From positions 1 through 43,866 of IMG/VR virus record IMGVR_UViG_3300012008_000011: a DNA stretch of 43,866 bases; one strand, written 5' to 3'. Origin of the DNA: a virus. Position 1 is the first letter of the stretch; each line of letters opens with the position of its first letter. Both the position numbers and the translations under genes were made by a program. The notes beneath the pieces were generated by a model, which had not been told where the DNA came from, made no database searches, and worked only from the letters and a program-made list of their open reading frames with translations. Below, one piece after another: positions 1 to 43,866 of the stretch.

Positions 1-2
1 GG

Positions 3-100
3 GAGCAGATTCCTGCCATCGTGACCTCTTGGCTGGCTCAGGGCACCATCGTGATTGGCATCGTGGTCTCACTGGCACAGGGCTTCTACCAGGCTCTCAA
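3..100. repeat. 98-bp terminal direct repeat (left copy)
   Basis: These 98 bases are identical to the last 98 bases of the window (43769-43866). The open reading frame of the holin runs through the overlap in the same phase in both copies, so the repeat is best read as an overlap that closes a circular or circularly permuted assembly. The first two bases of the window do not match the equivalent bases at the right end and may be a contig-end error. Confidence 0.95.
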
Positions 101-242
101 GCCCGCGGTGGTCAAGGTCGAGGCCGCTACGAGCCCGGCGCCCATCGTGCCCGGTGTGCCGATGCCATCCGACATGGCCATCGCTGATCCCGTGACGAGC
201 GTGCCCACTGACGGCACGCCCCCGACCGTCATCTCGAACTGA
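3..242 (+). CDS. Holin, C-terminal part (gene continues from the right end)
   Basis: This is the 3' part of the holin that begins at 43607. Joined across the terminal overlap it gives a 133-residue protein with three hydrophobic segments: about residues 3-23, 35-52 and 58-80. A Pro/Ala-rich hydrophilic tail follows. That topology and its position directly after the endolysin indicate a three-spanning (class I style) holin, which forms lesions in the cytoplasmic membrane and times lysis. A GTG at 21 could start a shorter product, but the upstream frame is open and the joined form is far more plausible. The call rests on topology and context, not on a recognised motif. Confidence 0.75.
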   Translation, partial: EQIPAIVTSWLAQGTIVIGIVVSLAQGFYQALKPAVVKVEAATSPAPIVPGVPMPSDMAIADPVTSVPTDGTPPTVISN

Positions 243-261
243 TCGGGCCGGGGGGACGATC

Positions 262-732
262 GTGAGCAAGCCACCAGGCTGGACCAGGTCCGCCAAGGGC
301 TGGACCATCGAGACCTACGCCGCCCACAACGAGGCCATGCGCCTGGCGGATAAGGAGTTGATCGAAGAGCGTGACCGGCGCTACGCCGAGGTCAACGTCG
401 AGAAGGAGAAGGCCCTCAAGATCAAGGAGACCGCCGACCTTGCAGCGCTGGAGCTGGCTCGCGAATCCCAGACGTACAAGGAGCAGCAGAACGACGTGCT
501 CCGCGACAAGAACCTGTCCGAGTCCGGCATCTACGCCACCAACTCATCCGTGGCCGCCGCGATCAACACGCTGCGCGATGACCTCAAGCCCTTGTTCGAT
601 TTCGTGTCCGGGCAGAAGGGCGCGTCGTCATCCTCCGATCGGATCTCGGGGCGCGTGTACGCCTTCGGTGCGATTCTCGCGACCCTCTTCGGCGGCATCG
701 TTGTTCTGCTCACCAAGCTCCTCGGGGGCTGA
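262..732 (+). CDS. Lysis-cassette membrane protein, coiled coil plus C-terminal anchor
   Basis: This 156-residue protein starts with GTG behind a GGGGGAC ribosome site at 251-257. The N-terminal two thirds is charged and helix-rich, with many Glu, Lys, Arg and Ala around residues 25-90 (predicted coiled coil). One transmembrane helix lies near the C-terminus at about residues 132-153, followed by a short K-L-L-G-G end. It sits 19 bp after the holin. C-tail-anchored proteins of this shape are common beside actinophage holins and may be a second holin component or an envelope-disrupting partner. No enzymatic motif is visible, so the exact role is an inference. Confidence 0.6.
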   Translation: MSKPPGWTRSAKGWTIETYAAHNEAMRLADKELIEERDRRYAEVNVEKEKALKIKETADLAALELARESQTYKEQQNDVLRDKNLSESGIYATNSSVAAAINTLRDDLKPLFDFVSGQKGASSSSDRISGRVYAFGAILATLFGGIVVLLTKLLGG

Positions 733-733
733 C

Positions 734-1294
734 ATGCTCACCATCGCGGATCTCGACGAGTTCAAGGTGTTCGGCGTCCCCACCGGCTATGAGCCGAACG
801 TTCGCCGCTTCTACCCGCCGCACGACGACGCCCACCCGGTCATCATGAAGCTCCTCAAGGAAGTCCGGACGTCGCTCGTGCTGAGCATGTTCGGATTCAC
901 CGACACCGAGGCCGCGGCGGAGGTCGACCGGTGCCTGAAAGATCCGGTCATCTTCGCCCAGATCACGCTCGACTCGACCCAGTTCGGCGGCAAGACAGAG
1001 CACGAACTGCTGTCGGGCTTCCGCTGGGACGAGGACGGCAACTCGGTCGCGGTCGGGCGCTCCGAGAAGGGCGAAATCGTGCACCGCAAGGTCATGATCG
1101 TCAACGGCGTCTGGCTCGTCACCGGCTCGACGAACTGGAGCCTCAACGGTGAGCAGCGCCAAGACAACGAGCTCACCGTGGTCTATGACGCTCTCGCGTG
1201 CGCCGAAGCCCGCCACCTGCTCGACCTCAGCCACACGAAGGCGCTGCAAGACATGGCTAAGAAGGCCGCCCAGATGAGCAAGTCCGGGGAATGA
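734..1294 (+). CDS. Phospholipase D-fold (HKD-like) protein
   Basis: This 186-residue protein starts at ATG 734, directly after the previous stop. The reading frame is open further upstream, but no better start is seen there. Residues 117-124 read H-R-K-x4-N followed by G131-S-T-N-W, which closely matches the HxK(x)4D...GSxN signature of the PLD superfamily, with the motif Asp replaced by Asn. Only one such motif is present, as in small Nuc-type endonucleases that act as dimers. Activity could be phosphodiesterase or nuclease; the D-to-N change leaves it open whether it is catalytic. It lies between the lysis genes and the tail spike, near the attP end of the map, where prophage accessory genes often sit. 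Confidence 0.6.
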   Translation: MLTIADLDEFKVFGVPTGYEPNVRRFYPPHDDAHPVIMKLLKEVRTSLVLSMFGFTDTEAAAEVDRCLKDPVIFAQITLDSTQFGGKTEHELLSGFRWDEDGNSVAVGRSEKGEIVHRKVMIVNGVWLVTGSTNWSLNGEQRQDNELTVVYDALACAEARHLLDLSHTKALQDMAKKAAQMSKSGE

Positions 1295-1431
1295 AGCCAC
1301 GGGTCCGCCGCTGGACACGTACCGACCATCCGAACCCGTGGGAGTACCGCGTCGGCACGATCCGCGGCCACCGGGCCACCTGGCGGCTCGCCTTCGACCG
1401 CACCATTCAGCTCATCGCTGACCAGACCTGA
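1291..1431 (+). CDS. Small basic hypothetical protein, 46 residues
   Basis: This ORF starts at ATG 1291 in an ATGA overlap with the stop of the PLD-like gene, which suggests translational coupling. The product is Arg- and Trp-rich (for example W-E-Y-R-V-G-T-I-R-G-H-R) with no transmembrane helix and no recognised domain. It ends 23 bp before the tail spike start. Support is the coupled start and codon use like its neighbours; function is unknown. Confidence 0.5.
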   Translation: MKPRVRRWTRTDHPNPWEYRVGTIRGHRATWRLAFDRTIQLIADQT

Positions 1432-1454
1432 CCGCATCGCGATAGGAGCATGAC

Positions 1455-2978
1455 ATGGCCCACCCTCTACCAGGACAGCCCGGTACGAACACGTGGGGCG
1501 ACGGGGTCGACGCGGCGCTCGCAGCGTTCCCCGCGGCCAACCTCGCGGGCACCATCGACGACGCACGGCTGCCCAGCTCAGCGCAGGCGGCGTGGCTGGC
1601 GTCCACGTACATGCTGGCCGCTGCGTACACTGTGCCGCTGATCGGCGCCGGCATTGACTACACCGGCGCCACGGACTCCACGGCGGCTGTTCAGACGATC
1701 ATCGACGCCAACCCAGGCAAGGTCTTGCAGTGGGCCAACGGTGTCTTGGAGTTCTCGAATCTGACCGTGTCAAAGGGTCAGCATCTCAGGGGATTGGGCC
1801 AGCAGGACTGGCGCGACCGGACCTCCACCTTCAACAGCGCCGGATGGGCGGTCAACGCGAACTTCTCCGGCACCGTCCTCCGGTCCACGGCCACGTCGGG
1901 GGCCGCGATCACCATCTGCGACACGGAGGTCAACTCCGGCGGCATCTCCGACCTGACCCTCATCGGTCCCGGAACCGGGACGAGTGTCGGTATCGTCTGG
2001 GGCTCCACCACATGGACCGTCGTCAACGCGCGCAGCCGTAGCGTCAAGGTCGGCAACTTCTCGGTCGGCGTGCGCACCAACCTCGTCAACGAAGGCAGCT
2101 TCTACGATTTGGCGATCCGCGGATGCACCCTCGGACTTGACCAGGCATACACGTCGATCCAGAACGCCTTCTACCTGCTCGACGTCCAATGGTGCGGTGA
2201 CGGTGTGCATGTCGCCTCGAACTGCTACGCGAACGCTTTCTACTCGCCCATCGTGCAGTCGAACAGTGGCACCGGGATTGTCGTCAACGGCACCAAGAAC
2301 GTGTTCTATAACCCGTACTGCGAGAACAACACGACTCGCGCGATCGACATCGTCGCCGGGAGCGGGAACCGAATCGACGTCCCGTTCGGCAACGACGCGT
2401 CCGACGACATCCGCATTCAGGCTGCGGCGACCGACACGTCGGTCACTGGCTTCGGGTTCGCGGGCGGCGTCGCCACGCTGCACAACGCAGGCGTCCGCAG
2501 CTACCTCCAGGGCAACTTCGCCGGCGTCCTGACCGACACCGGCACTGGCACCATCGTCGTCGACTCGGGGATGGCCGGGAGCACGTACGGCGCATGGGAC
2601 ACGACCTACGTGCCCACACTGGGTGGCACGGGGTGGGCGATCGGCAACGGCACGATCACGGGGACGCAGGTCGTCATCGGGAAGACGGTCCACATGACCG
2701 CCACCATCACGTTCGGGACCACGTCCACGTTCGGGTCAGTATCCCCCACGATCACGCTCCCGTTCGCTTCCAACGTCGCCCGCGGAAGCTCGTACGGCAC
2801 CATCCTCCAAAGCGGTGTGGGCTCGTATCAGCTCGCGCCCTACCATTCGTCCACGACCGTCATCACTGCGTACGCGCTCGGTGCGAACGGGGCGTTCACG
2901 AACCTGACGGCCACCTACCCGGCCACGTTCGCAGCCACGGATGTGCTGAAGGTGTACTCGACCTACGAACGCGCCTGA
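1455..2978 (+). CDS. Tail spike / receptor-binding protein with beta-helix fold
   Basis: This 507-residue protein starts at ATG 1455 with AGGAG at 1444-1448. After a short N-terminal region containing G-T-I-D-D-A-R-L-P, residues from about 60 show the pectate-lyase-superfamily opening pattern G-x-x-x-D-x-T-A-A-V-Q-x-x-I-D. Long Gly/Asn/Thr/Val-rich beta repeats follow (roughly residues 100-370). The last about 130 residues form a separate beta-rich domain, probably for trimerisation or binding. Such proteins bind, and sometimes cleave, host surface glycans. It lies after the lysis genes rather than with the tail genes, and becomes the gene next to one attachment site in the prophage. Confidence 0.7.
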   Translation: MAHPLPGQPGTNTWGDGVDAALAAFPAANLAGTIDDARLPSSAQAAWLASTYMLAAAYTVPLIGAGIDYTGATDSTAAVQTIIDANPGKVLQWANGVLEFSNLTVSKGQHLRGLGQQDWRDRTSTFNSAGWAVNANFSGTVLRSTATSGAAITICDTEVNSGGISDLTLIGPGTGTSVGIVWGSTTWTVVNARSRSVKVGNFSVGVRTNLVNEGSFYDLAIRGCTLGLDQAYTSIQNAFYLLDVQWCGDGVHVASNCYANAFYSPIVQSNSGTGIVVNGTKNVFYNPYCENNTTRAIDIVAGSGNRIDVPFGNDASDDIRIQAAATDTSVTGFGFAGGVATLHNAGVRSYLQGNFAGVLTDTGTGTIVVDSGMAGSTYGAWDTTYVPTLGGTGWAIGNGTITGTQVVIGKTVHMTATITFGTTSTFGSVSPTITLPFASNVARGSSYGTILQSGVGSYQLAPYHSSTTVITAYALGANGAFTNLTATYPATFAATDVLKVYSTYERA

Positions 2979-3009
2979 CCCCTACCTCGCCGCATCGTCG
3001 TCGAGGTCC

Positions 3010-3047
3010 AACGCGCCCACTCTGCTCCGGCAGGGTGGGCGCGTTTT
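3010..3047 (+). terminator. Rho-independent terminator after tail spike
   Basis: An 11-bp perfect stem (3010-3020 with 3035-3045) surrounds an inner CTGC/GCAG stem and a TCCG loop. It is followed by T residues ending at 3047. It lies 31 bp after the tail spike stop and closes the late transcript before attP. Confidence 0.85.
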
Positions 3048-3063
3048 GCTGTGTCCGGCTGAC

Positions 3064-3264
3064 GCACGTAGAGCGCACGCGGCTGCACGGGTAGCGTCCC
3101 TCACCTAGCGAGAGCACGAATGTACAGAGGTTCGAGTCCTCTCTCGGACACCCCTATCACCCCTAGTCAGGACCACTTGACTAGGGGTGTTGCCATGTTG
3201 CCAGGGTGCACGATGGGTCACGGGGGAGCATGACGGGCCACCAGTAGCGCACGTGGGGCGCACG
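3064..3264. other. attP: attP: tRNA 3'-end core with flanking arm-like repeats
   Basis: The core at 3126-3153 has the exact shape of a tRNA 3' end: T stem AGAGG/CCTCT around a TTCGAGT loop (3126-3142), 7-nt acceptor strand CTCGGAC (3143-3149), discriminator A and CCC. No matching 5' tRNA half exists upstream, so it is a captured fragment that would restore a host tRNA on integration. Two imperfect copies of a 16-mer (GCACGTRGRGCGCACG at 3064-3079 and 3249-3264) flank it, as integrase arm sites do. The integrase starts at 3614. The core boundaries and the host tRNA identity cannot be fixed from the phage alone. Confidence 0.75.
3158..3189. other. 12-bp stem hairpin beside attP core
   Basis: The inverted repeat CACCCCTAGTCA / TGACTAGGGGTG (3158-3169 and 3178-3189) has an 8-nt loop and starts 5 bp past the tRNA-like core. 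No long T tract follows. It may be a weak bidirectional terminator or a recombination-accessory site. Confidence 0.5.
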
Positions 3265-3279
3265 GGTTACGGTGGTGAC

Positions 3280-3339
3280 ATGACGAACGACGAACACGAT
3301 GCCCACCGACCACCAGGCGATGGAGGCGATCGGTCATGA
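3280..3339 (+). CDS. Possible 19-residue leader peptide
   Basis: This short ORF starts at ATG 3280 a few bases after GGTGGTG and ends in an ATGA overlap with the start of the next gene at 3336. The peptide is hydrophilic (many D, H, R, P). The coupled stop/start is the only real support; it could be chance in a GC-rich sequence. Confidence 0.25.
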   Translation: MTNDEHDAHRPPGDGGDRS

Positions 3340-3401
3340 GTGACCCCATCGACCTAGACGCGATCCGGGCACGCGCAGACGCAGCAACGGCAGGACCGTG
3401 G
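3336..3401 (+). repeat. 66-bp near-identical repeat (copy A, with 19851-19916)
   Basis: The first 66 bases of this gene match 19851-19916 with three substitutions, after which similarity drops sharply. Both copies cover the same N-terminal codons of two Ea22-like genes. Confidence 0.85.
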
Positions 3402-3617
3402 ACGTGGAGGGAACACCCTTCCGGCTTCTTCGAGTTCAGCAACGCCGACGGGGTCATCGGGTGGGGCCAGGAGGAGGCGGCATTCGAGTTCGCAGCCCAT
3501 GCCCGCACGGACGTCCCAGCGCTACTCGCTGAGGTCGACCTGATGCGCTACGCCGCTCGGGTCCTCCACGCCGAGGTTGAGCGGCTGCGGGCCGAGAACG
3601 CGGGGCCACGCCCGTGA
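3336..3617 (+). CDS. Ea22-like small protein (copy 1)
   Basis: The 93-residue product begins M-S-D-P-I-D-L-D-A-I-R-A-R-A-D-A, a signature of phage Ea22-like proteins, and has a middle A-R-T-D-V-P-A-L-L-A-E-V and a C-terminal helical L-x-A-E-V-E-R-L-R-A. Its first 66 coding bases are nearly identical to those of the gene at 19851. It ends in a GTGA overlap with the integrase, so both are probably made from one transcript. Biochemical function of the family is unknown. Confidence 0.6.
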   Translation: MSDPIDLDAIRARADAATAGPWTWREHPSGFFEFSNADGVIGWGQEEAAFEFAAHARTDVPALLAEVDLMRYAARVLHAEVERLRAENAGPRP

Positions 3618-4759
3618 ACCGCCGCGCGTTCGGCACCATCCGCAAACTCCCCAGCACCCGCTGGCAGGCCTCCTACATCGGCCCCGACAACCGCCGCCAC
3701 GTCGGCTGGTCCACCTACCTCGTCAAGGCCGACGCTGAGGTGTGGCTGCGCGATGAGGAGATCCTGATCGACCGCGCCCAGTGGACAGCACCCGCCCGAC
3801 GCCGCCCCGTGGAGCAGGTCGACGGGATGACGCTCAGGGAGTACGCCACCGCCAACCTGCGGCGACGCGCCACCCGCGCCCGCAAGCCGATCCGGCCGAC
3901 GACGACTGACCTGTACTGGAAACTTTTGGATCTAGCGATCCTGCCCACGCTCGGCGGCAAAGCGCTCGTGGACATCTCCCCCGCCGACGTACATCGCTGG
4001 CACGACGGCCTCCCCGGCACTCCCACCCAGAACGGCAACGCGTACCAGCTGCTCCGATCGCTCATGGCCGACGCGCTCGAGGACGAGATGATCGAACGGA
4101 ACCCCGTCCGGATCAAGGGCGCCGGGAAGCCCGCACCGAAGGCCAAGGGGCAGGCGCTCAATATCGGCGAGCTCCAGGCGTACACGGCGGCGGCCGACCG
4201 TCACGCGCTCCTGCTCTTGCTCGCCGCCTGGTGCGGGCTGCGCTCCGGCGAGGACCGCGGGCTACGACACTGCGACGTCGCTGACGACGGGAGCGCGATC
4301 AAGGTTGAGCAGACCGTGAGTAAGATCGGCAGGGGCAAGGATCGCACCTGGTACATCGGGGCGCCGAAGACAGCCGCCGGCATGCGGCGTATCGCCGTCC
4401 CGCCCCACCTGCGGCCCATGCTCAGGGCATGGTTGGACGCCTACGACGGGCCTGCTGACGGGCTGCTGTTCCCTGCTGGGGACGGACGCTCCCCCATGGA
4501 CTCCGTCGTGCTGTGGCGGGCACACAAGGCCGCTGCGGTGGCCATCGGGCGACCGTCGCTCAAGATCCACGACCTGAGGCGGACCGCGCTCACGCTCGCG
4601 GGCCAGACTGGCGCGACGGTGAAGGAACTTCAGAACATGGCTGGCCATACAACGCTACAGATGGTCCAGACGTACCAGGTCTTCGACAGCCAGCGCGCGG
4701 ACGCCGTTGCCGAGCGGATGAGCGCACTGCTGCCCGCTTCTAAGACGCCTCTCATCTGA
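3614..4759 (+). CDS. int: Tyrosine-family site-specific integrase
   Basis: This 381-residue integrase starts at GTG 3614 in a GTGA overlap with the previous gene. It has an N-terminal arm-binding-like region (about 1-60), a core-binding SAM-like domain (about 70-165) and a catalytic domain (about 180-370). The catalytic set is visible: R210 (G-L-R-S-G-E), K252, H319-D-L-R322, H345 (A-G-H-T-T) and nucleophile Y354 (Q-T-Y-Q-V-F). It catalyses recombination between attP at about 3130 and a host tRNA gene. Length and motif order are normal for actinophage integrases. Directional control probably comes from one of the HTH excisionase-like proteins (6928 or 21763). Confidence 0.95.
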   Translation: MNRRAFGTIRKLPSTRWQASYIGPDNRRHVGWSTYLVKADAEVWLRDEEILIDRAQWTAPARRRPVEQVDGMTLREYATANLRRRATRARKPIRPTTTDLYWKLLDLAILPTLGGKALVDISPADVHRWHDGLPGTPTQNGNAYQLLRSLMADALEDEMIERNPVRIKGAGKPAPKAKGQALNIGELQAYTAAADRHALLLLLAAWCGLRSGEDRGLRHCDVADDGSAIKVEQTVSKIGRGKDRTWYIGAPKTAAGMRRIAVPPHLRPMLRAWLDAYDGPADGLLFPAGDGRSPMDSVVLWRAHKAAAVAIGRPSLKIHDLRRTALTLAGQTGATVKELQNMAGHTTLQMVQTYQVFDSQRADAVAERMSALLPASKTPLI

Positions 4760-4805
4760 GGACCCGTTCTGTCTGAGGTCGCGGTCACCGTCTGAGGCAT
4801 GACCC

Positions 4806-4889
4806 TCAGTGCCCTTGGGCGACCTTCATCACTTCCCACGGCTCCCGACCCAGCGATCGGCATATGGCCTCGAACTCGGCGACGGTCAT
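4806..4889 (-). pseudogene. Fragment resembling the C-terminal end of an XRE/CI repressor
   Basis: On the minus strand a 27-residue stretch begins M-T-V-A-E-F-E-A-I-C-R-S-L-G and ends just after E-V-M-K-V-A. This resembles the last two helices of HTH_XRE domains (pattern T-V-x-E-F-x-A-I-C-x-x-L-G). The frame stays open to 4997, but upstream residues do not make a convincing helix-turn-helix and no ribosome site is seen. I read it as a decayed remnant of a divergent repressor; a genuine tiny protein is possible. It is the only minus-strand coding signal in the window. Confidence 0.35.
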
Positions 4890-4963
4890 GGACTTCTGCC
4901 CGCATGTCGGGTTCCCATGGGTAGACGATGACGGTCCTGAACAGGAAACCTCAACCGGGGCCA

Positions 4964-5063
4964 GTCGAAAAGTTCCGGGGTTGACCCAGGAAGACACGCC
5001 CGTAATTCGGAGGTTGTAGTTCCATCTGACTAGGGACTTCGCACAACATCGGAAGTTTTCGAC
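4964..5063. promoter_or_regulatory. Inverted operator-like pair
   Basis: GTCGAAAAGTTCC (4964-4976) and GGAAGTTTTCGAC (5051-5063) are inverted copies with one mismatch, 74 bp apart, in the gap between integrase and the XRE gene. The AAGTTCC element recurs twice more in the adjacent promoter. Spaced inverted sites of this kind fit binding by the XRE protein, possibly with looping. The rest of 4760-5108 holds only the minus-strand fragment and no other gene. Confidence 0.45.
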
Positions 5064-5072
5064 TCAGGGGGC

Positions 5073-5101
5073 TTGCAAGTTCCCCCAAGTTCCCCCATGA
5101 T
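5073..5101 (+). promoter_or_regulatory. Candidate promoter with tandem operators for the XRE operon
   Basis: A -35-like TTGCAA (5073-5078) and a -10-like CATGAT (5096-5101) are separated by 17 bp. Two exact tandem copies of CAAGTTCCCC (5076-5085 and 5086-5095) fill the spacer. The predicted transcription start falls at about 5108-5109, on the ATG of the XRE gene, so the message could be leaderless. Each hexamer matches consensus at only four of six positions. Confidence 0.45.
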
Positions 5102-5108
5102 TGGGGAC

Positions 5109-5348
5109 ATGACAGCGAGAACCTCCGAACTTGATAAGCGCGAGAGGGAGCGGATCGGGGCAACCATCCGAGCTCTCCGGCTCAAGATGGGGTGGCGGGC
5201 CGACGACTTCGCCGTAGAAGTCGGGATCAGTCGCCCGTACCTTTCCAACATCGAGGCTGGCCGCAAGGCCGCTACTCCCATCCTCGTCGCCAACATCGCC
5301 CGCGCTCTCAACGTCCCCCAGGTCGCGATCGTGAGGGACGCAGCATGA
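5109..5348 (+). CDS. Small XRE-family transcriptional regulator
   Basis: This is a 79-residue protein if started at ATG 5109; ATG 5097 and TTG 5073 are in-frame alternatives. The HTH spans about residues 15-65: I-G-A-T-I-R-A-L-R, then F-A-V-E-V-G-I-S-R-P-Y-L-S-N-I-E-A-G-R-K with the typical recognition helix and E-A-G-R turn, ending A-R-A-L-N-V. It is almost only a DNA-binding domain, like Cro or a minimal CI. No Shine-Dalgarno site precedes 5109, consistent with leaderless expression. Tandem operators sit in its own promoter, suggesting autoregulation. It is the best candidate for the lysogeny regulator, although it is transcribed with the early genes. Confidence 0.75.
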   Translation: MTARTSELDKRERERIGATIRALRLKMGWRADDFAVEVGISRPYLSNIEAGRKAATPILVANIARALNVPQVAIVRDAA

Positions 5349-6073
5349 GCGCTCCGGTGCTGTTCCAGTTCATGCCGCCGCTCCTGCCGAGCGAGTACGC
5401 ATCCCTCACCGAGTCCATCCGCCAGCACGGCATCCAGGTACCGGTGCTCGTGGACGAGAACGGCGCGATCATCGACGGCCACCACCGCGACATGATCGCC
5501 GCCGAACTCGGCATCGACTGCCCACGCGACGTACGCACTGGCCTGTCGGACAGCGTGAAGCGGACGCTGGCGATCTCGCTGAACAAGGACCGCCGCCACC
5601 TCACCCGCGCTCAGGTGCAGGCGTTGCTGGAGGAGTCGGTGAAGGCCGACCCGCAACTGACCGACCGCGAGCACGCCCGCCGCATCGGGGTCAGCCACGT
5701 GACCGTGGCCGCTGTCCGAAACGATCTCGCCGCGAATGGACAGATTGACCATTCGATCCCTCGCGTGACCTCCGAGGGCAAGCCCGCTCCCGGACCGAAG
5801 CCCACCGAGCGCATCGACCCAGACACGGGCGAAGTGCTCGACGGCAAGACGTACACCCGGACCGAACCCACCGCGCCGCGACGGACCCCGCTCCCCGGTC
5901 TCATCCAGACGGCCGGATGGGACCTAGAGAAGACGGTCGACCGCATCAAGCGGCTGGTGGACGACGACCGATTCAGCACCCACAAGACGGAAGTGGCTCC
6001 GCATCTGCGGAGCCACTTGACCAGCGCGATTGAGGTCCTGGAAGACCTGCTCAACCGCATCAACAACAACTAG
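5345..6073 (+). CDS. ParB-fold protein with HTH
   Basis: This 242-residue protein starts at ATG 5345 in an ATGA overlap with the XRE gene. The N-terminal 90 residues follow the ParB/Srx fold: L-x-x-S-I-R-Q-H-G-I-Q-V-P-V-L-V and a D-G-H-H-R box at 44-48, where ParB proteins carry the G-x-x-R nucleotide-binding motif. A helix-turn-helix follows at about 111-130 (A-R-R-I-G-V-S-H-V-T-V). The C-terminal half is Pro-rich, then helical. No ParA partner is seen, so a role in DNA binding or gene control is more likely than partition. A ParB-like nuclease activity cannot be excluded. Confidence 0.65.
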   Translation: MSAPVLFQFMPPLLPSEYASLTESIRQHGIQVPVLVDENGAIIDGHHRDMIAAELGIDCPRDVRTGLSDSVKRTLAISLNKDRRHLTRAQVQALLEESVKADPQLTDREHARRIGVSHVTVAAVRNDLAANGQIDHSIPRVTSEGKPAPGPKPTERIDPDTGEVLDGKTYTRTEPTAPRRTPLPGLIQTAGWDLEKTVDRIKRLVDDDRFSTHKTEVAPHLRSHLTSAIEVLEDLLNRINNN

Positions 6074-6085
6074 CTAGGAGCATAC

Positions 6086-6931
6086 ATGTCTCAGGTCCCA
6101 ATGTTCGAGATCCTCACCCTGACACCCGCCATGGCTAAGGAGTGGCTGGAGAACCAAGCCCCCAACCGCAACAAGAAGCCGACGAAGATCGTCAAGTTCG
6201 CCCGCGACATGAAGCACGGCCGGTGGGAGTTCACGGGCGAGACGATCAAGTTCGACCGCAACGGCCAGATGATCGACGGACAGAACCGTTGCTACGCCGT
6301 CATCGAGGCGAACACGCCGATCACGGCGGCCATCGTCCGAGGGCTCGATCCGGCCGCCCAATCGGTCATGGACTGTGGCTCACCGAGATCCACCCGCGAC
6401 GCGCTCACCTTCGCCGGATATGCCAACGCCAAGGACCTATCGGCCACCATCTCGACTCACTTCGCATGGAAGGTGGGGGCGTTCTCGAGCTGCGTGGGGA
6501 TCATGAGTGGAACCTTCCGACTCACGAACGCCGAGATGCTCGACTACGCAACCGAGCATCCAGAACTCGCGGCATACGCGGAGCGCGCCAAGCACCTGTA
6601 CAACCAGGGGCTGAAACTCCCGTGCGGAGCAATAGCGACCGCGGTGGCAGAGACCACAGCCATCGATCCCGACGCCTCGATCGAGTTCTTCGACCGGATC
6701 GTGTCGCTGAAGACAGCCGGGGCGGGAGATCCGATCTACACACTCCTCAAGCGAGTCACCGCAATGCAGAGCGGAGGTCCCGGCCGGGTGTACCCGTCGA
6801 CCGCGCTCTTCGTCCTGTTCCGTACGTGGAACGCGGTCCGCGCAGGCGAGACGTTGAAAAAGTTCCAGTTCGGCGCCGCTGCCACGGAGCAGCACCCCGC
6901 GACGTGGGCCAAGATCCCGGAGCCCCGATGA
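6086..6931 (+). CDS. ParB-like (Srx-fold) phage protein
   Basis: This 281-residue protein starts at ATG 6086 behind a TAGGAG site. The N-terminal region reads L-T-P-A-M-A-K-E-W-L-E-N, F-A-R-D-M-K-H-G-R-W-E-F-T-G-E and a D-G-Q-N-R box at 64-68. That is the pattern of a large family of phage proteins with a ParB N-terminal fold, and it is distinct from the gene just upstream. The rest is helical with no recognised catalytic motif. It is often found near recombination and regulation genes in actinophages. The molecular function is not established. Confidence 0.55.
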   Translation: MSQVPMFEILTLTPAMAKEWLENQAPNRNKKPTKIVKFARDMKHGRWEFTGETIKFDRNGQMIDGQNRCYAVIEANTPITAAIVRGLDPAAQSVMDCGSPRSTRDALTFAGYANAKDLSATISTHFAWKVGAFSSCVGIMSGTFRLTNAEMLDYATEHPELAAYAERAKHLYNQGLKLPCGAIATAVAETTAIDPDASIEFFDRIVSLKTAGAGDPIYTLLKRVTAMQSGGPGRVYPSTALFVLFRTWNAVRAGETLKKFQFGAAATEQHPATWAKIPEPR

Positions 6932-7110
6932 CCGCACCCGCGTACTACAGCATCCGCGATGTCTGCGACCTGCTCGTGATCTCCCGCTCGACCGTGAAGC
7001 GCAGGCTAGCCGAGGGCCTGTTCACCCGGGTCAAGATCGGCGGCTCTGTTCGCATCCCCAGGGCCGAGGTCGACGGACTGATGCCACGCAAGCGACGACG
7101 CGTCGCCTAG
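6928..7110 (+). CDS. Excisionase-like HTH protein
   Basis: This 60-residue protein starts at ATG 6928 in an ATGA overlap. It is almost entirely an HTH_17/MerR-type winged helix: Y-S-I-R-D-V-C-D-L-L, S-R-S-T-V-K-R-R-L-A-E-G, then K-I-G-G-S-V-R-I-P-R-A-E-V-D and a basic tail R-K-R-R-R-V. Proteins of this shape include recombination directionality factors (Xis) and small transcription factors. It ends the first early block, just before hairpin-rich non-coding DNA. A second HTH_17 protein lies at 21763, so which one partners the integrase is unclear. Confidence 0.65.
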   Translation: MTAPAYYSIRDVCDLLVISRSTVKRRLAEGLFTRVKIGGSVRIPRAEVDGLMPRKRRRVA

Positions 7111-7114
7111 TCGT

Positions 7115-7232
7115 CCCTCCCGCCTTCCACGGGGGAGGGGCCTGCGGTCCGGGCGAGAGATGCGGCCCCAAGCCCTCGCCCGGGCTGCCACCAACAGCAC
7201 AACGCAAGAACGGCAGGTCCGAAGACCTGCCG
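7115..7232 (+). promoter_or_regulatory. Hairpin-rich leader before the main early operon
   Basis: The 142-bp gap 7111-7252 holds three inverted repeats: CCCTCC/GGAGGG (7115-7120 with 7134-7139), GGGCGAG/CTCGCCC, and CGGCAGGTC/GACCTGCCG with a CGAA tetraloop (7211-7232). None is followed by a T tract. The last one ends 8 bp before the AGGAG of the next gene and may protect or modulate the 5' end of the 36-gene transcript. Confidence 0.4.
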
Positions 7233-7252
7233 CCCACCAAAGGAGATTGTAC

Positions 7253-7918
7253 ATGAACACACTGACATTGACAGCCGATGAGGTCGAACTCATCGCCAAG
7301 GCCGTCGTCCCCGCGGCGGCATCTGATCAGATGATGCCGATCTTCACCTACGTGCAGATCGCAGCGCATGAGGGGTCGCTGGCCGCGCGCGCCACTGACC
7401 GCTACGTGATGAGCCGCGCGAGACTTCGTGACTTCGAGCCCCCGGAAGGGTTCTCGCCGGTGCTCGTCCCCGCAGCCTGGTTCGCTCACGTCGTCTCCGC
7501 GTTCCGGCTTCGTGATCGTCGCCTGATGGTCGACCTCTCCGTCGACCTGGCATGGAGTGATGAGGACGGGGTGACGTTCCGCGCTTCAGGGATGCCGAAG
7601 GCACGTGGGCTCGGCGACCGGAAGATCACGATCGAGTTCTCCTACACCGACTCCCCTGGCGAGTTCCCGAAGATCCAGCACCTGGTCAAGGATCTGGCCC
7701 ACAAGGACGCCGAGTTCCTGCTGAACGTGGACACGATGCCATCGGCGAGCGTGATGCGGGCGAACCGCGACCGCGGGCGTGAGGTGCGGGTCATCCCGCC
7801 TGACGGCGACCGGAAGCAGTTCGCCTTCGCCGCCGCCGATGGGTCATGGGTATGGGTTGGCCAGCCGATGCGCTCGTTCGTCCAGTACCCCGCTGAGTCT
7901 GAGGCGGTGGCGTCATGA
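7253..7918 (+). CDS. DNA polymerase sliding-clamp (beta)-like protein
   Basis: This 221-residue protein starts at ATG 7253 with AGGAG at 7241-7245; the open frame extends upstream, but this is the start with a ribosome site. The N-terminal half has the clamp pattern P-I-F-T-Y-V-Q-I-A followed by L-A-A-R-A-T-D-R-Y-V-M-S, matching the L-x-A-T-D-R-Y-R-L-A element of DnaN domains. It is shorter than a bacterial clamp subunit (about 370 residues), so probably two clamp domains. It may recruit the host polymerase to phage DNA or compete with the host clamp. No phage polymerase is encoded here. Confidence 0.5.
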   Translation: MNTLTLTADEVELIAKAVVPAAASDQMMPIFTYVQIAAHEGSLAARATDRYVMSRARLRDFEPPEGFSPVLVPAAWFAHVVSAFRLRDRRLMVDLSVDLAWSDEDGVTFRASGMPKARGLGDRKITIEFSYTDSPGEFPKIQHLVKDLAHKDAEFLLNVDTMPSASVMRANRDRGREVRVIPPDGDRKQFAFAAADGSWVWVGQPMRSFVQYPAESEAVAS

Positions 7919-8436
7919 CCACACAGACAGAGGCGAGAGCCCCGTTCACCCAGGTATCGGTGCAACTCCCCGCCCCCGACGCTCCACCACCCGTGACCAG
8001 CGTTTCGTGGGTTGCGACACGGTTCAGTGCGGGCGGGCTCGAGACCGGCGTCTACACCTTTGCGGACGACTGCTCGTGCCGAACTCTCGCCACGAGCAAC
8101 TCGCTGGCCGCGCCGGACGTCCCCGCATGGGTGCCGCGTCCCCCGTCCGGCTGGCTCGCCTCGCTGAAGATGACGGCCGAGCCTGACCTGGAATGCCAGG
8201 GCCAGAACGGTCTCTGCGGCAATACGGAGACGACTGTCATGGTCGGCGGCGTCCCCCTATGTGGCCCCTGTAGTTTCGAGTTGGAGCACAACGCAGCTGA
8301 GCACGCGACAGCGGAGCCCGAGCCGTCCGTCGTTGATCTCGTGGCTGCTCTCCGTGCCTCGGTTGAGGCCGCCAAGGTTCGCCGCGCCAAAGCTGAGGCC
8401 GATGGCACGAACCGGGACTTCGGCGGTGTGTGGTGA
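7915..8436 (+). CDS. Hypothetical protein with Cys cluster
   Basis: The 173-residue product starts at ATG 7915 (ATGA overlap). The N-terminus is Pro-rich. A Cys set in the middle (C-S-C-R, then C-Q-G-Q-N-G-L-C-G-N and L-C-G-P-C at about 93-120) looks like a small zinc ribbon. The C-terminus is helical and charged. No family is recognised. Confidence 0.6.
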   Translation: MTTQTEARAPFTQVSVQLPAPDAPPPVTSVSWVATRFSAGGLETGVYTFADDCSCRTLATSNSLAAPDVPAWVPRPPSGWLASLKMTAEPDLECQGQNGLCGNTETTVMVGGVPLCGPCSFELEHNAAEHATAEPEPSVVDLVAALRASVEAAKVRRAKAEADGTNRDFGGVW

Positions 8437-8642
8437 GCGCCCGCGACTACCTCGCCGAAGCCGAGTCCTGCAGCGAGTACATGGACGACACTCAGCGCGT
8501 CCTCCTCGGCATCGGCCAACAGTTGCGCCGGATCGCCGACCAGATGGAGCCGCAGGCGAAGGAACCCTTCGTTGTCAACATGAACAAGCCCGCTACGCCC
8601 GTTGTCATTCGCCGCATCAACAGGGATCGAGGCGGATTCTGA
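8433..8642 (+). CDS. Small hypothetical protein
   Basis: The start is GTG 8433 in a GTGA overlap; a GTG one codon upstream is less coupled. The product is 69 residues, acidic and helical at the N-terminus (Y-L-A-E-A-E-S-C-S-E-Y), with a basic end I-R-R-I-N-R-D-R-G-G-F. No domain is recognised. Confidence 0.55.
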   Translation: MSARDYLAEAESCSEYMDDTQRVLLGIGQQLRRIADQMEPQAKEPFVVNMNKPATPVVIRRINRDRGGF

Positions 8643-8791
8643 TGTCCGGCGTCACGTCCGGCACCCGACTCCCGCGCAACGTCGTGGTCCGCGCTCGACT
8701 GACTCTCCGCGCGGCCATCGGTTACCTCTTCGGCGGGCTCGCAATCGTCGCGATCCTGTACGTGCTCGCGCTCCTCACGGCGGTGTTGTGA
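8642..8791 (+). CDS. Small single-span membrane protein
   Basis: The 49-residue product starts at ATG 8642 in a TGATG overlap. A basic N-terminus (R-L-P-R-N-V-V-V-R-A-R) is followed by one long hydrophobic helix, about residues 24-48, ending at the C-terminus. It is the first of several tiny membrane proteins in this operon. No specific function is visible; small early membrane proteins sometimes serve superinfection exclusion. Confidence 0.55.
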   Translation: MSGVTSGTRLPRNVVVRARLTLRAAIGYLFGGLAIVAILYVLALLTAVL

Positions 8792-9195
8792 TGCGCACCG
8801 TCACACGCGGGCAGACGATCACCGCCGAGACCACGATCGTCGCGGAGACGTGCGCGAACTGCGGCATCGTCTTCGGTCTCGGAGCGCACTTCATGCAAGA
8901 GCGCCGCAACGACCACAAGGGCTTCTACTGCCCCAACGGCCACTCGCTGAGCTACTCCCAGAAGTCGGAAGCCGAGCAGCTTCGCCAGCAGCTGAAGTCC
9001 GCCGAAAGCCGCGCCACCTCCTGGAAAGACCAGGCTGAGACCTCCGAGAACCGGCGCCGGGCGCAGAAGGGCGTCACCACCAGGCTCAAGAACCGGATCG
9101 CCAACGGCGTGTGCCCCTGCTGCCAGCGGTCGTTCGTCGACCTCGCGCGGCACATCGCGGGCCAGCACCCTGACTTCACCAAGGCCGGGTCATGA
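8791..9195 (+). CDS. Zinc-finger protein with coiled coil
   Basis: This 134-residue protein starts at ATG 8791 (TGATG overlap). It has a zinc ribbon with C21, C24, C47 and H51, a heptad-like Glu/Gln/Arg helix at about 57-92, and a C-terminal C2H2-type finger with C108, C111, H121 and H126. The arrangement suggests a DNA- or RNA-binding regulator that dimerises through the helix. It is a recurrent early protein in actinophages with no proven role. Confidence 0.65.
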   Translation: MRTVTRGQTITAETTIVAETCANCGIVFGLGAHFMQERRNDHKGFYCPNGHSLSYSQKSEAEQLRQQLKSAESRATSWKDQAETSENRRRAQKGVTTRLKNRIANGVCPCCQRSFVDLARHIAGQHPDFTKAGS

Positions 9196-9287
9196 TCGCC
9201 CTCCTGCGCCACGTCCCCCCCATGCTCGGCCTCGCAATCCTCGCCCTCATCGGTGCGGTCATCGTCATCCTGTGGGTGCACCCATGA
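9192..9287 (+). CDS. 31-residue membrane peptide
   Basis: ATG 9192 and the stop at 9285-9287 overlap both neighbours as ATGA. After M-I-A-L-L-R-H-V-P-P the rest is a single hydrophobic helix with small residues, ending W-V-H-P. Double coupling and clean hydrophobicity argue that it is real despite its size. Confidence 0.5.
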   Translation: MIALLRHVPPMLGLAILALIGAVIVILWVHP

Positions 9288-9628
9288 CCGGCCTGTGGAT
9301 CCCCCTCGCCGTCATCGTCGGCTGGCTCGTCCTCTCGGCGCTGCTGGTCGCGCTCATCGCTGGCGCTGAACGGGCAGGGCGTTGGGCAGTGGCTCGCATC
9401 TGGCGGCGTCCCGAGTTGCCCGCACCAGCCCGCCTGGGAGGTCGGAGCCTCGTTGTCTGCGCAACCATGGCCCGCTACGCCCCGTTCTGGAGCGACCAGC
9501 TGGCCGAGGCCATCGTCGCCCGGCAGGACGCAGCCACGGACCGCCCGTTCAACAGCCTCGCGTACCTGCTGGCTCAGAACCACGTCGCCGCTGTCAGCCG
9601 GATCATCGTCGCCCTGGAGCAGTCATGA
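9284..9628 (+). CDS. Membrane-anchored hypothetical protein
   Basis: The 114-residue product starts at ATG 9284 (ATGA). A signal-anchor-like hydrophobic helix at about 4-27 is followed by Arg-rich residues (R-A-G-R-W-A-V-A-R-I-W-R-R), so the rest should be cytoplasmic. That domain is helical and contains F-W-S-D-Q-L-A-E-A-I and a short S-L-A-Y-L-L-A-Q-N-H. No family is recognised. Confidence 0.55.
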   Translation: MTGLWIPLAVIVGWLVLSALLVALIAGAERAGRWAVARIWRRPELPAPARLGGRSLVVCATMARYAPFWSDQLAEAIVARQDAATDRPFNSLAYLLAQNHVAAVSRIIVALEQS

Positions 9629-9825
9629 CGCGGCACGCCGTCGATTGGGGGCGCACATCTGGCGCCGGGTTCGCGGAATGTGACGGCTGCGACTGGGACG
9701 CGCACACGTCTCCCGCTTACGACCTCAAGAAGGTCCGAGATCGGGCCGAGTCCCACACCGCCCAGACGGGTCACACGACTCGCGTCGAGACCATCACCCG
9801 GTGGGTCTTCGAGGCGATCCGATGA
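9625..9825 (+). CDS. Small zinc-binding protein
   Basis: The 66-residue product starts at ATG 9625 (ATGA). It carries a C-D-G-C-D-W pair at about 19-24 and histidines around 44-50 (E-S-H-T-A-Q-T-G-H), together a likely CCHH zinc site, then R-V-E-T-I-T-R-W. Similar mini zinc proteins are widespread in actinophage early operons; the target is unknown. Confidence 0.6.
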   Translation: MTRHAVDWGRTSGAGFAECDGCDWDAHTSPAYDLKKVRDRAESHTAQTGHTTRVETITRWVFEAIR

Positions 9826-9932
9826 CCACCCGCCGCCGTCTCGTCCTCGTGGCGCTCGCCGCCCTCGCAGCAATCGCAGCACACCACGCCATCGAAGCGT
9901 GGATCACCTCAACCTTGAGAGAGATGCCATGA
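9822..9932 (+). CDS. 36-residue hydrophobic peptide
   Basis: ATG 9822 lies in an ATGA overlap and the stop overlaps the next ATG at 9929. M-T-T-R-R-R is followed by an Ala/Leu-rich helix (about 7-24), a signal-like segment, then a short polar end. It could be a membrane peptide or a coupling ORF. Confidence 0.45.
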   Translation: MTTRRRLVLVALAALAAIAAHHAIEAWITSTLREMP

Positions 9933-10591
9933 CCGACTACACCCCGAGCGACGCAGCGCTCGCATTCGCCAAGCCCCTCTGCTACCACTCGAACGACGAC
10001 AAGTACAAGCACTGCGCGCTCGTCGCCGCCTTCGATGCTGGCGCTGCGTCCGTCACCTACCGCCAGCCCGAGCGGGTGCTGACGACAGCCGCCGAGCTCG
10101 ACGCGCTGCCGAAGGGTGCGGTTGGTCGCTGCGGGCTTGTCGTGTACCAGCGGATCAGCAACATCCTCTGGGGGAAGATCGACACGACCCTGCGCTACGA
10201 ATCAGAGGCCATCCTCCGCCATGGCTCGCTGACGCTCGTCTACGACCCCTCGTGGCAGCCTGCCCCGTTCCCCGCACCGGTGCTGCTGACCGCTGACGAC
10301 CCGCGCTGGCGTGATGGGGCCAAGGTCCGGGGCGAGTTCGCTGACGGGACGGCTGTCGAGGGCACCCTGCACGGCTATAGGCGCGGGGAGATCCGCTACC
10401 GAGACGATCAAAGCTTCACGTACGCCGATGCATGTGTCCGTGTCTACCTCATCGCCGCGGCTCCCGACCCGGACGCGGACAAGCGCCAGGCTGTGATCGA
10501 GGTCCTGCACGGCCTCGGATACCAGGACGTCGATGGCGACGAGGCGGGGCAGATCCTCGAAGCCCTCCGTGAGCGGGGCGTGGCGAAATGA
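9929..10591 (+). CDS. Hypothetical protein sharing a module with the gene at 16905
   Basis: This 220-residue protein starts at ATG 9929 (ATGA). The first part contains A-L-V-A-A-F-D-A-G-A-A-S-V. The central module P-A-P-V-L-L-T-A-D-D-P-R-W-R-D-G-A-K-V-R (about residues 113-133), then V-Y-L-I and P-D-P-D-A-D, is shared with the product at 16905, including 55 identical bases. The C-terminus, with V-L-H-G-L-G-Y and a helix, differs. The module is beta-rich and could be a small SH3-like or OB-like domain. Function is unknown. Confidence 0.6.
   Translation: MTDYTPSDAALAFAKPLCYHSNDDKYKHCALVAAFDAGAASVTYRQPERVLTTAAELDALPKGAVGRCGLVVYQRISNILWGKIDTTLRYESEAILRHGSLTLVYDPSWQPAPFPAPVLLTADDPRWRDGAKVRGEFADGTAVEGTLHGYRRGEIRYRDDQSFTYADACVRVYLIAAAPDPDADKRQAVIEVLHGLGYQDVDGDEAGQILEALRERGVAK
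10269..10323 (+). repeat. 55-bp exact repeat (copy A, with 17173-17227)
   Basis: Bases 10269-10323 are identical to 17173-17227 and lie at equivalent positions inside two otherwise different genes. Exact identity over 55 bases, with divergence on both sides, points to recent duplication or gene conversion of one protein module. Confidence 0.9.
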
Positions 10592-10782
10592 GCCCCGCCG
10601 ATGATCTCGCAATCGAGGCTGCAGCCATCCGGGCCCGGACCATCGCCCTCACCCGCCGCGCCAGCCAGCTCTACGGCCACGACACGGTTCGCGGCGCCGA
10701 AGCGTCATCCGCCGGCGAACTCGTGCTCATCGGCCTCGCTGGATTCGCGCGCGTCTTCGACACCGACAAGGCCGAGTCATGA
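10588..10782 (+). CDS. Small hypothetical helical protein
   Basis: The 64-residue product starts at ATG 10588 (ATGA). It is Ala/Arg-rich and predicted helical (A-I-E-A-A-A-I-R-A-R), with a Gly-containing hydrophobic end. No domain is recognised. Confidence 0.5.
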   Translation: MSPADDLAIEAAAIRARTIALTRRASQLYGHDTVRGAEASSAGELVLIGLAGFARVFDTDKAES

Positions 10783-11015
10783 CCGCCAAGGCGCGAGCGC
10801 GCAGGGATGTGCTCGCACGCCACGCCCAGTGGCTCCGAGACAAGGCGCTGCCACGAGCGACGACCCCGTACACACGCGACCGGATCCGCGCCGAGCTCGG
10901 CGCGGTCCGCTGGGCGCTGCGGATCATCGACGCCGCACCTGACCTGGCTGACTCGCTCGCGCACTACTCCGACGGTCAGGCCGTGTTCGAGGAGGACCGG
11001 GTGGCCACATCATGA
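10779..11015 (+). CDS. Small basic hypothetical protein
   Basis: The 78-residue product starts at ATG 10779 (ATGA). The first 50 residues are strongly basic (A-R-A-R-R-D-V-L-A-R-H), then an acidic C-terminus (V-F-E-E-D-R). It is helical; no family is recognised. Confidence 0.5.
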   Translation: MTAKARARRDVLARHAQWLRDKALPRATTPYTRDRIRAELGAVRWALRIIDAAPDLADSLAHYSDGQAVFEEDRVATS

Positions 11016-11215
11016 ACGTCCCCGACGGCACGACCAACGTCGATGCGTGGCTGGGTGCTGACCGGGAATCGGTCGCCGAAGCCATCCGCATCACCAACGC
11101 CCGCGACGACAAGGTCACCCGCGACACGTGCTCATGCGGTGGCGAAGGGTGCGCGTGCACCGTCGAACCATTCGTCCGCAAGGCGCTCACGAACCAGCGT
11201 CCGAGGCTCCGATGA
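11012..11215 (+). CDS. Small Cys-rich protein
   Basis: The 67-residue product starts at ATG 11012 (ATGA). The N-terminus M-N-V-P-D-G-T-T-N-V-D resembles that of the gene at 25018. A C-S-C-G-G-E-G-C-A-C cluster at about 40-49 could bind metal. Function is unknown. Confidence 0.5.
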   Translation: MNVPDGTTNVDAWLGADRESVAEAIRITNARDDKVTRDTCSCGGEGCACTVEPFVRKALTNQRPRLR

Positions 11216-11361
11216 ACCCCGGGAAGCCACCTAAGTGCCTCATCTGCCGCCACCCCATCACTGACCCCGAAGACCACCGGGAATGCCTCGAACAGGGCAA
11301 TCCATGGACAGGAAGGTTGTACCGCGATGAACCGCCAGAGCCGCCCGAACCGCGTTACTGA
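11212..11361 (+). CDS. Mini zinc-knuckle protein
   Basis: The 49-residue product starts at ATG 11212 (ATGA). C9, C12 (C-L-I-C-R-H), H22 and C25 (D-H-R-E-C) form a likely zinc knuckle, followed by an acidic Pro-rich tail. Its last 35 bases overlap the start of the RecE-like gene. Confidence 0.5.
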   Translation: MNPGKPPKCLICRHPITDPEDHRECLEQGNPWTGRLYRDEPPEPPEPRY

Positions 11362-12223
11362 ACCCGGCCTGTACCCGATGAGCGACGAGGACTACTTCGG
11401 GGACCCGGTAGGCGGCAGCCTCTCGCAGAGTGGCGCCAAGATCCTGCTCCGCGAAGGCGGCCCCGCCAAGTACATGTACGACATGTCCGTCGAAGAGGAG
11501 ACGAGCGACGAGTACGACTTCGGCAAGGCCATGCACTATCGGCTGCTCGGCGCCGGAACCGGATACGTCGTGCTCGACTACGCCAGTCGAGCGACGAACG
11601 CGTACAAGGCCGAGGCTGCAGCTGCTCGGGCGTCCGGACTGGTGCCGCTGCTCCCGAAACCGGCCGCCCGGATCGAGGCCATGTACGAGGTCGTCATGCG
11701 TCACCCGCGCGCGCGCGCGCTCCTCACCTGTGAAGGTCAGGCCGAACTGGCCGGGTTCATCCAGGACGCGGGTACGGGCATCTGGCTGCGCGGCAAGTTC
11801 GACCGGCTCATCGAGGCTGGCGTCGTCGACTACAAGACGACTGCGGACGCCTCACCGTCAGCGTTCACGAGGTCGGTCCTCAAGTACGGCTACCACATCC
11901 AAGACGCCATGTATCGGCGCCTCGCGCGTGAGCTCATCGGCCCCGAGTGTGACCGGATGTTCTTCATCCCTCAGGACAAAGAGCCCCCATACCTGACTGC
12001 CGTGGTCGAGCTCGACGACGACTTCCGTGCGATCGGCGACTACGAACTGGACCGCGCCATCCGGCTGTTCTCCGACTGCCACGCGTCCGGCTCATGGGCT
12101 GGCTACGGCGACGACCTCATCACGCTCTCCCCGCCCCGTTGGGCACTCCGCGACGCCGAGCAAGTCTTCGCCGACGCCGAGATCGCAGAACTCACCGAAC
12201 TCCTCGAAAGGAACGCATCATGA
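11327..12223 (+). CDS. RecE/Cas4-like PD-(D/E)XK exonuclease
   Basis: This 298-residue protein starts at ATG 11327 with GGAAGG at 11311-11316. PDDEXK_1-type motifs are visible: G-K-A-M-H70, A-E140-L-A-G, G-K-F-D159, V-V-D168-Y-K170-T-T and the downstream Q192-D-A-M-Y196 helix. The enzyme should degrade one strand from DNA ends to give the 3' single strand used by RecT. The next gene is RecT, so the pair forms a phage recombination system. The opening with S-L-S-Q-S-G-A-K-I-L-L is typical of phage members of the family. Confidence 0.85.
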   Translation: MNRQSRPNRVTEPGLYPMSDEDYFGDPVGGSLSQSGAKILLREGGPAKYMYDMSVEEETSDEYDFGKAMHYRLLGAGTGYVVLDYASRATNAYKAEAAAARASGLVPLLPKPAARIEAMYEVVMRHPRARALLTCEGQAELAGFIQDAGTGIWLRGKFDRLIEAGVVDYKTTADASPSAFTRSVLKYGYHIQDAMYRRLARELIGPECDRMFFIPQDKEPPYLTAVVELDDDFRAIGDYELDRAIRLFSDCHASGSWAGYGDDLITLSPPRWALRDAEQVFADAEIAELTELLERNAS

Positions 12224-13026
12224 CCGACCAGACCACCGACGTCGCCCTCCCCGACGAGGCCGCAGTCCCCGCACGCGGTGCCAAGAAGCCGACCATGGCG
12301 CAGATGCTCGAGCGGATGCACGGCGAGATCGCCCGTGCGCTGCCCCGGCACATGTCTGGCGAGAGGTTCACGCGCGTCGTCCTGACCCAAGTCCGCAAGA
12401 CGCCGAGACTCACCGAATGCACGCCCGAGTCGTTCTTCGGGGCGCTGCTGACTGCGTCGGCGCTCGGGCTCGAGCCGGGCGTCAACGGCGAGTGCTACCT
12501 GGTTCCCTACCGGGACAAGAGCCGCGGCGTCACCGAGTGCGAACTGATCGTCGGCTACCAGGGCGTCGCGAAGCTGTTCTGGCAGCATCCGATGGCTTCC
12601 CGGATCGATACCGGCTACGTCTGCGCGAACGACGACTTCGACTGGTCCAAGGGCATCACGAGACGCCTCGACCACCAGCCGGCAGACGGCGACCGCGGAC
12701 CCGTCACCCACTACTACGCGATCGTCGAGCTTTCCACGGGCGCACTCCAGTTCGACGTGTTCACCGCCGACCAGATCAAGGCTCTGCGCCGCGGCAAGGT
12801 CGGCCCCTCCGGCGACATCCCCGACCCTGAGCACTGGATGGAGCGCAAGACCGCCCTCAAGCAAGTCCTCAAGCTCATGCCGAAGGCCGTCGAACTGACC
12901 CAGGCGATGACCGTCGACGAGCAGCCCGGCTCAATGAAGACAGCCCAGATGATCACCGAGCAGGCCGAGCCGATCGACGCCGAGATCATTGACGACGGCC
13001 CGAATATCCCAGAGCAGCGGTCATGA
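12220..13026 (+). CDS. recT: RecT-family single-strand annealing protein
   Basis: This 268-residue protein starts at ATG 12220 (ATGA overlap, AAAGGA upstream). RecT hallmarks include S-G-E-R-F-T-R-V-V-L-T-Q-V-R, S-F-F-G-A-L-L-T-A-S-A-L-G-L-E-P, E-C-Y-L-V-P-Y, E-L-I-V-G-Y-Q-G-V and W-M-E-R-K-T-A-L-K-Q near the C-terminus. RecT coats single strands and anneals homologous DNA without ATP. It pairs with the exonuclease upstream and may support concatemer formation or genome circularisation. Confidence 0.93.
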   Translation: MTDQTTDVALPDEAAVPARGAKKPTMAQMLERMHGEIARALPRHMSGERFTRVVLTQVRKTPRLTECTPESFFGALLTASALGLEPGVNGECYLVPYRDKSRGVTECELIVGYQGVAKLFWQHPMASRIDTGYVCANDDFDWSKGITRRLDHQPADGDRGPVTHYYAIVELSTGALQFDVFTADQIKALRRGKVGPSGDIPDPEHWMERKTALKQVLKLMPKAVELTQAMTVDEQPGSMKTAQMITEQAEPIDAEIIDDGPNIPEQRS

Positions 13027-13247
13027 TCCTCCTGGAGACCCGCCCGACTGCCGCCGAGTCGTGGGTCATCGCTTGTGATCTCTGTGGCCACGCTCTCGAC
13101 CCTGGCGAGCTCGACGCGCCCGACGGTGGCTGGTCCACGCAGCGCGCCGCCTATGACGCTGCTGAGGCTCGTGGCTGGCAGACGGACGTGCTGGAGGTCG
13201 GCCGGGACCTGTGCCCCGCGCACGTACTGACGGGCGGGCTGGCATGA
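13023..13247 (+). CDS. Small Cys/His protein
   Basis: The 74-residue product starts at ATG 13023 (ATGA). It has C-D-L-C-G-H at about 18-23 and L-C-P-A-H near residue 65, a probable zinc site. It is unrelated in sequence to its recombination neighbours; function is unknown. Confidence 0.55.
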   Translation: MILLETRPTAAESWVIACDLCGHALDPGELDAPDGGWSTQRAAYDAAEARGWQTDVLEVGRDLCPAHVLTGGLA

Positions 13248-13318
13248 GCGTCCGGCGCACGACTGCGACGGACGCGCGGCACGGGACGAGCACGGTAGCG
13301 ACGCCGGTGAAGCCATGA
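13244..13318 (+). CDS. 24-residue coupling peptide
   Basis: ATG 13244 and the stop at 13316-13318 overlap both neighbours as ATGA. The peptide is basic and Thr-rich (S-V-R-R-T-T-A-T-D-A-R). It may exist mainly to carry ribosomes to the methyltransferase start. Confidence 0.4.
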   Translation: MSVRRTTATDARHGTSTVATPVKP

Positions 13319-14955
13319 TCACCGTCACCGACATCTTCGCCGGCGCAGGCGGAAGCTCCTCCGGCATGGAAGACATCCCCGGAGTCCACCTATCCCTCGC
13401 GGCCAACCACTGGCCCCTCGCTGTCGCCGTACATGCCGACAACCACCAGCAGACCGAACACGCGTGCGTCGACCTCCACAGGGAAGACCCCCGCAACTTT
13501 CCCCGCACCGACATCCTCTGGGCATCCCCCGAGTGCACGAAGTGGTCTATCGCCAACAGCCAGGCCACTGCCCTCAGCGTCGAGATGGGCGGCGACCCGA
13601 CCCTGTTCGACGACGTGCCCGACGAGCTGATCAGCGAGGGCGACGACGAGACCACCCGCTCCCGGCTCCTCATGTTCGACGTGCTCCGGTTCATCGAGTA
13701 CCACCACTACCGGGCCGTCGTCGTCGAGAACGTCGTCGACGTCGCCACACAGCCCAAGTTCTCCGCAGCATGGCGCCTATGGCAGCAGGGCCTCCGCAGG
13801 CTCGGCTACCTCTACCGCGTCGTCAGCCTCAACTCGATGCACGCCCAGGCGCACGGCGACCCCGCACCACAGTCCCGCGATCGCATCTACGTCATCGCAT
13901 GGCCCGAGGGGGAGCGCGTGCCCGACATCGACTCGGTACTGAGCCCCAAGGCATGGTGCCCGGTCTGCGAGCAGGTCGTGGCGTCACGGCAGGCATGGAA
14001 GCCAGGACGGACCGTCGGCAGGTACCGCGCACAGTACGTCTACGTATGCGACCGCGGCCACGCCGTCGAGCCCGGATGGCTCCCCGCGTCCGTGGCGATC
14101 GACTGGTCACTCGAGGGCCAGCGCATCGGCGACCGTGAGCGACCCCTGAGCCCGAAGACGATGGCCCGCATCCGGGAGGGCCTGCGCCGCTACGGGCACG
14201 AGTTCATAATCGAGGCCGGGGGGAACCAGTACGACGCGACCGACCCACGCCACCCCCAGCACGGAAACCCCAACTCGTATTACCGGGCGTGGCCCATCAC
14301 TGAACCGCTGCGCACCCTCCACACATCCATGACCAAGGGCCTCGTCGGGTCGCTGCTGATCCCGACAGAGGGCCGCGACGGGAAGCACGCAGCCCCCGAC
14401 AACCTGCCGTTCCGCACCCAGACGACCCGCAACGAGATCGGCATCCTCACCACTCTGCGAGGCACCAACGCCCCGAAGCTGACCACCTACCCACTCGACA
14501 CGGTGGCGGCATCCGGCAACCACCACGGCCTGCTCGTCCCGTACTACTCGGGCAGCGACACGGCCAAGCCGACCGAGCTGCCCATCGGAACACTCACCAC
14601 CGTTGACCGGTACGCGCTGGTGATGCGCAACAACACCCCTCGCGGGAACGCAGGCCAGATGGTCACCCCCGCGCACGAGCCGTTCCGCACCATGACGGCG
14701 GTCGGTGCGGTCCAGTCCATCCTCGAGCCGACCACGATCGAGCCTGAGGACTGCACGTTCCGGATGCTCGAGCCGCACGAGATCGCGCTCGGCATGTCGT
14801 TCCCCGCCGACTACCGCTGGCAGGGCTCGAAGCGCGAACGGGTACGCCTCGCCGGGAACGCCGTCACTCCACCAGCTGCCCGCGACCTCGTCTGGGCCGT
14901 CGTTGAAGCGCTCACCGGGGAGGCGAGCCATGCCCGACCCCCTGACCCGCGTTGA
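13315..14955 (+). CDS. C5-cytosine DNA methyltransferase
   Basis: This 546-residue protein starts at ATG 13315 (ATGA). Motif I is D-I-F-A-G-A-G-G at 6-13, the catalytic Cys lies in A-S-P-E-C74-T-K-W rather than the usual P-P-C-Q, motif VI is E-N-V at 138-140, motif VIII is Q-S-R-D-R-I-Y-V at 186-193 and motif X is G-N-A-V-T-P-P from 514. A zinc ribbon (C215, C218, C245, H249) and a region with five P-x-x-T repeats (331-462) form an unusually long target-recognition part. It should methylate cytosine in phage DNA, probably against host restriction. The S-P-E-C variant is common in actinophage enzymes. Confidence 0.88.
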   Translation: MITVTDIFAGAGGSSSGMEDIPGVHLSLAANHWPLAVAVHADNHQQTEHACVDLHREDPRNFPRTDILWASPECTKWSIANSQATALSVEMGGDPTLFDDVPDELISEGDDETTRSRLLMFDVLRFIEYHHYRAVVVENVVDVATQPKFSAAWRLWQQGLRRLGYLYRVVSLNSMHAQAHGDPAPQSRDRIYVIAWPEGERVPDIDSVLSPKAWCPVCEQVVASRQAWKPGRTVGRYRAQYVYVCDRGHAVEPGWLPASVAIDWSLEGQRIGDRERPLSPKTMARIREGLRRYGHEFIIEAGGNQYDATDPRHPQHGNPNSYYRAWPITEPLRTLHTSMTKGLVGSLLIPTEGRDGKHAAPDNLPFRTQTTRNEIGILTTLRGTNAPKLTTYPLDTVAASGNHHGLLVPYYSGSDTAKPTELPIGTLTTVDRYALVMRNNTPRGNAGQMVTPAHEPFRTMTAVGAVQSILEPTTIEPEDCTFRMLEPHEIALGMSFPADYRWQGSKRERVRLAGNAVTPPAARDLVWAVVEALTGEASHARPPDPR

Positions 14956-15250
14956 TGCGCTGGTGGCCGCCGCCAAGAGCGACTTCCCGCTGACCCCCGG
15001 CGAGGCGATCGTGCTCGCGACGTTCCTCGAAGAACACGCGAAACTCCCCCACCTGGTCGTGCTCGCAGCACGGCTCACAACGTGGGCACACGAGCAGGTA
15101 CAGACCGAGCACGAGGAGGGCGAAATGCCTAGCCAGGACACGGAAACCGGGCAGTTAGGGAGTACAATGAAAGCGTCCAACAGGACGACCCCCGGCGAGC
15201 GCGTGAACGCTCAAACCGAGGGCCTGACCACCGACTATGTAGGAGTCTGA
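14930..15250 (+). CDS. Small hypothetical protein
   Basis: The 106-residue product starts at ATG 14930 with GGGGAGG, which is also coding for the methyltransferase end. The N-terminal 60 residues are helical (R-V-D-A-L-V-A-A-A-K), then an acidic and polar tail. A TACAAT hexamer at 15163-15168 inside the gene could act as a -10 element for the methyltransferase downstream. No family is recognised. Confidence 0.5.
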   Translation: MPDPLTRVDALVAAAKSDFPLTPGEAIVLATFLEEHAKLPHLVVLAARLTTWAHEQVQTEHEEGEMPSQDTETGQLGSTMKASNRTTPGERVNAQTEGLTTDYVGV

Positions 15251-15251
15251 C

Positions 15252-16301
15252 GTGGCTGTTTCTAAGCGTAGCGCACCCCACTATCAGGATGACAGCATCA
15301 CGCTCCATCACGGCAAAGCGGTCGACGTCATCCCCGCACTTGACGCCGGATCGGTCGCGTGTTGCGTCACGTCGCCCCCGTACTACGGGCTCCGCGACTA
15401 CGGCGTCGACGGCCAGCTCGGCGCGGAACCGTCACCGGCCGAGTATGTGGCGGCGCTGGTGGCGTCGATGCGCGAGGTGCGCCGCGTGCTCGCCGACGAC
15501 GGGACTCTGTGGCTCAACCTCGGCGACTCGTACGCGAGCAGCATGAAGGGGTCGGGCGGAACGGCGAAGGTTACGCCCGCAGGCCCTGCTACGGGCTCAT
15601 ACTTCACGCCGCGCCGGGTCTATCCCGAGCGCCCAGATAAGAACCTGCTCGGCATCCCATGGCGCGTGGCGTTCGCACTACAGGACGACGGGTGGATTCT
15701 GCGTAACGCGGTCGTTTGGAACAAGCCGAACGCGATGCCGGAGTCCATGAAGGATAGGCTCTCGTCGAGGTATGAGCACGTGTTCATGTTCTCCAAGAGC
15801 GCCCGGTACTGGTTCGACCTCGACCCAATCCGCGAGCCGATCACCACGACCGCAGCAGCGGCCTTGTCATTCGAGCGTGAGACCAAAGAGGCAGACGTTC
15901 CGGGGCAGGGGTGTCGCCAGCATCGCATCAACCGAACGGGGCCCGGTAAGCGTCCAGAACTTCTCGGACGGCAACCGCAGGGCATCGAGTTCGGCGGCAA
16001 GCATGATTCCGTGTCGCCCGCGGGCCGCAACCCCGGCGACGTGTGGACGATCCCAACCAGCCCATTCCCCGGCGCGCACTTTGCCACGTTCCCAGTCGCG
16101 CTCGCAGAGCGGTGCATCCTCGCGGGTTGCAAGCCCGCCGGGACCGTCCTTGACCCATTCTCCGGGAGTGGCACCACAGGGCTCGCGGCCGCCAACCACG
16201 GACACCCCTACATCGGCATAGACATCAACGCCGACTATCTCGACCTGAGCCTCAGCACGCGGCTACGACAGACCGCACTTGTGGACGGAGAGGCGTCGTA
16301 A
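15252..16301 (+). CDS. Beta-class DNA methyltransferase (module 1)
   Basis: This 349-residue protein starts at GTG 15252 with AGGAG at 15241-15245. Motif IV is T-S-P-P-Y-Y at 40-45; motif I, L-D-P-F-S-G-S-G-T-T-G, comes late (300-310), the permuted order of beta-class N4-cytosine or N6-adenine methyltransferases. The middle (about 190-285) is the target-recognition region. S-P-P-Y alone does not decide between m4C and m6A. Its stop overlaps the next gene as TAATG, exactly as in the second module at 17516-18220. Role: modification of phage DNA, possibly linked to the origin next door. Confidence 0.88.
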   Translation: MAVSKRSAPHYQDDSITLHHGKAVDVIPALDAGSVACCVTSPPYYGLRDYGVDGQLGAEPSPAEYVAALVASMREVRRVLADDGTLWLNLGDSYASSMKGSGGTAKVTPAGPATGSYFTPRRVYPERPDKNLLGIPWRVAFALQDDGWILRNAVVWNKPNAMPESMKDRLSSRYEHVFMFSKSARYWFDLDPIREPITTTAAAALSFERETKEADVPGQGCRQHRINRTGPGKRPELLGRQPQGIEFGGKHDSVSPAGRNPGDVWTIPTSPFPGAHFATFPVALAERCILAGCKPAGTVLDPFSGSGTTGLAAANHGHPYIGIDINADYLDLSLSTRLRQTALVDGEAS

Positions 16302-16681
16302 TGTCCCGGATTAGAACGCTAAAGCCGAGCTTCTGGGCCGCCTGTGGGCACATGTCCCGGGATGCTCGACTGCTCACCGTAGGGCTCATCTCCATGGCTG
16401 ACGACTCTGGAAGATTCGTCGCAACTCCTCAGGCGATCCTCGGTTACGTCTTCCCGATCGACAAGGACGTCACGCCGATCAAGCTCAGGGGATGGCTCAC
16501 GGAGGTCACTACCAAGAGACCCGCAGCCGACCGCCCCATGGTCGAGATGTACGACGTGGACGGCGTCCCGTACGGCTGGTTCCCGAAGTATCGCAAGCAC
16601 CAGAAGATCAGCCACCCACAGCCCTCACCACTGCCCGCACCACCTGCCGACGCGCTGTTCGAGGAAGGGGAGATTCAGTGA
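16301..16681 (+). CDS. Replication initiator N-terminal-domain-like protein (module 1)
   Basis: This 126-residue protein starts at ATG 16301 (TAATG). It begins M-S-R-I-R-T-L-K-P-S-F-W and has M-S-R-D-A-R-L-L-T-V-G-L-I-S-M-A-D-D-S-G-R-F, the signature of the N-terminal winged-helix domain of phage replication initiators. Such proteins usually continue to 250 residues or more; here the gene ends in a GTGA overlap with an ORF made of iteron-like repeats. It is paralogous to 18220. I infer that it binds the adjacent 12-bp repeats and nucleates replication, like the N-domain of lambda O. Confidence 0.65.
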   Translation: MSRIRTLKPSFWAACGHMSRDARLLTVGLISMADDSGRFVATPQAILGYVFPIDKDVTPIKLRGWLTEVTTKRPAADRPMVEMYDVDGVPYGWFPKYRKHQKISHPQPSPLPAPPADALFEEGEIQ

Positions 16682-16749
16682 ATCATTCAGTGAACCGTTC
16701 CGTGAATCACCCCGTGAACCGTTCCGTGAATCACTCCGTGAACCGTTCA
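16678..16749. repeat. Six tandem 12-bp iterons, candidate replication origin
   Basis: Six in-register copies of GTGAAYCRYYCM alternate between GTGAATCAYYCM and GTGAACCGTTCM; the last C varies. They are followed by a degenerate seventh unit (16750-16761), a G-rich polypurine tract (16763-16800) and an A/T-rich stretch with an AAAGTC/GACTTT hairpin (about 16802-16818). Iterons, then an easily melted region, inside or next to an initiator gene is the lambda ori layout. Confidence 0.7.
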
Positions 16750-16908
16750 CGGTCCCATTCACGGGGGGAATGGAAGGGAAGGGAATGGAAGGGAATGGAG
16801 AAAAGTCAAAAGACTTTCATGGCTGAGCCAATTTCAAATCGACCCTTACTAGACGCGCGAGTTCGCGACGACTTGGATCTGACTCTCGAGCAAGGAGAAG
16901 CACGATGA
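16678..16908 (+). CDS. Repeat-bearing small ORF of module 1
   Basis: The product is 76 residues from GTG 16678 (GTGA overlap). The first 24 residues are six V-N-[HR]-[SP] tetrapeptides encoded by the 12-bp iterons, then a Lys/Glu/Trp segment from a polypurine tract, then M-A-E-P-I-S-N-R-P and Q-G-E-A-R. The end matches the ORF at 18590. An internal ATG at 16819 could start a 29-residue version. It may be coding, or the DNA may matter more than the protein; the conserved C-terminal part argues that some translation is selected. Confidence 0.45.
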   Translation: MNHSVNRSVNHPVNRSVNHSVNRSRSHSRGEWKGREWKGMEKSQKTFMAEPISNRPLLDARVRDDLDLTLEQGEAR

Positions 16909-17519
16909 GGCGGGACTGGTACAGCGGCGCCGGCAAGTACACGGCAGGAATAGACCCCCTCGTCTTCCTCAACTGGGGCGTCGTCCGTGCCGCCTTCGAC
17001 ACTGGCGCTGCCAGTGTCACCGTCCCGGCTGGGCCGATCGCCACAGCCCTTAGCGCCTGGCTTGCCCAACTGGCCCCCCACTCCCGCTGGAACGGCTGGG
17101 AGAAGGGCTATGACGGCACATGGAGCCGCTGCGACAGCGAGCCTGCCCTGCTGGCCCCCGCATCCCCGCCCATCCCCGCACCGGTGCTGCTGACCGCTGA
17201 CGACCCGCGCTGGCGTGATGGGGCCAAAGTGCGCGGCGAGTGGCCTGACGGGTCTGTATGTGAGGGCTGGCTCCAGTCCCTCACGATCCTGCCAGGGAAG
17301 TGGTTCATCAAGCACGGCGGGTGCGGGGGCTCGGTCGACGTCGATCACGTCCTCGTCTACCTCATCACAGAGGTCCCCGACCCGGACGCGGACGTGCGCG
17401 ACGTACTGCACGATGCCTTCGCCGCGCCTTCGATCGCTGAACTCGACGACGACGAACTCGACCACGTTCTCCGCAACGTCCGCGCTGCTGGCTACGACAT
17501 CGTGAAGCGGGCCTCATGA
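16905..17519 (+). CDS. Hypothetical protein sharing a module with the gene at 9929
   Basis: This 204-residue protein starts at ATG 16905 (ATGA). It has V-R-A-A-F-D-T-G-A-A-S-V near residue 28, a Trp-rich region, then the shared module P-A-P-V-L-L-T-A-D-D-P-R-W-R-D-G-A-K-V-R at about 90-110, and V-Y-L-I with P-D-P-D-A-D at about 145-160. The C-terminal helix ends N-V-R-A-A-G-Y-D-I-V. It sits between the two methyltransferase modules. Function is unknown. Confidence 0.6.
   Translation: MRRDWYSGAGKYTAGIDPLVFLNWGVVRAAFDTGAASVTVPAGPIATALSAWLAQLAPHSRWNGWEKGYDGTWSRCDSEPALLAPASPPIPAPVLLTADDPRWRDGAKVRGEWPDGSVCEGWLQSLTILPGKWFIKHGGCGGSVDVDHVLVYLITEVPDPDADVRDVLHDAFAAPSIAELDDDELDHVLRNVRAAGYDIVKRAS
17173..17227 (+). 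repeat. 55-bp exact repeat (copy B, with 10269-10323)
   Basis: This is identical to 10269-10323 and lies at the start of the shared protein module. Flanks differ after a few bases. Confidence 0.9.
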
Positions 17520-18220
17520 CCACGCCGTACTACTCCGACGAGTTTGTGACCCTGTACTTGGGCGACTGCCTGGAGGTCACCGAGTGGCTGGCCGCCGCCG
17601 TGCTCGTGACCGACCCCCCGTACGGGATCCGCTGGAGTCGGGGCGCAAACTCGGCGGCGATGGGGACGAAGCCCCGCGGGCGAGCATCGCACGCGCACGA
17701 CGGAATCGCGGGAGATCAGTCCACCGAGGTGAGAGATGGTGCGCTCGCAGCATGGGGTGATCTGCCCGGCGTTGTATTCGGCTCCCTTTACGCTGCGTTC
17801 CCGGAGGAGTATGTGCACGTCGGTATCTACGAGAAGCCTCCCGACTCTGGAGTGGTCGGCTCGACGCTCGGCCTGCGTAGAGATATCGAGTGCCTCTTCT
17901 TCGTCGGTCGGTGGCCGCGACTGCCTCCTCTGCGAGGGTCGGTATTCAGGTCGCGGATTGCGAGCTCCGGGAATCCATACTCGCCTGCCGGTCGGTATGG
18001 ACACCCCCACGCCAAGCCCGGCGACCTCATGGCGGAACTGATTGACCTCAGCCCACCTGGAGTCATCGCTGATCCGTTCGCGGGTAGCGGTTCGACGCTC
18101 GTGGCAGCCAAGGCGCTCGGGCGCAAAGCCATCGGAGTCGAACTCGAGGAGCGCTACTGCGAGACATCCGCGCGCCGACTGTCTCAGGGCGTCCTCGACC
18201 TCACAGGGGAAGCGTCGTAA
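17516..18220 (+). CDS. Beta-class DNA methyltransferase (module 2)
   Basis: This 234-residue protein starts at ATG 17516 (ATGA). Motif IV is D-P-P-Y at 33-36 and motif I is A-D-P-F-A-G-S-G-S-T from 185, giving the beta order. D-P-P-Y is most often adenine-N6. It is shorter than module 1 because the recognition region is small. The C-terminus L-T-G-E-A-S and the TAATG junction match module 1, so the two genes have the same genomic position in a duplicated block, though their catalytic parts are far apart in sequence. Confidence 0.82.
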   Translation: MTTPYYSDEFVTLYLGDCLEVTEWLAAAVLVTDPPYGIRWSRGANSAAMGTKPRGRASHAHDGIAGDQSTEVRDGALAAWGDLPGVVFGSLYAAFPEEYVHVGIYEKPPDSGVVGSTLGLRRDIECLFFVGRWPRLPPLRGSVFRSRIASSGNPYSPAGRYGHPHAKPGDLMAELIDLSPPGVIADPFAGSGSTLVAAKALGRKAIGVELEERYCETSARRLSQGVLDLTGEAS

Positions 18221-18597
18221 TGCCCCGCATCAGAACATTCAAGCCGCAGTTCTGGGGCAGCCCAGAGATCGCCGCCATGTCCAGAGACGCGCGCCTGCTC
18301 GCCCTCGGGCTCATCTCGTTCGCTGACGACGACGGGCGGTTCATCGCCGGCATCAGTGGCATCAACGGGTACGTGTTCCAGAACGACAACCTGCCAAGTT
18401 CGAGAGTCATGAAGTGGTACGGCGAGGTCCTCGACACGGGATTCGTACACGCGTACAGCGCCTCGGGGGTGCATTACGGGTGCATCCCGTCATGGCATAA
18501 CCACCAGGTCATCAACCGCTACACGCCGTCGAAACTTCCACCCCCGATCGACGTCGACTGTGCAGTGAGGAAGCAGGGAGGAAGCACTGATGTGTAA
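18220..18597 (+). CDS. Replication initiator N-terminal-domain-like protein (module 2)
   Basis: This 125-residue protein starts at ATG 18220 (TAATG). It begins M-P-R-I-R-T-F-K-P-Q-F-W and has M-S-R-D-A-R-L-L-A-L-G-L-I-S-F-A-D-D-D-G-R-F, clearly paralogous to 16301. The middle loop and the C-terminus (H-N-H-Q-V-I-N-R-Y) differ. It ends inside the next ORF (8-bp overlap). Inferred role: recognition of the different short repeats that follow it. Confidence 0.65.
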   Translation: MPRIRTFKPQFWGSPEIAAMSRDARLLALGLISFADDDGRFIAGISGINGYVFQNDNLPSSRVMKWYGEVLDTGFVHAYSASGVHYGCIPSWHNHQVINRYTPSKLPPPIDVDCAVRKQGGSTDV

Positions 18598-18811
18598 CGG
18601 AGCGATCATGCACGACTCACGGAGCCCTCACACACAACTCAGTGAGTCCGCACTGAGGACTCATCCCCTGAGTAAGGAAGGGGAGTTAGGAGTACGGAAG
18701 TGGAACTGGAAGAAGTACTTCATGGCTGAGCCAAGTTCAAATCGACCCTCAGCTCAGTGCGCGCGCGGCGACGAATTGGACATGACTCTCAATCGAGGAG
18801 AAGCACGATGA
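18590..18811 (+). CDS. Small ORF of module 2 next to short repeats
   Basis: The 73-residue product starts at ATG 18590 with GGGAGG 8 bp upstream. Its first 40 codons cover ACTCA/TGAGT repeats; the end, F-M-A-E-P-S-S-N-R-P ... R-G-E-A-R, aligns with the module 1 ORF. In both modules the DNA just before this shared part is palindromic (GAAGTACTTC here). As in module 1, the DNA may be the selected element. Confidence 0.4.
   Translation: MCNGAIMHDSRSPHTQLSESALRTHPLSKEGELGVRKWNWKKYFMAEPSSNRPSAQCARGDELDMTLNRGEAR
18615..18673. repeat. ACTCA/TGAGT repeats of module 2
   Basis: ACTCA occurs at 18615-18619, 18637-18641 and 18659-18663, exactly 22 bp apart. TGAGT occurs at 18643-18647 and 18669-18673. 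The palindrome ACTCAGTGAGT is at 18637-18647. They sit at the position of the 12-bp iterons in module 1, but the sequence differs, as expected if each initiator copy recognises its own sites. Confidence 0.5.
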
Positions 18812-18987
18812 GGATGATCGAGCTTGACGGATACCAGATCGACGAGGGCGGAAACCCGTTCGACCCTGAGACGTGTCCCTGCTGTCAAGGCGCCTTGACC
18901 TACGACCCGAACGCGCTCTGTGACGCGTGCCTCGTGGCTGGCCTCGAGGCACGGTACCCGCACGGATGCGCCCGGGATGCCTCGTGA
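18808..18987 (+). CDS. Mini zinc-ribbon protein
   Basis: The 59-residue product starts at ATG 18808 (ATGA). C-P-C-C at about 24-27 and C-D-A-C near 41-44 form a zinc ribbon. Length and layout match other early mini zinc proteins here. Function is unknown. Confidence 0.55.
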   Translation: MRMIELDGYQIDEGGNPFDPETCPCCQGALTYDPNALCDACLVAGLEARYPHGCARDAS

Positions 18988-19448
18988 ACATCACCGAACG
19001 CGACCGTCTCGCTTCCGCACTCATCGCCCTACGCCCCGACTGGGGCAACGGCGCTGTCGACAAGGTCAAGCGGGTCCGCACCTGGCTCAGCGAGAACGCG
19101 ATGGAGTGGTCCTACCGGGACGCCGTCGTACGCATGACCGTCTGTGCGATCGAGCCCAGCACGGTCACGCCGGCCAGGGCGCTCACAGACGGGCCGTGGT
19201 CAACCATCGCCAGGACGCTCACCGGCGCCGGGACAAGCCATCTTCCCGGCTACGCGCCCCTGGACCCCGAGTGCGGTTACCCCGGCTGCGGCGTTCGGCA
19301 GGGCAAGCACCTGGCCCACGTCATCCCGGCCGACATCCGGCCGCACGAGTGGGAACAACCGCGGCCACTCACACCCGCCAGCGCCGAAGCCATCGCAGCA
19401 CGACGTCCCAGCAGCTTCAAACCACGACAGGAGACCAACGCATCATGA
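18984..19448 (+). CDS. Conserved actinophage early protein
   Basis: This 154-residue protein starts at GTG 18984 (GTGA). It opens T-E-R-D-R-L-A-S-A-L-I-A-L-R-P-D-W, then has Y-R-D-A-V-V-R-M-T-V and P-S-T-V-T-P-A-R-A-L, a pattern I recognise from many actinophage early regions. A C-G-Y-P-G-C-G and H-L-A-H pair (about 97-115) could bind zinc. It follows the origin-like modules, so a replication-associated role is possible but unproven. Confidence 0.55.
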   Translation: MNITERDRLASALIALRPDWGNGAVDKVKRVRTWLSENAMEWSYRDAVVRMTVCAIEPSTVTPARALTDGPWSTIARTLTGAGTSHLPGYAPLDPECGYPGCGVRQGKHLAHVIPADIRPHEWEQPRPLTPASAEAIAARRPSSFKPRQETNAS

Positions 19449-19858
19449 GCACCGAGACCAAGACATTCCACATCGGCGACATCCTGAGCATCACCACGGG
19501 AGCGCTCGTCAGTCCCCGCCACATCGGCGGCGTGTACGACATCCTTGGGTGGCTCGTGGACGAGTCGTTGTTCACCCACCAACTTCCGCGCGTGGCTCGT
19601 GAGTGCGAGGAATTCCTGATCGAGACGTTCCCCGACCTGCCTACCGAAGCGCCAACGCTGACCAGCAAGGACGAGGTCTTTGCGTGGCTCGATCTCATGT
19701 CGGCCGAGCATGGCGAGACGCGTGAGGTTCCCAGGATGCGCGAGGTCGACCACACGCACATCGACCCGCTAACGGAGATCAAACTCATGCGACCCGACGC
19801 CGAGGTCCTCGTGATGATCGACCCCAACGTCGACGGGTTCGGGGCCAGCCATGAGTGA
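19445..19858 (+). CDS. Conserved hypothetical protein (DUF7736-like)
   Basis: This 137-residue protein starts at ATG 19445 (ATGA). It has F-H-I-G-D-I-L-S-I-T-T-G, V-Y-D-I-L-G-W-L and L-F-T-H-Q-L-P-R-V-A-R-E-C, features of a small family in actinophages and their hosts. An acidic, Asp-rich C-terminus is attached. Biochemical function is not known. Confidence 0.55.
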   Translation: MSTETKTFHIGDILSITTGALVSPRHIGGVYDILGWLVDESLFTHQLPRVARECEEFLIETFPDLPTEAPTLTSKDEVFAWLDLMSAEHGETREVPRMREVDHTHIDPLTEIKLMRPDAEVLVMIDPNVDGFGASHE

Positions 19859-19916
19859 GCCCATCGACCTGGACGCGATCCGGGCACGCGCAGACGCAGC
19901 AACGGCGGGACCGTGG
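19851..19916 (+). repeat. 66-bp near-identical repeat (copy B, with 3336-3401)
   Basis: This differs from 3336-3401 at three bases. It covers the N-terminal codons of the second Ea22-like gene. Confidence 0.85.
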
Positions 19917-20492
19917 AAGTTGTGGGGCATGTCCGTACTGGCCGACCCGGTAGGCGATTCCAACCTAGACACCGCGATTGACGTGGCCCGAACGTCCTAT
20001 CGCAACGCCAATGGCCATCCGCGCACTAACGACGCCGACTTCATCGCCGCTGCCCGCACGGACGTTCCGGCGCTGATCACCGAGGTCGAGCGGCTGCGGG
20101 CTGCGGTGCAACGCCTGACACAGCACGAGCCGTTCATCATCTTCGGCGGCGGATGTGGATGCGGGAAGCCGATCGCGGACCCGGATCACATCGGGTGGAT
20201 GGCCGACTACGAGCGATCGGCGACCGATGAGAGTCGTGCGGCGGCCCGCAAGGTCGTAGTGGATCGGCTTGCAAGCATCGTGTCTGAGCGCGACGAGCCC
20301 GCCAATGCCCACCAGCAGCCCAGAATCGCCCCTGTGGCTGCGAACGGGGCCTCGGTGGGGGAATCCAACGCCAGCCAGGCTGACGACGCGCCACAGGTGC
20401 CGCTGCGGGACGAGTGGGGACGGCGCCACGAGGGTGCACAGCCGATCGGACCCCCGTTCACCATGCCCACGGCGCAGGAGGGGCAGTCATGA
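19851..20492 (+). CDS. Ea22-like protein (copy 2)
   Basis: This 213-residue protein starts at ATG 19851, overlapping the previous gene by 8 bp. It begins M-S-E-P-I-D-L-D-A-I-R-A-R-A-D-A, nearly identical to the gene at 3336. It then has A-A-R-T-D-V-P-A-L-I-T-E-V-E-R-L, a G-G-G-C-G-C-G-K-P segment and a polar C-terminus. It is the long form of the Ea22-like pair. Function is unknown. Confidence 0.6.
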   Translation: MSEPIDLDAIRARADAATAGPWKLWGMSVLADPVGDSNLDTAIDVARTSYRNANGHPRTNDADFIAAARTDVPALITEVERLRAAVQRLTQHEPFIIFGGGCGCGKPIADPDHIGWMADYERSATDESRAAARKVVVDRLASIVSERDEPANAHQQPRIAPVAANGASVGESNASQADDAPQVPLRDEWGRRHEGAQPIGPPFTMPTAQEGQS

Positions 20493-20746
20493 GCAAGCCA
20501 GAGACATGCTCGTGGGGCGTGACTCGCGGCGGGGAGTTCGAGCCGTGCGACAAGCCAGCCGTGGCGTGGCAGGTGGACGACGATGCCCCCGAGTTCGGCG
20601 CGTATCCCGTCTGCCCAGCACACACGCGGGTAGGTCGCGCCCTCACGTTCGATGATCCTCGGAGGCCACAAGGCGATGCGTCACAGCCGTGCCGTTGCGT
20701 CTGGGATTGCAAGCACTTGTGGTGTGGATGCGCGGTGCACGCATGA
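20489..20746 (+). CDS. Cys-rich hypothetical protein
   Basis: The 85-residue product starts at ATG 20489 (ATGA, preceded by GGAGGGG). It has Cys residues near 7 and 20, C-P-A-H at about 43-46, and a C-terminal run with C-R-C, D-C-K-H-L-W-C-G-C and V-H. Two metal sites are plausible. No family is recognised. Confidence 0.5.
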   Translation: MSKPETCSWGVTRGGEFEPCDKPAVAWQVDDDAPEFGAYPVCPAHTRVGRALTFDDPRRPQGDASQPCRCVWDCKHLWCGCAVHA

Positions 20747-20913
20747 CCTGTCGCCGGAAGCGCTACACCGCCGAGGCAGCCCATGCCAAGGTCCGCCGCA
20801 TCGTCAGCCAAGACGCGGTTGTGGGGCTCACGACCGAGGGACGCGTCGAGTGGTGCGCTGAGTGCGAGGCGTGGCACGTGGAGACCAAAGCAGCATGGAG
20901 GGACGCATCGTGA
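20743..20913 (+). CDS. Mini zinc-binding protein
   Basis: The 56-residue product starts at ATG 20743 (ATGA). A basic helical N-terminus (R-K-R-Y-T-A-E-A-A-H-A-K-V-R-R-I) is followed by W-C-A-E-C-E-A-W-H-V, a Cys/His pair set typical of small zinc sites. Function is unknown. Confidence 0.5.
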   Translation: MTCRRKRYTAEAAHAKVRRIVSQDAVVGLTTEGRVEWCAECEAWHVETKAAWRDAS

Positions 20914-21662
20914 TCACCACGCACCGATCTTGCGCGAGAGGCTGCACCCGCTTCGCGATGCACCTGGCCGACTGTGAGGACCGTGACGCGTGTCGGGGAT
21001 GTATGCCGCGCGACGCTGAGCACGGATGGCTGTGCGACAGCTGCCACAACGACCTCGAGCGCTGGCTGGGTGGCGGAACTGATGGTGCCCATGCCGTGTG
21101 GGTGCATCTCGGTAGGGCTCAGGCGTCGCTGCGCTCGACCCCGTGCGACACCGACCACCGCGGCGGCGGGGAGAGTGTCGAGCCGCTCAGGTTGGCGATC
21201 TACGACACCCGCCGCTGCCTGTCTGACCGCGTGTATATCTACGGCGAGCGACTGCGTGAGGTGCTGAACATGGCCCAGCCGAAGACGCGCTTCAACATCG
21301 CGACCGAGGCACGGTTCCTGTACGGGCGACTGGCTGCGATCGAGGCCGAACCCGACTTCGTAGCGTGGCTGTTCGGCGACGAGGCGATGAGCGCCGGCGA
21401 CCCGTGCGGGCATGGTCTGCTCGGGGTGATGGTCCGCGCGCACATGGTGGCTCCATGGCGGGGTCCGATCATGCGGCTGCCGGCGCCGTGTCCCGAGTGC
21501 GACCGGATGGCGCTGGTGATGTACGGGACTCCGCGCGATCCGGCTGCCCGGAACTCGGGGGATGATTCGATCGTGTGCACGACGCGGGGATGCGGTGTGG
21601 TCATCACGCCGGAGTGGTACGAGCTCTGGGTGAAGACGCTGGCTGAGGAGGCGACGGCATGA
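20910..21662 (+). CDS. Multi-zinc-site hypothetical protein
   Basis: This 250-residue protein is taken from GTG 20910 (GTGA overlap, ATGGAGGGA upstream), although the frame is open upstream. N-terminal Cys/His pairs (C-A-R-G-C, C-R-G-C, C-D-S-C-H within about 8-50) suggest a double zinc site. The middle is helical. The C-terminal part has C-P-E-C near 205 and C-T-T-R-G-C-G near 230, a second zinc ribbon. Similar two-ribbon proteins occur in other actinophages without assigned function; nucleic-acid binding is likely. Confidence 0.55.
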   Translation: MITTHRSCARGCTRFAMHLADCEDRDACRGCMPRDAEHGWLCDSCHNDLERWLGGGTDGAHAVWVHLGRAQASLRSTPCDTDHRGGGESVEPLRLAIYDTRRCLSDRVYIYGERLREVLNMAQPKTRFNIATEARFLYGRLAAIEAEPDFVAWLFGDEAMSAGDPCGHGLLGVMVRAHMVAPWRGPIMRLPAPCPECDRMALVMYGTPRDPAARNSGDDSIVCTTRGCGVVITPEWYELWVKTLAEEATA

Positions 21663-21766
21663 TGTCGCGATGGGTCTACGAACTACTCAGGAACTGGTGG
21701 AGCAACACTCACTCCGAGGTCGTCATTCTCGACGAGGACATGCCCGACGAACTGAGGCCCGCATGA
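21659..21766 (+). CDS. 35-residue peptide
   Basis: ATG 21659 lies in an ATGA overlap and the stop (21764-21766) overlaps the next ATG. A basic, Trp-rich N-terminus (R-W-V-Y-E-L-L-R-N-W-W) is amphipathic; the C-terminus is acidic (I-L-D-E-D-M-P-D-E-L). The peptide could associate with membrane or partner proteins. Support is coupling on both sides. Confidence 0.45.
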   Translation: MMSRWVYELLRNWWSNTHSEVVILDEDMPDELRPA

Positions 21767-22041
21767 CCATCACGAGCGCTGAGGCGGCCGCGATCCTGGG
21801 GCTGACGACGAGCAGCATCCGGGCTCTCGTGCGCCGCGGGAAGATGACTCCCGTGCGTCCGGGAGCGCGTCCGCTGAGGTTCATGCGGGAGGCTGTGATC
21901 GAGCTGGAGTGGATGCGCAGAAGCCCGGCAGAGAAGGCTCGCAACGCTGATGCGGCGCGCCGCTTGCGCTCGGCTGGTCGACATGCAACGATCGGTGCAG
22001 CAAAAGAGGTGCGCCCAGGCGCAACTTCCGAAGCTACCTAG
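21763..22041 (+). CDS. HTH_17 DNA-binding protein
   Basis: This 92-residue protein starts at ATG 21763 (ATGA). It has T-S-A-E-A-A-A-I-L-G-L-T-T-S-S-I-R-A-L-V-R-R-G and a short wing R-P-G-A-R-P-L-R-F, the winged-helix of excisionase-like regulators, then a basic helix. It is the last gene of the 36-gene run and is followed at once by a terminator, so it may regulate late transcription or act as the excisionase. Confidence 0.65.
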   Translation: MTITSAEAAAILGLTTSSIRALVRRGKMTPVRPGARPLRFMREAVIELEWMRRSPAEKARNADAARRLRSAGRHATIGAAKEVRPGATSEAT

Positions 22042-22073
22042 ACAGCCGCAAGGGGCAACCTGAGCGGCTGTTT
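22042..22073 (+). terminator. Terminator ending the main early operon
   Basis: ACAGCCGC (22042-22049) pairs with GCGGCTGT (22064-22071), and T residues follow. It begins on the base after the last early stop codon. The rest of the gap to 22166 is GC-rich with no clear gene. Confidence 0.7.
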
Positions 22074-22166
22074 GCATGTTGCCATTGAGGCGCCCCAACG
22101 CCAGACGGCACCGGGAACGCAGGCAGGCGCGGGGCGGGGCAACTCGCCCCCACCGAAGGGGGCGAC

Positions 22167-22388
22167 GTGCTTGAACCCCTGACCGCCGCCGTCCAAGCCG
22201 AGTTCGCCGACTCTGAGTTCACGCCGGTCATCATCACCAAGGCCGTCGTCATCTGCCAAGCCATGGCCGACGACGGTGAGACCCGGCTCTACACCTGGAC
22301 GTCGGACGACACGCTGACGTGGGACATCGTCGGCATGTGCGAGCTTATGAGCGCGGGAGCACGCAAGCAGTACCTCGAGACGGAGTGA
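22167..22388 (+). CDS. Small hypothetical protein
   Basis: The 73-residue product starts at GTG 22167 with AAGGGGG upstream. It is acidic, with F-A-D-S-E-F-T-P-V-I-I-T-K and L-Y-T-W-T-S-D-D-T-L-T-W-D. It opens the pre-packaging gene group. No family is recognised. Confidence 0.5.
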   Translation: MLEPLTAAVQAEFADSEFTPVIITKAVVICQAMADDGETRLYTWTSDDTLTWDIVGMCELMSAGARKQYLETE

Positions 22389-22395
22389 GGATCAG

Positions 22396-22548
22396 ATGAT
22401 CGCGACCGGCAACGTCAAGGTCGAGTGCCCGATCTGCCAAGTCAAGGTCGGCATCCCGATCCGAGTGGCGAGCATGAAGGGCGCGACGATCACTCTCGCC
22501 GCAGACCATGAGTCCATCCGGGAACACCTCAGGGCACACCAAGCCTGA
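22396..22548 (+). CDS. 50-residue Cys/His zinc-finger protein
   Basis: The start is ATG 22396, 7 bp after the previous stop, with GTGAGG upstream. C-P-I-C at 11-14 and H39 / H44 (D-H-E-S-I-R-E-H) make a compact C2H2-like finger. It probably binds nucleic acid or a protein. Confidence 0.55.
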   Translation: MIATGNVKVECPICQVKVGIPIRVASMKGATITLAADHESIREHLRAHQA

Positions 22549-22665
22549 GCCATGGTCGAGCCTCTGCACGACTCCCGGACATGCCCCGTCTGCCAGGGTG
22601 TGATCCACGGGCGCAACCAGACCCAAGGCACACGCCAAGTTGGAACCCAGCAAGTAGGAGATCAC

Positions 22666-22809
22666 ATGCTCACCATCGTCCTGCTCCTCATCGCTGCCAT
22701 CCTGTTCGCGCTCGCTGCGTTCAACGTCCCCGCCTCCCGGTTCAACCTCGTGGCTGCTGGCCTGTTCGCGTGGGTCCTCGCGGTGCTGCTGCCGATGCTG
22801 TTCCGCTGA
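22666..22809 (+). CDS. Small two-span membrane protein
   Basis: The 47-residue product starts at ATG 22666 with TAGGAG at 22655-22660. Two hydrophobic helices (about 2-19 and 24-44) are separated by N-V-P-A-S-R-F-N. The frame is open back to ATG 22552, where an extra 38 residues with C-P-V-C-Q-G would add a zinc-like knuckle; the strong internal ribosome site favours the short form. Function is unknown. Confidence 0.55.
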   Translation: MLTIVLLLIAAILFALAAFNVPASRFNLVAAGLFAWVLAVLLPMLFR

Positions 22810-22855
22810 CAGTTACCCTGCCCGACACGGGCAAGTCGTAGTACGATCGCTAGTG

Positions 22856-22987
22856 CATTGTTGACTCGGTTGGTCTGCGGTGGATGGCACAGCCGCACCC
22901 CTGGCGAGAGTCCAGGAACTAGGTGTCCAGCCTTATCTCGGAGCAGTGGACGTGGAGTCCGAATCCCACACAGCCGAGTCAACAGTG
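22856..22987 (+). ncRNA. Strongly structured non-coding element
   Basis: A 17-bp closing stem (22856-22872 with 22971-22987, two G-T wobbles) encloses at least four local hairpins: TGCGG/CCGCA, CCTGG/CCAGG with a 7-nt loop (plus an outer CACC/GGTG), GTCCA/TGGAC and GTGG/CCAC. The last one resembles a tRNA T arm (T-C-C-G-A-A-T). No ORF fits the region. A small hairpin (22819-22833) and a -10-like TACGAT (22842-22847) precede it. It ends 5 nt before the start of the next gene, so it may be a stand-alone RNA or a 5' regulatory structure. It matches no RNA family that I know. Confidence 0.5.
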
Positions 22988-22992
22988 GCATC

Positions 22993-23298
22993 ATGAGCGG
23001 CATGACCATCAAGCTGAACACGCTGCTCCTCATCCTCGGCACGCTGTTCTTCGGCGCTGGTCTGATCCTCGGACTCGCACCCATGAGTCAGAGCGGCTAC
23101 GACTGTGGCTCAGCGTTCAGCCCGAACGGGTACAACGGCGCGGCCCAATGCAAGGACGCGCTGTCCGGCTGGCGTGGGGTCTCGCTCGCACTCATCATCC
23201 CCGGCGCATTGCTCGCACTCAGTGGTGGCGTGGTGACGATCAGCGACAAAGAGAAGGCCGACGATGTCCTGGAATCAGAAGAGGCGCCCACCCTCTGA
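22993..23298 (+). CDS. Two-span membrane protein
   Basis: The 101-residue product starts at ATG 22993 (ATG 23002 is an alternative). Hydrophobic helices lie at about 8-31 and 61-84. The loop between them carries Cys residues (Y-D-C-G-S ... Q-C-K) that could form a disulfide outside the cell. The C-terminus is acidic. No clear ribosome site precedes it; the structured element at 22856-22987 ends just upstream and could control its translation. Confidence 0.5.
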   Translation: MSGMTIKLNTLLLILGTLFFGAGLILGLAPMSQSGYDCGSAFSPNGYNGAAQCKDALSGWRGVSLALIIPGALLALSGGVVTISDKEKADDVLESEEAPTL

Positions 23299-23593
23299 CT
23301 ACCTCGACCCACACAAGACGGCGCGCATCATCGCTGCACACGCTGGCATCTGCCACCTGTGCGGACACGGACAAGCGACACAGGTAGACCACGTCATCGC
23401 TTGGGCAGAGTGGACCAACCCAACACTGTCAGTGCATGACGCGAGCAACCTACGACCAGCACACGGCAGTGACTGCCCCACCTGTGGACGTGACTGTCAC
23501 ACAGACAAGAGCAAGACAGAAGCGGCACGTGGCAGCACTCGCCACGCCGCCCGAGGCCGACGACCAGCCGAGCGACACCCCGGGATGATCTAA
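23264..23593 (+). CDS. HNH endonuclease (first)
   Basis: This 109-residue protein starts at ATG 23264, overlapping the previous gene by 35 bp. HNH features are C30-H-L-C33, V-D-H43 with D42, N62 in S-N-L-R-P, H67, and C-P-T-C (71-74) with C78-H79. Small HNH proteins encoded next to terminase genes assist terminase cutting in cos phages, which fits this location about 1 kb before the small subunit. Confidence 0.75.
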   Translation: MSWNQKRRPPSDYLDPHKTARIIAAHAGICHLCGHGQATQVDHVIAWAEWTNPTLSVHDASNLRPAHGSDCPTCGRDCHTDKSKTEAARGSTRHAARGRRPAERHPGMI

Positions 23594-23721
23594 ACCCACC
23601 CCCACAACAGGACCCCCTGGGGGGGTGACCCCCTCGTAGCAAGGGTAGTGCGCGACTCGGTTAGCGCGCCGGTGCCAGCGTCCGTCCCCTCGCCGTCTTA
23701 GAGAATCCGGGGGGCGTGCGT
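23594..23721. other. GC-rich inverted-repeat gap between HNH genes, candidate cos region
   Basis: Two direct copies of GACCCCCT (23611-23618 and 23627-23634) flank GGGGGGGT, which can pair with either copy. A GCGCG/CGCGC repeat follows at about 23650-23670. No gene is present. A non-coding, G/C-run-rich site between HNH genes and terminase is where cos commonly lies in actinophages, but no overhang can be deduced from the sequence alone; a transcription terminator is the alternative. Confidence 0.35.
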
Positions 23722-24411
23722 ATGCGGACACTAACCTGTGACGCCGGGCACGAGTGGTCCCACCCGGGGGGCCGAGGGCGGCCACCGAAGGCGTGCCCCG
23801 AACACAGGAGTCCCGCCTCACAGCAGGCGATCATCCGTCACCAATCCTTCTACGTTCCTCACCCTCGCCCAGTGCTGCCGGAGCCAGCGAAACTGAGCGC
23901 CGCAGAGCGATCTGCTCTCGCGCGTCGGGCCGCACTCGCCAAGTGGTCGGGCGTCCCCATCGAGGAGCGCTCCAACGGCGCGAGGCTGGCAGCCCTGGCG
24001 GGGCACGTCAAGGCTGGGCACAGTATCGGCGTGGCGCCCGTACCTGTCGTTGAGTTGCCCTGCCCGTTCTGCGGAGCGGTGATGCACGGTGTGACGCGGA
24101 GGCAGTGTGGAGCGGCCGAGTGCAGGCGCAAGGCGCAGGCGGAGCGGTCGAGGCGTCACATGCACGTGCGTCGTGCTCGTCTCCTCGGCAACGACTGGGA
24201 GCCGTTCGACCCGCTCGAGGTGTACGACCGCGACGGCTGGACCTGCGGCATCTGCGATCTGCCTGTTGACCCGAACCTAGCGAGCCCGAACCCGGGCAGC
24301 GTCTCGCTCGACCACATCGTGCCGGTATCCCTGCACGGCCCCCACACTCGCGAGAACACCCGTTGCTCGCACCTCGGCTGCAACATGAAGCGCGGTAACC
24401 GAGCCGCTTAG
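23722..24411 (+). CDS. HNH endonuclease (second)
   Basis: This 229-residue protein starts at ATG 23722 with GGGGGG about 8 bp upstream (GTG 23716 is also in frame). The N-terminal half has zinc-like pairs (C-P-F-C and C-G-A-A-E-C near 113-135) and basic helices. The C-terminal HNH domain has W-T-C-G-I-C-D, L-D-H-I-V-P, N-T-R-C-S-H and N-M-K-R-G-N. It is closely followed by terminase genes. It may be the packaging HNH partner or a mobile nuclease. Confidence 0.75.
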   Translation: MRTLTCDAGHEWSHPGGRGRPPKACPEHRSPASQQAIIRHQSFYVPHPRPVLPEPAKLSAAERSALARRAALAKWSGVPIEERSNGARLAALAGHVKAGHSIGVAPVPVVELPCPFCGAVMHGVTRRQCGAAECRRKAQAERSRRHMHVRRARLLGNDWEPFDPLEVYDRDGWTCGICDLPVDPNLASPNPGSVSLDHIVPVSLHGPHTRENTRCSHLGCNMKRGNRAA

Positions 24412-24427
24412 TTCGTCCCCGCTTGAC

Positions 24428-24444
24428 CGTGCCCTGGTGGCACG
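24428..24444 (+). promoter_or_regulatory. Small hairpin before the terminase operon
   Basis: CGTGCC (24428-24433) pairs with GGCACG (24439-24444) over a 5-nt loop, 9 bp before the CTGGAGG site of the next gene. It may mark the 5' end of the late transcript. Confidence 0.3.
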
Positions 24445-24467
24445 TACCGACCCTGGAGGTCATCGTT

Positions 24468-24665
24468 ATGGCACGTCTACAGATCGTCACCCTGCCGACC
24501 CTCGCGGTTGGCGAAGTCTCCCGGCCCGAGTTCCTGATCCTCTTCGATGAGGTCGGCGAAAAGTTCGGCGCTGAGTTGATGTCCTTCCGCGACGTCGACA
24601 TCACGGCCGTCACTGGCGCGCGCGGCGTGCTCGTCTACCAGGGCACAGTAGAGGTCATGCGATGA
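24468..24665 (+). CDS. Small hypothetical protein before terminase
   Basis: The 65-residue product starts at ATG 24468 with GGAGG upstream; a longer TTG start at 24423 lacks a site. The protein is mixed alpha/beta with L-P-T-L-A-V-G-E-V and F-L-I-L-F-D-E-V-G-E. It ends in an ATGA overlap with the terminase small subunit, so they are co-translated. Function is unknown. Confidence 0.55.
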   Translation: MARLQIVTLPTLAVGEVSRPEFLILFDEVGEKFGAELMSFRDVDITAVTGARGVLVYQGTVEVMR

Positions 24666-25021
24666 CTGCGCTGAAAGCACCCGCCGGACTCGGCAAGGCT
24701 GGCCGCGCTCAGTGGTCCGCGATCGCCGGTTCGTACGAGCTCCGCCCCGATGAGGTCACGGTGCTCGAGGATGCGTGCCGGACGTCGGACATGCTCGAGG
24801 CGTTGACCGAGGCGTGGGTCGGGGATGGTTCGCCGATGACGACCAAGGGCAGCATGGGCCAGCTCGTGATCCACCCGCTGATTGCGGAGATGGACAAGCA
24901 CCGCAAGTCGCGGGCATCGTTCCTCAAGCAGTTGGAACTGGCGAAGGCCGGCGATGAGATGCCGGCGACGAACCAGCACCGGAGTGCCGCGGTCACCAAG
25001 TGGCAGCAGCGGGGTGCATGA
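24662..25021 (+). CDS. Terminase small subunit (P27-like)
   Basis: This 119-residue protein starts at ATG 24662 (ATGA). It has L-G-K-A-G-R-A-Q-W, Y-E-L-R-P-D-E-V-T-V-L-E-D-A-C-R and K-G-S-M-G-Q-L-V-I-H-P-L, the pattern of phage P27-type small terminases. It recognises the packaging site and recruits the large subunit encoded about 0.4 kb downstream. Confidence 0.8.
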   Translation: MTALKAPAGLGKAGRAQWSAIAGSYELRPDEVTVLEDACRTSDMLEALTEAWVGDGSPMTTKGSMGQLVIHPLIAEMDKHRKSRASFLKQLELAKAGDEMPATNQHRSAAVTKWQQRGA

Positions 25022-25266
25022 TGAACGTCCCGGACGGCCCCACCGACGTCGACGATCGTCTGGTCGAGCCCGACCTTCCCCAGCGCTTCATGATCGGCGT
25101 CGCCCAGTCCCAGATCATCGCCGCGCTGGATGCGATCGACCCGGCCGGCGACCCGGAGCACGCACACGGCGAGGCCGACAAGGTTCTGCTCGCCGCGCTC
25201 GGCCCCGAGGTCAAGGCTGCGTACGACCGTCTCGTCGCTCGCACGGCATGGTGGGCGTTCTCGTGA
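25018..25266 (+). CDS. Small hypothetical protein between terminase subunits
   Basis: The 82-residue product starts at ATG 25018 (ATGA) or ATG 25021. M-N-V-P-D-G-P-T-D-V-D resembles the start of the gene at 11012. The rest is helical and ends A-R-T-A-W-W-A-F-S. No family is recognised. Confidence 0.5.
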   Translation: MMNVPDGPTDVDDRLVEPDLPQRFMIGVAQSQIIAALDAIDPAGDPEHAHGEADKVLLAALGPEVKAAYDRLVARTAWWAFS

Positions 25267-25466
25267 TGGAGTTCGCCAAGGGCGGGATCATCCCCGGCGG
25301 TCATGTCGACCTCAAGATGAAGGTAACCCGAGTCGGGCAGTGTGCCAACGGACATTGCCTCTACAGTTTCGAGTCCGGCCCAGCCGAGCATGTCGTGACA
25401 GCGGCAGAGGCTCGGGCGGGCGACCACTCGAAGATCGAGTGCCAAGCCGAACTCGATGGCGCGTAG
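25266..25466 (+). CDS. Small hypothetical protein
   Basis: The 66-residue product starts at ATG 25266 (TGATG). It has F-A-K-G-G-I-I-P-G-G-H and C-A-N-G-H-C, then a beta-rich middle. It overlaps the terminase large subunit by 11 bp. No family is recognised. Confidence 0.5.
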   Translation: MEFAKGGIIPGGHVDLKMKVTRVGQCANGHCLYSFESGPAEHVVTAAEARAGDHSKIECQAELDGA

Positions 25467-27276
25467 CCTTGCCGCCTCCCAGACCCGCACCGCCGACTCT
25501 GACTACCGCGAGATCATCGGCTGGTACGAGGATCAGCTAGAGCGTGCGACGCCGCCTGTGGGCCTCGCGTGGGAGCCGGTGAAGATCGGCCCGACGTGGC
25601 AGTACGACAACGGTTGGGTCCTGCCTGCGGTGACGCTGGGGTGGCGCAACCTGGCGTGGACGGGGCTGAACCTGTCGGCGCCCAAGGGTGGGCCGTGGAC
25701 GTACACACTTGAGCAGGCGCGGTTCATCCTGTGGGCTGACGCGCTGGACCCGGACACGGGCGAGTTCCTGTACTCGACGTCAGTGCTGCAGCGGCTCAAG
25801 GGCTGGGGCAAGGATCCGGTCGGGGCGTGCGTGTCTGCGACGGACATCTGCTCCGAGGATGCGGTGTTCGACCATTGGCGCGGTGACGTCCCGGTCGGTC
25901 GCCAGCAGGAGAACGCGTGGGTTCAGGTTGTCGCCGTGGCGCAGCAGCAGACACAGACGACCATGAAACTGTTCCCGTCACTGATCCCCTCCGAGACGCG
26001 CAAGAAGTACGGGATTCAGATCGGCAAGCTGAACGTTTGGGCCCGCGGCGACACGGCACAGATCGAAGCCGTGACCTCGAACGCGCTGACGATCGAGGGC
26101 GGGCGTCCGACGCGGATCATCCGTGTGGAGACGCAGAACTGGAACTCGTCCAACGGTGGCCACGACATGGCTGGCGCGATCGAGGGCAACGCGGCGAAGT
26201 CCCCGTCTGGTGCGGCGCGGATCCTCGACATCTGCAACGCGTACCGTCCCGGCGAGGACAGTGTCGGGCAGAAGGCGCGTGAGGCGTTCGAGGCCACGCA
26301 GGGCACCCGCTGCGAGGTCCATGCGACCGCGACGGACTGGCCCGAGTGCATCAACTGCCAGCGGCCCAAGTCGCTGGACTTCGGCCAGCTGTACGACTCG
26401 CTCGAGGCCCCGCCCGAGGCGCCGCTGACCGTTGAGGCTGTCCCCGGCGTGGTGGAGTCGATCCGGGGCGACTCGGTCTGGTTGTCGACGAAGCGGATTC
26501 TGGCGAGTGTCCTGAACCCGATGAACTCGGCGTCTGAGTCGCGGCGTAAGTGGTACAACCAGGTCTCCGCGGCTGAGGACGCATGGGCTGACCCGAACGA
26601 CGTCGTGAAGGCTTCACGGCCGGAGCGGATCCTGCCCGGTGAGGCTGTGGTCCTGTTCGGTGACGGCTCGAAGTCCGGTGACGCGACCGGGCTGGTGGCG
26701 ACACGAATCAGCGACGGTCACACACAGGTGTTGCACGTCCAGCAGCCCAAGGCCGGCCAGATCGTCGACCGCGACGCCTACGACCTCGCAGTGATCGAGG
26801 CTATGTCGACATTCAAGGTGCGGGCGTTCTGGTTCGACCCGTCCCACGCGAAGGATGACGACACCGAAGGCGACAACCGGTTCTGGTGGCCGCTGTGTGA
26901 TGAGTGGTCGAAGCGGTACGGCAAGCACCTGAAGTGCTGGCCGGTGAAGTCCGGGCCTCGCACCCATGCGGTCGCGTTCGACATGGCGTCGAGCGTCAAC
27001 CAGGCGCTGTTCGTCCCGGCGTGTGAGCAGGTGGCCGGCGAACTCGCGGCCGGGACCGTGACGTTCACCGAGTCTGCGTGGCTGCGTGAGCACATGGTCA
27101 ACGCGAAACTCGCGCCGGGCCCGTTCGGCGTCAGCGTGAGGAAAGAGAACCGTTCCTCGAGGCACAAGATCGACCTGGCCGTCTGTCTCATCGGCGGCCG
27201 GATGCTTCGCAGGATCTACCTGCTGAGCACCAAGCAAGGCACGCCCGGCAAGGGTCGCGTGATCGTTCTCCAGTAG
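25456..27276 (+). CDS. terL: Terminase large subunit
   Basis: The protein is 606 residues. The ATPase half has a degenerate P-loop L-K-G-W-G-K-D-P at 114-121 and an acidic Walker-B-like I-I-R-V-E225. The nuclease half has F-G-D403-G-S, W-F-D461-P and a late H-K-I-D acidic position, as in RNase-H-fold terminases. It pumps DNA into the prohead and cuts concatemers. Length is normal for actinophage TerL. Confidence 0.88.
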   Translation: MARSLAASQTRTADSDYREIIGWYEDQLERATPPVGLAWEPVKIGPTWQYDNGWVLPAVTLGWRNLAWTGLNLSAPKGGPWTYTLEQARFILWADALDPDTGEFLYSTSVLQRLKGWGKDPVGACVSATDICSEDAVFDHWRGDVPVGRQQENAWVQVVAVAQQQTQTTMKLFPSLIPSETRKKYGIQIGKLNVWARGDTAQIEAVTSNALTIEGGRPTRIIRVETQNWNSSNGGHDMAGAIEGNAAKSPSGAARILDICNAYRPGEDSVGQKAREAFEATQGTRCEVHATATDWPECINCQRPKSLDFGQLYDSLEAPPEAPLTVEAVPGVVESIRGDSVWLSTKRILASVLNPMNSASESRRKWYNQVSAAEDAWADPNDVVKASRPERILPGEAVVLFGDGSKSGDATGLVATRISDGHTQVLHVQQPKAGQIVDRDAYDLAVIEAMSTFKVRAFWFDPSHAKDDDTEGDNRFWWPLCDEWSKRYGKHLKCWPVKSGPRTHAVAFDMASSVNQALFVPACEQVAGELAAGTVTFTESAWLREHMVNAKLAPGPFGVSVRKENRSSRHKIDLAVCLIGGRMLRRIYLLSTKQGTPGKGRVIVLQ

Positions 27277-27296
27277 ACACGAAAAGGGGGCAACCA

Positions 27297-28895
27297 GTGA
27301 CGATGCCCACAGGTATCAACGGCACCCCCGTCAACATGGACCAGCCTGACCAGACCTACGGCGTGAAGGCTTACGGCCCGAGCAATATTGTGTCGCTGAA
27401 CCTGCCGATGGTGAGCCTGTCAGACGATGAGCAGGCCATGGTCACACGCCTGACGTCGCTGGTGGAGTCCAAGCGGTACGGGCTCGAGCTGCGTGACGCG
27501 TACTACCGCGGCACCGTCCACGTTCAGGACCTGGGCATCTCTATTCCTCCGCAGATGCGCAACGTGCACACCACGACCGGCTGGGCGCGGGTTGCTGTCG
27601 ATGCGCTCGACCGGCGTCTGAATGTGGACGGCTTCCGCTACCCCGACAGCAACGATGTCGACAGGGACCTGCAGGAGATTTGGCTGGGGAACGACCTCGA
27701 CGCCGAACACCCGCTGGCACACCTCGACGCCCTCGTCTTCGGCTGCGGCTACGTCTGCGTCGGTTCCCCCGCTGCTGGCTCGAACGTCATCGACACCCCG
27801 CCGCTCATCACGATCGAGTCGCCGCTGGACATCGCGGTGGAGTGGGATGCCCGCACCCGGACAATCGTCGCGGCGTTGCGCCTATTCGGCTTCGAGGGGT
27901 CACGTCAGGCGACGCTGTACCAGACCGGGTCGACCGTCTCGCTGATCCAGGCGGCTGGCGGTTGGACTGTCATTGACCGCGACGACCACGGCCTGCAGCC
28001 GATGATTGTCCGTCTTCCGAACCGCCCGCGGTCCTATGCTCGCGACGGCGCATCAGAGATCACGCCCGAGATCATGTCGATCACCGACGCGGCGAGCCGG
28101 ACCCTGCTGGGGTTGGCGGTTGCGGGCGAGTTCTATTCGGCACCGCAGCGGTACATTCTCGGCGCCGATGAGGCCTCCTTCCAGTCGGCCGACGGAACAC
28201 CGAAAACGGCATGGGAGACGTACCTCGGGCGCGTCCTCGCTCTTGAGCGTGACGCTGAGGGAAACGTCCCGACCGTGGGCCAGTTCTCGGCTTACGACCC
28301 GTCTGTGTTCACGAAGGTCATCGACTCCTACGCGCAGCGCATGAGCGCGCTGACCGGGCTGCCGCCGTACATGCTCGGCTTTGCCACAGCCAACCCCACG
28401 AGCGCCGACGCGATCCGCGCGGGCGAGGGCGAGCTGATCCGGCGGGCCGATCACAAGACGGTTATGTTCGGCAAGGGCTGGCGCGATGTGATGAAACTCG
28501 CGCTGCTGGTCCGTGACGGAAGCCTGCCGGACAATGCGGAGAAGATTACGACCGTCTGGTCATCGACCGCAACGCCGACGATTGCCGCGACGACAGACGC
28601 GATCTTCAAGCAGGTCTCGATGGGCTACTTGCCGGCGGTGTCTGATGTGACCGGTGAGGCGCTGGGGTACACCGCGATTCAGCGTGAGCGGATCGAGGTC
28701 GACCGCCAGGCCGATCAGGGCACGTCGATGCTCATGGAGATCGCGCACAGCCTAGAAGCCAAGTCGTTGCGGACAGAGAAGATCGTGAACGCGGACCTTG
28801 CCGACTCCCTTGTGCCAACCAAGGTCCCCGACGGGACTCCGACGCCTCCCGTGATGCCGAAGAAGATGCCGGTCAATGTCCCAGTCAACGGTTGA
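27297..28895 (+). CDS. Portal protein
   Basis: This 532-residue protein starts at GTG 27297 with AAAGGGGG upstream. It has the SPP1 gp6/phage_prot_Gp6-type layout: N-terminal Y-Y-R-G-T, the wing region with W-A-R-V-A-V-D-A-L-D-R-R-L, L-P-P-Y-M-L-G-F and S-A-D-A-I-R-A-G-E in the clip/stem part. It forms the dodecameric vertex ring for DNA passage. Its position right after TerL is canonical. Confidence 0.88.
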   Translation: MTMPTGINGTPVNMDQPDQTYGVKAYGPSNIVSLNLPMVSLSDDEQAMVTRLTSLVESKRYGLELRDAYYRGTVHVQDLGISIPPQMRNVHTTTGWARVAVDALDRRLNVDGFRYPDSNDVDRDLQEIWLGNDLDAEHPLAHLDALVFGCGYVCVGSPAAGSNVIDTPPLITIESPLDIAVEWDARTRTIVAALRLFGFEGSRQATLYQTGSTVSLIQAAGGWTVIDRDDHGLQPMIVRLPNRPRSYARDGASEITPEIMSITDAASRTLLGLAVAGEFYSAPQRYILGADEASFQSADGTPKTAWETYLGRVLALERDAEGNVPTVGQFSAYDPSVFTKVIDSYAQRMSALTGLPPYMLGFATANPTSADAIRAGEGELIRRADHKTVMFGKGWRDVMKLALLVRDGSLPDNAEKITTVWSSTATPTIAATTDAIFKQVSMGYLPAVSDVTGEALGYTAIQRERIEVDRQADQGTSMLMEIAHSLEAKSLRTEKIVNADLADSLVPTKVPDGTPTPPVMPKKMPVNVPVNG

Positions 28896-29760
28896 GGCGA
28901 CCCGGCCGGCGGATCAGCACCAGGCAGGGCAGGCGGCTCTTGTCGCGCTGATCCCGGCGCTGTTGCTCCAGGCGTGGCCGCTGCTCGACCTGCACAACCT
29001 GCAGGCCACGCTGCCCCGATTCGAGGCTGCAGTCCGGGCCATCGTGGCGCGGTACGGGCAGGCGTCGGCGGCCGGTGCGCTCGACTACTACAAGGCCGAA
29101 CGTGTCGCGGCTGGGGTTCCCGGCCGGCCCTCGCTGAAGTTGGCCCCGTCGCCCGCGGATTCGGTGATCGCGGATGCGGTGTCGTGGGCGACCACGGACC
29201 TGTACGGCCCGGTGACCACGGAGACCACCGATGCCGCAATGGCCCGGCTGGACGAGTCGGTGTCGCAACTGGTCCTCGACCAGGGCCGGGACACGATCAT
29301 CAGCGCCGTCCGGCAGGACAAGTACGCGAAGGGCTGGGCGAGGGTCACCGAACCGGGCGCGTGCTCGTTCTGCGTCATGCTCGCGCTGCGTGCCGGTGTC
29401 GGACTTCTGTACTACAAGAAGTCGACGGCGGACTTCCAGGTGCACGACAACTGCCGGTGCCATGCGGAGCCGGTCTTCAACGCCTACGAGCCGTCCGCGC
29501 GGATGCGTGAGGCGCAGAAGACGTGGGCCGATTCCACGAAGGGCCGGTACGGCGCCGACGCCCGCGCCGCGTTCCGGCAGGCGATCGAGGGCCGTCCGAT
29601 TGTCGGCAAGTCGGGCCCTCTCAAGAAGGTGGCCACGCTACCCAAGTCGACCATGACCCGCGCACAGGCCGAGCTTCAACTCGGCATCTTGCAGGGCCTC
29701 AAGGATTCCCCATACCGCACGAGCCAGATGGCCCGACTGACCAAGTTGCTAAGGGGTTGA
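28876..29760 (+). CDS. MuF-like minor capsid protein
   Basis: This 294-residue protein starts at ATG 28876, overlapping the portal gene by 20 bp. The MuF/VIP2-like core shows G-A-C-S-F-C-V-M-L-A-L-R and V-H-D-N-C-R-C-H, the Cys pairs typical of actinophage MuF-type proteins. Such proteins ride in the capsid with the portal and may be ejected or help maturation; some family members carry effector domains, but here the C-terminal tail is short and helical. Confidence 0.75.
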   Translation: MSQSTVEATRPADQHQAGQAALVALIPALLLQAWPLLDLHNLQATLPRFEAAVRAIVARYGQASAAGALDYYKAERVAAGVPGRPSLKLAPSPADSVIADAVSWATTDLYGPVTTETTDAAMARLDESVSQLVLDQGRDTIISAVRQDKYAKGWARVTEPGACSFCVMLALRAGVGLLYYKKSTADFQVHDNCRCHAEPVFNAYEPSARMREAQKTWADSTKGRYGADARAAFRQAIEGRPIVGKSGPLKKVATLPKSTMTRAQAELQLGILQGLKDSPYRTSQMARLTKLLRG

Positions 29761-29761
29761 C

Positions 29762-30004
29762 ATGGCTGACTTGAGCACTGCCGGTCGAGAACAGGCAGCC
29801 AAGTCCGGTGCTGCCATGACGGGTGGTCGCTTTCCGATCAAGACCATGGACGACCTGCACAACGCCATTCACGCTGTGGGCCGTGCCCAAGGTGGCGAAG
29901 CCGGTCGGTGCGCTGTACGTCGATTCATCATGAAACGCGCCAAGGCACTTGGCGGAATGGACCAGATCCCGGCGTCATGGAACGCCGACGGGTCTCTGAA
30001 GTAA
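29762..30004 (+). CDS. Small conserved head-region protein
   Basis: The 80-residue product starts at ATG 29762, 1 bp after the previous stop. I-K-T-M-D-D-L-H-N-A-I-H-A-V-G-R-A-Q and V-R-R-F-I-M-K-R-A-K-A-L-G with the end S-W-N-A-D-G-S-L-K form a short domain often seen in actinophage head operons, alone or fused to proteases. Role is unknown. Confidence 0.55.
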   Translation: MADLSTAGREQAAKSGAAMTGGRFPIKTMDDLHNAIHAVGRAQGGEAGRCAVRRFIMKRAKALGGMDQIPASWNADGSLK

Positions 30005-30023
30005 CACCCTCTCAACGCATCGA

Positions 30024-30048
30024 AAGCCCCGGTCTGGTGCCGGGGCTT
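30024..30048 (+). terminator. Hairpin between small head gene and scaffold
   Basis: AAGCCCCGG (30024-30032) pairs with CCGGGGCTT (30040-30048) over a 7-nt loop. There is no T tract, so it may be an attenuator or RNA-processing site that adjusts scaffold and capsid levels rather than a full terminator. Confidence 0.45.
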
Positions 30049-30080
30049 CGGTGTGACCGCTCAAAGTCCCTGGAGGACGC

Positions 30081-30731
30081 ATGTCTGAACAGCCAACCGT
30101 CACCACGCCCGAGACCCTTGCAGGGCCCGCGGGTGTCACCGACGACCAGGCGTCCGCGCTACTGGCGGACGCCGTCGCATCGGCCGACAAGGCCAACGCC
30201 GAGACGCCCAACGGGAGCCCGTGGGATGACCCCGCCGTCGCCAAGGCCGAGATCGAACGACTCCGCAAGGAGAACGGCGCCACCCGCACCAACGCCAAGG
30301 CTCAGGCAGCCGCGGACGCACGACAGCAAATCCTCAAGGACCTCGGCCTTATCGAGGGCAATGAGGTCGCTGACCCCGCCAAGATCGCCGCGCAGTTGGC
30401 GGCCTCTGGCGCTGAAGCACGAGAGGCGCAAGTTGCACTTGCCGTCTACCGCGCCGCCGGAACCGCAGCCGACCCGGCTGCCCTGCTCGACTCGAAGACG
30501 TTCCTGGCGAGCGTCAAGGACATCGACCCCACCGACGCCGCAGCCATCACGGCTGCGATTACGGCGGCTGTCGAGTCCAACCCACGGCTAGGTGCCGCGT
30601 CAGAAGGTAACGGTCCCAGGGCACCACGCCCGGACCTTTCCCAAGCATCAGGGGCGAACGGTAAGACCGCCACCTCGCCAGCTTCGGAGTTCGCTTCCAT
30701 CCTCCAGAGCCAACTCGGCTCTCGCGGATAA
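30081..30731 (+). CDS. Capsid scaffolding protein
   Basis: This 216-residue protein starts at ATG 30081 (GGAGGA upstream). It is acidic, Ala-rich and helical, with a central I-E-R-L-R-K-E-N-G-A-T-R-T-N-A-K coiled coil (about 57-90) and a disordered basic C-terminus. Composition and position before the major capsid gene are those of scaffolds. Confidence 0.75.
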   Translation: MSEQPTVTTPETLAGPAGVTDDQASALLADAVASADKANAETPNGSPWDDPAVAKAEIERLRKENGATRTNAKAQAAADARQQILKDLGLIEGNEVADPAKIAAQLAASGAEAREAQVALAVYRAAGTAADPAALLDSKTFLASVKDIDPTDAAAITAAITAAVESNPRLGAASEGNGPRAPRPDLSQASGANGKTATSPASEFASILQSQLGSRG

Positions 30732-30755
30732 CCCCAAACACCAAGGAGAGCCATC

Positions 30756-31991
30756 ATGGCTGGAGTTCAGCTCAACAACGTTGCGGGCACACTGTTGCCC
30801 CCGACGATCACCGGCCCCATCTTCCTCAAGGCGTCCGAGACCTCGGCCGTCATGCAGCTGGCCCGCAAGGTCCCCCTGTCGGTCTCGGCCAACACCGCGA
30901 TCCCGGTCCCCATGGACATCCCCACCGCTGGGTGGGTTTCTGAGGGTGGCGTCAAGCCGGTCTCTCAGGGTGGCGTCGGCGTCAAGGTCATGACCGGCAA
31001 GAAGGTTGCACTTCTGGTCCCGGTCAGCCAGGAAGTCGTCATGACCAACGCGGCCGGCCTGTATGACCAGCTGTCGCAGGATCTGCCGTCCGCGATCAGC
31101 CGCGCGTTCGACTACGCCGCGATCCACGGCCTCGACCTCAAGACCGGTGCCGCTGGCCCGTTCAGCGACTACCTCAAGGACACCCCGAACACTCAGGTCA
31201 TCGGCGCAACGGCGGCCAACGCCGGTGGCGTCTACACCGACCTGTGGACCGGCGTCGCCAAGGTCGCGGCCATCCCTGGCATGCAGTTCTCCGGGTTCGC
31301 GTGTGACCCGCTGCTTCGCCCCGAGGCTGCCATGTCCGTGGACGCCAACGGCCGCCCGTTCTTCGTGTCCGACGCGTACAACGCCAACAGTGGCGTCAAC
31401 GCCGGCGCGCTGATCGGGTACCCGGCGTACTTCAACTCGGGCGTGTCCGGTCGGTACTACCGTTCTGGCGACGCGGTGCAGGTCATCACGATCAACGGCG
31501 CTCCGACCGGCGGCACGTTCACGGTCACCATCGGAGGCCAGACCACGGCGCCGATCACTGCCGGTACCGCCCTCCCCACGGCAGCGACCATCCAGACCGC
31601 GATCCAACTACTGCCGGGTTCGGTCGCCGCAGGCGTGGCCGTCACTGGCGCAGCCGGTGGCCCGTTCACGCTGACCTTCAGCGGTGCGTCCGCACCGGTC
31701 TCCACGAAGGCGAGCCTGACCGGTGGCACCACACCGTCGATCACGGTCACGCAGTCTCCGGTCATCGATCAGGGTCTGCGCGCCATCGGTGGCGACTTCT
31801 CCCAGTGCGCCTACGGCGTCGGCATGGACATCAGCATCAAGGTGTCCAGCGAGGCCAACTACTTCGACGGCACCACGTGGCACTCCGCGTTCCAGGAGAA
31901 CCTCACGCTGCTGCTCGTAGAGGCCTACTATGGCTTCGTCGTCGGTACGCACAGCGCGTTCGTGGCGTACACCCACGCTGTAGGCGCGTGA
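30756..31991 (+). CDS. Major capsid protein, HK97 fold with inserted beta domain
   Basis: This 411-residue protein starts at ATG 30756 with AAGGAGAG upstream. HK97-type features are W-V-S-E-G-G-V-K-P in the E-loop region, V-P-V-S-Q-E-V at the spine and G-D-F-S-Q-C-A-Y-G-V in the A domain, ending with F-V-A-Y-T-H. Between Y-Y-R-S-G-D (about 240) and I-D-Q-G-L-R-A-I-G-G-D-F (about 337) lies an insert of about 95 residues rich in T, G and V with T-F-T-V-T-I-G-G-Q-T-T, resembling a small beta domain found in many phage structural proteins. The insert should project from the capsomer surface. Confidence 0.85.
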   Translation: MAGVQLNNVAGTLLPPTITGPIFLKASETSAVMQLARKVPLSVSANTAIPVPMDIPTAGWVSEGGVKPVSQGGVGVKVMTGKKVALLVPVSQEVVMTNAAGLYDQLSQDLPSAISRAFDYAAIHGLDLKTGAAGPFSDYLKDTPNTQVIGATAANAGGVYTDLWTGVAKVAAIPGMQFSGFACDPLLRPEAAMSVDANGRPFFVSDAYNANSGVNAGALIGYPAYFNSGVSGRYYRSGDAVQVITINGAPTGGTFTVTIGGQTTAPITAGTALPTAATIQTAIQLLPGSVAAGVAVTGAAGGPFTLTFSGASAPVSTKASLTGGTTPSITVTQSPVIDQGLRAIGGDFSQCAYGVGMDISIKVSSEANYFDGTTWHSAFQENLTLLLVEAYYGFVVGTHSAFVAYTHAVGA

Positions 31992-31997
31992 TCTGAT

Positions 31998-32066
31998 GTC
32001 CTCCTAGCACTTCGGTCCTACCTACGTTACTATGGTGGGTAGGTAGGACCGAAGTCTATGGAGGAC
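31998..32066 (+). promoter_or_regulatory. Long hairpin sequestering the RBS of the homing endonuclease gene
   Basis: A perfect 17-bp stem (32009-32025 with 32039-32055, 13-nt loop) is extended by an outer 7-bp stem GTCCTCC/GGAGGAC (31998-32004 with 32060-32066). The outer 3' strand is the GGAGG Shine-Dalgarno site of the gene starting at 32070. Transcripts entering from the capsid gene would therefore fold with the ribosome site blocked. It may also act as a terminator, though no T tract follows. Confidence 0.7.
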
Positions 32067-32069
32067 CAC

Positions 32070-32570
32070 ATGCCACAGAAGCGCATCCCGACGATCGTTC
32101 GCTACTTCACCAAGGTCGATCAGTCGGCAGGACCAAATGGCTGCTGGCCTTGGACTGGCGCCTGCGATCAGGACGGCTACGGGATCTTCTGGGATGGCAC
32201 CTACCGCGAGAACGGGAGCGGTCACTACGTCCGAGTGACCCGGTGGACCTACGAGCAGTTCGTGGGTCCGATTCCCGCCCGGCAACAAGTCCTTCACCAT
32301 TGCGACAACCCACCCTGCGTGAACCCTGTCTGTTTATTCACCGGGACAGTGAAGACCAACCACGAGGACCGCGAAGCCAAAGGCCGTGGCCGCCGGATGC
32401 ACGGCGCCACTCACGTTGGGTCGAAACTCGCTGACGATCAGGTCAGGGAGATTCGGACCCGGTATGCCGCTGGTGGCATCCCTCAGCAGGCCCTTGCGGA
32501 TGAGTTCGGCGTTAGCAACCAACTGATTTCGCTCATCATCCGACGCCTCAAGTGGGCGCACGTGGAGTAA
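32070..32570 (+). CDS. Free-standing HNH homing endonuclease with C-terminal HTH
   Basis: The protein is 166 residues from ATG 32070, chosen because GGAGG (32060-32064) overlaps the upstream ATG at 32058. The N-terminal part has C-W-P-W-T-G-A, G-Y-G-I-F and R-W-T-Y-E-Q-F-V-G-P-I-P; the HNH core is V-L-H-H-C-D-N-P-P-C-V-N-P-V-C-L-F. The C-terminal helix-turn-helix (A-L-A-D-E-F-G-V-S-N-Q-L-I-S-L-I) should bind target DNA. It interrupts the head operon between capsid and connector genes, as selfish intron-less endonucleases do. Confidence 0.82.
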   Translation: MPQKRIPTIVRYFTKVDQSAGPNGCWPWTGACDQDGYGIFWDGTYRENGSGHYVRVTRWTYEQFVGPIPARQQVLHHCDNPPCVNPVCLFTGTVKTNHEDREAKGRGRRMHGATHVGSKLADDQVREIRTRYAAGGIPQQALADEFGVSNQLISLIIRRLKWAHVE

Positions 32571-32588
32571 CCCAAGACGGAGGCCGAC

Positions 32589-33035
32589 ATGAGCACACCA
32601 ATCGCTGTGGCTTCCGACCTCGGCACGTACCTGGGGCTCGATCCCGGCACCATCGATACGGCTCGGGCCACTCTGATCCTTCAGCTTGTCCAGGATCTCG
32701 CCGAGTTCGTCATTTCACCCTTGCCTCCGGCCGCTCTCGGCATCGTCTTGTCGTCGGCGGCTCGGGCATTCAACAACGTCACGTCAGCCCAGACCGTCAG
32801 CCTCGGAACCGGGCACATCGGCTACGCCGCCCCCGGTGCCAGTGGTACCAGTGAGGGCGTCGGCGGCCTCTACCTGTCCCGATCTGAGCAGCGTCTCCTG
32901 CGGTTGGCTGCGGGCCGTGGGGGCGCGTTCTCGATCGACCCGACACCCGCCGACGCTGGCCAGGGCCTCATGCCTTGGGATCAGAACGTCACATGGCTGG
33001 AAGGTGTCCCACTCGCTGAGGATCAGCGACGATGA
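32589..33035 (+). CDS. Head-to-tail connector (adaptor)
   Basis: This 148-residue protein starts at ATG 32589 (GGAGG upstream). The N-terminal half is helical (L-G-T-Y-L-G-L-D-P-G-T-I-D-T-A-R-A-T, L-V-Q-D-L-A-E-F-V) as in gp6/gp15-type adaptors; the C-terminal part has Y-L-S-R-S-E-Q-R-L-L-R-L-A-A. It forms the first ring under the portal. Confidence 0.7.
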   Translation: MSTPIAVASDLGTYLGLDPGTIDTARATLILQLVQDLAEFVISPLPPAALGIVLSSAARAFNNVTSAQTVSLGTGHIGYAAPGASGTSEGVGGLYLSRSEQRLLRLAAGRGGAFSIDPTPADAGQGLMPWDQNVTWLEGVPLAEDQRR

Positions 33036-33349
33036 GCGCCATCTCAGCATTCTTCATCCACACGGCTTCGGTGGAGACCTTCGTGGCCGCCGGCGCCTAC
33101 GGTGACACGTACGCAGCCCCTGTGCCCGTCAAAGGCCTCCTCGATGACGGTGTCGTCCTGGTCCGCACGGGCACGAGTGAGCAGCTGGAGCAGAAGTCGA
33201 TCTTCTACGCCGCGCTGACCGACGCCGACAAGCTCGTCGCCGGTTCTCGGGTCACGGTCAACGGCCGCGTGGCGTGGGTCTCGGCAATTCGCCGCCGTGA
33301 TGGTGGCTCGCTCGGGCTACCTGACCACATCGAAGTGGACCTGGCCTGA
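33032..33349 (+). CDS. Head-to-tail stopper-like protein
   Basis: This 105-residue beta-rich protein starts at ATG 33032 (ATGA). H-T-A-S-V-E-T-F-V-A-A-G-A-Y-G-D-T-Y resembles head-completion/stopper proteins of the gp16/gp7 type. Gene order (adaptor, stopper, gp10-like, terminator) supports the call. Confidence 0.65.
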   Translation: MSAISAFFIHTASVETFVAAGAYGDTYAAPVPVKGLLDDGVVLVRTGTSEQLEQKSIFYAALTDADKLVAGSRVTVNGRVAWVSAIRRRDGGSLGLPDHIEVDLA

Positions 33350-33711
33350 TGGCTCTCGATCTCACGGCCATCACCGCCAAGGTCCGCGACCACGTTGAGG
33401 ACGCGCTGGCCGCAGGCGGGCAGGTCATCCTCGACCGCTCGCAGGAACTCGTGCCCCTGGAGGGCCGCCCCGACACCCTCGGCGGTGTCACCCTCGCCGA
33501 GTCGGGACGGGTCAACAGGATTGGCAGCGACTACCTGCCCGTCGTGAGCGTCACCTACGACGGGCCGTACGCCATCTATCAGCACGAGGGCATGGAGTTT
33601 CATCACCCCACCGGTGGGAGCGCCAAGTTCTTGGAACGGGCCATGGTCGAGCAGGCCACTGAGGCGACGGATGCGATCGGCGACGAGATCCGGAAGGCGC
33701 TGGGGACATGA
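33349..33711 (+). CDS. HK97 gp10-like neck/tail-completion protein
   Basis: This 120-residue protein starts at ATG 33349 (TGATG). It has L-D-R-S-Q-E-L-V-P-L-E-G-R-P-D-T, Y-D-G-P-Y-A-I-Y-Q-H-E-G and P-T-G-G-S-A-K-F-L-E-R-A, the core of the HK97 gp10 family. It acts at the head-tail junction. Confidence 0.75.
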   Translation: MALDLTAITAKVRDHVEDALAAGGQVILDRSQELVPLEGRPDTLGGVTLAESGRVNRIGSDYLPVVSVTYDGPYAIYQHEGMEFHHPTGGSAKFLERAMVEQATEATDAIGDEIRKALGT

Positions 33712-34148
33712 GCGGCTTTGAGACGGACCTGTTGACTGGCGTCGCGCAACTCATTGCCGCCGCCAGCCTTGGAACGTGGCGCGACACGGGCGTCTACACG
33801 GCCGCCGAGACCGGGATCGTGTTCGACGTGATCCCCGTCGCCCCGGACAACATCATCACACTGACCGACTACCCCGTCTCAGACGACCCGACCCTGTCTG
33901 ACTCAGTGATCGGCGTGCAGGTCCGCACCCGGTGCGCCGGGCAGGACCCGCGCCCCGTCAAGGACCTGGACGGCGCCATTTTCAACGCCCTTCACGGCCT
34001 CGAAAGCGTGACCCTGACCGGCGGTGTTCGCATCGTGTCGATGGTCCGCCGCTCCGGGGCTTCTCTCGGCCAGGACGCAAACAATCGGTGGATGAGGTCC
34101 TCGAACTACTACGCCACCGTCTGGCGCCCCAGCGCCAACCGCTCGTAA
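33708..34148 (+). CDS. Tail terminator protein
   Basis: This 146-residue protein starts at ATG 33708 (ATGA). It is mixed alpha/beta with Y-P-V-S-D-D-P-T-L-S-D-S-V-I-G-V-Q-V-R-T-R and a C-terminal Y-Y-A-T-V-W-R-P, typical of minor-capsid/tail terminators in actinophages. It caps the tail tube at the neck. Confidence 0.7.
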   Translation: MSGFETDLLTGVAQLIAAASLGTWRDTGVYTAAETGIVFDVIPVAPDNIITLTDYPVSDDPTLSDSVIGVQVRTRCAGQDPRPVKDLDGAIFNALHGLESVTLTGGVRIVSMVRRSGASLGQDANNRWMRSSNYYATVWRPSANRS

Positions 34149-34177
34149 CCCACATGACCGTCTAGAAGGAGAACATC

Positions 34178-34930
34178 ATGGCAGCAACAACGAAGGTCCA
34201 GCTCGGTGCGGCCACCACGGTCCGCAAGTGGTATCTGGACGTCAACACCGGCACCACGGCCGCGCCCGTCTGGACTGGCGTGTTCGGCGTCAACAAGTTC
34301 CAGCCGGCTCTGAAGCCGACGATGGTGGACACCAGCGACTTCGACTCCGGCGGCGACATGAGTAGCACCGCCACCGCCCGCGCGTGGAGTGTGGTCTTCG
34401 GCCTCGAACGCAAGTCCCAGGCGTCCAACCCCTCCGCCTACGACCCCGGCCAGGAATACCTGCGCCTGCTCGCGGAGAACATCGGACTGCTGAACAGTGT
34501 CCAGGTCCGGTGGTACGAGATGGAGTCCGGCGGCCCCCGCGTCGAGGCGTACCAGGGCATGGTTGCTGTCGAGTGGTCCCCCGATGGCGGGGCCATGTCG
34601 GCCACCGACGGCGTGACGGTGACGCTCACCGGGCAGGGCAAGCGGACGATCATCACACACCCGGACACGGTCGCTTCCGTGCCTGCCATCTACAGCTTCA
34701 CCCCGATCACCGGCCCGGCTGCCGGCGGCACCCTAGTGACCATCACGGGTTCCGGGTTCGCCGGGACTACCGGTATCAAGTTCGGCACCATTGCGGCGCC
34801 CAGCTACACGGTAGTCAGCCCCAACACGATCGTCGTGGTTACGCCCGCCGTTCTTGCCAGCACGGTGACCGTCGTCGTGACGAACGCGACCGGCCCATCG
34901 ACCACGGGTGGCAGCTTCACCTTCGCCTGA
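34178..34930 (+). CDS. Major tail protein with C-terminal IPT/TIG Ig-like domain
   Basis: This 250-residue protein starts at ATG 34178 with GAAGGAGAA upstream. Residues 1-165 form the tube domain, with W-Y-L-D-V-N-T-G-T and M-V-D-T-S-D-F-D-S-G-G. Residues 166-250 are a separate Ig-like IPT/TIG domain: P-I-T-G-P-A-A-G-G-T-L-V-T-I-T-G-S-G-F and V-T-N-A-T-G-P-S. Such domains decorate the tail surface and may bind carbohydrate. Confidence 0.85.
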   Translation: MAATTKVQLGAATTVRKWYLDVNTGTTAAPVWTGVFGVNKFQPALKPTMVDTSDFDSGGDMSSTATARAWSVVFGLERKSQASNPSAYDPGQEYLRLLAENIGLLNSVQVRWYEMESGGPRVEAYQGMVAVEWSPDGGAMSATDGVTVTLTGQGKRTIITHPDTVASVPAIYSFTPITGPAAGGTLVTITGSGFAGTTGIKFGTIAAPSYTVVSPNTIVVVTPAVLASTVTVVVTNATGPSTTGGSFTFA

Positions 34931-34939
34931 TGACTAGTC

Positions 34940-34977
34940 GTGATGCGGGCGGCCCCGGCTGTGGTCGCCCGCATCAC
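34940..34977 (+). terminator. Hairpin after the major tail gene
   Basis: A perfect 12-bp stem, GTGATGCGGGCG (34940-34951) with CGCCCGCATCAC (34966-34977), has a 14-nt loop. No T run follows. It probably reduces read-through so that tube protein is made in excess over downstream proteins. Confidence 0.55.
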
Positions 34978-35012
34978 CCAACAGCCACCACAGCCAGAGG
35001 AGTAAGGAAGCC

Positions 35013-35522
35013 ATGTCCAGATTGGACCTCGCCGGCTACCTCGACGATGACTCTGTCGAGATTGACGGCATCATCTCCACGACCTACCCGGACGGCAAGA
35101 CGTACACGTTCGCCAGTCCGGACGCCAAGACGGGACTGTCCCTGGCCTCCCTGGCCGACTTGGCCGTCAGGGCGCGTCTCGGCGGTGACATCGGCGCGCA
35201 GGCCGCCGCCCTCGAGCTCGACGACAACCAAGAGCGCGACCTGATGCGGGACGTCATGGGCGCCACCCTGGACGAGCTCACCGCGGATGGCGTCTCGTGG
35301 GTTCGGATTCAGCGCCTGAACCGCTACCTGTTCATCCATTTCGCGATGGGTGAGGATGCGGCGGCGGGGTTGAAGCTGTCGGGGGGAACCCCGGCCCCGG
35401 CGAACAGGGCGGAGCGCCGGGGCGCGAAGAAACTGATCCCGGCGAAGTCCGCAACGCCGCCGGGCTCGCGCGCTGGATCGACGACGGGTCACCGGAAAGC
35501 ACCCAAGGCCAGCAAAGCCTGA
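35013..35522 (+). CDS. Tail assembly chaperone, short form
   Basis: This 169-residue protein starts at ATG 35013 (AGGAG and AAGGAAG upstream). The helical body has L-A-D-L-A-V-R-A-R-L-G-G-D and L-M-R-D-V-M-G-A-T-L-D-E-L, then a basic Ala/Pro/Lys tail. Position between major tail and tape-measure genes plus the slippery site identifies it as the lambda gpG equivalent. Confidence 0.85.
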   Translation: MSRLDLAGYLDDDSVEIDGIISTTYPDGKTYTFASPDAKTGLSLASLADLAVRARLGGDIGAQAAALELDDNQERDLMRDVMGATLDELTADGVSWVRIQRLNRYLFIHFAMGEDAAAGLKLSGGTPAPANRAERRGAKKLIPAKSATPPGSRAGSTTGHRKAPKASKA

Positions 35523-35749
35523 CCTGGGGCGCCCTCCTGGACAAGTGGGCGCTGATCGAGTGCGATCTGGCCGACCGGGGTATCGACGTCGGCGACCCGG
35601 TACTGATGGCGTCCCGGTCGTGGCGCTGGTTGCGGGTCCGCATCCTGGGCCTGCTCGACGCCCGACTCATGTACGTGGCGCTCGCTGACGGGTCGCTGCT
35701 TCCCGTGCCCGGTTCCCGGCTTGGCCGCCACTTCCAGCAGCAGACCTAA
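35013..35749 (+). CDS. Tail assembly chaperone, -1 frameshift fusion
   Basis: After the heptamer G-GGG-GGA at 35381-35387, the -1 frame is open to a stop at 35747-35749. Shifting gives a fusion of about 245 residues (125 codons plus 120 residues). The -1 part has W-G-A-L-L-D-K-W-A-L-I-E-C-D-L and W-R-W-L-R-V-R-I-L-G-L-L-D-A-R, with no start of its own. This matches the gpG-T arrangement of lambda and most long-tailed phages. Confidence 0.85.
35381..35423 (+). promoter_or_regulatory. Programmed -1 frameshift signal
   Basis: The slippery heptamer GGGGGGA (35381-35387) is in the correct phase (codons GGG, GGA). About 6 nt downstream is an 8-bp stem GCCCCGGC/GCCGGGGC (35394-35401 with 35416-35423), in the right place to stall ribosomes over the heptamer. 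Confidence 0.85.
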
Positions 35750-35767
35750 ACCGAGGGGGTACTGGCG

Positions 35768-38395
35768 ATGGCTCTAAACGTTGGCGAGCTCGTCGCGTAC
35801 TTGCGGCTCGACATGGGCGACTTCGAGCGGGGTATGGCCAAGAGCCAGGCCCAGGCTGACAAGCTCGACGGCAAGGACGTCGACGTCAAGGTGAAGGCCG
35901 ACACGGCCGTCGCTGATGAGAAAATCGCCGCCATCATGGCGGCGGCCAACAAGCTCGACTTCCGGGATCCCATCGACGTCAAGGTGAAGGCCGACACTGC
36001 TGTTGCGGAAGCCAAGCTGGCCGCTGTTGCTGCGTCCGAGGACAAGGTCGACGCGGGCAACAAGAAGATTGCCAAGTCCGGTCAGGACGCTGGCCGGGGC
36101 ATGGGTGCCATTGTCGCCGCTGTCCTCCTCCTGGGTCCGGCGCTGGTGCCTATCGTCCAGGCTACGGTTGGTCTGGGATTCGGCTTCGGTGCGATGGGTG
36201 TCGCCGGGGTCCTGGCCATCGTCGGCATCGTGACGGAGATAAAGAACGCGACCGTCCTGGGCGGGCAGTTCTCGGCGATGCTAGTCACCCTGAAGGGTGA
36301 TCTGACGACCCTTGGCCATGCGGCTGCCGTCGGCGTGCTGGGACCCTTCCAGGCCGCTGTGGCGGACCTCCAGATGAAGATGCCCGCCCTGAACGGTCTC
36401 ATCGGCGAGTTCTCCGTCATCGCCGGCAAGGCGGCCGGGGTGCTGGTCAACGGGCTCGTGTCCGCGATGATCATGCTCGCCCCACTGGGGCGCGACGCGA
36501 GCGTGTACATCCTGACCCTGACCCAGCGGTTCGCTGCGATGATGTCCGGCCCGGGTGTCGTCGCCTTCGGTGACTACGTGCGCAGCGTCTTCCCTCAGGT
36601 CATGCAGGCCATCGGGTCCATCGTGGGCGCCTTCGCGCATCTCCTGGACGCGATCGCCCCCCTGGGCTTGGGTGCGCTGACTATCCTGCAGGATTTTGGC
36701 GACCTCATCAACGCCATACCCACCAACGTCCTCGCCGTGTTGATACAACTCGCGTCGTCGGTGTACATCGGCTTCGAAGCGTGGAAGTTGCTGTCCGGGC
36801 CCATCGACGCCCTGTCCAAGTCGCTGAAACTCAATGGCGTGCCCGCGGCATTGCAGGCCGTGGGCGTCTCCGCTGAGACTGCTGCCGCAGGGGTTCGAAC
36901 CCTGACGATTGCCGCCGGGGTCATCGGCGCGGTCCTCGCCGTGGCGACCCTGGTGTACAGCGCGTTTGCGGATTCGCAGCGTCAGAGCACGCAGGCCGCG
37001 AACGACTTCGCCGACGCGATCCGCGCGGACAACGGCGCTATCGGCGAGAACACCCGCGCTATGGCCGTGAAGAGCCTCTCGGACTCCCATGCACTCGATC
37101 TGGCCCGCGACCTCGGGATCAATCTCTCCCTCGTGACCGACGCCGCGCTTGGGAACGCCGCCGCACTCAAGGAAGTCACCGCGCAGCTGAACTCGAAGTT
37201 TGGGCCGGCCGTTGCCAGCAACGGGGCTCAGATGACGGACGCGCAGCAAAAGGCGATCAAGCTCGGCGAGGCGATCAGCGGCACCAACAGTGCAGTGGGG
37301 GCGGGCGCCGAGAAGCAGAAGGAATTGGCCGCCGCGACAGCCACCAGCACGGCCGCAGTCGACCCCGCCCGGGCCGCACAGGACGCGTTCGCCGTCAGCA
37401 TCGGGACAACGTCCGCGGCCCTTGCCACCGCCACCACGGGGCAGCAGACGACCGCAGACGCCGCCGCGAACGCCGCCGCGAAGATGTACGTGGAGAACGA
37501 CGCCGCCGGCATCCTCAAGGGCAGCCTGGACACCCTCAACGGCAAGGCGCTCAACGCCGCGCAGGCTCAGAACTCGTTCGATTCGGCGCTGTCGAACATG
37601 GGCGACCACATCACTACGACCGGCAAGAAGATCACCTTCACGACCACGTCGATCGGGGACATGTCCACGGCGTCGGTGGCTCTGCGCGGCCAGCTCAACA
37701 GCCAGGTCACAGACCTGCAGAACGTCGTCGAGGCCAACGGCGGGCTGTCGGAATCCACCGGCAAGGCCCGCGCCCAGATGGTCACCATGCGCCAGCAGAT
37801 CATCGACAATGCCGTCGCCCATGGTGTCAATCGGGATGCCGTGACCGCGTATGTTGACAAACTGATGGCGATCCCTGCGACCATCCCGCCGACACAACTG
37901 GATATAGACACGGCTGCAGCAGCTGCGAACATCGCCGCCATTAAGGCGCAGGTCGCCAGCATCGCCGCCCAGCCCATCGTCCTGTCGTTCACGGCGAACT
38001 ACTCCGCCGCGGTCTCGACAGCCCTGGCTGCTCAGCGCGCGAGCATAACGCTGAACCTTCCGGGGCACGCGGGTGGAGGCATACTCACCGGCCCCGGGTC
38101 GGGCACGTCTGACTCGATCCTGGGTGTCAACGCGTCCGGTGTGCCGATTGCACGGGTATCCAAGGATGAGTTTGTGGTCAACGCCGCGGCGACGGCGAAG
38201 AACCGGGTGCTACTGGACGCGATCAACTCCGGAGCGTCTGCCGTAACGGGTTCCGGGTCACCGAACGGCCCCACCACGTTCAACCTGTACGACGCGAACA
38301 ACGTCCTCCTGGGAACGATGCAGGGCGTAGCCGTCAACGCGTACGGCCAGGAGTCAGCCAAGCAGGCGCGCCAGAAGGCGAGGGCGACGCGATGA
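35768..38395 (+). CDS. Tail tape measure protein
   Basis: This 875-residue protein starts at ATG 35768 with GAGGGGGT upstream. The N-terminus has two copies of a K-V-K-A-D-T-A-V-A element (about 39-48 and 73-82). Hydrophobic segments lie at about 115-160 and 375-400, with long Ala-rich helical stretches between and a C-terminal G-H-A-G-G-G and V-S-K-D-E-F-V-V-N-A segment typical of the end of these proteins. At about 0.15 nm per residue it predicts a tail near 130 nm. Confidence 0.92.
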   Translation: MALNVGELVAYLRLDMGDFERGMAKSQAQADKLDGKDVDVKVKADTAVADEKIAAIMAAANKLDFRDPIDVKVKADTAVAEAKLAAVAASEDKVDAGNKKIAKSGQDAGRGMGAIVAAVLLLGPALVPIVQATVGLGFGFGAMGVAGVLAIVGIVTEIKNATVLGGQFSAMLVTLKGDLTTLGHAAAVGVLGPFQAAVADLQMKMPALNGLIGEFSVIAGKAAGVLVNGLVSAMIMLAPLGRDASVYILTLTQRFAAMMSGPGVVAFGDYVRSVFPQVMQAIGSIVGAFAHLLDAIAPLGLGALTILQDFGDLINAIPTNVLAVLIQLASSVYIGFEAWKLLSGPIDALSKSLKLNGVPAALQAVGVSAETAAAGVRTLTIAAGVIGAVLAVATLVYSAFADSQRQSTQAANDFADAIRADNGAIGENTRAMAVKSLSDSHALDLARDLGINLSLVTDAALGNAAALKEVTAQLNSKFGPAVASNGAQMTDAQQKAIKLGEAISGTNSAVGAGAEKQKELAAATATSTAAVDPARAAQDAFAVSIGTTSAALATATTGQQTTADAAANAAAKMYVENDAAGILKGSLDTLNGKALNAAQAQNSFDSALSNMGDHITTTGKKITFTTTSIGDMSTASVALRGQLNSQVTDLQNVVEANGGLSESTGKARAQMVTMRQQIIDNAVAHGVNRDAVTAYVDKLMAIPATIPPTQLDIDTAAAAANIAAIKAQVASIAAQPIVLSFTANYSAAVSTALAAQRASITLNLPGHAGGGILTGPGSGTSDSILGVNASGVPIARVSKDEFVVNAAATAKNRVLLDAINSGASAVTGSGSPNGPTTFNLYDANNVLLGTMQGVAVNAYGQESAKQARQKARATR

Positions 38396-39708
38396 GCAGC
38401 ACCATGACGGCCACCCTCGCAGCCACCCCCGGCCCGTCCGCGCGGATCACGATCACCGGCATCGTCGGTGCCGCATCGGTCCAAATCTGGCGTGGCGACG
38501 GCACGGCTGAGGTCCGCGTGGTCGGCGATGATCTACAGATCCCGACCGGCGGCGTGTTCATCACGGACTACCGCCTGCCGCCGGGCCGCAGCGTCACGTA
38601 CCGCGCCGTCCTGTACTCCTCGCTCGGCGTGATCACCGAGACGGTCTACGCGACGCTCGGGACGGGGTTCCGCACCAACCTGTGCCCCAACCCATCCTCT
38701 GAGGTGGACGTCACGGGCTGGTCTCTGTGGGCCGGCACTGGTGGGGCTGTCACGGCTACGCGAGAGACGTCGGGAGGCGAGGATGGGTCCGCCTTCTTCC
38801 GGGGCACATGGACGGCTGCGGCTGCCGCGAACACGGGCGGGTCGATTGCCCCCACCGCCCCGGTCGTCGGACTCACTCCCTACACGATGTCGGTATGGGT
38901 GCGCCCGTCGTCGACGAGGATTCTGACTGCTCAGTACCAGTTCTTCAACGGAGCGACTGCGACCGGCGGCGGCGCAGGTACTCCCGTGAGTTGCCCTGCT
39001 GGGGTGTGGACCCAGGTCTACGTAGTTGGCACCTCTGCGGCTTCCGACACGACAGTGCAGCTCAGGGCGTATGCCACCAGTGATGCGACTGGATTCCCGA
39101 TCGGCTTCACGCTCGACTCCGATGCCTGCCTGATCGAGGCCAACGCCCCCGACAGGAACTACTTCGCCGGGGCGCTCGCGACCGGATCACCGACGGTCCC
39201 GGTTCTCGTCGACCCGACGACGGCATGGGTCATGGACCCTGAGGACCCCACCAACGCGATGCTGCTGCCGCTCAAGGTGGGCACCAACGCCCAGGTGGGT
39301 CACCAGTCCGCCGGCGCCGCAGTATTGCCGCTGCAGGGGCTTCCGATCTGGCTTGGTGGTCCTCGGACCCTGCTGTCGCGTGCGTTCGTCATCTCGACCT
39401 TGACTACGGCCGAAGCGACCCAGTTCGCGCAGATGATCGCACCCGGTGGTGTGTTGCTGATCCGGCCGCCCGCGACGATGCGGCACGACACGGGCCTGAT
39501 CTACGTGGGTGTGGGCTCGATCCCCGAGGCGGCGTGGATCCCGGCTGAGGCTCCCGCGGACTGGACGATCGACGGCACCGAGGTCGCCGACGACGGCTGG
39601 CCGACGGTGGTCGCCGAGCGGACGTGGATGGATCTCGAGGCCGAGTGTGCGACCTGGCTCGATGTCGAAGCCATGTACGCGACATGGCTGGCTGTGGAGC
39701 AGGGCTGA
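38392..39708 (+). CDS. Distal tail / minor tail protein with carbohydrate-binding-like insert
   Basis: This 438-residue protein starts at ATG 38392 (ATGA). The first 85 residues are a beta domain; about 95-255 form a jelly-roll-like module (N-L-C-P-N-P-S-S-E-V-D-V-T-G-W, Y-T-M-S-V-W-V-R-P-S) of the type found in carbohydrate-binding modules. The C-terminal part, with W-L-G-G-P-R and P-P-A-T-M-R-H, resembles Dit-type tail proteins. Two W-L-x-V-E repeats end the protein. Probable baseplate component. Confidence 0.65.
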   Translation: MSSTMTATLAATPGPSARITITGIVGAASVQIWRGDGTAEVRVVGDDLQIPTGGVFITDYRLPPGRSVTYRAVLYSSLGVITETVYATLGTGFRTNLCPNPSSEVDVTGWSLWAGTGGAVTATRETSGGEDGSAFFRGTWTAAAAANTGGSIAPTAPVVGLTPYTMSVWVRPSSTRILTAQYQFFNGATATGGGAGTPVSCPAGVWTQVYVVGTSAASDTTVQLRAYATSDATGFPIGFTLDSDACLIEANAPDRNYFAGALATGSPTVPVLVDPTTAWVMDPEDPTNAMLLPLKVGTNAQVGHQSAGAAVLPLQGLPIWLGGPRTLLSRAFVISTLTTAEATQFAQMIAPGGVLLIRPPATMRHDTGLIYVGVGSIPEAAWIPAEAPADWTIDGTEVADDGWPTVVAERTWMDLEAECATWLDVEAMYATWLAVEQG

Positions 39709-40895
39709 TGTATCCCGTCTCGACCGTGTTCGCACGGGGCCTGGGTTCGCGCGCCTCGTCGATCGTCTCGACCCTCGGTGGACGTTCTCTCGGCCAGATC
39801 AACGCCGAGTCTGGGACGCTGTCGTGGGCCTCCGACGGGCGCAAGGTGACCGGCAAGCTAGACATGTCCGTCCCTGACCCGCACGGCACGCTCGCGGCAC
39901 CAGACGGGCCGCTCGGCTGGATCGGTCAGCAGCTCGTCGTACGGTCCGGCGTGTCCCGGTCCTCGTACGAGGAACTGATCCCGTGCGGCTCGTACCGGAT
40001 CGACGACTCGGGGTCGGTTGAGCAGGCATGGTCGCTGCACCGCAAATCACTGCTCGCCGTCACCGGGGACTTCTGGTCAGACATCTGGAGCGACATCTGG
40101 CCGGGCGCACTGACCCTGGTCGGACCCCAAAAGGTCGTGCGTCGCGGTGGGAAGCTCTCGCCGTCCGCGGTCGACCTGCTGTCCATCCTCGAAGAGGATG
40201 AGTTCATTGGTCTGGAGCAGCCGCTTCCCGGGGCCACGATCCGCTCCGAGGTACTTCGCCTGGTGGGTGGCCGGATGCCGGTCGCGTCGTCTTGGTCTGG
40301 TGTTGCTGACCCGTCCGTGCCGGCGTCTGTGACGTACGATGCGAACCGTTTGACGGCGATCTGTTCGCTCGCTGCGGCCGTGAACGCGGTCGTGTGGGCC
40401 GGCCGTTCGGGAGAACTGCAGTTCGTTCCGCAGCCTGCTGTCGGCGCTACGCCCGTGTGGACGGCGGACGCGACCCGGGCTGTGAAGATCATCATCGCCG
40501 GGAACCGGACCGGATTGTACAACCGGTTCATCACTGAGGGCACCGATGCGAACGGGGCTGCGCTGCGTGGCGTCGCCGACGTCCTGGATGGTCCGCTGGC
40601 GGTCGGGTCACGGTTCGGGACGGTCACCTACCGCCATTCCGACCCGCTCTCGAAGACTCAGGCAGCGATCGACGCGTCGGCCCAGACGTACCGTGACCGG
40701 ATCGTCGCCGACCGCACTGTACGGGTCCGGATCACCGTCCCCGCGGATCCGTCACTCGACCCGCTCGACGTGGTGGCCGTGACCGACCCTGAGGGCCGGG
40801 TCTGGACTGGTCCGGTCGTGTCGTGCACCATGCCGCTCGAGCCGGGTGTGATGGTCATCGAGATCCCCGTACCACTGTCGGCGGTGATGCCATGA
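39708..40895 (+). CDS. Baseplate hub / minor tail protein (DUF5047-like)
   Basis: This 395-residue protein starts at ATG 39708 (TGATG). It has V-T-G-K-L-D-M-S-V-P-D, Y-E-E-L-I-P-C-G-S-Y-R-I-D-D, repeated W-S-D-I-W and a C-terminal D-P-L-D-V-V-A-V-T-D-P-E-G. Beta-rich proteins of this family sit at the tail tip in actinophages. Confidence 0.65.
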   Translation: MYPVSTVFARGLGSRASSIVSTLGGRSLGQINAESGTLSWASDGRKVTGKLDMSVPDPHGTLAAPDGPLGWIGQQLVVRSGVSRSSYEELIPCGSYRIDDSGSVEQAWSLHRKSLLAVTGDFWSDIWSDIWPGALTLVGPQKVVRRGGKLSPSAVDLLSILEEDEFIGLEQPLPGATIRSEVLRLVGGRMPVASSWSGVADPSVPASVTYDANRLTAICSLAAAVNAVVWAGRSGELQFVPQPAVGATPVWTADATRAVKIIIAGNRTGLYNRFITEGTDANGAALRGVADVLDGPLAVGSRFGTVTYRHSDPLSKTQAAIDASAQTYRDRIVADRTVRVRITVPADPSLDPLDVVAVTDPEGRVWTGPVVSCTMPLEPGVMVIEIPVPLSAVMP

Positions 40896-41821
40896 GCGAG
40901 CTGTATGTGGGCCACGCGGCCACCCTGCCGGACACTCTCAGCCTCGACGTGATCCCGATGCGCGTCGTCCAGACCTCCCCGCTGCTGGTCCGTGAAGAGT
41001 CGGGTATCCGGGACCTGTCCGCGTACAACGGCGTGCCCAGTTGGGTCCATGTGCCTGGCGATCCGGTCCTGGTCCGCAAGTCGACGATGACCATCGAGGC
41101 GACCCTGGCGACCCGGCCGCAGTCGGCCACCGTCACCGGCATCTCCGGGACGCTGATCACGGTCACCTCCGCGGGCCTCACCTGGTCAGCGATCGCGGTC
41201 GTGGCGCCGTCCATGGGCGCTGTGGTGGCACTTTCCTGGGGCTCTGAGGGCGCCGTCATCATCGGCACCATCACTGGCACCATCCCGACACCTACCGGGA
41301 CCGCCGCTCAATCCTTGCCGAGCGGCGGCGCCCCAGTGACCTTGTCGTTCAGGCCGACCCAGTCGGGTACCTACCGGAGCGGGTCGCTGCGCGGAGACAC
41401 GTCCGGGAACCTCTTCCAAGGCCACTGGGTCGCTCCGGCATCGTCGGCCGACAACACCGGCATCTGGTGCTACGGCGGGGCGTGGGGCGCGGTCCACGGA
41501 AAGACGGTCTTGGCTGCGACGATCACCGTGCAGCGCGGCCCGATCGGTTCCGGGTCCAACTCAGCGCGGCCGGTCCATCTCAAACTCCACAACGTCGACA
41601 GCCTCCCGGCCAGCACGCCGGGTCTGAACGCGTCGGCGAACAACTCCCTCTCCCTGGCCCCGAACCAGGCCGGAACGGTCGATGTGACCGCGATGGTGCA
41701 GGAGATCGCCAACGCCACCGCTGCAGGGTTCGCCGTCACCTATGCGGGCACCACCGACTACGCCATGTTCCTTGGCGCCGGGCCTTCGGACTCGGGCGTC
41801 CTATCCGTGACCGTCCAATGA
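40892..41821 (+). CDS. Minor tail protein
   Basis: This 309-residue protein starts at ATG 40892 (ATGA). The first 70 residues include L-S-A-Y-N-G-V-P-S-W-V-H-V; then a Thr/Val/Gly-rich linker and a C-terminal jelly-roll-like domain (about 150-309) with V-H-L-K-L-H-N-V-D and D-V-T-A-M-V-Q-E-I-A. It is probably a tail-tip or fibre component that contacts the cell surface. Confidence 0.6.
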   Translation: MSELYVGHAATLPDTLSLDVIPMRVVQTSPLLVREESGIRDLSAYNGVPSWVHVPGDPVLVRKSTMTIEATLATRPQSATVTGISGTLITVTSAGLTWSAIAVVAPSMGAVVALSWGSEGAVIIGTITGTIPTPTGTAAQSLPSGGAPVTLSFRPTQSGTYRSGSLRGDTSGNLFQGHWVAPASSADNTGIWCYGGAWGAVHGKTVLAATITVQRGPIGSGSNSARPVHLKLHNVDSLPASTPGLNASANNSLSLAPNQAGTVDVTAMVQEIANATAAGFAVTYAGTTDYAMFLGAGPSDSGVLSVTVQ

Positions 41822-41830
41822 GGAGGACCC

Positions 41831-42343
41831 ATGAGTGCTGATCCGATCGCCGGCATCCCGTACCCGCTCCGGAGCGTGGCGCCCAACGTCACCGCGACGA
41901 TGCAGCCCCCGATCGACGCGATCGGGGCCAAGTTCGGTGCGGGGACCACCCGCCTGCGAGAGATCCCAGTCACCATCTATGGAGCCCTGGGCTCGGCCCT
42001 TGACATTGCCACCCCGCAAACCATCGCCGCGTCCCCGCTTGGCGCTGGTTCGTACGTGCTGCGGGCCAGTGCATCAATGCAGGGGACGTGCCCGGCCGGA
42101 ACTGGTCTGCAGATGGACATCATGCTCGACGGGGTGGTGATCGCAACGAACAAGGGGACCAACGCCGCCGCGTCGGGCAACACCATAACGGCGGCCGCGA
42201 ACCGATCTGTGAAGATCTCCGACACGGCGTCGCACATCGTCCGCGCCGTCGTCACCCCCCTGTCGGGCACGGTGACACTGATCGCCGATACGACCCGCTT
42301 CTTCGAGATTTCAGCGACCGCCTGCTGGCCTACAGCGCTATGA
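41831..42343 (+). CDS. Minor tail protein, small beta-rich
   Basis: This 170-residue protein starts at ATG 41831 with GAGGAGG upstream. I-P-Y-P-L-R-S-V-A-P-N-V is a common start for tail appendage proteins; the rest is a beta sandwich rich in A, T, S and V. Likely a tail fibre tip or decoration. Confidence 0.55.
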   Translation: MSADPIAGIPYPLRSVAPNVTATMQPPIDAIGAKFGAGTTRLREIPVTIYGALGSALDIATPQTIAASPLGAGSYVLRASASMQGTCPAGTGLQMDIMLDGVVIATNKGTNAAASGNTITAAANRSVKISDTASHIVRAVVTPLSGTVTLIADTTRFFEISATACWPTAL

Positions 42344-42762
42344 CGGTGTCCGCACTCGACGACGTCCTGGCGTCCATCACCATCGACAATCTCGACACGA
42401 TCGCTGCGGCGCTTCTCGACCGGGTCGCCGTGGTACGCAAGGCCGCCGAGCTCGACGACGCGACCCTACGTACGGCGATCGGAACACGCGTCACGGCGCT
42501 CCGCGCGGCCGCCACCGTCGCCACCACCGACCAGGCCACGGCAACCTCTGCAGCGACCTCGGAGACCGCGATGGCGGCGACAGTCACGGCCTCGACCCCG
42601 GCCGTGACTGTTGCTTATCTGACGGCCATCCGTGACCAGATCGCCGCACTCCACACGACGCTCGCCGACCTGCAGACATGGCGGGCTCAGATGGACGCCG
42701 ACTACGCCCTCGCCACGACAGCCACCGCAGACCTCGCCACCGTCGTCGCAACGAAACTCTGA
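42340..42762 (+). CDS. Ala/Thr-rich helical protein in tail-lysis junction
   Basis: This 140-residue protein starts at ATG 42340 (ATGA). It is predicted to be a long helix or coiled coil (A-E-L-D-D-A-T-L-R-T-A, Q-I-A-A-L-H-T-T-L-A-D-L-Q-T-W). It may be a trimeric stalk or chaperone for the tail tip. No family is recognised. Confidence 0.5.
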   Translation: MTVSALDDVLASITIDNLDTIAAALLDRVAVVRKAAELDDATLRTAIGTRVTALRAAATVATTDQATATSAATSETAMAATVTASTPAVTVAYLTAIRDQIAALHTTLADLQTWRAQMDADYALATTATADLATVVATKL

Positions 42763-42770
42763 GGAGCGCC

Positions 42771-43595
42771 ATGGCACAGCTAGTCGACTACGCCTGGACC
42801 AAGCCGTCGGCCTCGCAGATCGTTGCGGGCGGGTTCGCGGGAGTCCTTCGATACCTGTCCCACGACAGCGGCAAGAACCTCTCTGGTGGGGAGCGTGACG
42901 CGCTGCTCGCAGCAGGCCTGTCCATCGGGCTCGTGTGGGAGACGACCGCGACCCGCGCCGGCCAGGGCTATGCCGCGGGCCAGCAGGACGTCCAGGCCGC
43001 GGAGGCGCAGGCTGGCGCTCTCGGGTACCCGGCTGGTTGCCCGATCTTCTATGCCGTCGACTATGACGCAGCCCCGGCCGCGGTCGTCCCGTACTTCCAG
43101 GGCGTCCAGGGCCTCGCGCGCTGGCCGGTCGGCGTGTACGGATCGGCGAACGTGATCGAGGGCGTGCCCGTCCCGTGGAAGTGGCAGACCATTGCATGGA
43201 GCCATGGACGTGTCTCCGCACAGGCGCACTTCTACCAGACGTTGCTCGCGTCGCTCCCAGGCTGCGACCTGAACAAGGTCCTCCGCCCGGTTCCGCTCTG
43301 GTCCACAGGCGCGGGTAGTTCCGGCGGCATCGCGTCCGGCACGGTCCACATCCCGACCGCACCAACTTTCCCCAGCACCACACCGACCAAACGGAGGAAT
43401 CACACCATGTTCTATCTCGCCAACACCGGGACCTACTACCTGGCCACCGACTTCAACATTCAGGTGATCGAACCCGACTACGTCTCCACCGCGACCGGCC
43501 AGTGGGGTGCCCCGGTCAACGTCACCGCCGAGTACATCACCCGGTTGACCGACATCGTGCGAGCCAACCGCCTGCAGTCCCACGCGAGCAACTGA
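42771..43595 (+). CDS. Endolysin, DUF1906/GH25-like catalytic domain plus C-terminal domain
   Basis: This 274-residue protein starts at ATG 42771 with GAGGAG upstream. The catalytic part (about 1-185) has F-A-G-V-L-R-Y-L-S, A-G-L-S-I-G-L-V-W-E-T and I-F-Y-A-V-D-Y-D, the TIM-barrel pattern of DUF1906 glycoside-hydrolase-like lysins. A Thr/Pro linker (about 193-209) leads to a 62-residue C-terminal domain, probably wall-binding. No signal peptide is seen, so release depends on the holin downstream. Confidence 0.75.
   Translation: MAQLVDYAWTKPSASQIVAGGFAGVLRYLSHDSGKNLSGGERDALLAAGLSIGLVWETTATRAGQGYAAGQQDVQAAEAQAGALGYPAGCPIFYAVDYDAAPAAVVPYFQGVQGLARWPVGVYGSANVIEGVPVPWKWQTIAWSHGRVSAQAHFYQTLLASLPGCDLNKVLRPVPLWSTGAGSSGGIASGTVHIPTAPTFPSTTPTKRRNHTMFYLANTGTYYLATDFNIQVIEPDYVSTATGQWGAPVNVTAEYITRLTDIVRANRLQSHASN
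43407..43595 (+). CDS. Possible separate endolysin C-terminal domain from an internal start
   Basis: Inside the lysin gene GGAGG (43393-43397) lies 9 nt before ATG 43407, in frame, exactly at the end of the linker. Translation from here would give a free 62-residue C-terminal domain (M-F-Y-L-A-N-T-G-T-Y-Y-L-A-T-D). Several Gram-positive phage lysins are known to make such a free binding domain that multimerises with the full-length enzyme. Here it is inferred only from the site. Confidence 0.45.
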   Translation: MFYLANTGTYYLATDFNIQVIEPDYVSTATGQWGAPVNVTAEYITRLTDIVRANRLQSHASN

Positions 43596-43606
43596 GAGGC
43601 ATGAAC

Positions 43607-43866
43607 ATGGAACTCACCGCCGCAGTAGCGATCCTGGTAGCCGTCGTGGCGCCGTTCGTGATCGCCGTCATCACCCGTCCCACATGGACGCCGGACCAGA
43701 AGCGCAACACGGCGCTCATCGTGGCCGTGGTGCTAGGCGTCATCGTCGCTGTGGCCACGGGCAGGATCGAGCAGATTCCTGCCATCGTGACCTCTTGGCT
43801 GGCTCAGGGCACCATCGTGATTGGCATCGTGGTCTCACTGGCACAGGGCTTCTACCAGGCTCTCAA
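43607..43866 (+). CDS. Holin, N-terminal part (gene continues at the left end)
   Basis: The start chosen is ATG 43607 because GAGAGG (43594-43599) is 7 nt upstream; ATG 43601 is also in frame but too close. The visible part holds transmembrane segment 1 (L-T-A-A-V-A-I-L-V-A-V-V-A-P-F-V), a charged loop (W-T-P-D-Q-K-R-N), segment 2 and most of segment 3. The frame continues without a break into positions 101-242 after closing the circle, giving 133 residues. Confidence 0.75.
   Translation, partial: MELTAAVAILVAVVAPFVIAVITRPTWTPDQKRNTALIVAVVLGVIVAVATGRIEQIPAIVTSWLAQGTIVIGIVVSLAQGFYQAL
43769..43866. repeat. 98-bp terminal direct repeat (right copy)
   Basis: This is identical to positions 3-100. 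See the left copy: it marks circular closure of the assembly inside the holin gene. Confidence 0.95.

Follow-up and report, generated by a model that had tools for sequence, protein, structure and literature searches.

A hairpin that accompanies an HNH endonuclease gene behind a phage capsid gene may close its ribosome site in read-through RNA

How is an endonuclease gene controlled that lies directly behind a major capsid gene and has its ribosome site within a long inverted repeat? Such a gene is present in the window, by which we mean the whole stretch of viral DNA that was analysed (IMG/VR record IMGVR_UViG_3300012008_000011, positions 1 to 43,866, 43,866 nucleotides). The features of the locus are:

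30756-31991, + strand: major capsid protein (MCP) gene (Pfam Phage_capsid, 1.4e-16; PHROG major head protein, 5e-36)
31992-32588, + strand: inserted or replaced stretch between capsid and adaptor genes (597 nt, compared with 47 nt in L006, L008 and L009)
31998-32004, + strand: outer 5' arm GTCCTCC (anti-Shine-Dalgarno), beginning 7 nt past the capsid stop codon
32009-32025, + strand: inner 5' arm of 17 nt, perfect complement of 32039-32055
32026-32038, + strand: loop of 13 nt
32028-32033, + strand: candidate -10 element TACTAT, with a predicted transcript start at about 32040
32023-32028 and 32031-32036, + strand: overlapping -10 alternatives TACGTT and TATGGT
32039-32055, + strand: inner 3' arm of 17 nt
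32060-32066, + strand: outer 3' arm GGAGGAC, which contains the Shine-Dalgarno sequence GGAGG at 32060-32064 (from sequence and fold)
32070-32570, + strand: HNH endonuclease gene, 166 amino acids (Pfam HNH_3, 2.7e-6, above cut-off; PHROG endonuclease, 1.6e-28)
32589-33035, + strand: head-tail adaptor gene (PHROG head-tail adaptor Ad1, 2e-9)

The capsid gene ends with its stop codon at 31989-31991 and the HNH gene starts at 32070, with GGAGG 5 nt upstream and an MPQ start that is common to its closest HNH relative, L045. An in-frame ATG at 32058 was dropped as start codon, as L045 starts at the position matching 32070. The gene is free-standing and presumed to encode a homing endonuclease; the C-terminus of the protein has a possible helix-turn-helix (HTH_7 at 0.0016, below cut-off). 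The capsid protein itself carries an inserted domain at residues ~238-331 (window 31467-31752) with matches to families of major tail and tail-sheath proteins: its DNA is ~76-83% identical to part of the major tail genes of Gordonia and Nocardia phages, and a second copy is found downstream in L010, L029 and L062.

The two arms of the inverted repeat (31998-32025 and 32039-32066) have 28 nt each, are 86% complementary and enclose a 13-nt loop. The inner stem (32009-32025/32039-32055) has 17 bp without a mismatch and the outer stem (31998-32004/32060-32066), which contains the Shine-Dalgarno sequence of the HNH gene, is a perfect 7 bp; the gap between the two stems is mostly closed by RNAfold, resulting in a nearly continuous stem. 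The region 31980-32100 folds with -61.8 kcal/mol (z = -6.8; none of 200 shuffles folds as well) and the hairpin ranks first among the short-range inverted repeats of the window. Arms and fold confirm the structure described in an earlier note, with CCTCC paired to the GGAGG of the HNH gene by a perfect 17-bp and an outer 7-bp stem. There is no second copy of the arm sequence within the 43.9-kb window, and the exact 17-nt arm had 0 matches in 2.9 million viral contigs scanned, indicating that the arm is not a shared operator. Rfam covariance models gave no match in 31900-32800 at E up to 5.

Relatives were collected by capsid protein search. In L006, L008 and L009, with capsid proteins 81-92% identical to that of the window, the gap between capsid and adaptor genes is 47 nt long and both the HNH gene and the hairpin are absent; similarity to these uninvaded relatives picks up again at the adaptor ATG. 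In L085, a contig from an Actinobacteria MAG, both the HNH protein and its leader with the hairpin are the same as here. Absence of both elements from the three nearest relatives and presence of both in L085 indicate that gene and hairpin go together, and support the earlier suggestion that the hairpin may have come with the insertion. A hairpin equally present in relatives without the endonuclease, which the earlier note regarded as one of the observations that would speak against its idea, was looked for: L006, L008 and L009 are hairpin-free. The flanks are alike at window 31989-31994/32568-32575 and in L072 (TGATCT on the left, TAACCCA on the right); unrelated HNH genes of the window and L072 occupy one gap, and the matching flanks may mark where a shared insertion site begins and ends.

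HNH genes directly behind capsid genes were found at 14 distinct loci, the window included, from three HNH families and two capsid lineages; these loci share ancestry and are not fully independent phylogenetically:

Family a: window; L045 (HNH protein 63% identical)
Family b (second family): L072, L034
Family c (third family): L054, L071, L092
Family c, second capsid lineage: L102, L104, L105, L106, L113, L116, L125

The start region is folded, by computation, at 12 of the 14 loci (families a and c), with the ribosome site or the start codon buried, weakly so in L045 and L113. The ribosome site lies in or against the 3' arm in the window, L102, L104, L105 and L125, the start codon lies within the loop or an arm in L054, L071, L092 and L106, and in L116 the start adjoins the outer stem. 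In family b (L072, L034) the hairpin is mainly upstream of the ribosome site. These two loci (L072:5228-5330, L034:5243-5355) have the order TAGAAT, strong hairpin and free ribosome site, which may represent an attenuator instead of a lock. Between L102 and L104 (HNH proteins 83% identical) the fold is kept despite a change from A-U to G-C in the inner stem, one compensatory change. The arrangement of a hairpin over the ribosome site of an HNH gene, noted earlier at the window locus, recurs in two HNH families and two capsid lineages.

Among annotated phages, the HNH gene gp30 of Jabbawokkie, which is in culture on M. smegmatis, is preceded by a 15-bp stem that ends at its ATG (L196:2330-2400); Zapner, Renaud18 and Soul22 have a homologue of gp30 at the same place. 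HNH homologues elsewhere in actinophages (Miskis, Footloose, DumpsterDude) have no upstream lock, which means that the lock does not belong to the protein family as such, and an alignment search found no conserved blocks across all HNH relatives. One further HNH relative, gp34 of Gordonia phage Belphegor (L198), is inserted antisense between two minor tail genes.

The accessibility of starts was expressed as opening cost, the energy needed to open positions -15 to +5 around the start in the read-through RNA. It averages 19.9 kcal/mol over the 12 loci of families a and c, while 150 other genes from these contigs need 11.8 ± 4.1 kcal/mol (p = 3e-5), leaderless and Shine-Dalgarno-type starts being scored by one formula. 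When the RNA begins at the predicted transcription start site (TSS), picked by eye at loci with several candidate sites, the mean relief in families a and c is 14.6 kcal/mol, compared with 0.2 ± 2.5 kcal/mol for the control, other genes with the RNA cut at -30 (p = 2e-8), and the remaining cost in the TANNNT-derived transcript is ~5 kcal/mol. The HNH start of the window costs 20.7 kcal/mol in the read-through RNA, with the Shine-Dalgarno sequence fully paired with the upstream arm, and 6.6-9.6 kcal/mol in RNA from the predicted start; removal of the outer 5' arm reduces the cost from 20.7 to 7.1 kcal/mol. Relief is small in L045 (11.9 to 9.5 kcal/mol) and weak in L113. At Jabbawokkie gp30 the cost falls from 20.4 to 4.7 kcal/mol on RNA truncation, and this gene, being part of a cultured M. 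smegmatis phage, offers a route to a direct test of the lock. HNH genes and the post-capsid genes of HNH-free relatives do not differ in opening cost, because the latter have a separate lock on the adaptor gene (see below), and other genes of the same contigs were therefore used as control.

A scan for consensus promoters found no sigma-70 -35/-10 consensus pair at the candidate -10 element, and a TANNNT motif in the window alone is expected by chance (null 0.89). Across the set, all 14 HNH slots contain a TANNNT that puts a start ahead of the gene, where shuffled sequences give 9.0 ± 1.6 (p = 0.001); among HNH-free gaps the figure is 6 of 50. These counts lend indirect support to the transcript starting inside the loop that the earlier note proposed. 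The leaderless spacing TANNNT-N6-ATG is found at 6 of 17 HNH starts examined (background 0.0022), and also at Jabbawokkie gp30, SCentae gp166 and Forrest gp210; this exact spacing suggests, at the level of sequence motifs, that these HNH genes may have their own leaderless mRNAs. Loci with TANNNT exactly 6 nt before the HNH start codon include L004, L005, L103, L054, L071, L106, L196, L214 and L216. A special placement of the TSS within the gap is not strong at many loci: in the window, about half of the possible start positions in the gap (0.46) would open the site equally well.

The reading that we favour, with a probability of roughly 0.6, is that the HNH gene was inserted together with a regulatory hairpin which locks it in read-through RNA, and that a promoter in the loop gives an open mRNA. 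A free-standing HNH gene would have entered the gap between capsid and adaptor genes with its hairpin. In the mRNA that reads through from the capsid gene, GTCCTCC would pair with the ribosome site of the HNH gene and the abundant late message would yield no nuclease. A weak host-type promoter with its -10 element in the loop would give a short mRNA beginning at the 3' arm: with the 5' arm missing, the ribosome site would be open. As this promoter would be of host type and not a phage late promoter, nuclease production would probably fall outside the time when capsid is expressed. Hairpin, insertion and recurrence in other capsid slots come from the sequences and from calculation; translational repression by the hairpin and the embedded promoter are predictions from fold energies and motif positions, and homing activity is presumed.

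A serious rival at the window locus is translational coupling to capsid termination: ribosomes that end at the capsid stop codon would mask GTCCTCC and free the ribosome site, and the nuclease would be made in step with the capsid. The anti-Shine-Dalgarno arm lies 7-13 nt past the stop codon, a distance that a terminating ribosome usually still covers, and masking it would bring the same drop in cost as its removal. The hairpin would, however, refold between ribosomes, and at other loci the arm is more distant, with half of the relief reached only after 28 nt (L045, L102), 31 nt (L104) or 32 nt (L125), which means that coupling is not the function that the loci share; overall we consider this explanation improbable. 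To the same degree we doubt that the hairpin is a terminator or stabiliser at the 3' end of the capsid mRNA that overlaps the HNH ribosome site by proximity only. Strong terminator-like hairpins are indeed present between capsid and next gene in the HNH-free L010, L017, L028, L032 and L048, but their 3' arms stop 21-32 nt short of the start codon and do not enclose the ribosome site, while in the window the anti-Shine-Dalgarno arm pairs exactly with the Shine-Dalgarno sequence. Moreover, the hairpin is absent from the nearest uninvaded relatives, the stem is followed by CTATGGAGGACCACATG with no U-run, and a scan of the + strand found no terminator-like site at the stem.

Least probable, with very little weight in our estimate, is that the inverted repeat acts as DNA, either as relic of the insertion or as operator for autorepression by the endonuclease, like the operator overlapping its own promoter that is bound by I-TevI (PMC2988022). 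The weak helix-turn-helix matches in the HNH protein would fit an operator, but the hairpin sequences vary among loci while the architecture is constant, and G-U pairs, a fixed asymmetric internal loop that holds the Shine-Dalgarno sequence (L102, L104) and a bulge (L106) look like features of an RNA rather than of a DNA palindrome. Both the terminator and the operator are less likely than the RNA lock, alongside which action as a DNA operator could still occur.

The separate lock on the adaptor gene came to light in the HNH-free relatives, where the post-capsid genes have a mean opening cost of 20.2 kcal/mol (n = 66), compared with 11.8 kcal/mol (p = 1.5e-19). In many of these relatives the leader forms base pairs with codons ~10-17 of the gene itself, 16-17 bp of them in L027 and L029:

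L006-L084 and L111-L190: post-capsid gene start lock, leader pairing with codons ~10-17

When leaders were swapped among 49 non-redundant loci, the cost was 21.0 for a leader with its own coding region and 13.4 with those of others (p = 6.5e-10), and synonymous recoding reduces the opening cost of the adaptor (mean z 1.36, p = 6e-6); both tests support selection on the adaptor start lock. The adaptor of the window (start at 32589) has lost this lock, with a cost of 12.7 kcal/mol compared with 24.3 kcal/mol in the uninvaded L009; it is kept in the HNH-invaded L072, L102, L105 and L106 (20.5-23.6) and Arthrobacter phage Hum25 has it as well (20.1). The 13 annotated phages that were sampled do not show it as a general rule (adaptors p = 0.10). 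It is possible, and we suggest it only tentatively, that the post-capsid slot of this phage group is under a general lock at the RNA level: the native adaptor gene by a downstream hairpin, and mobile HNH genes by an upstream hairpin with an embedded host-type promoter that they bring along, a lock which the selfish genes would have evolved for themselves at this position. If real, the adaptor lock would be a way to get very different protein amounts from a single capsid message.

The principle of a hairpin over the ribosome site of a homing endonuclease gene is known and, as the earlier note stated for I-TevI of T4, well documented: long upstream transcripts of I-TevI, I-TevII, I-TevIII, segB and Aeh1 mobE fold such a hairpin, and an internal promoter gives a shorter transcript that is unable to do so (PMC2988022, PMC3014915). 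The literature that we searched, which misses most subscription papers, has no actinophage case of a hairpin-locked endonuclease, and within its limits neither the setting nor the nuclease families have been described, nor have the candidate leaderless promoters or the repeated occurrence behind capsid genes. HNH genes of mycobacteriophages, in Cluster J and others, are scattered in structural and other regions and are proposed to be homing endonucleases (PMC3706429); no hairpin lock or embedded promoter is described for the free-standing ones in the passages of that paper that we used. Like the HNH gene of the window, segD of T4 is free-standing and adjoins the major capsid gene, lying between gene 23 (major capsid) and gene 24; this homing endonuclease gene is of the GIY-YIG type, however, has the opposite orientation and no lock is described for it (PMC2988022). 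The seg43 gene of Aeromonas phage 25 has a very stable hairpin upstream of its ribosome site (PMC2988022), like family b (L072); its ribosome site is outside the stem, whereas that of the window is inside. What the window has in common with the T-even endonuclease genes is the computed locking of the ribosome site in read-through RNA; it differs in phage group, in nuclease families and in its slot behind the capsid gene. The candidate promoter differs too, as it looks host-type (TANNNT, often leaderless across the set) instead of T4 late, and the locked message of the window would be the late one, the reverse of the timing in T4.
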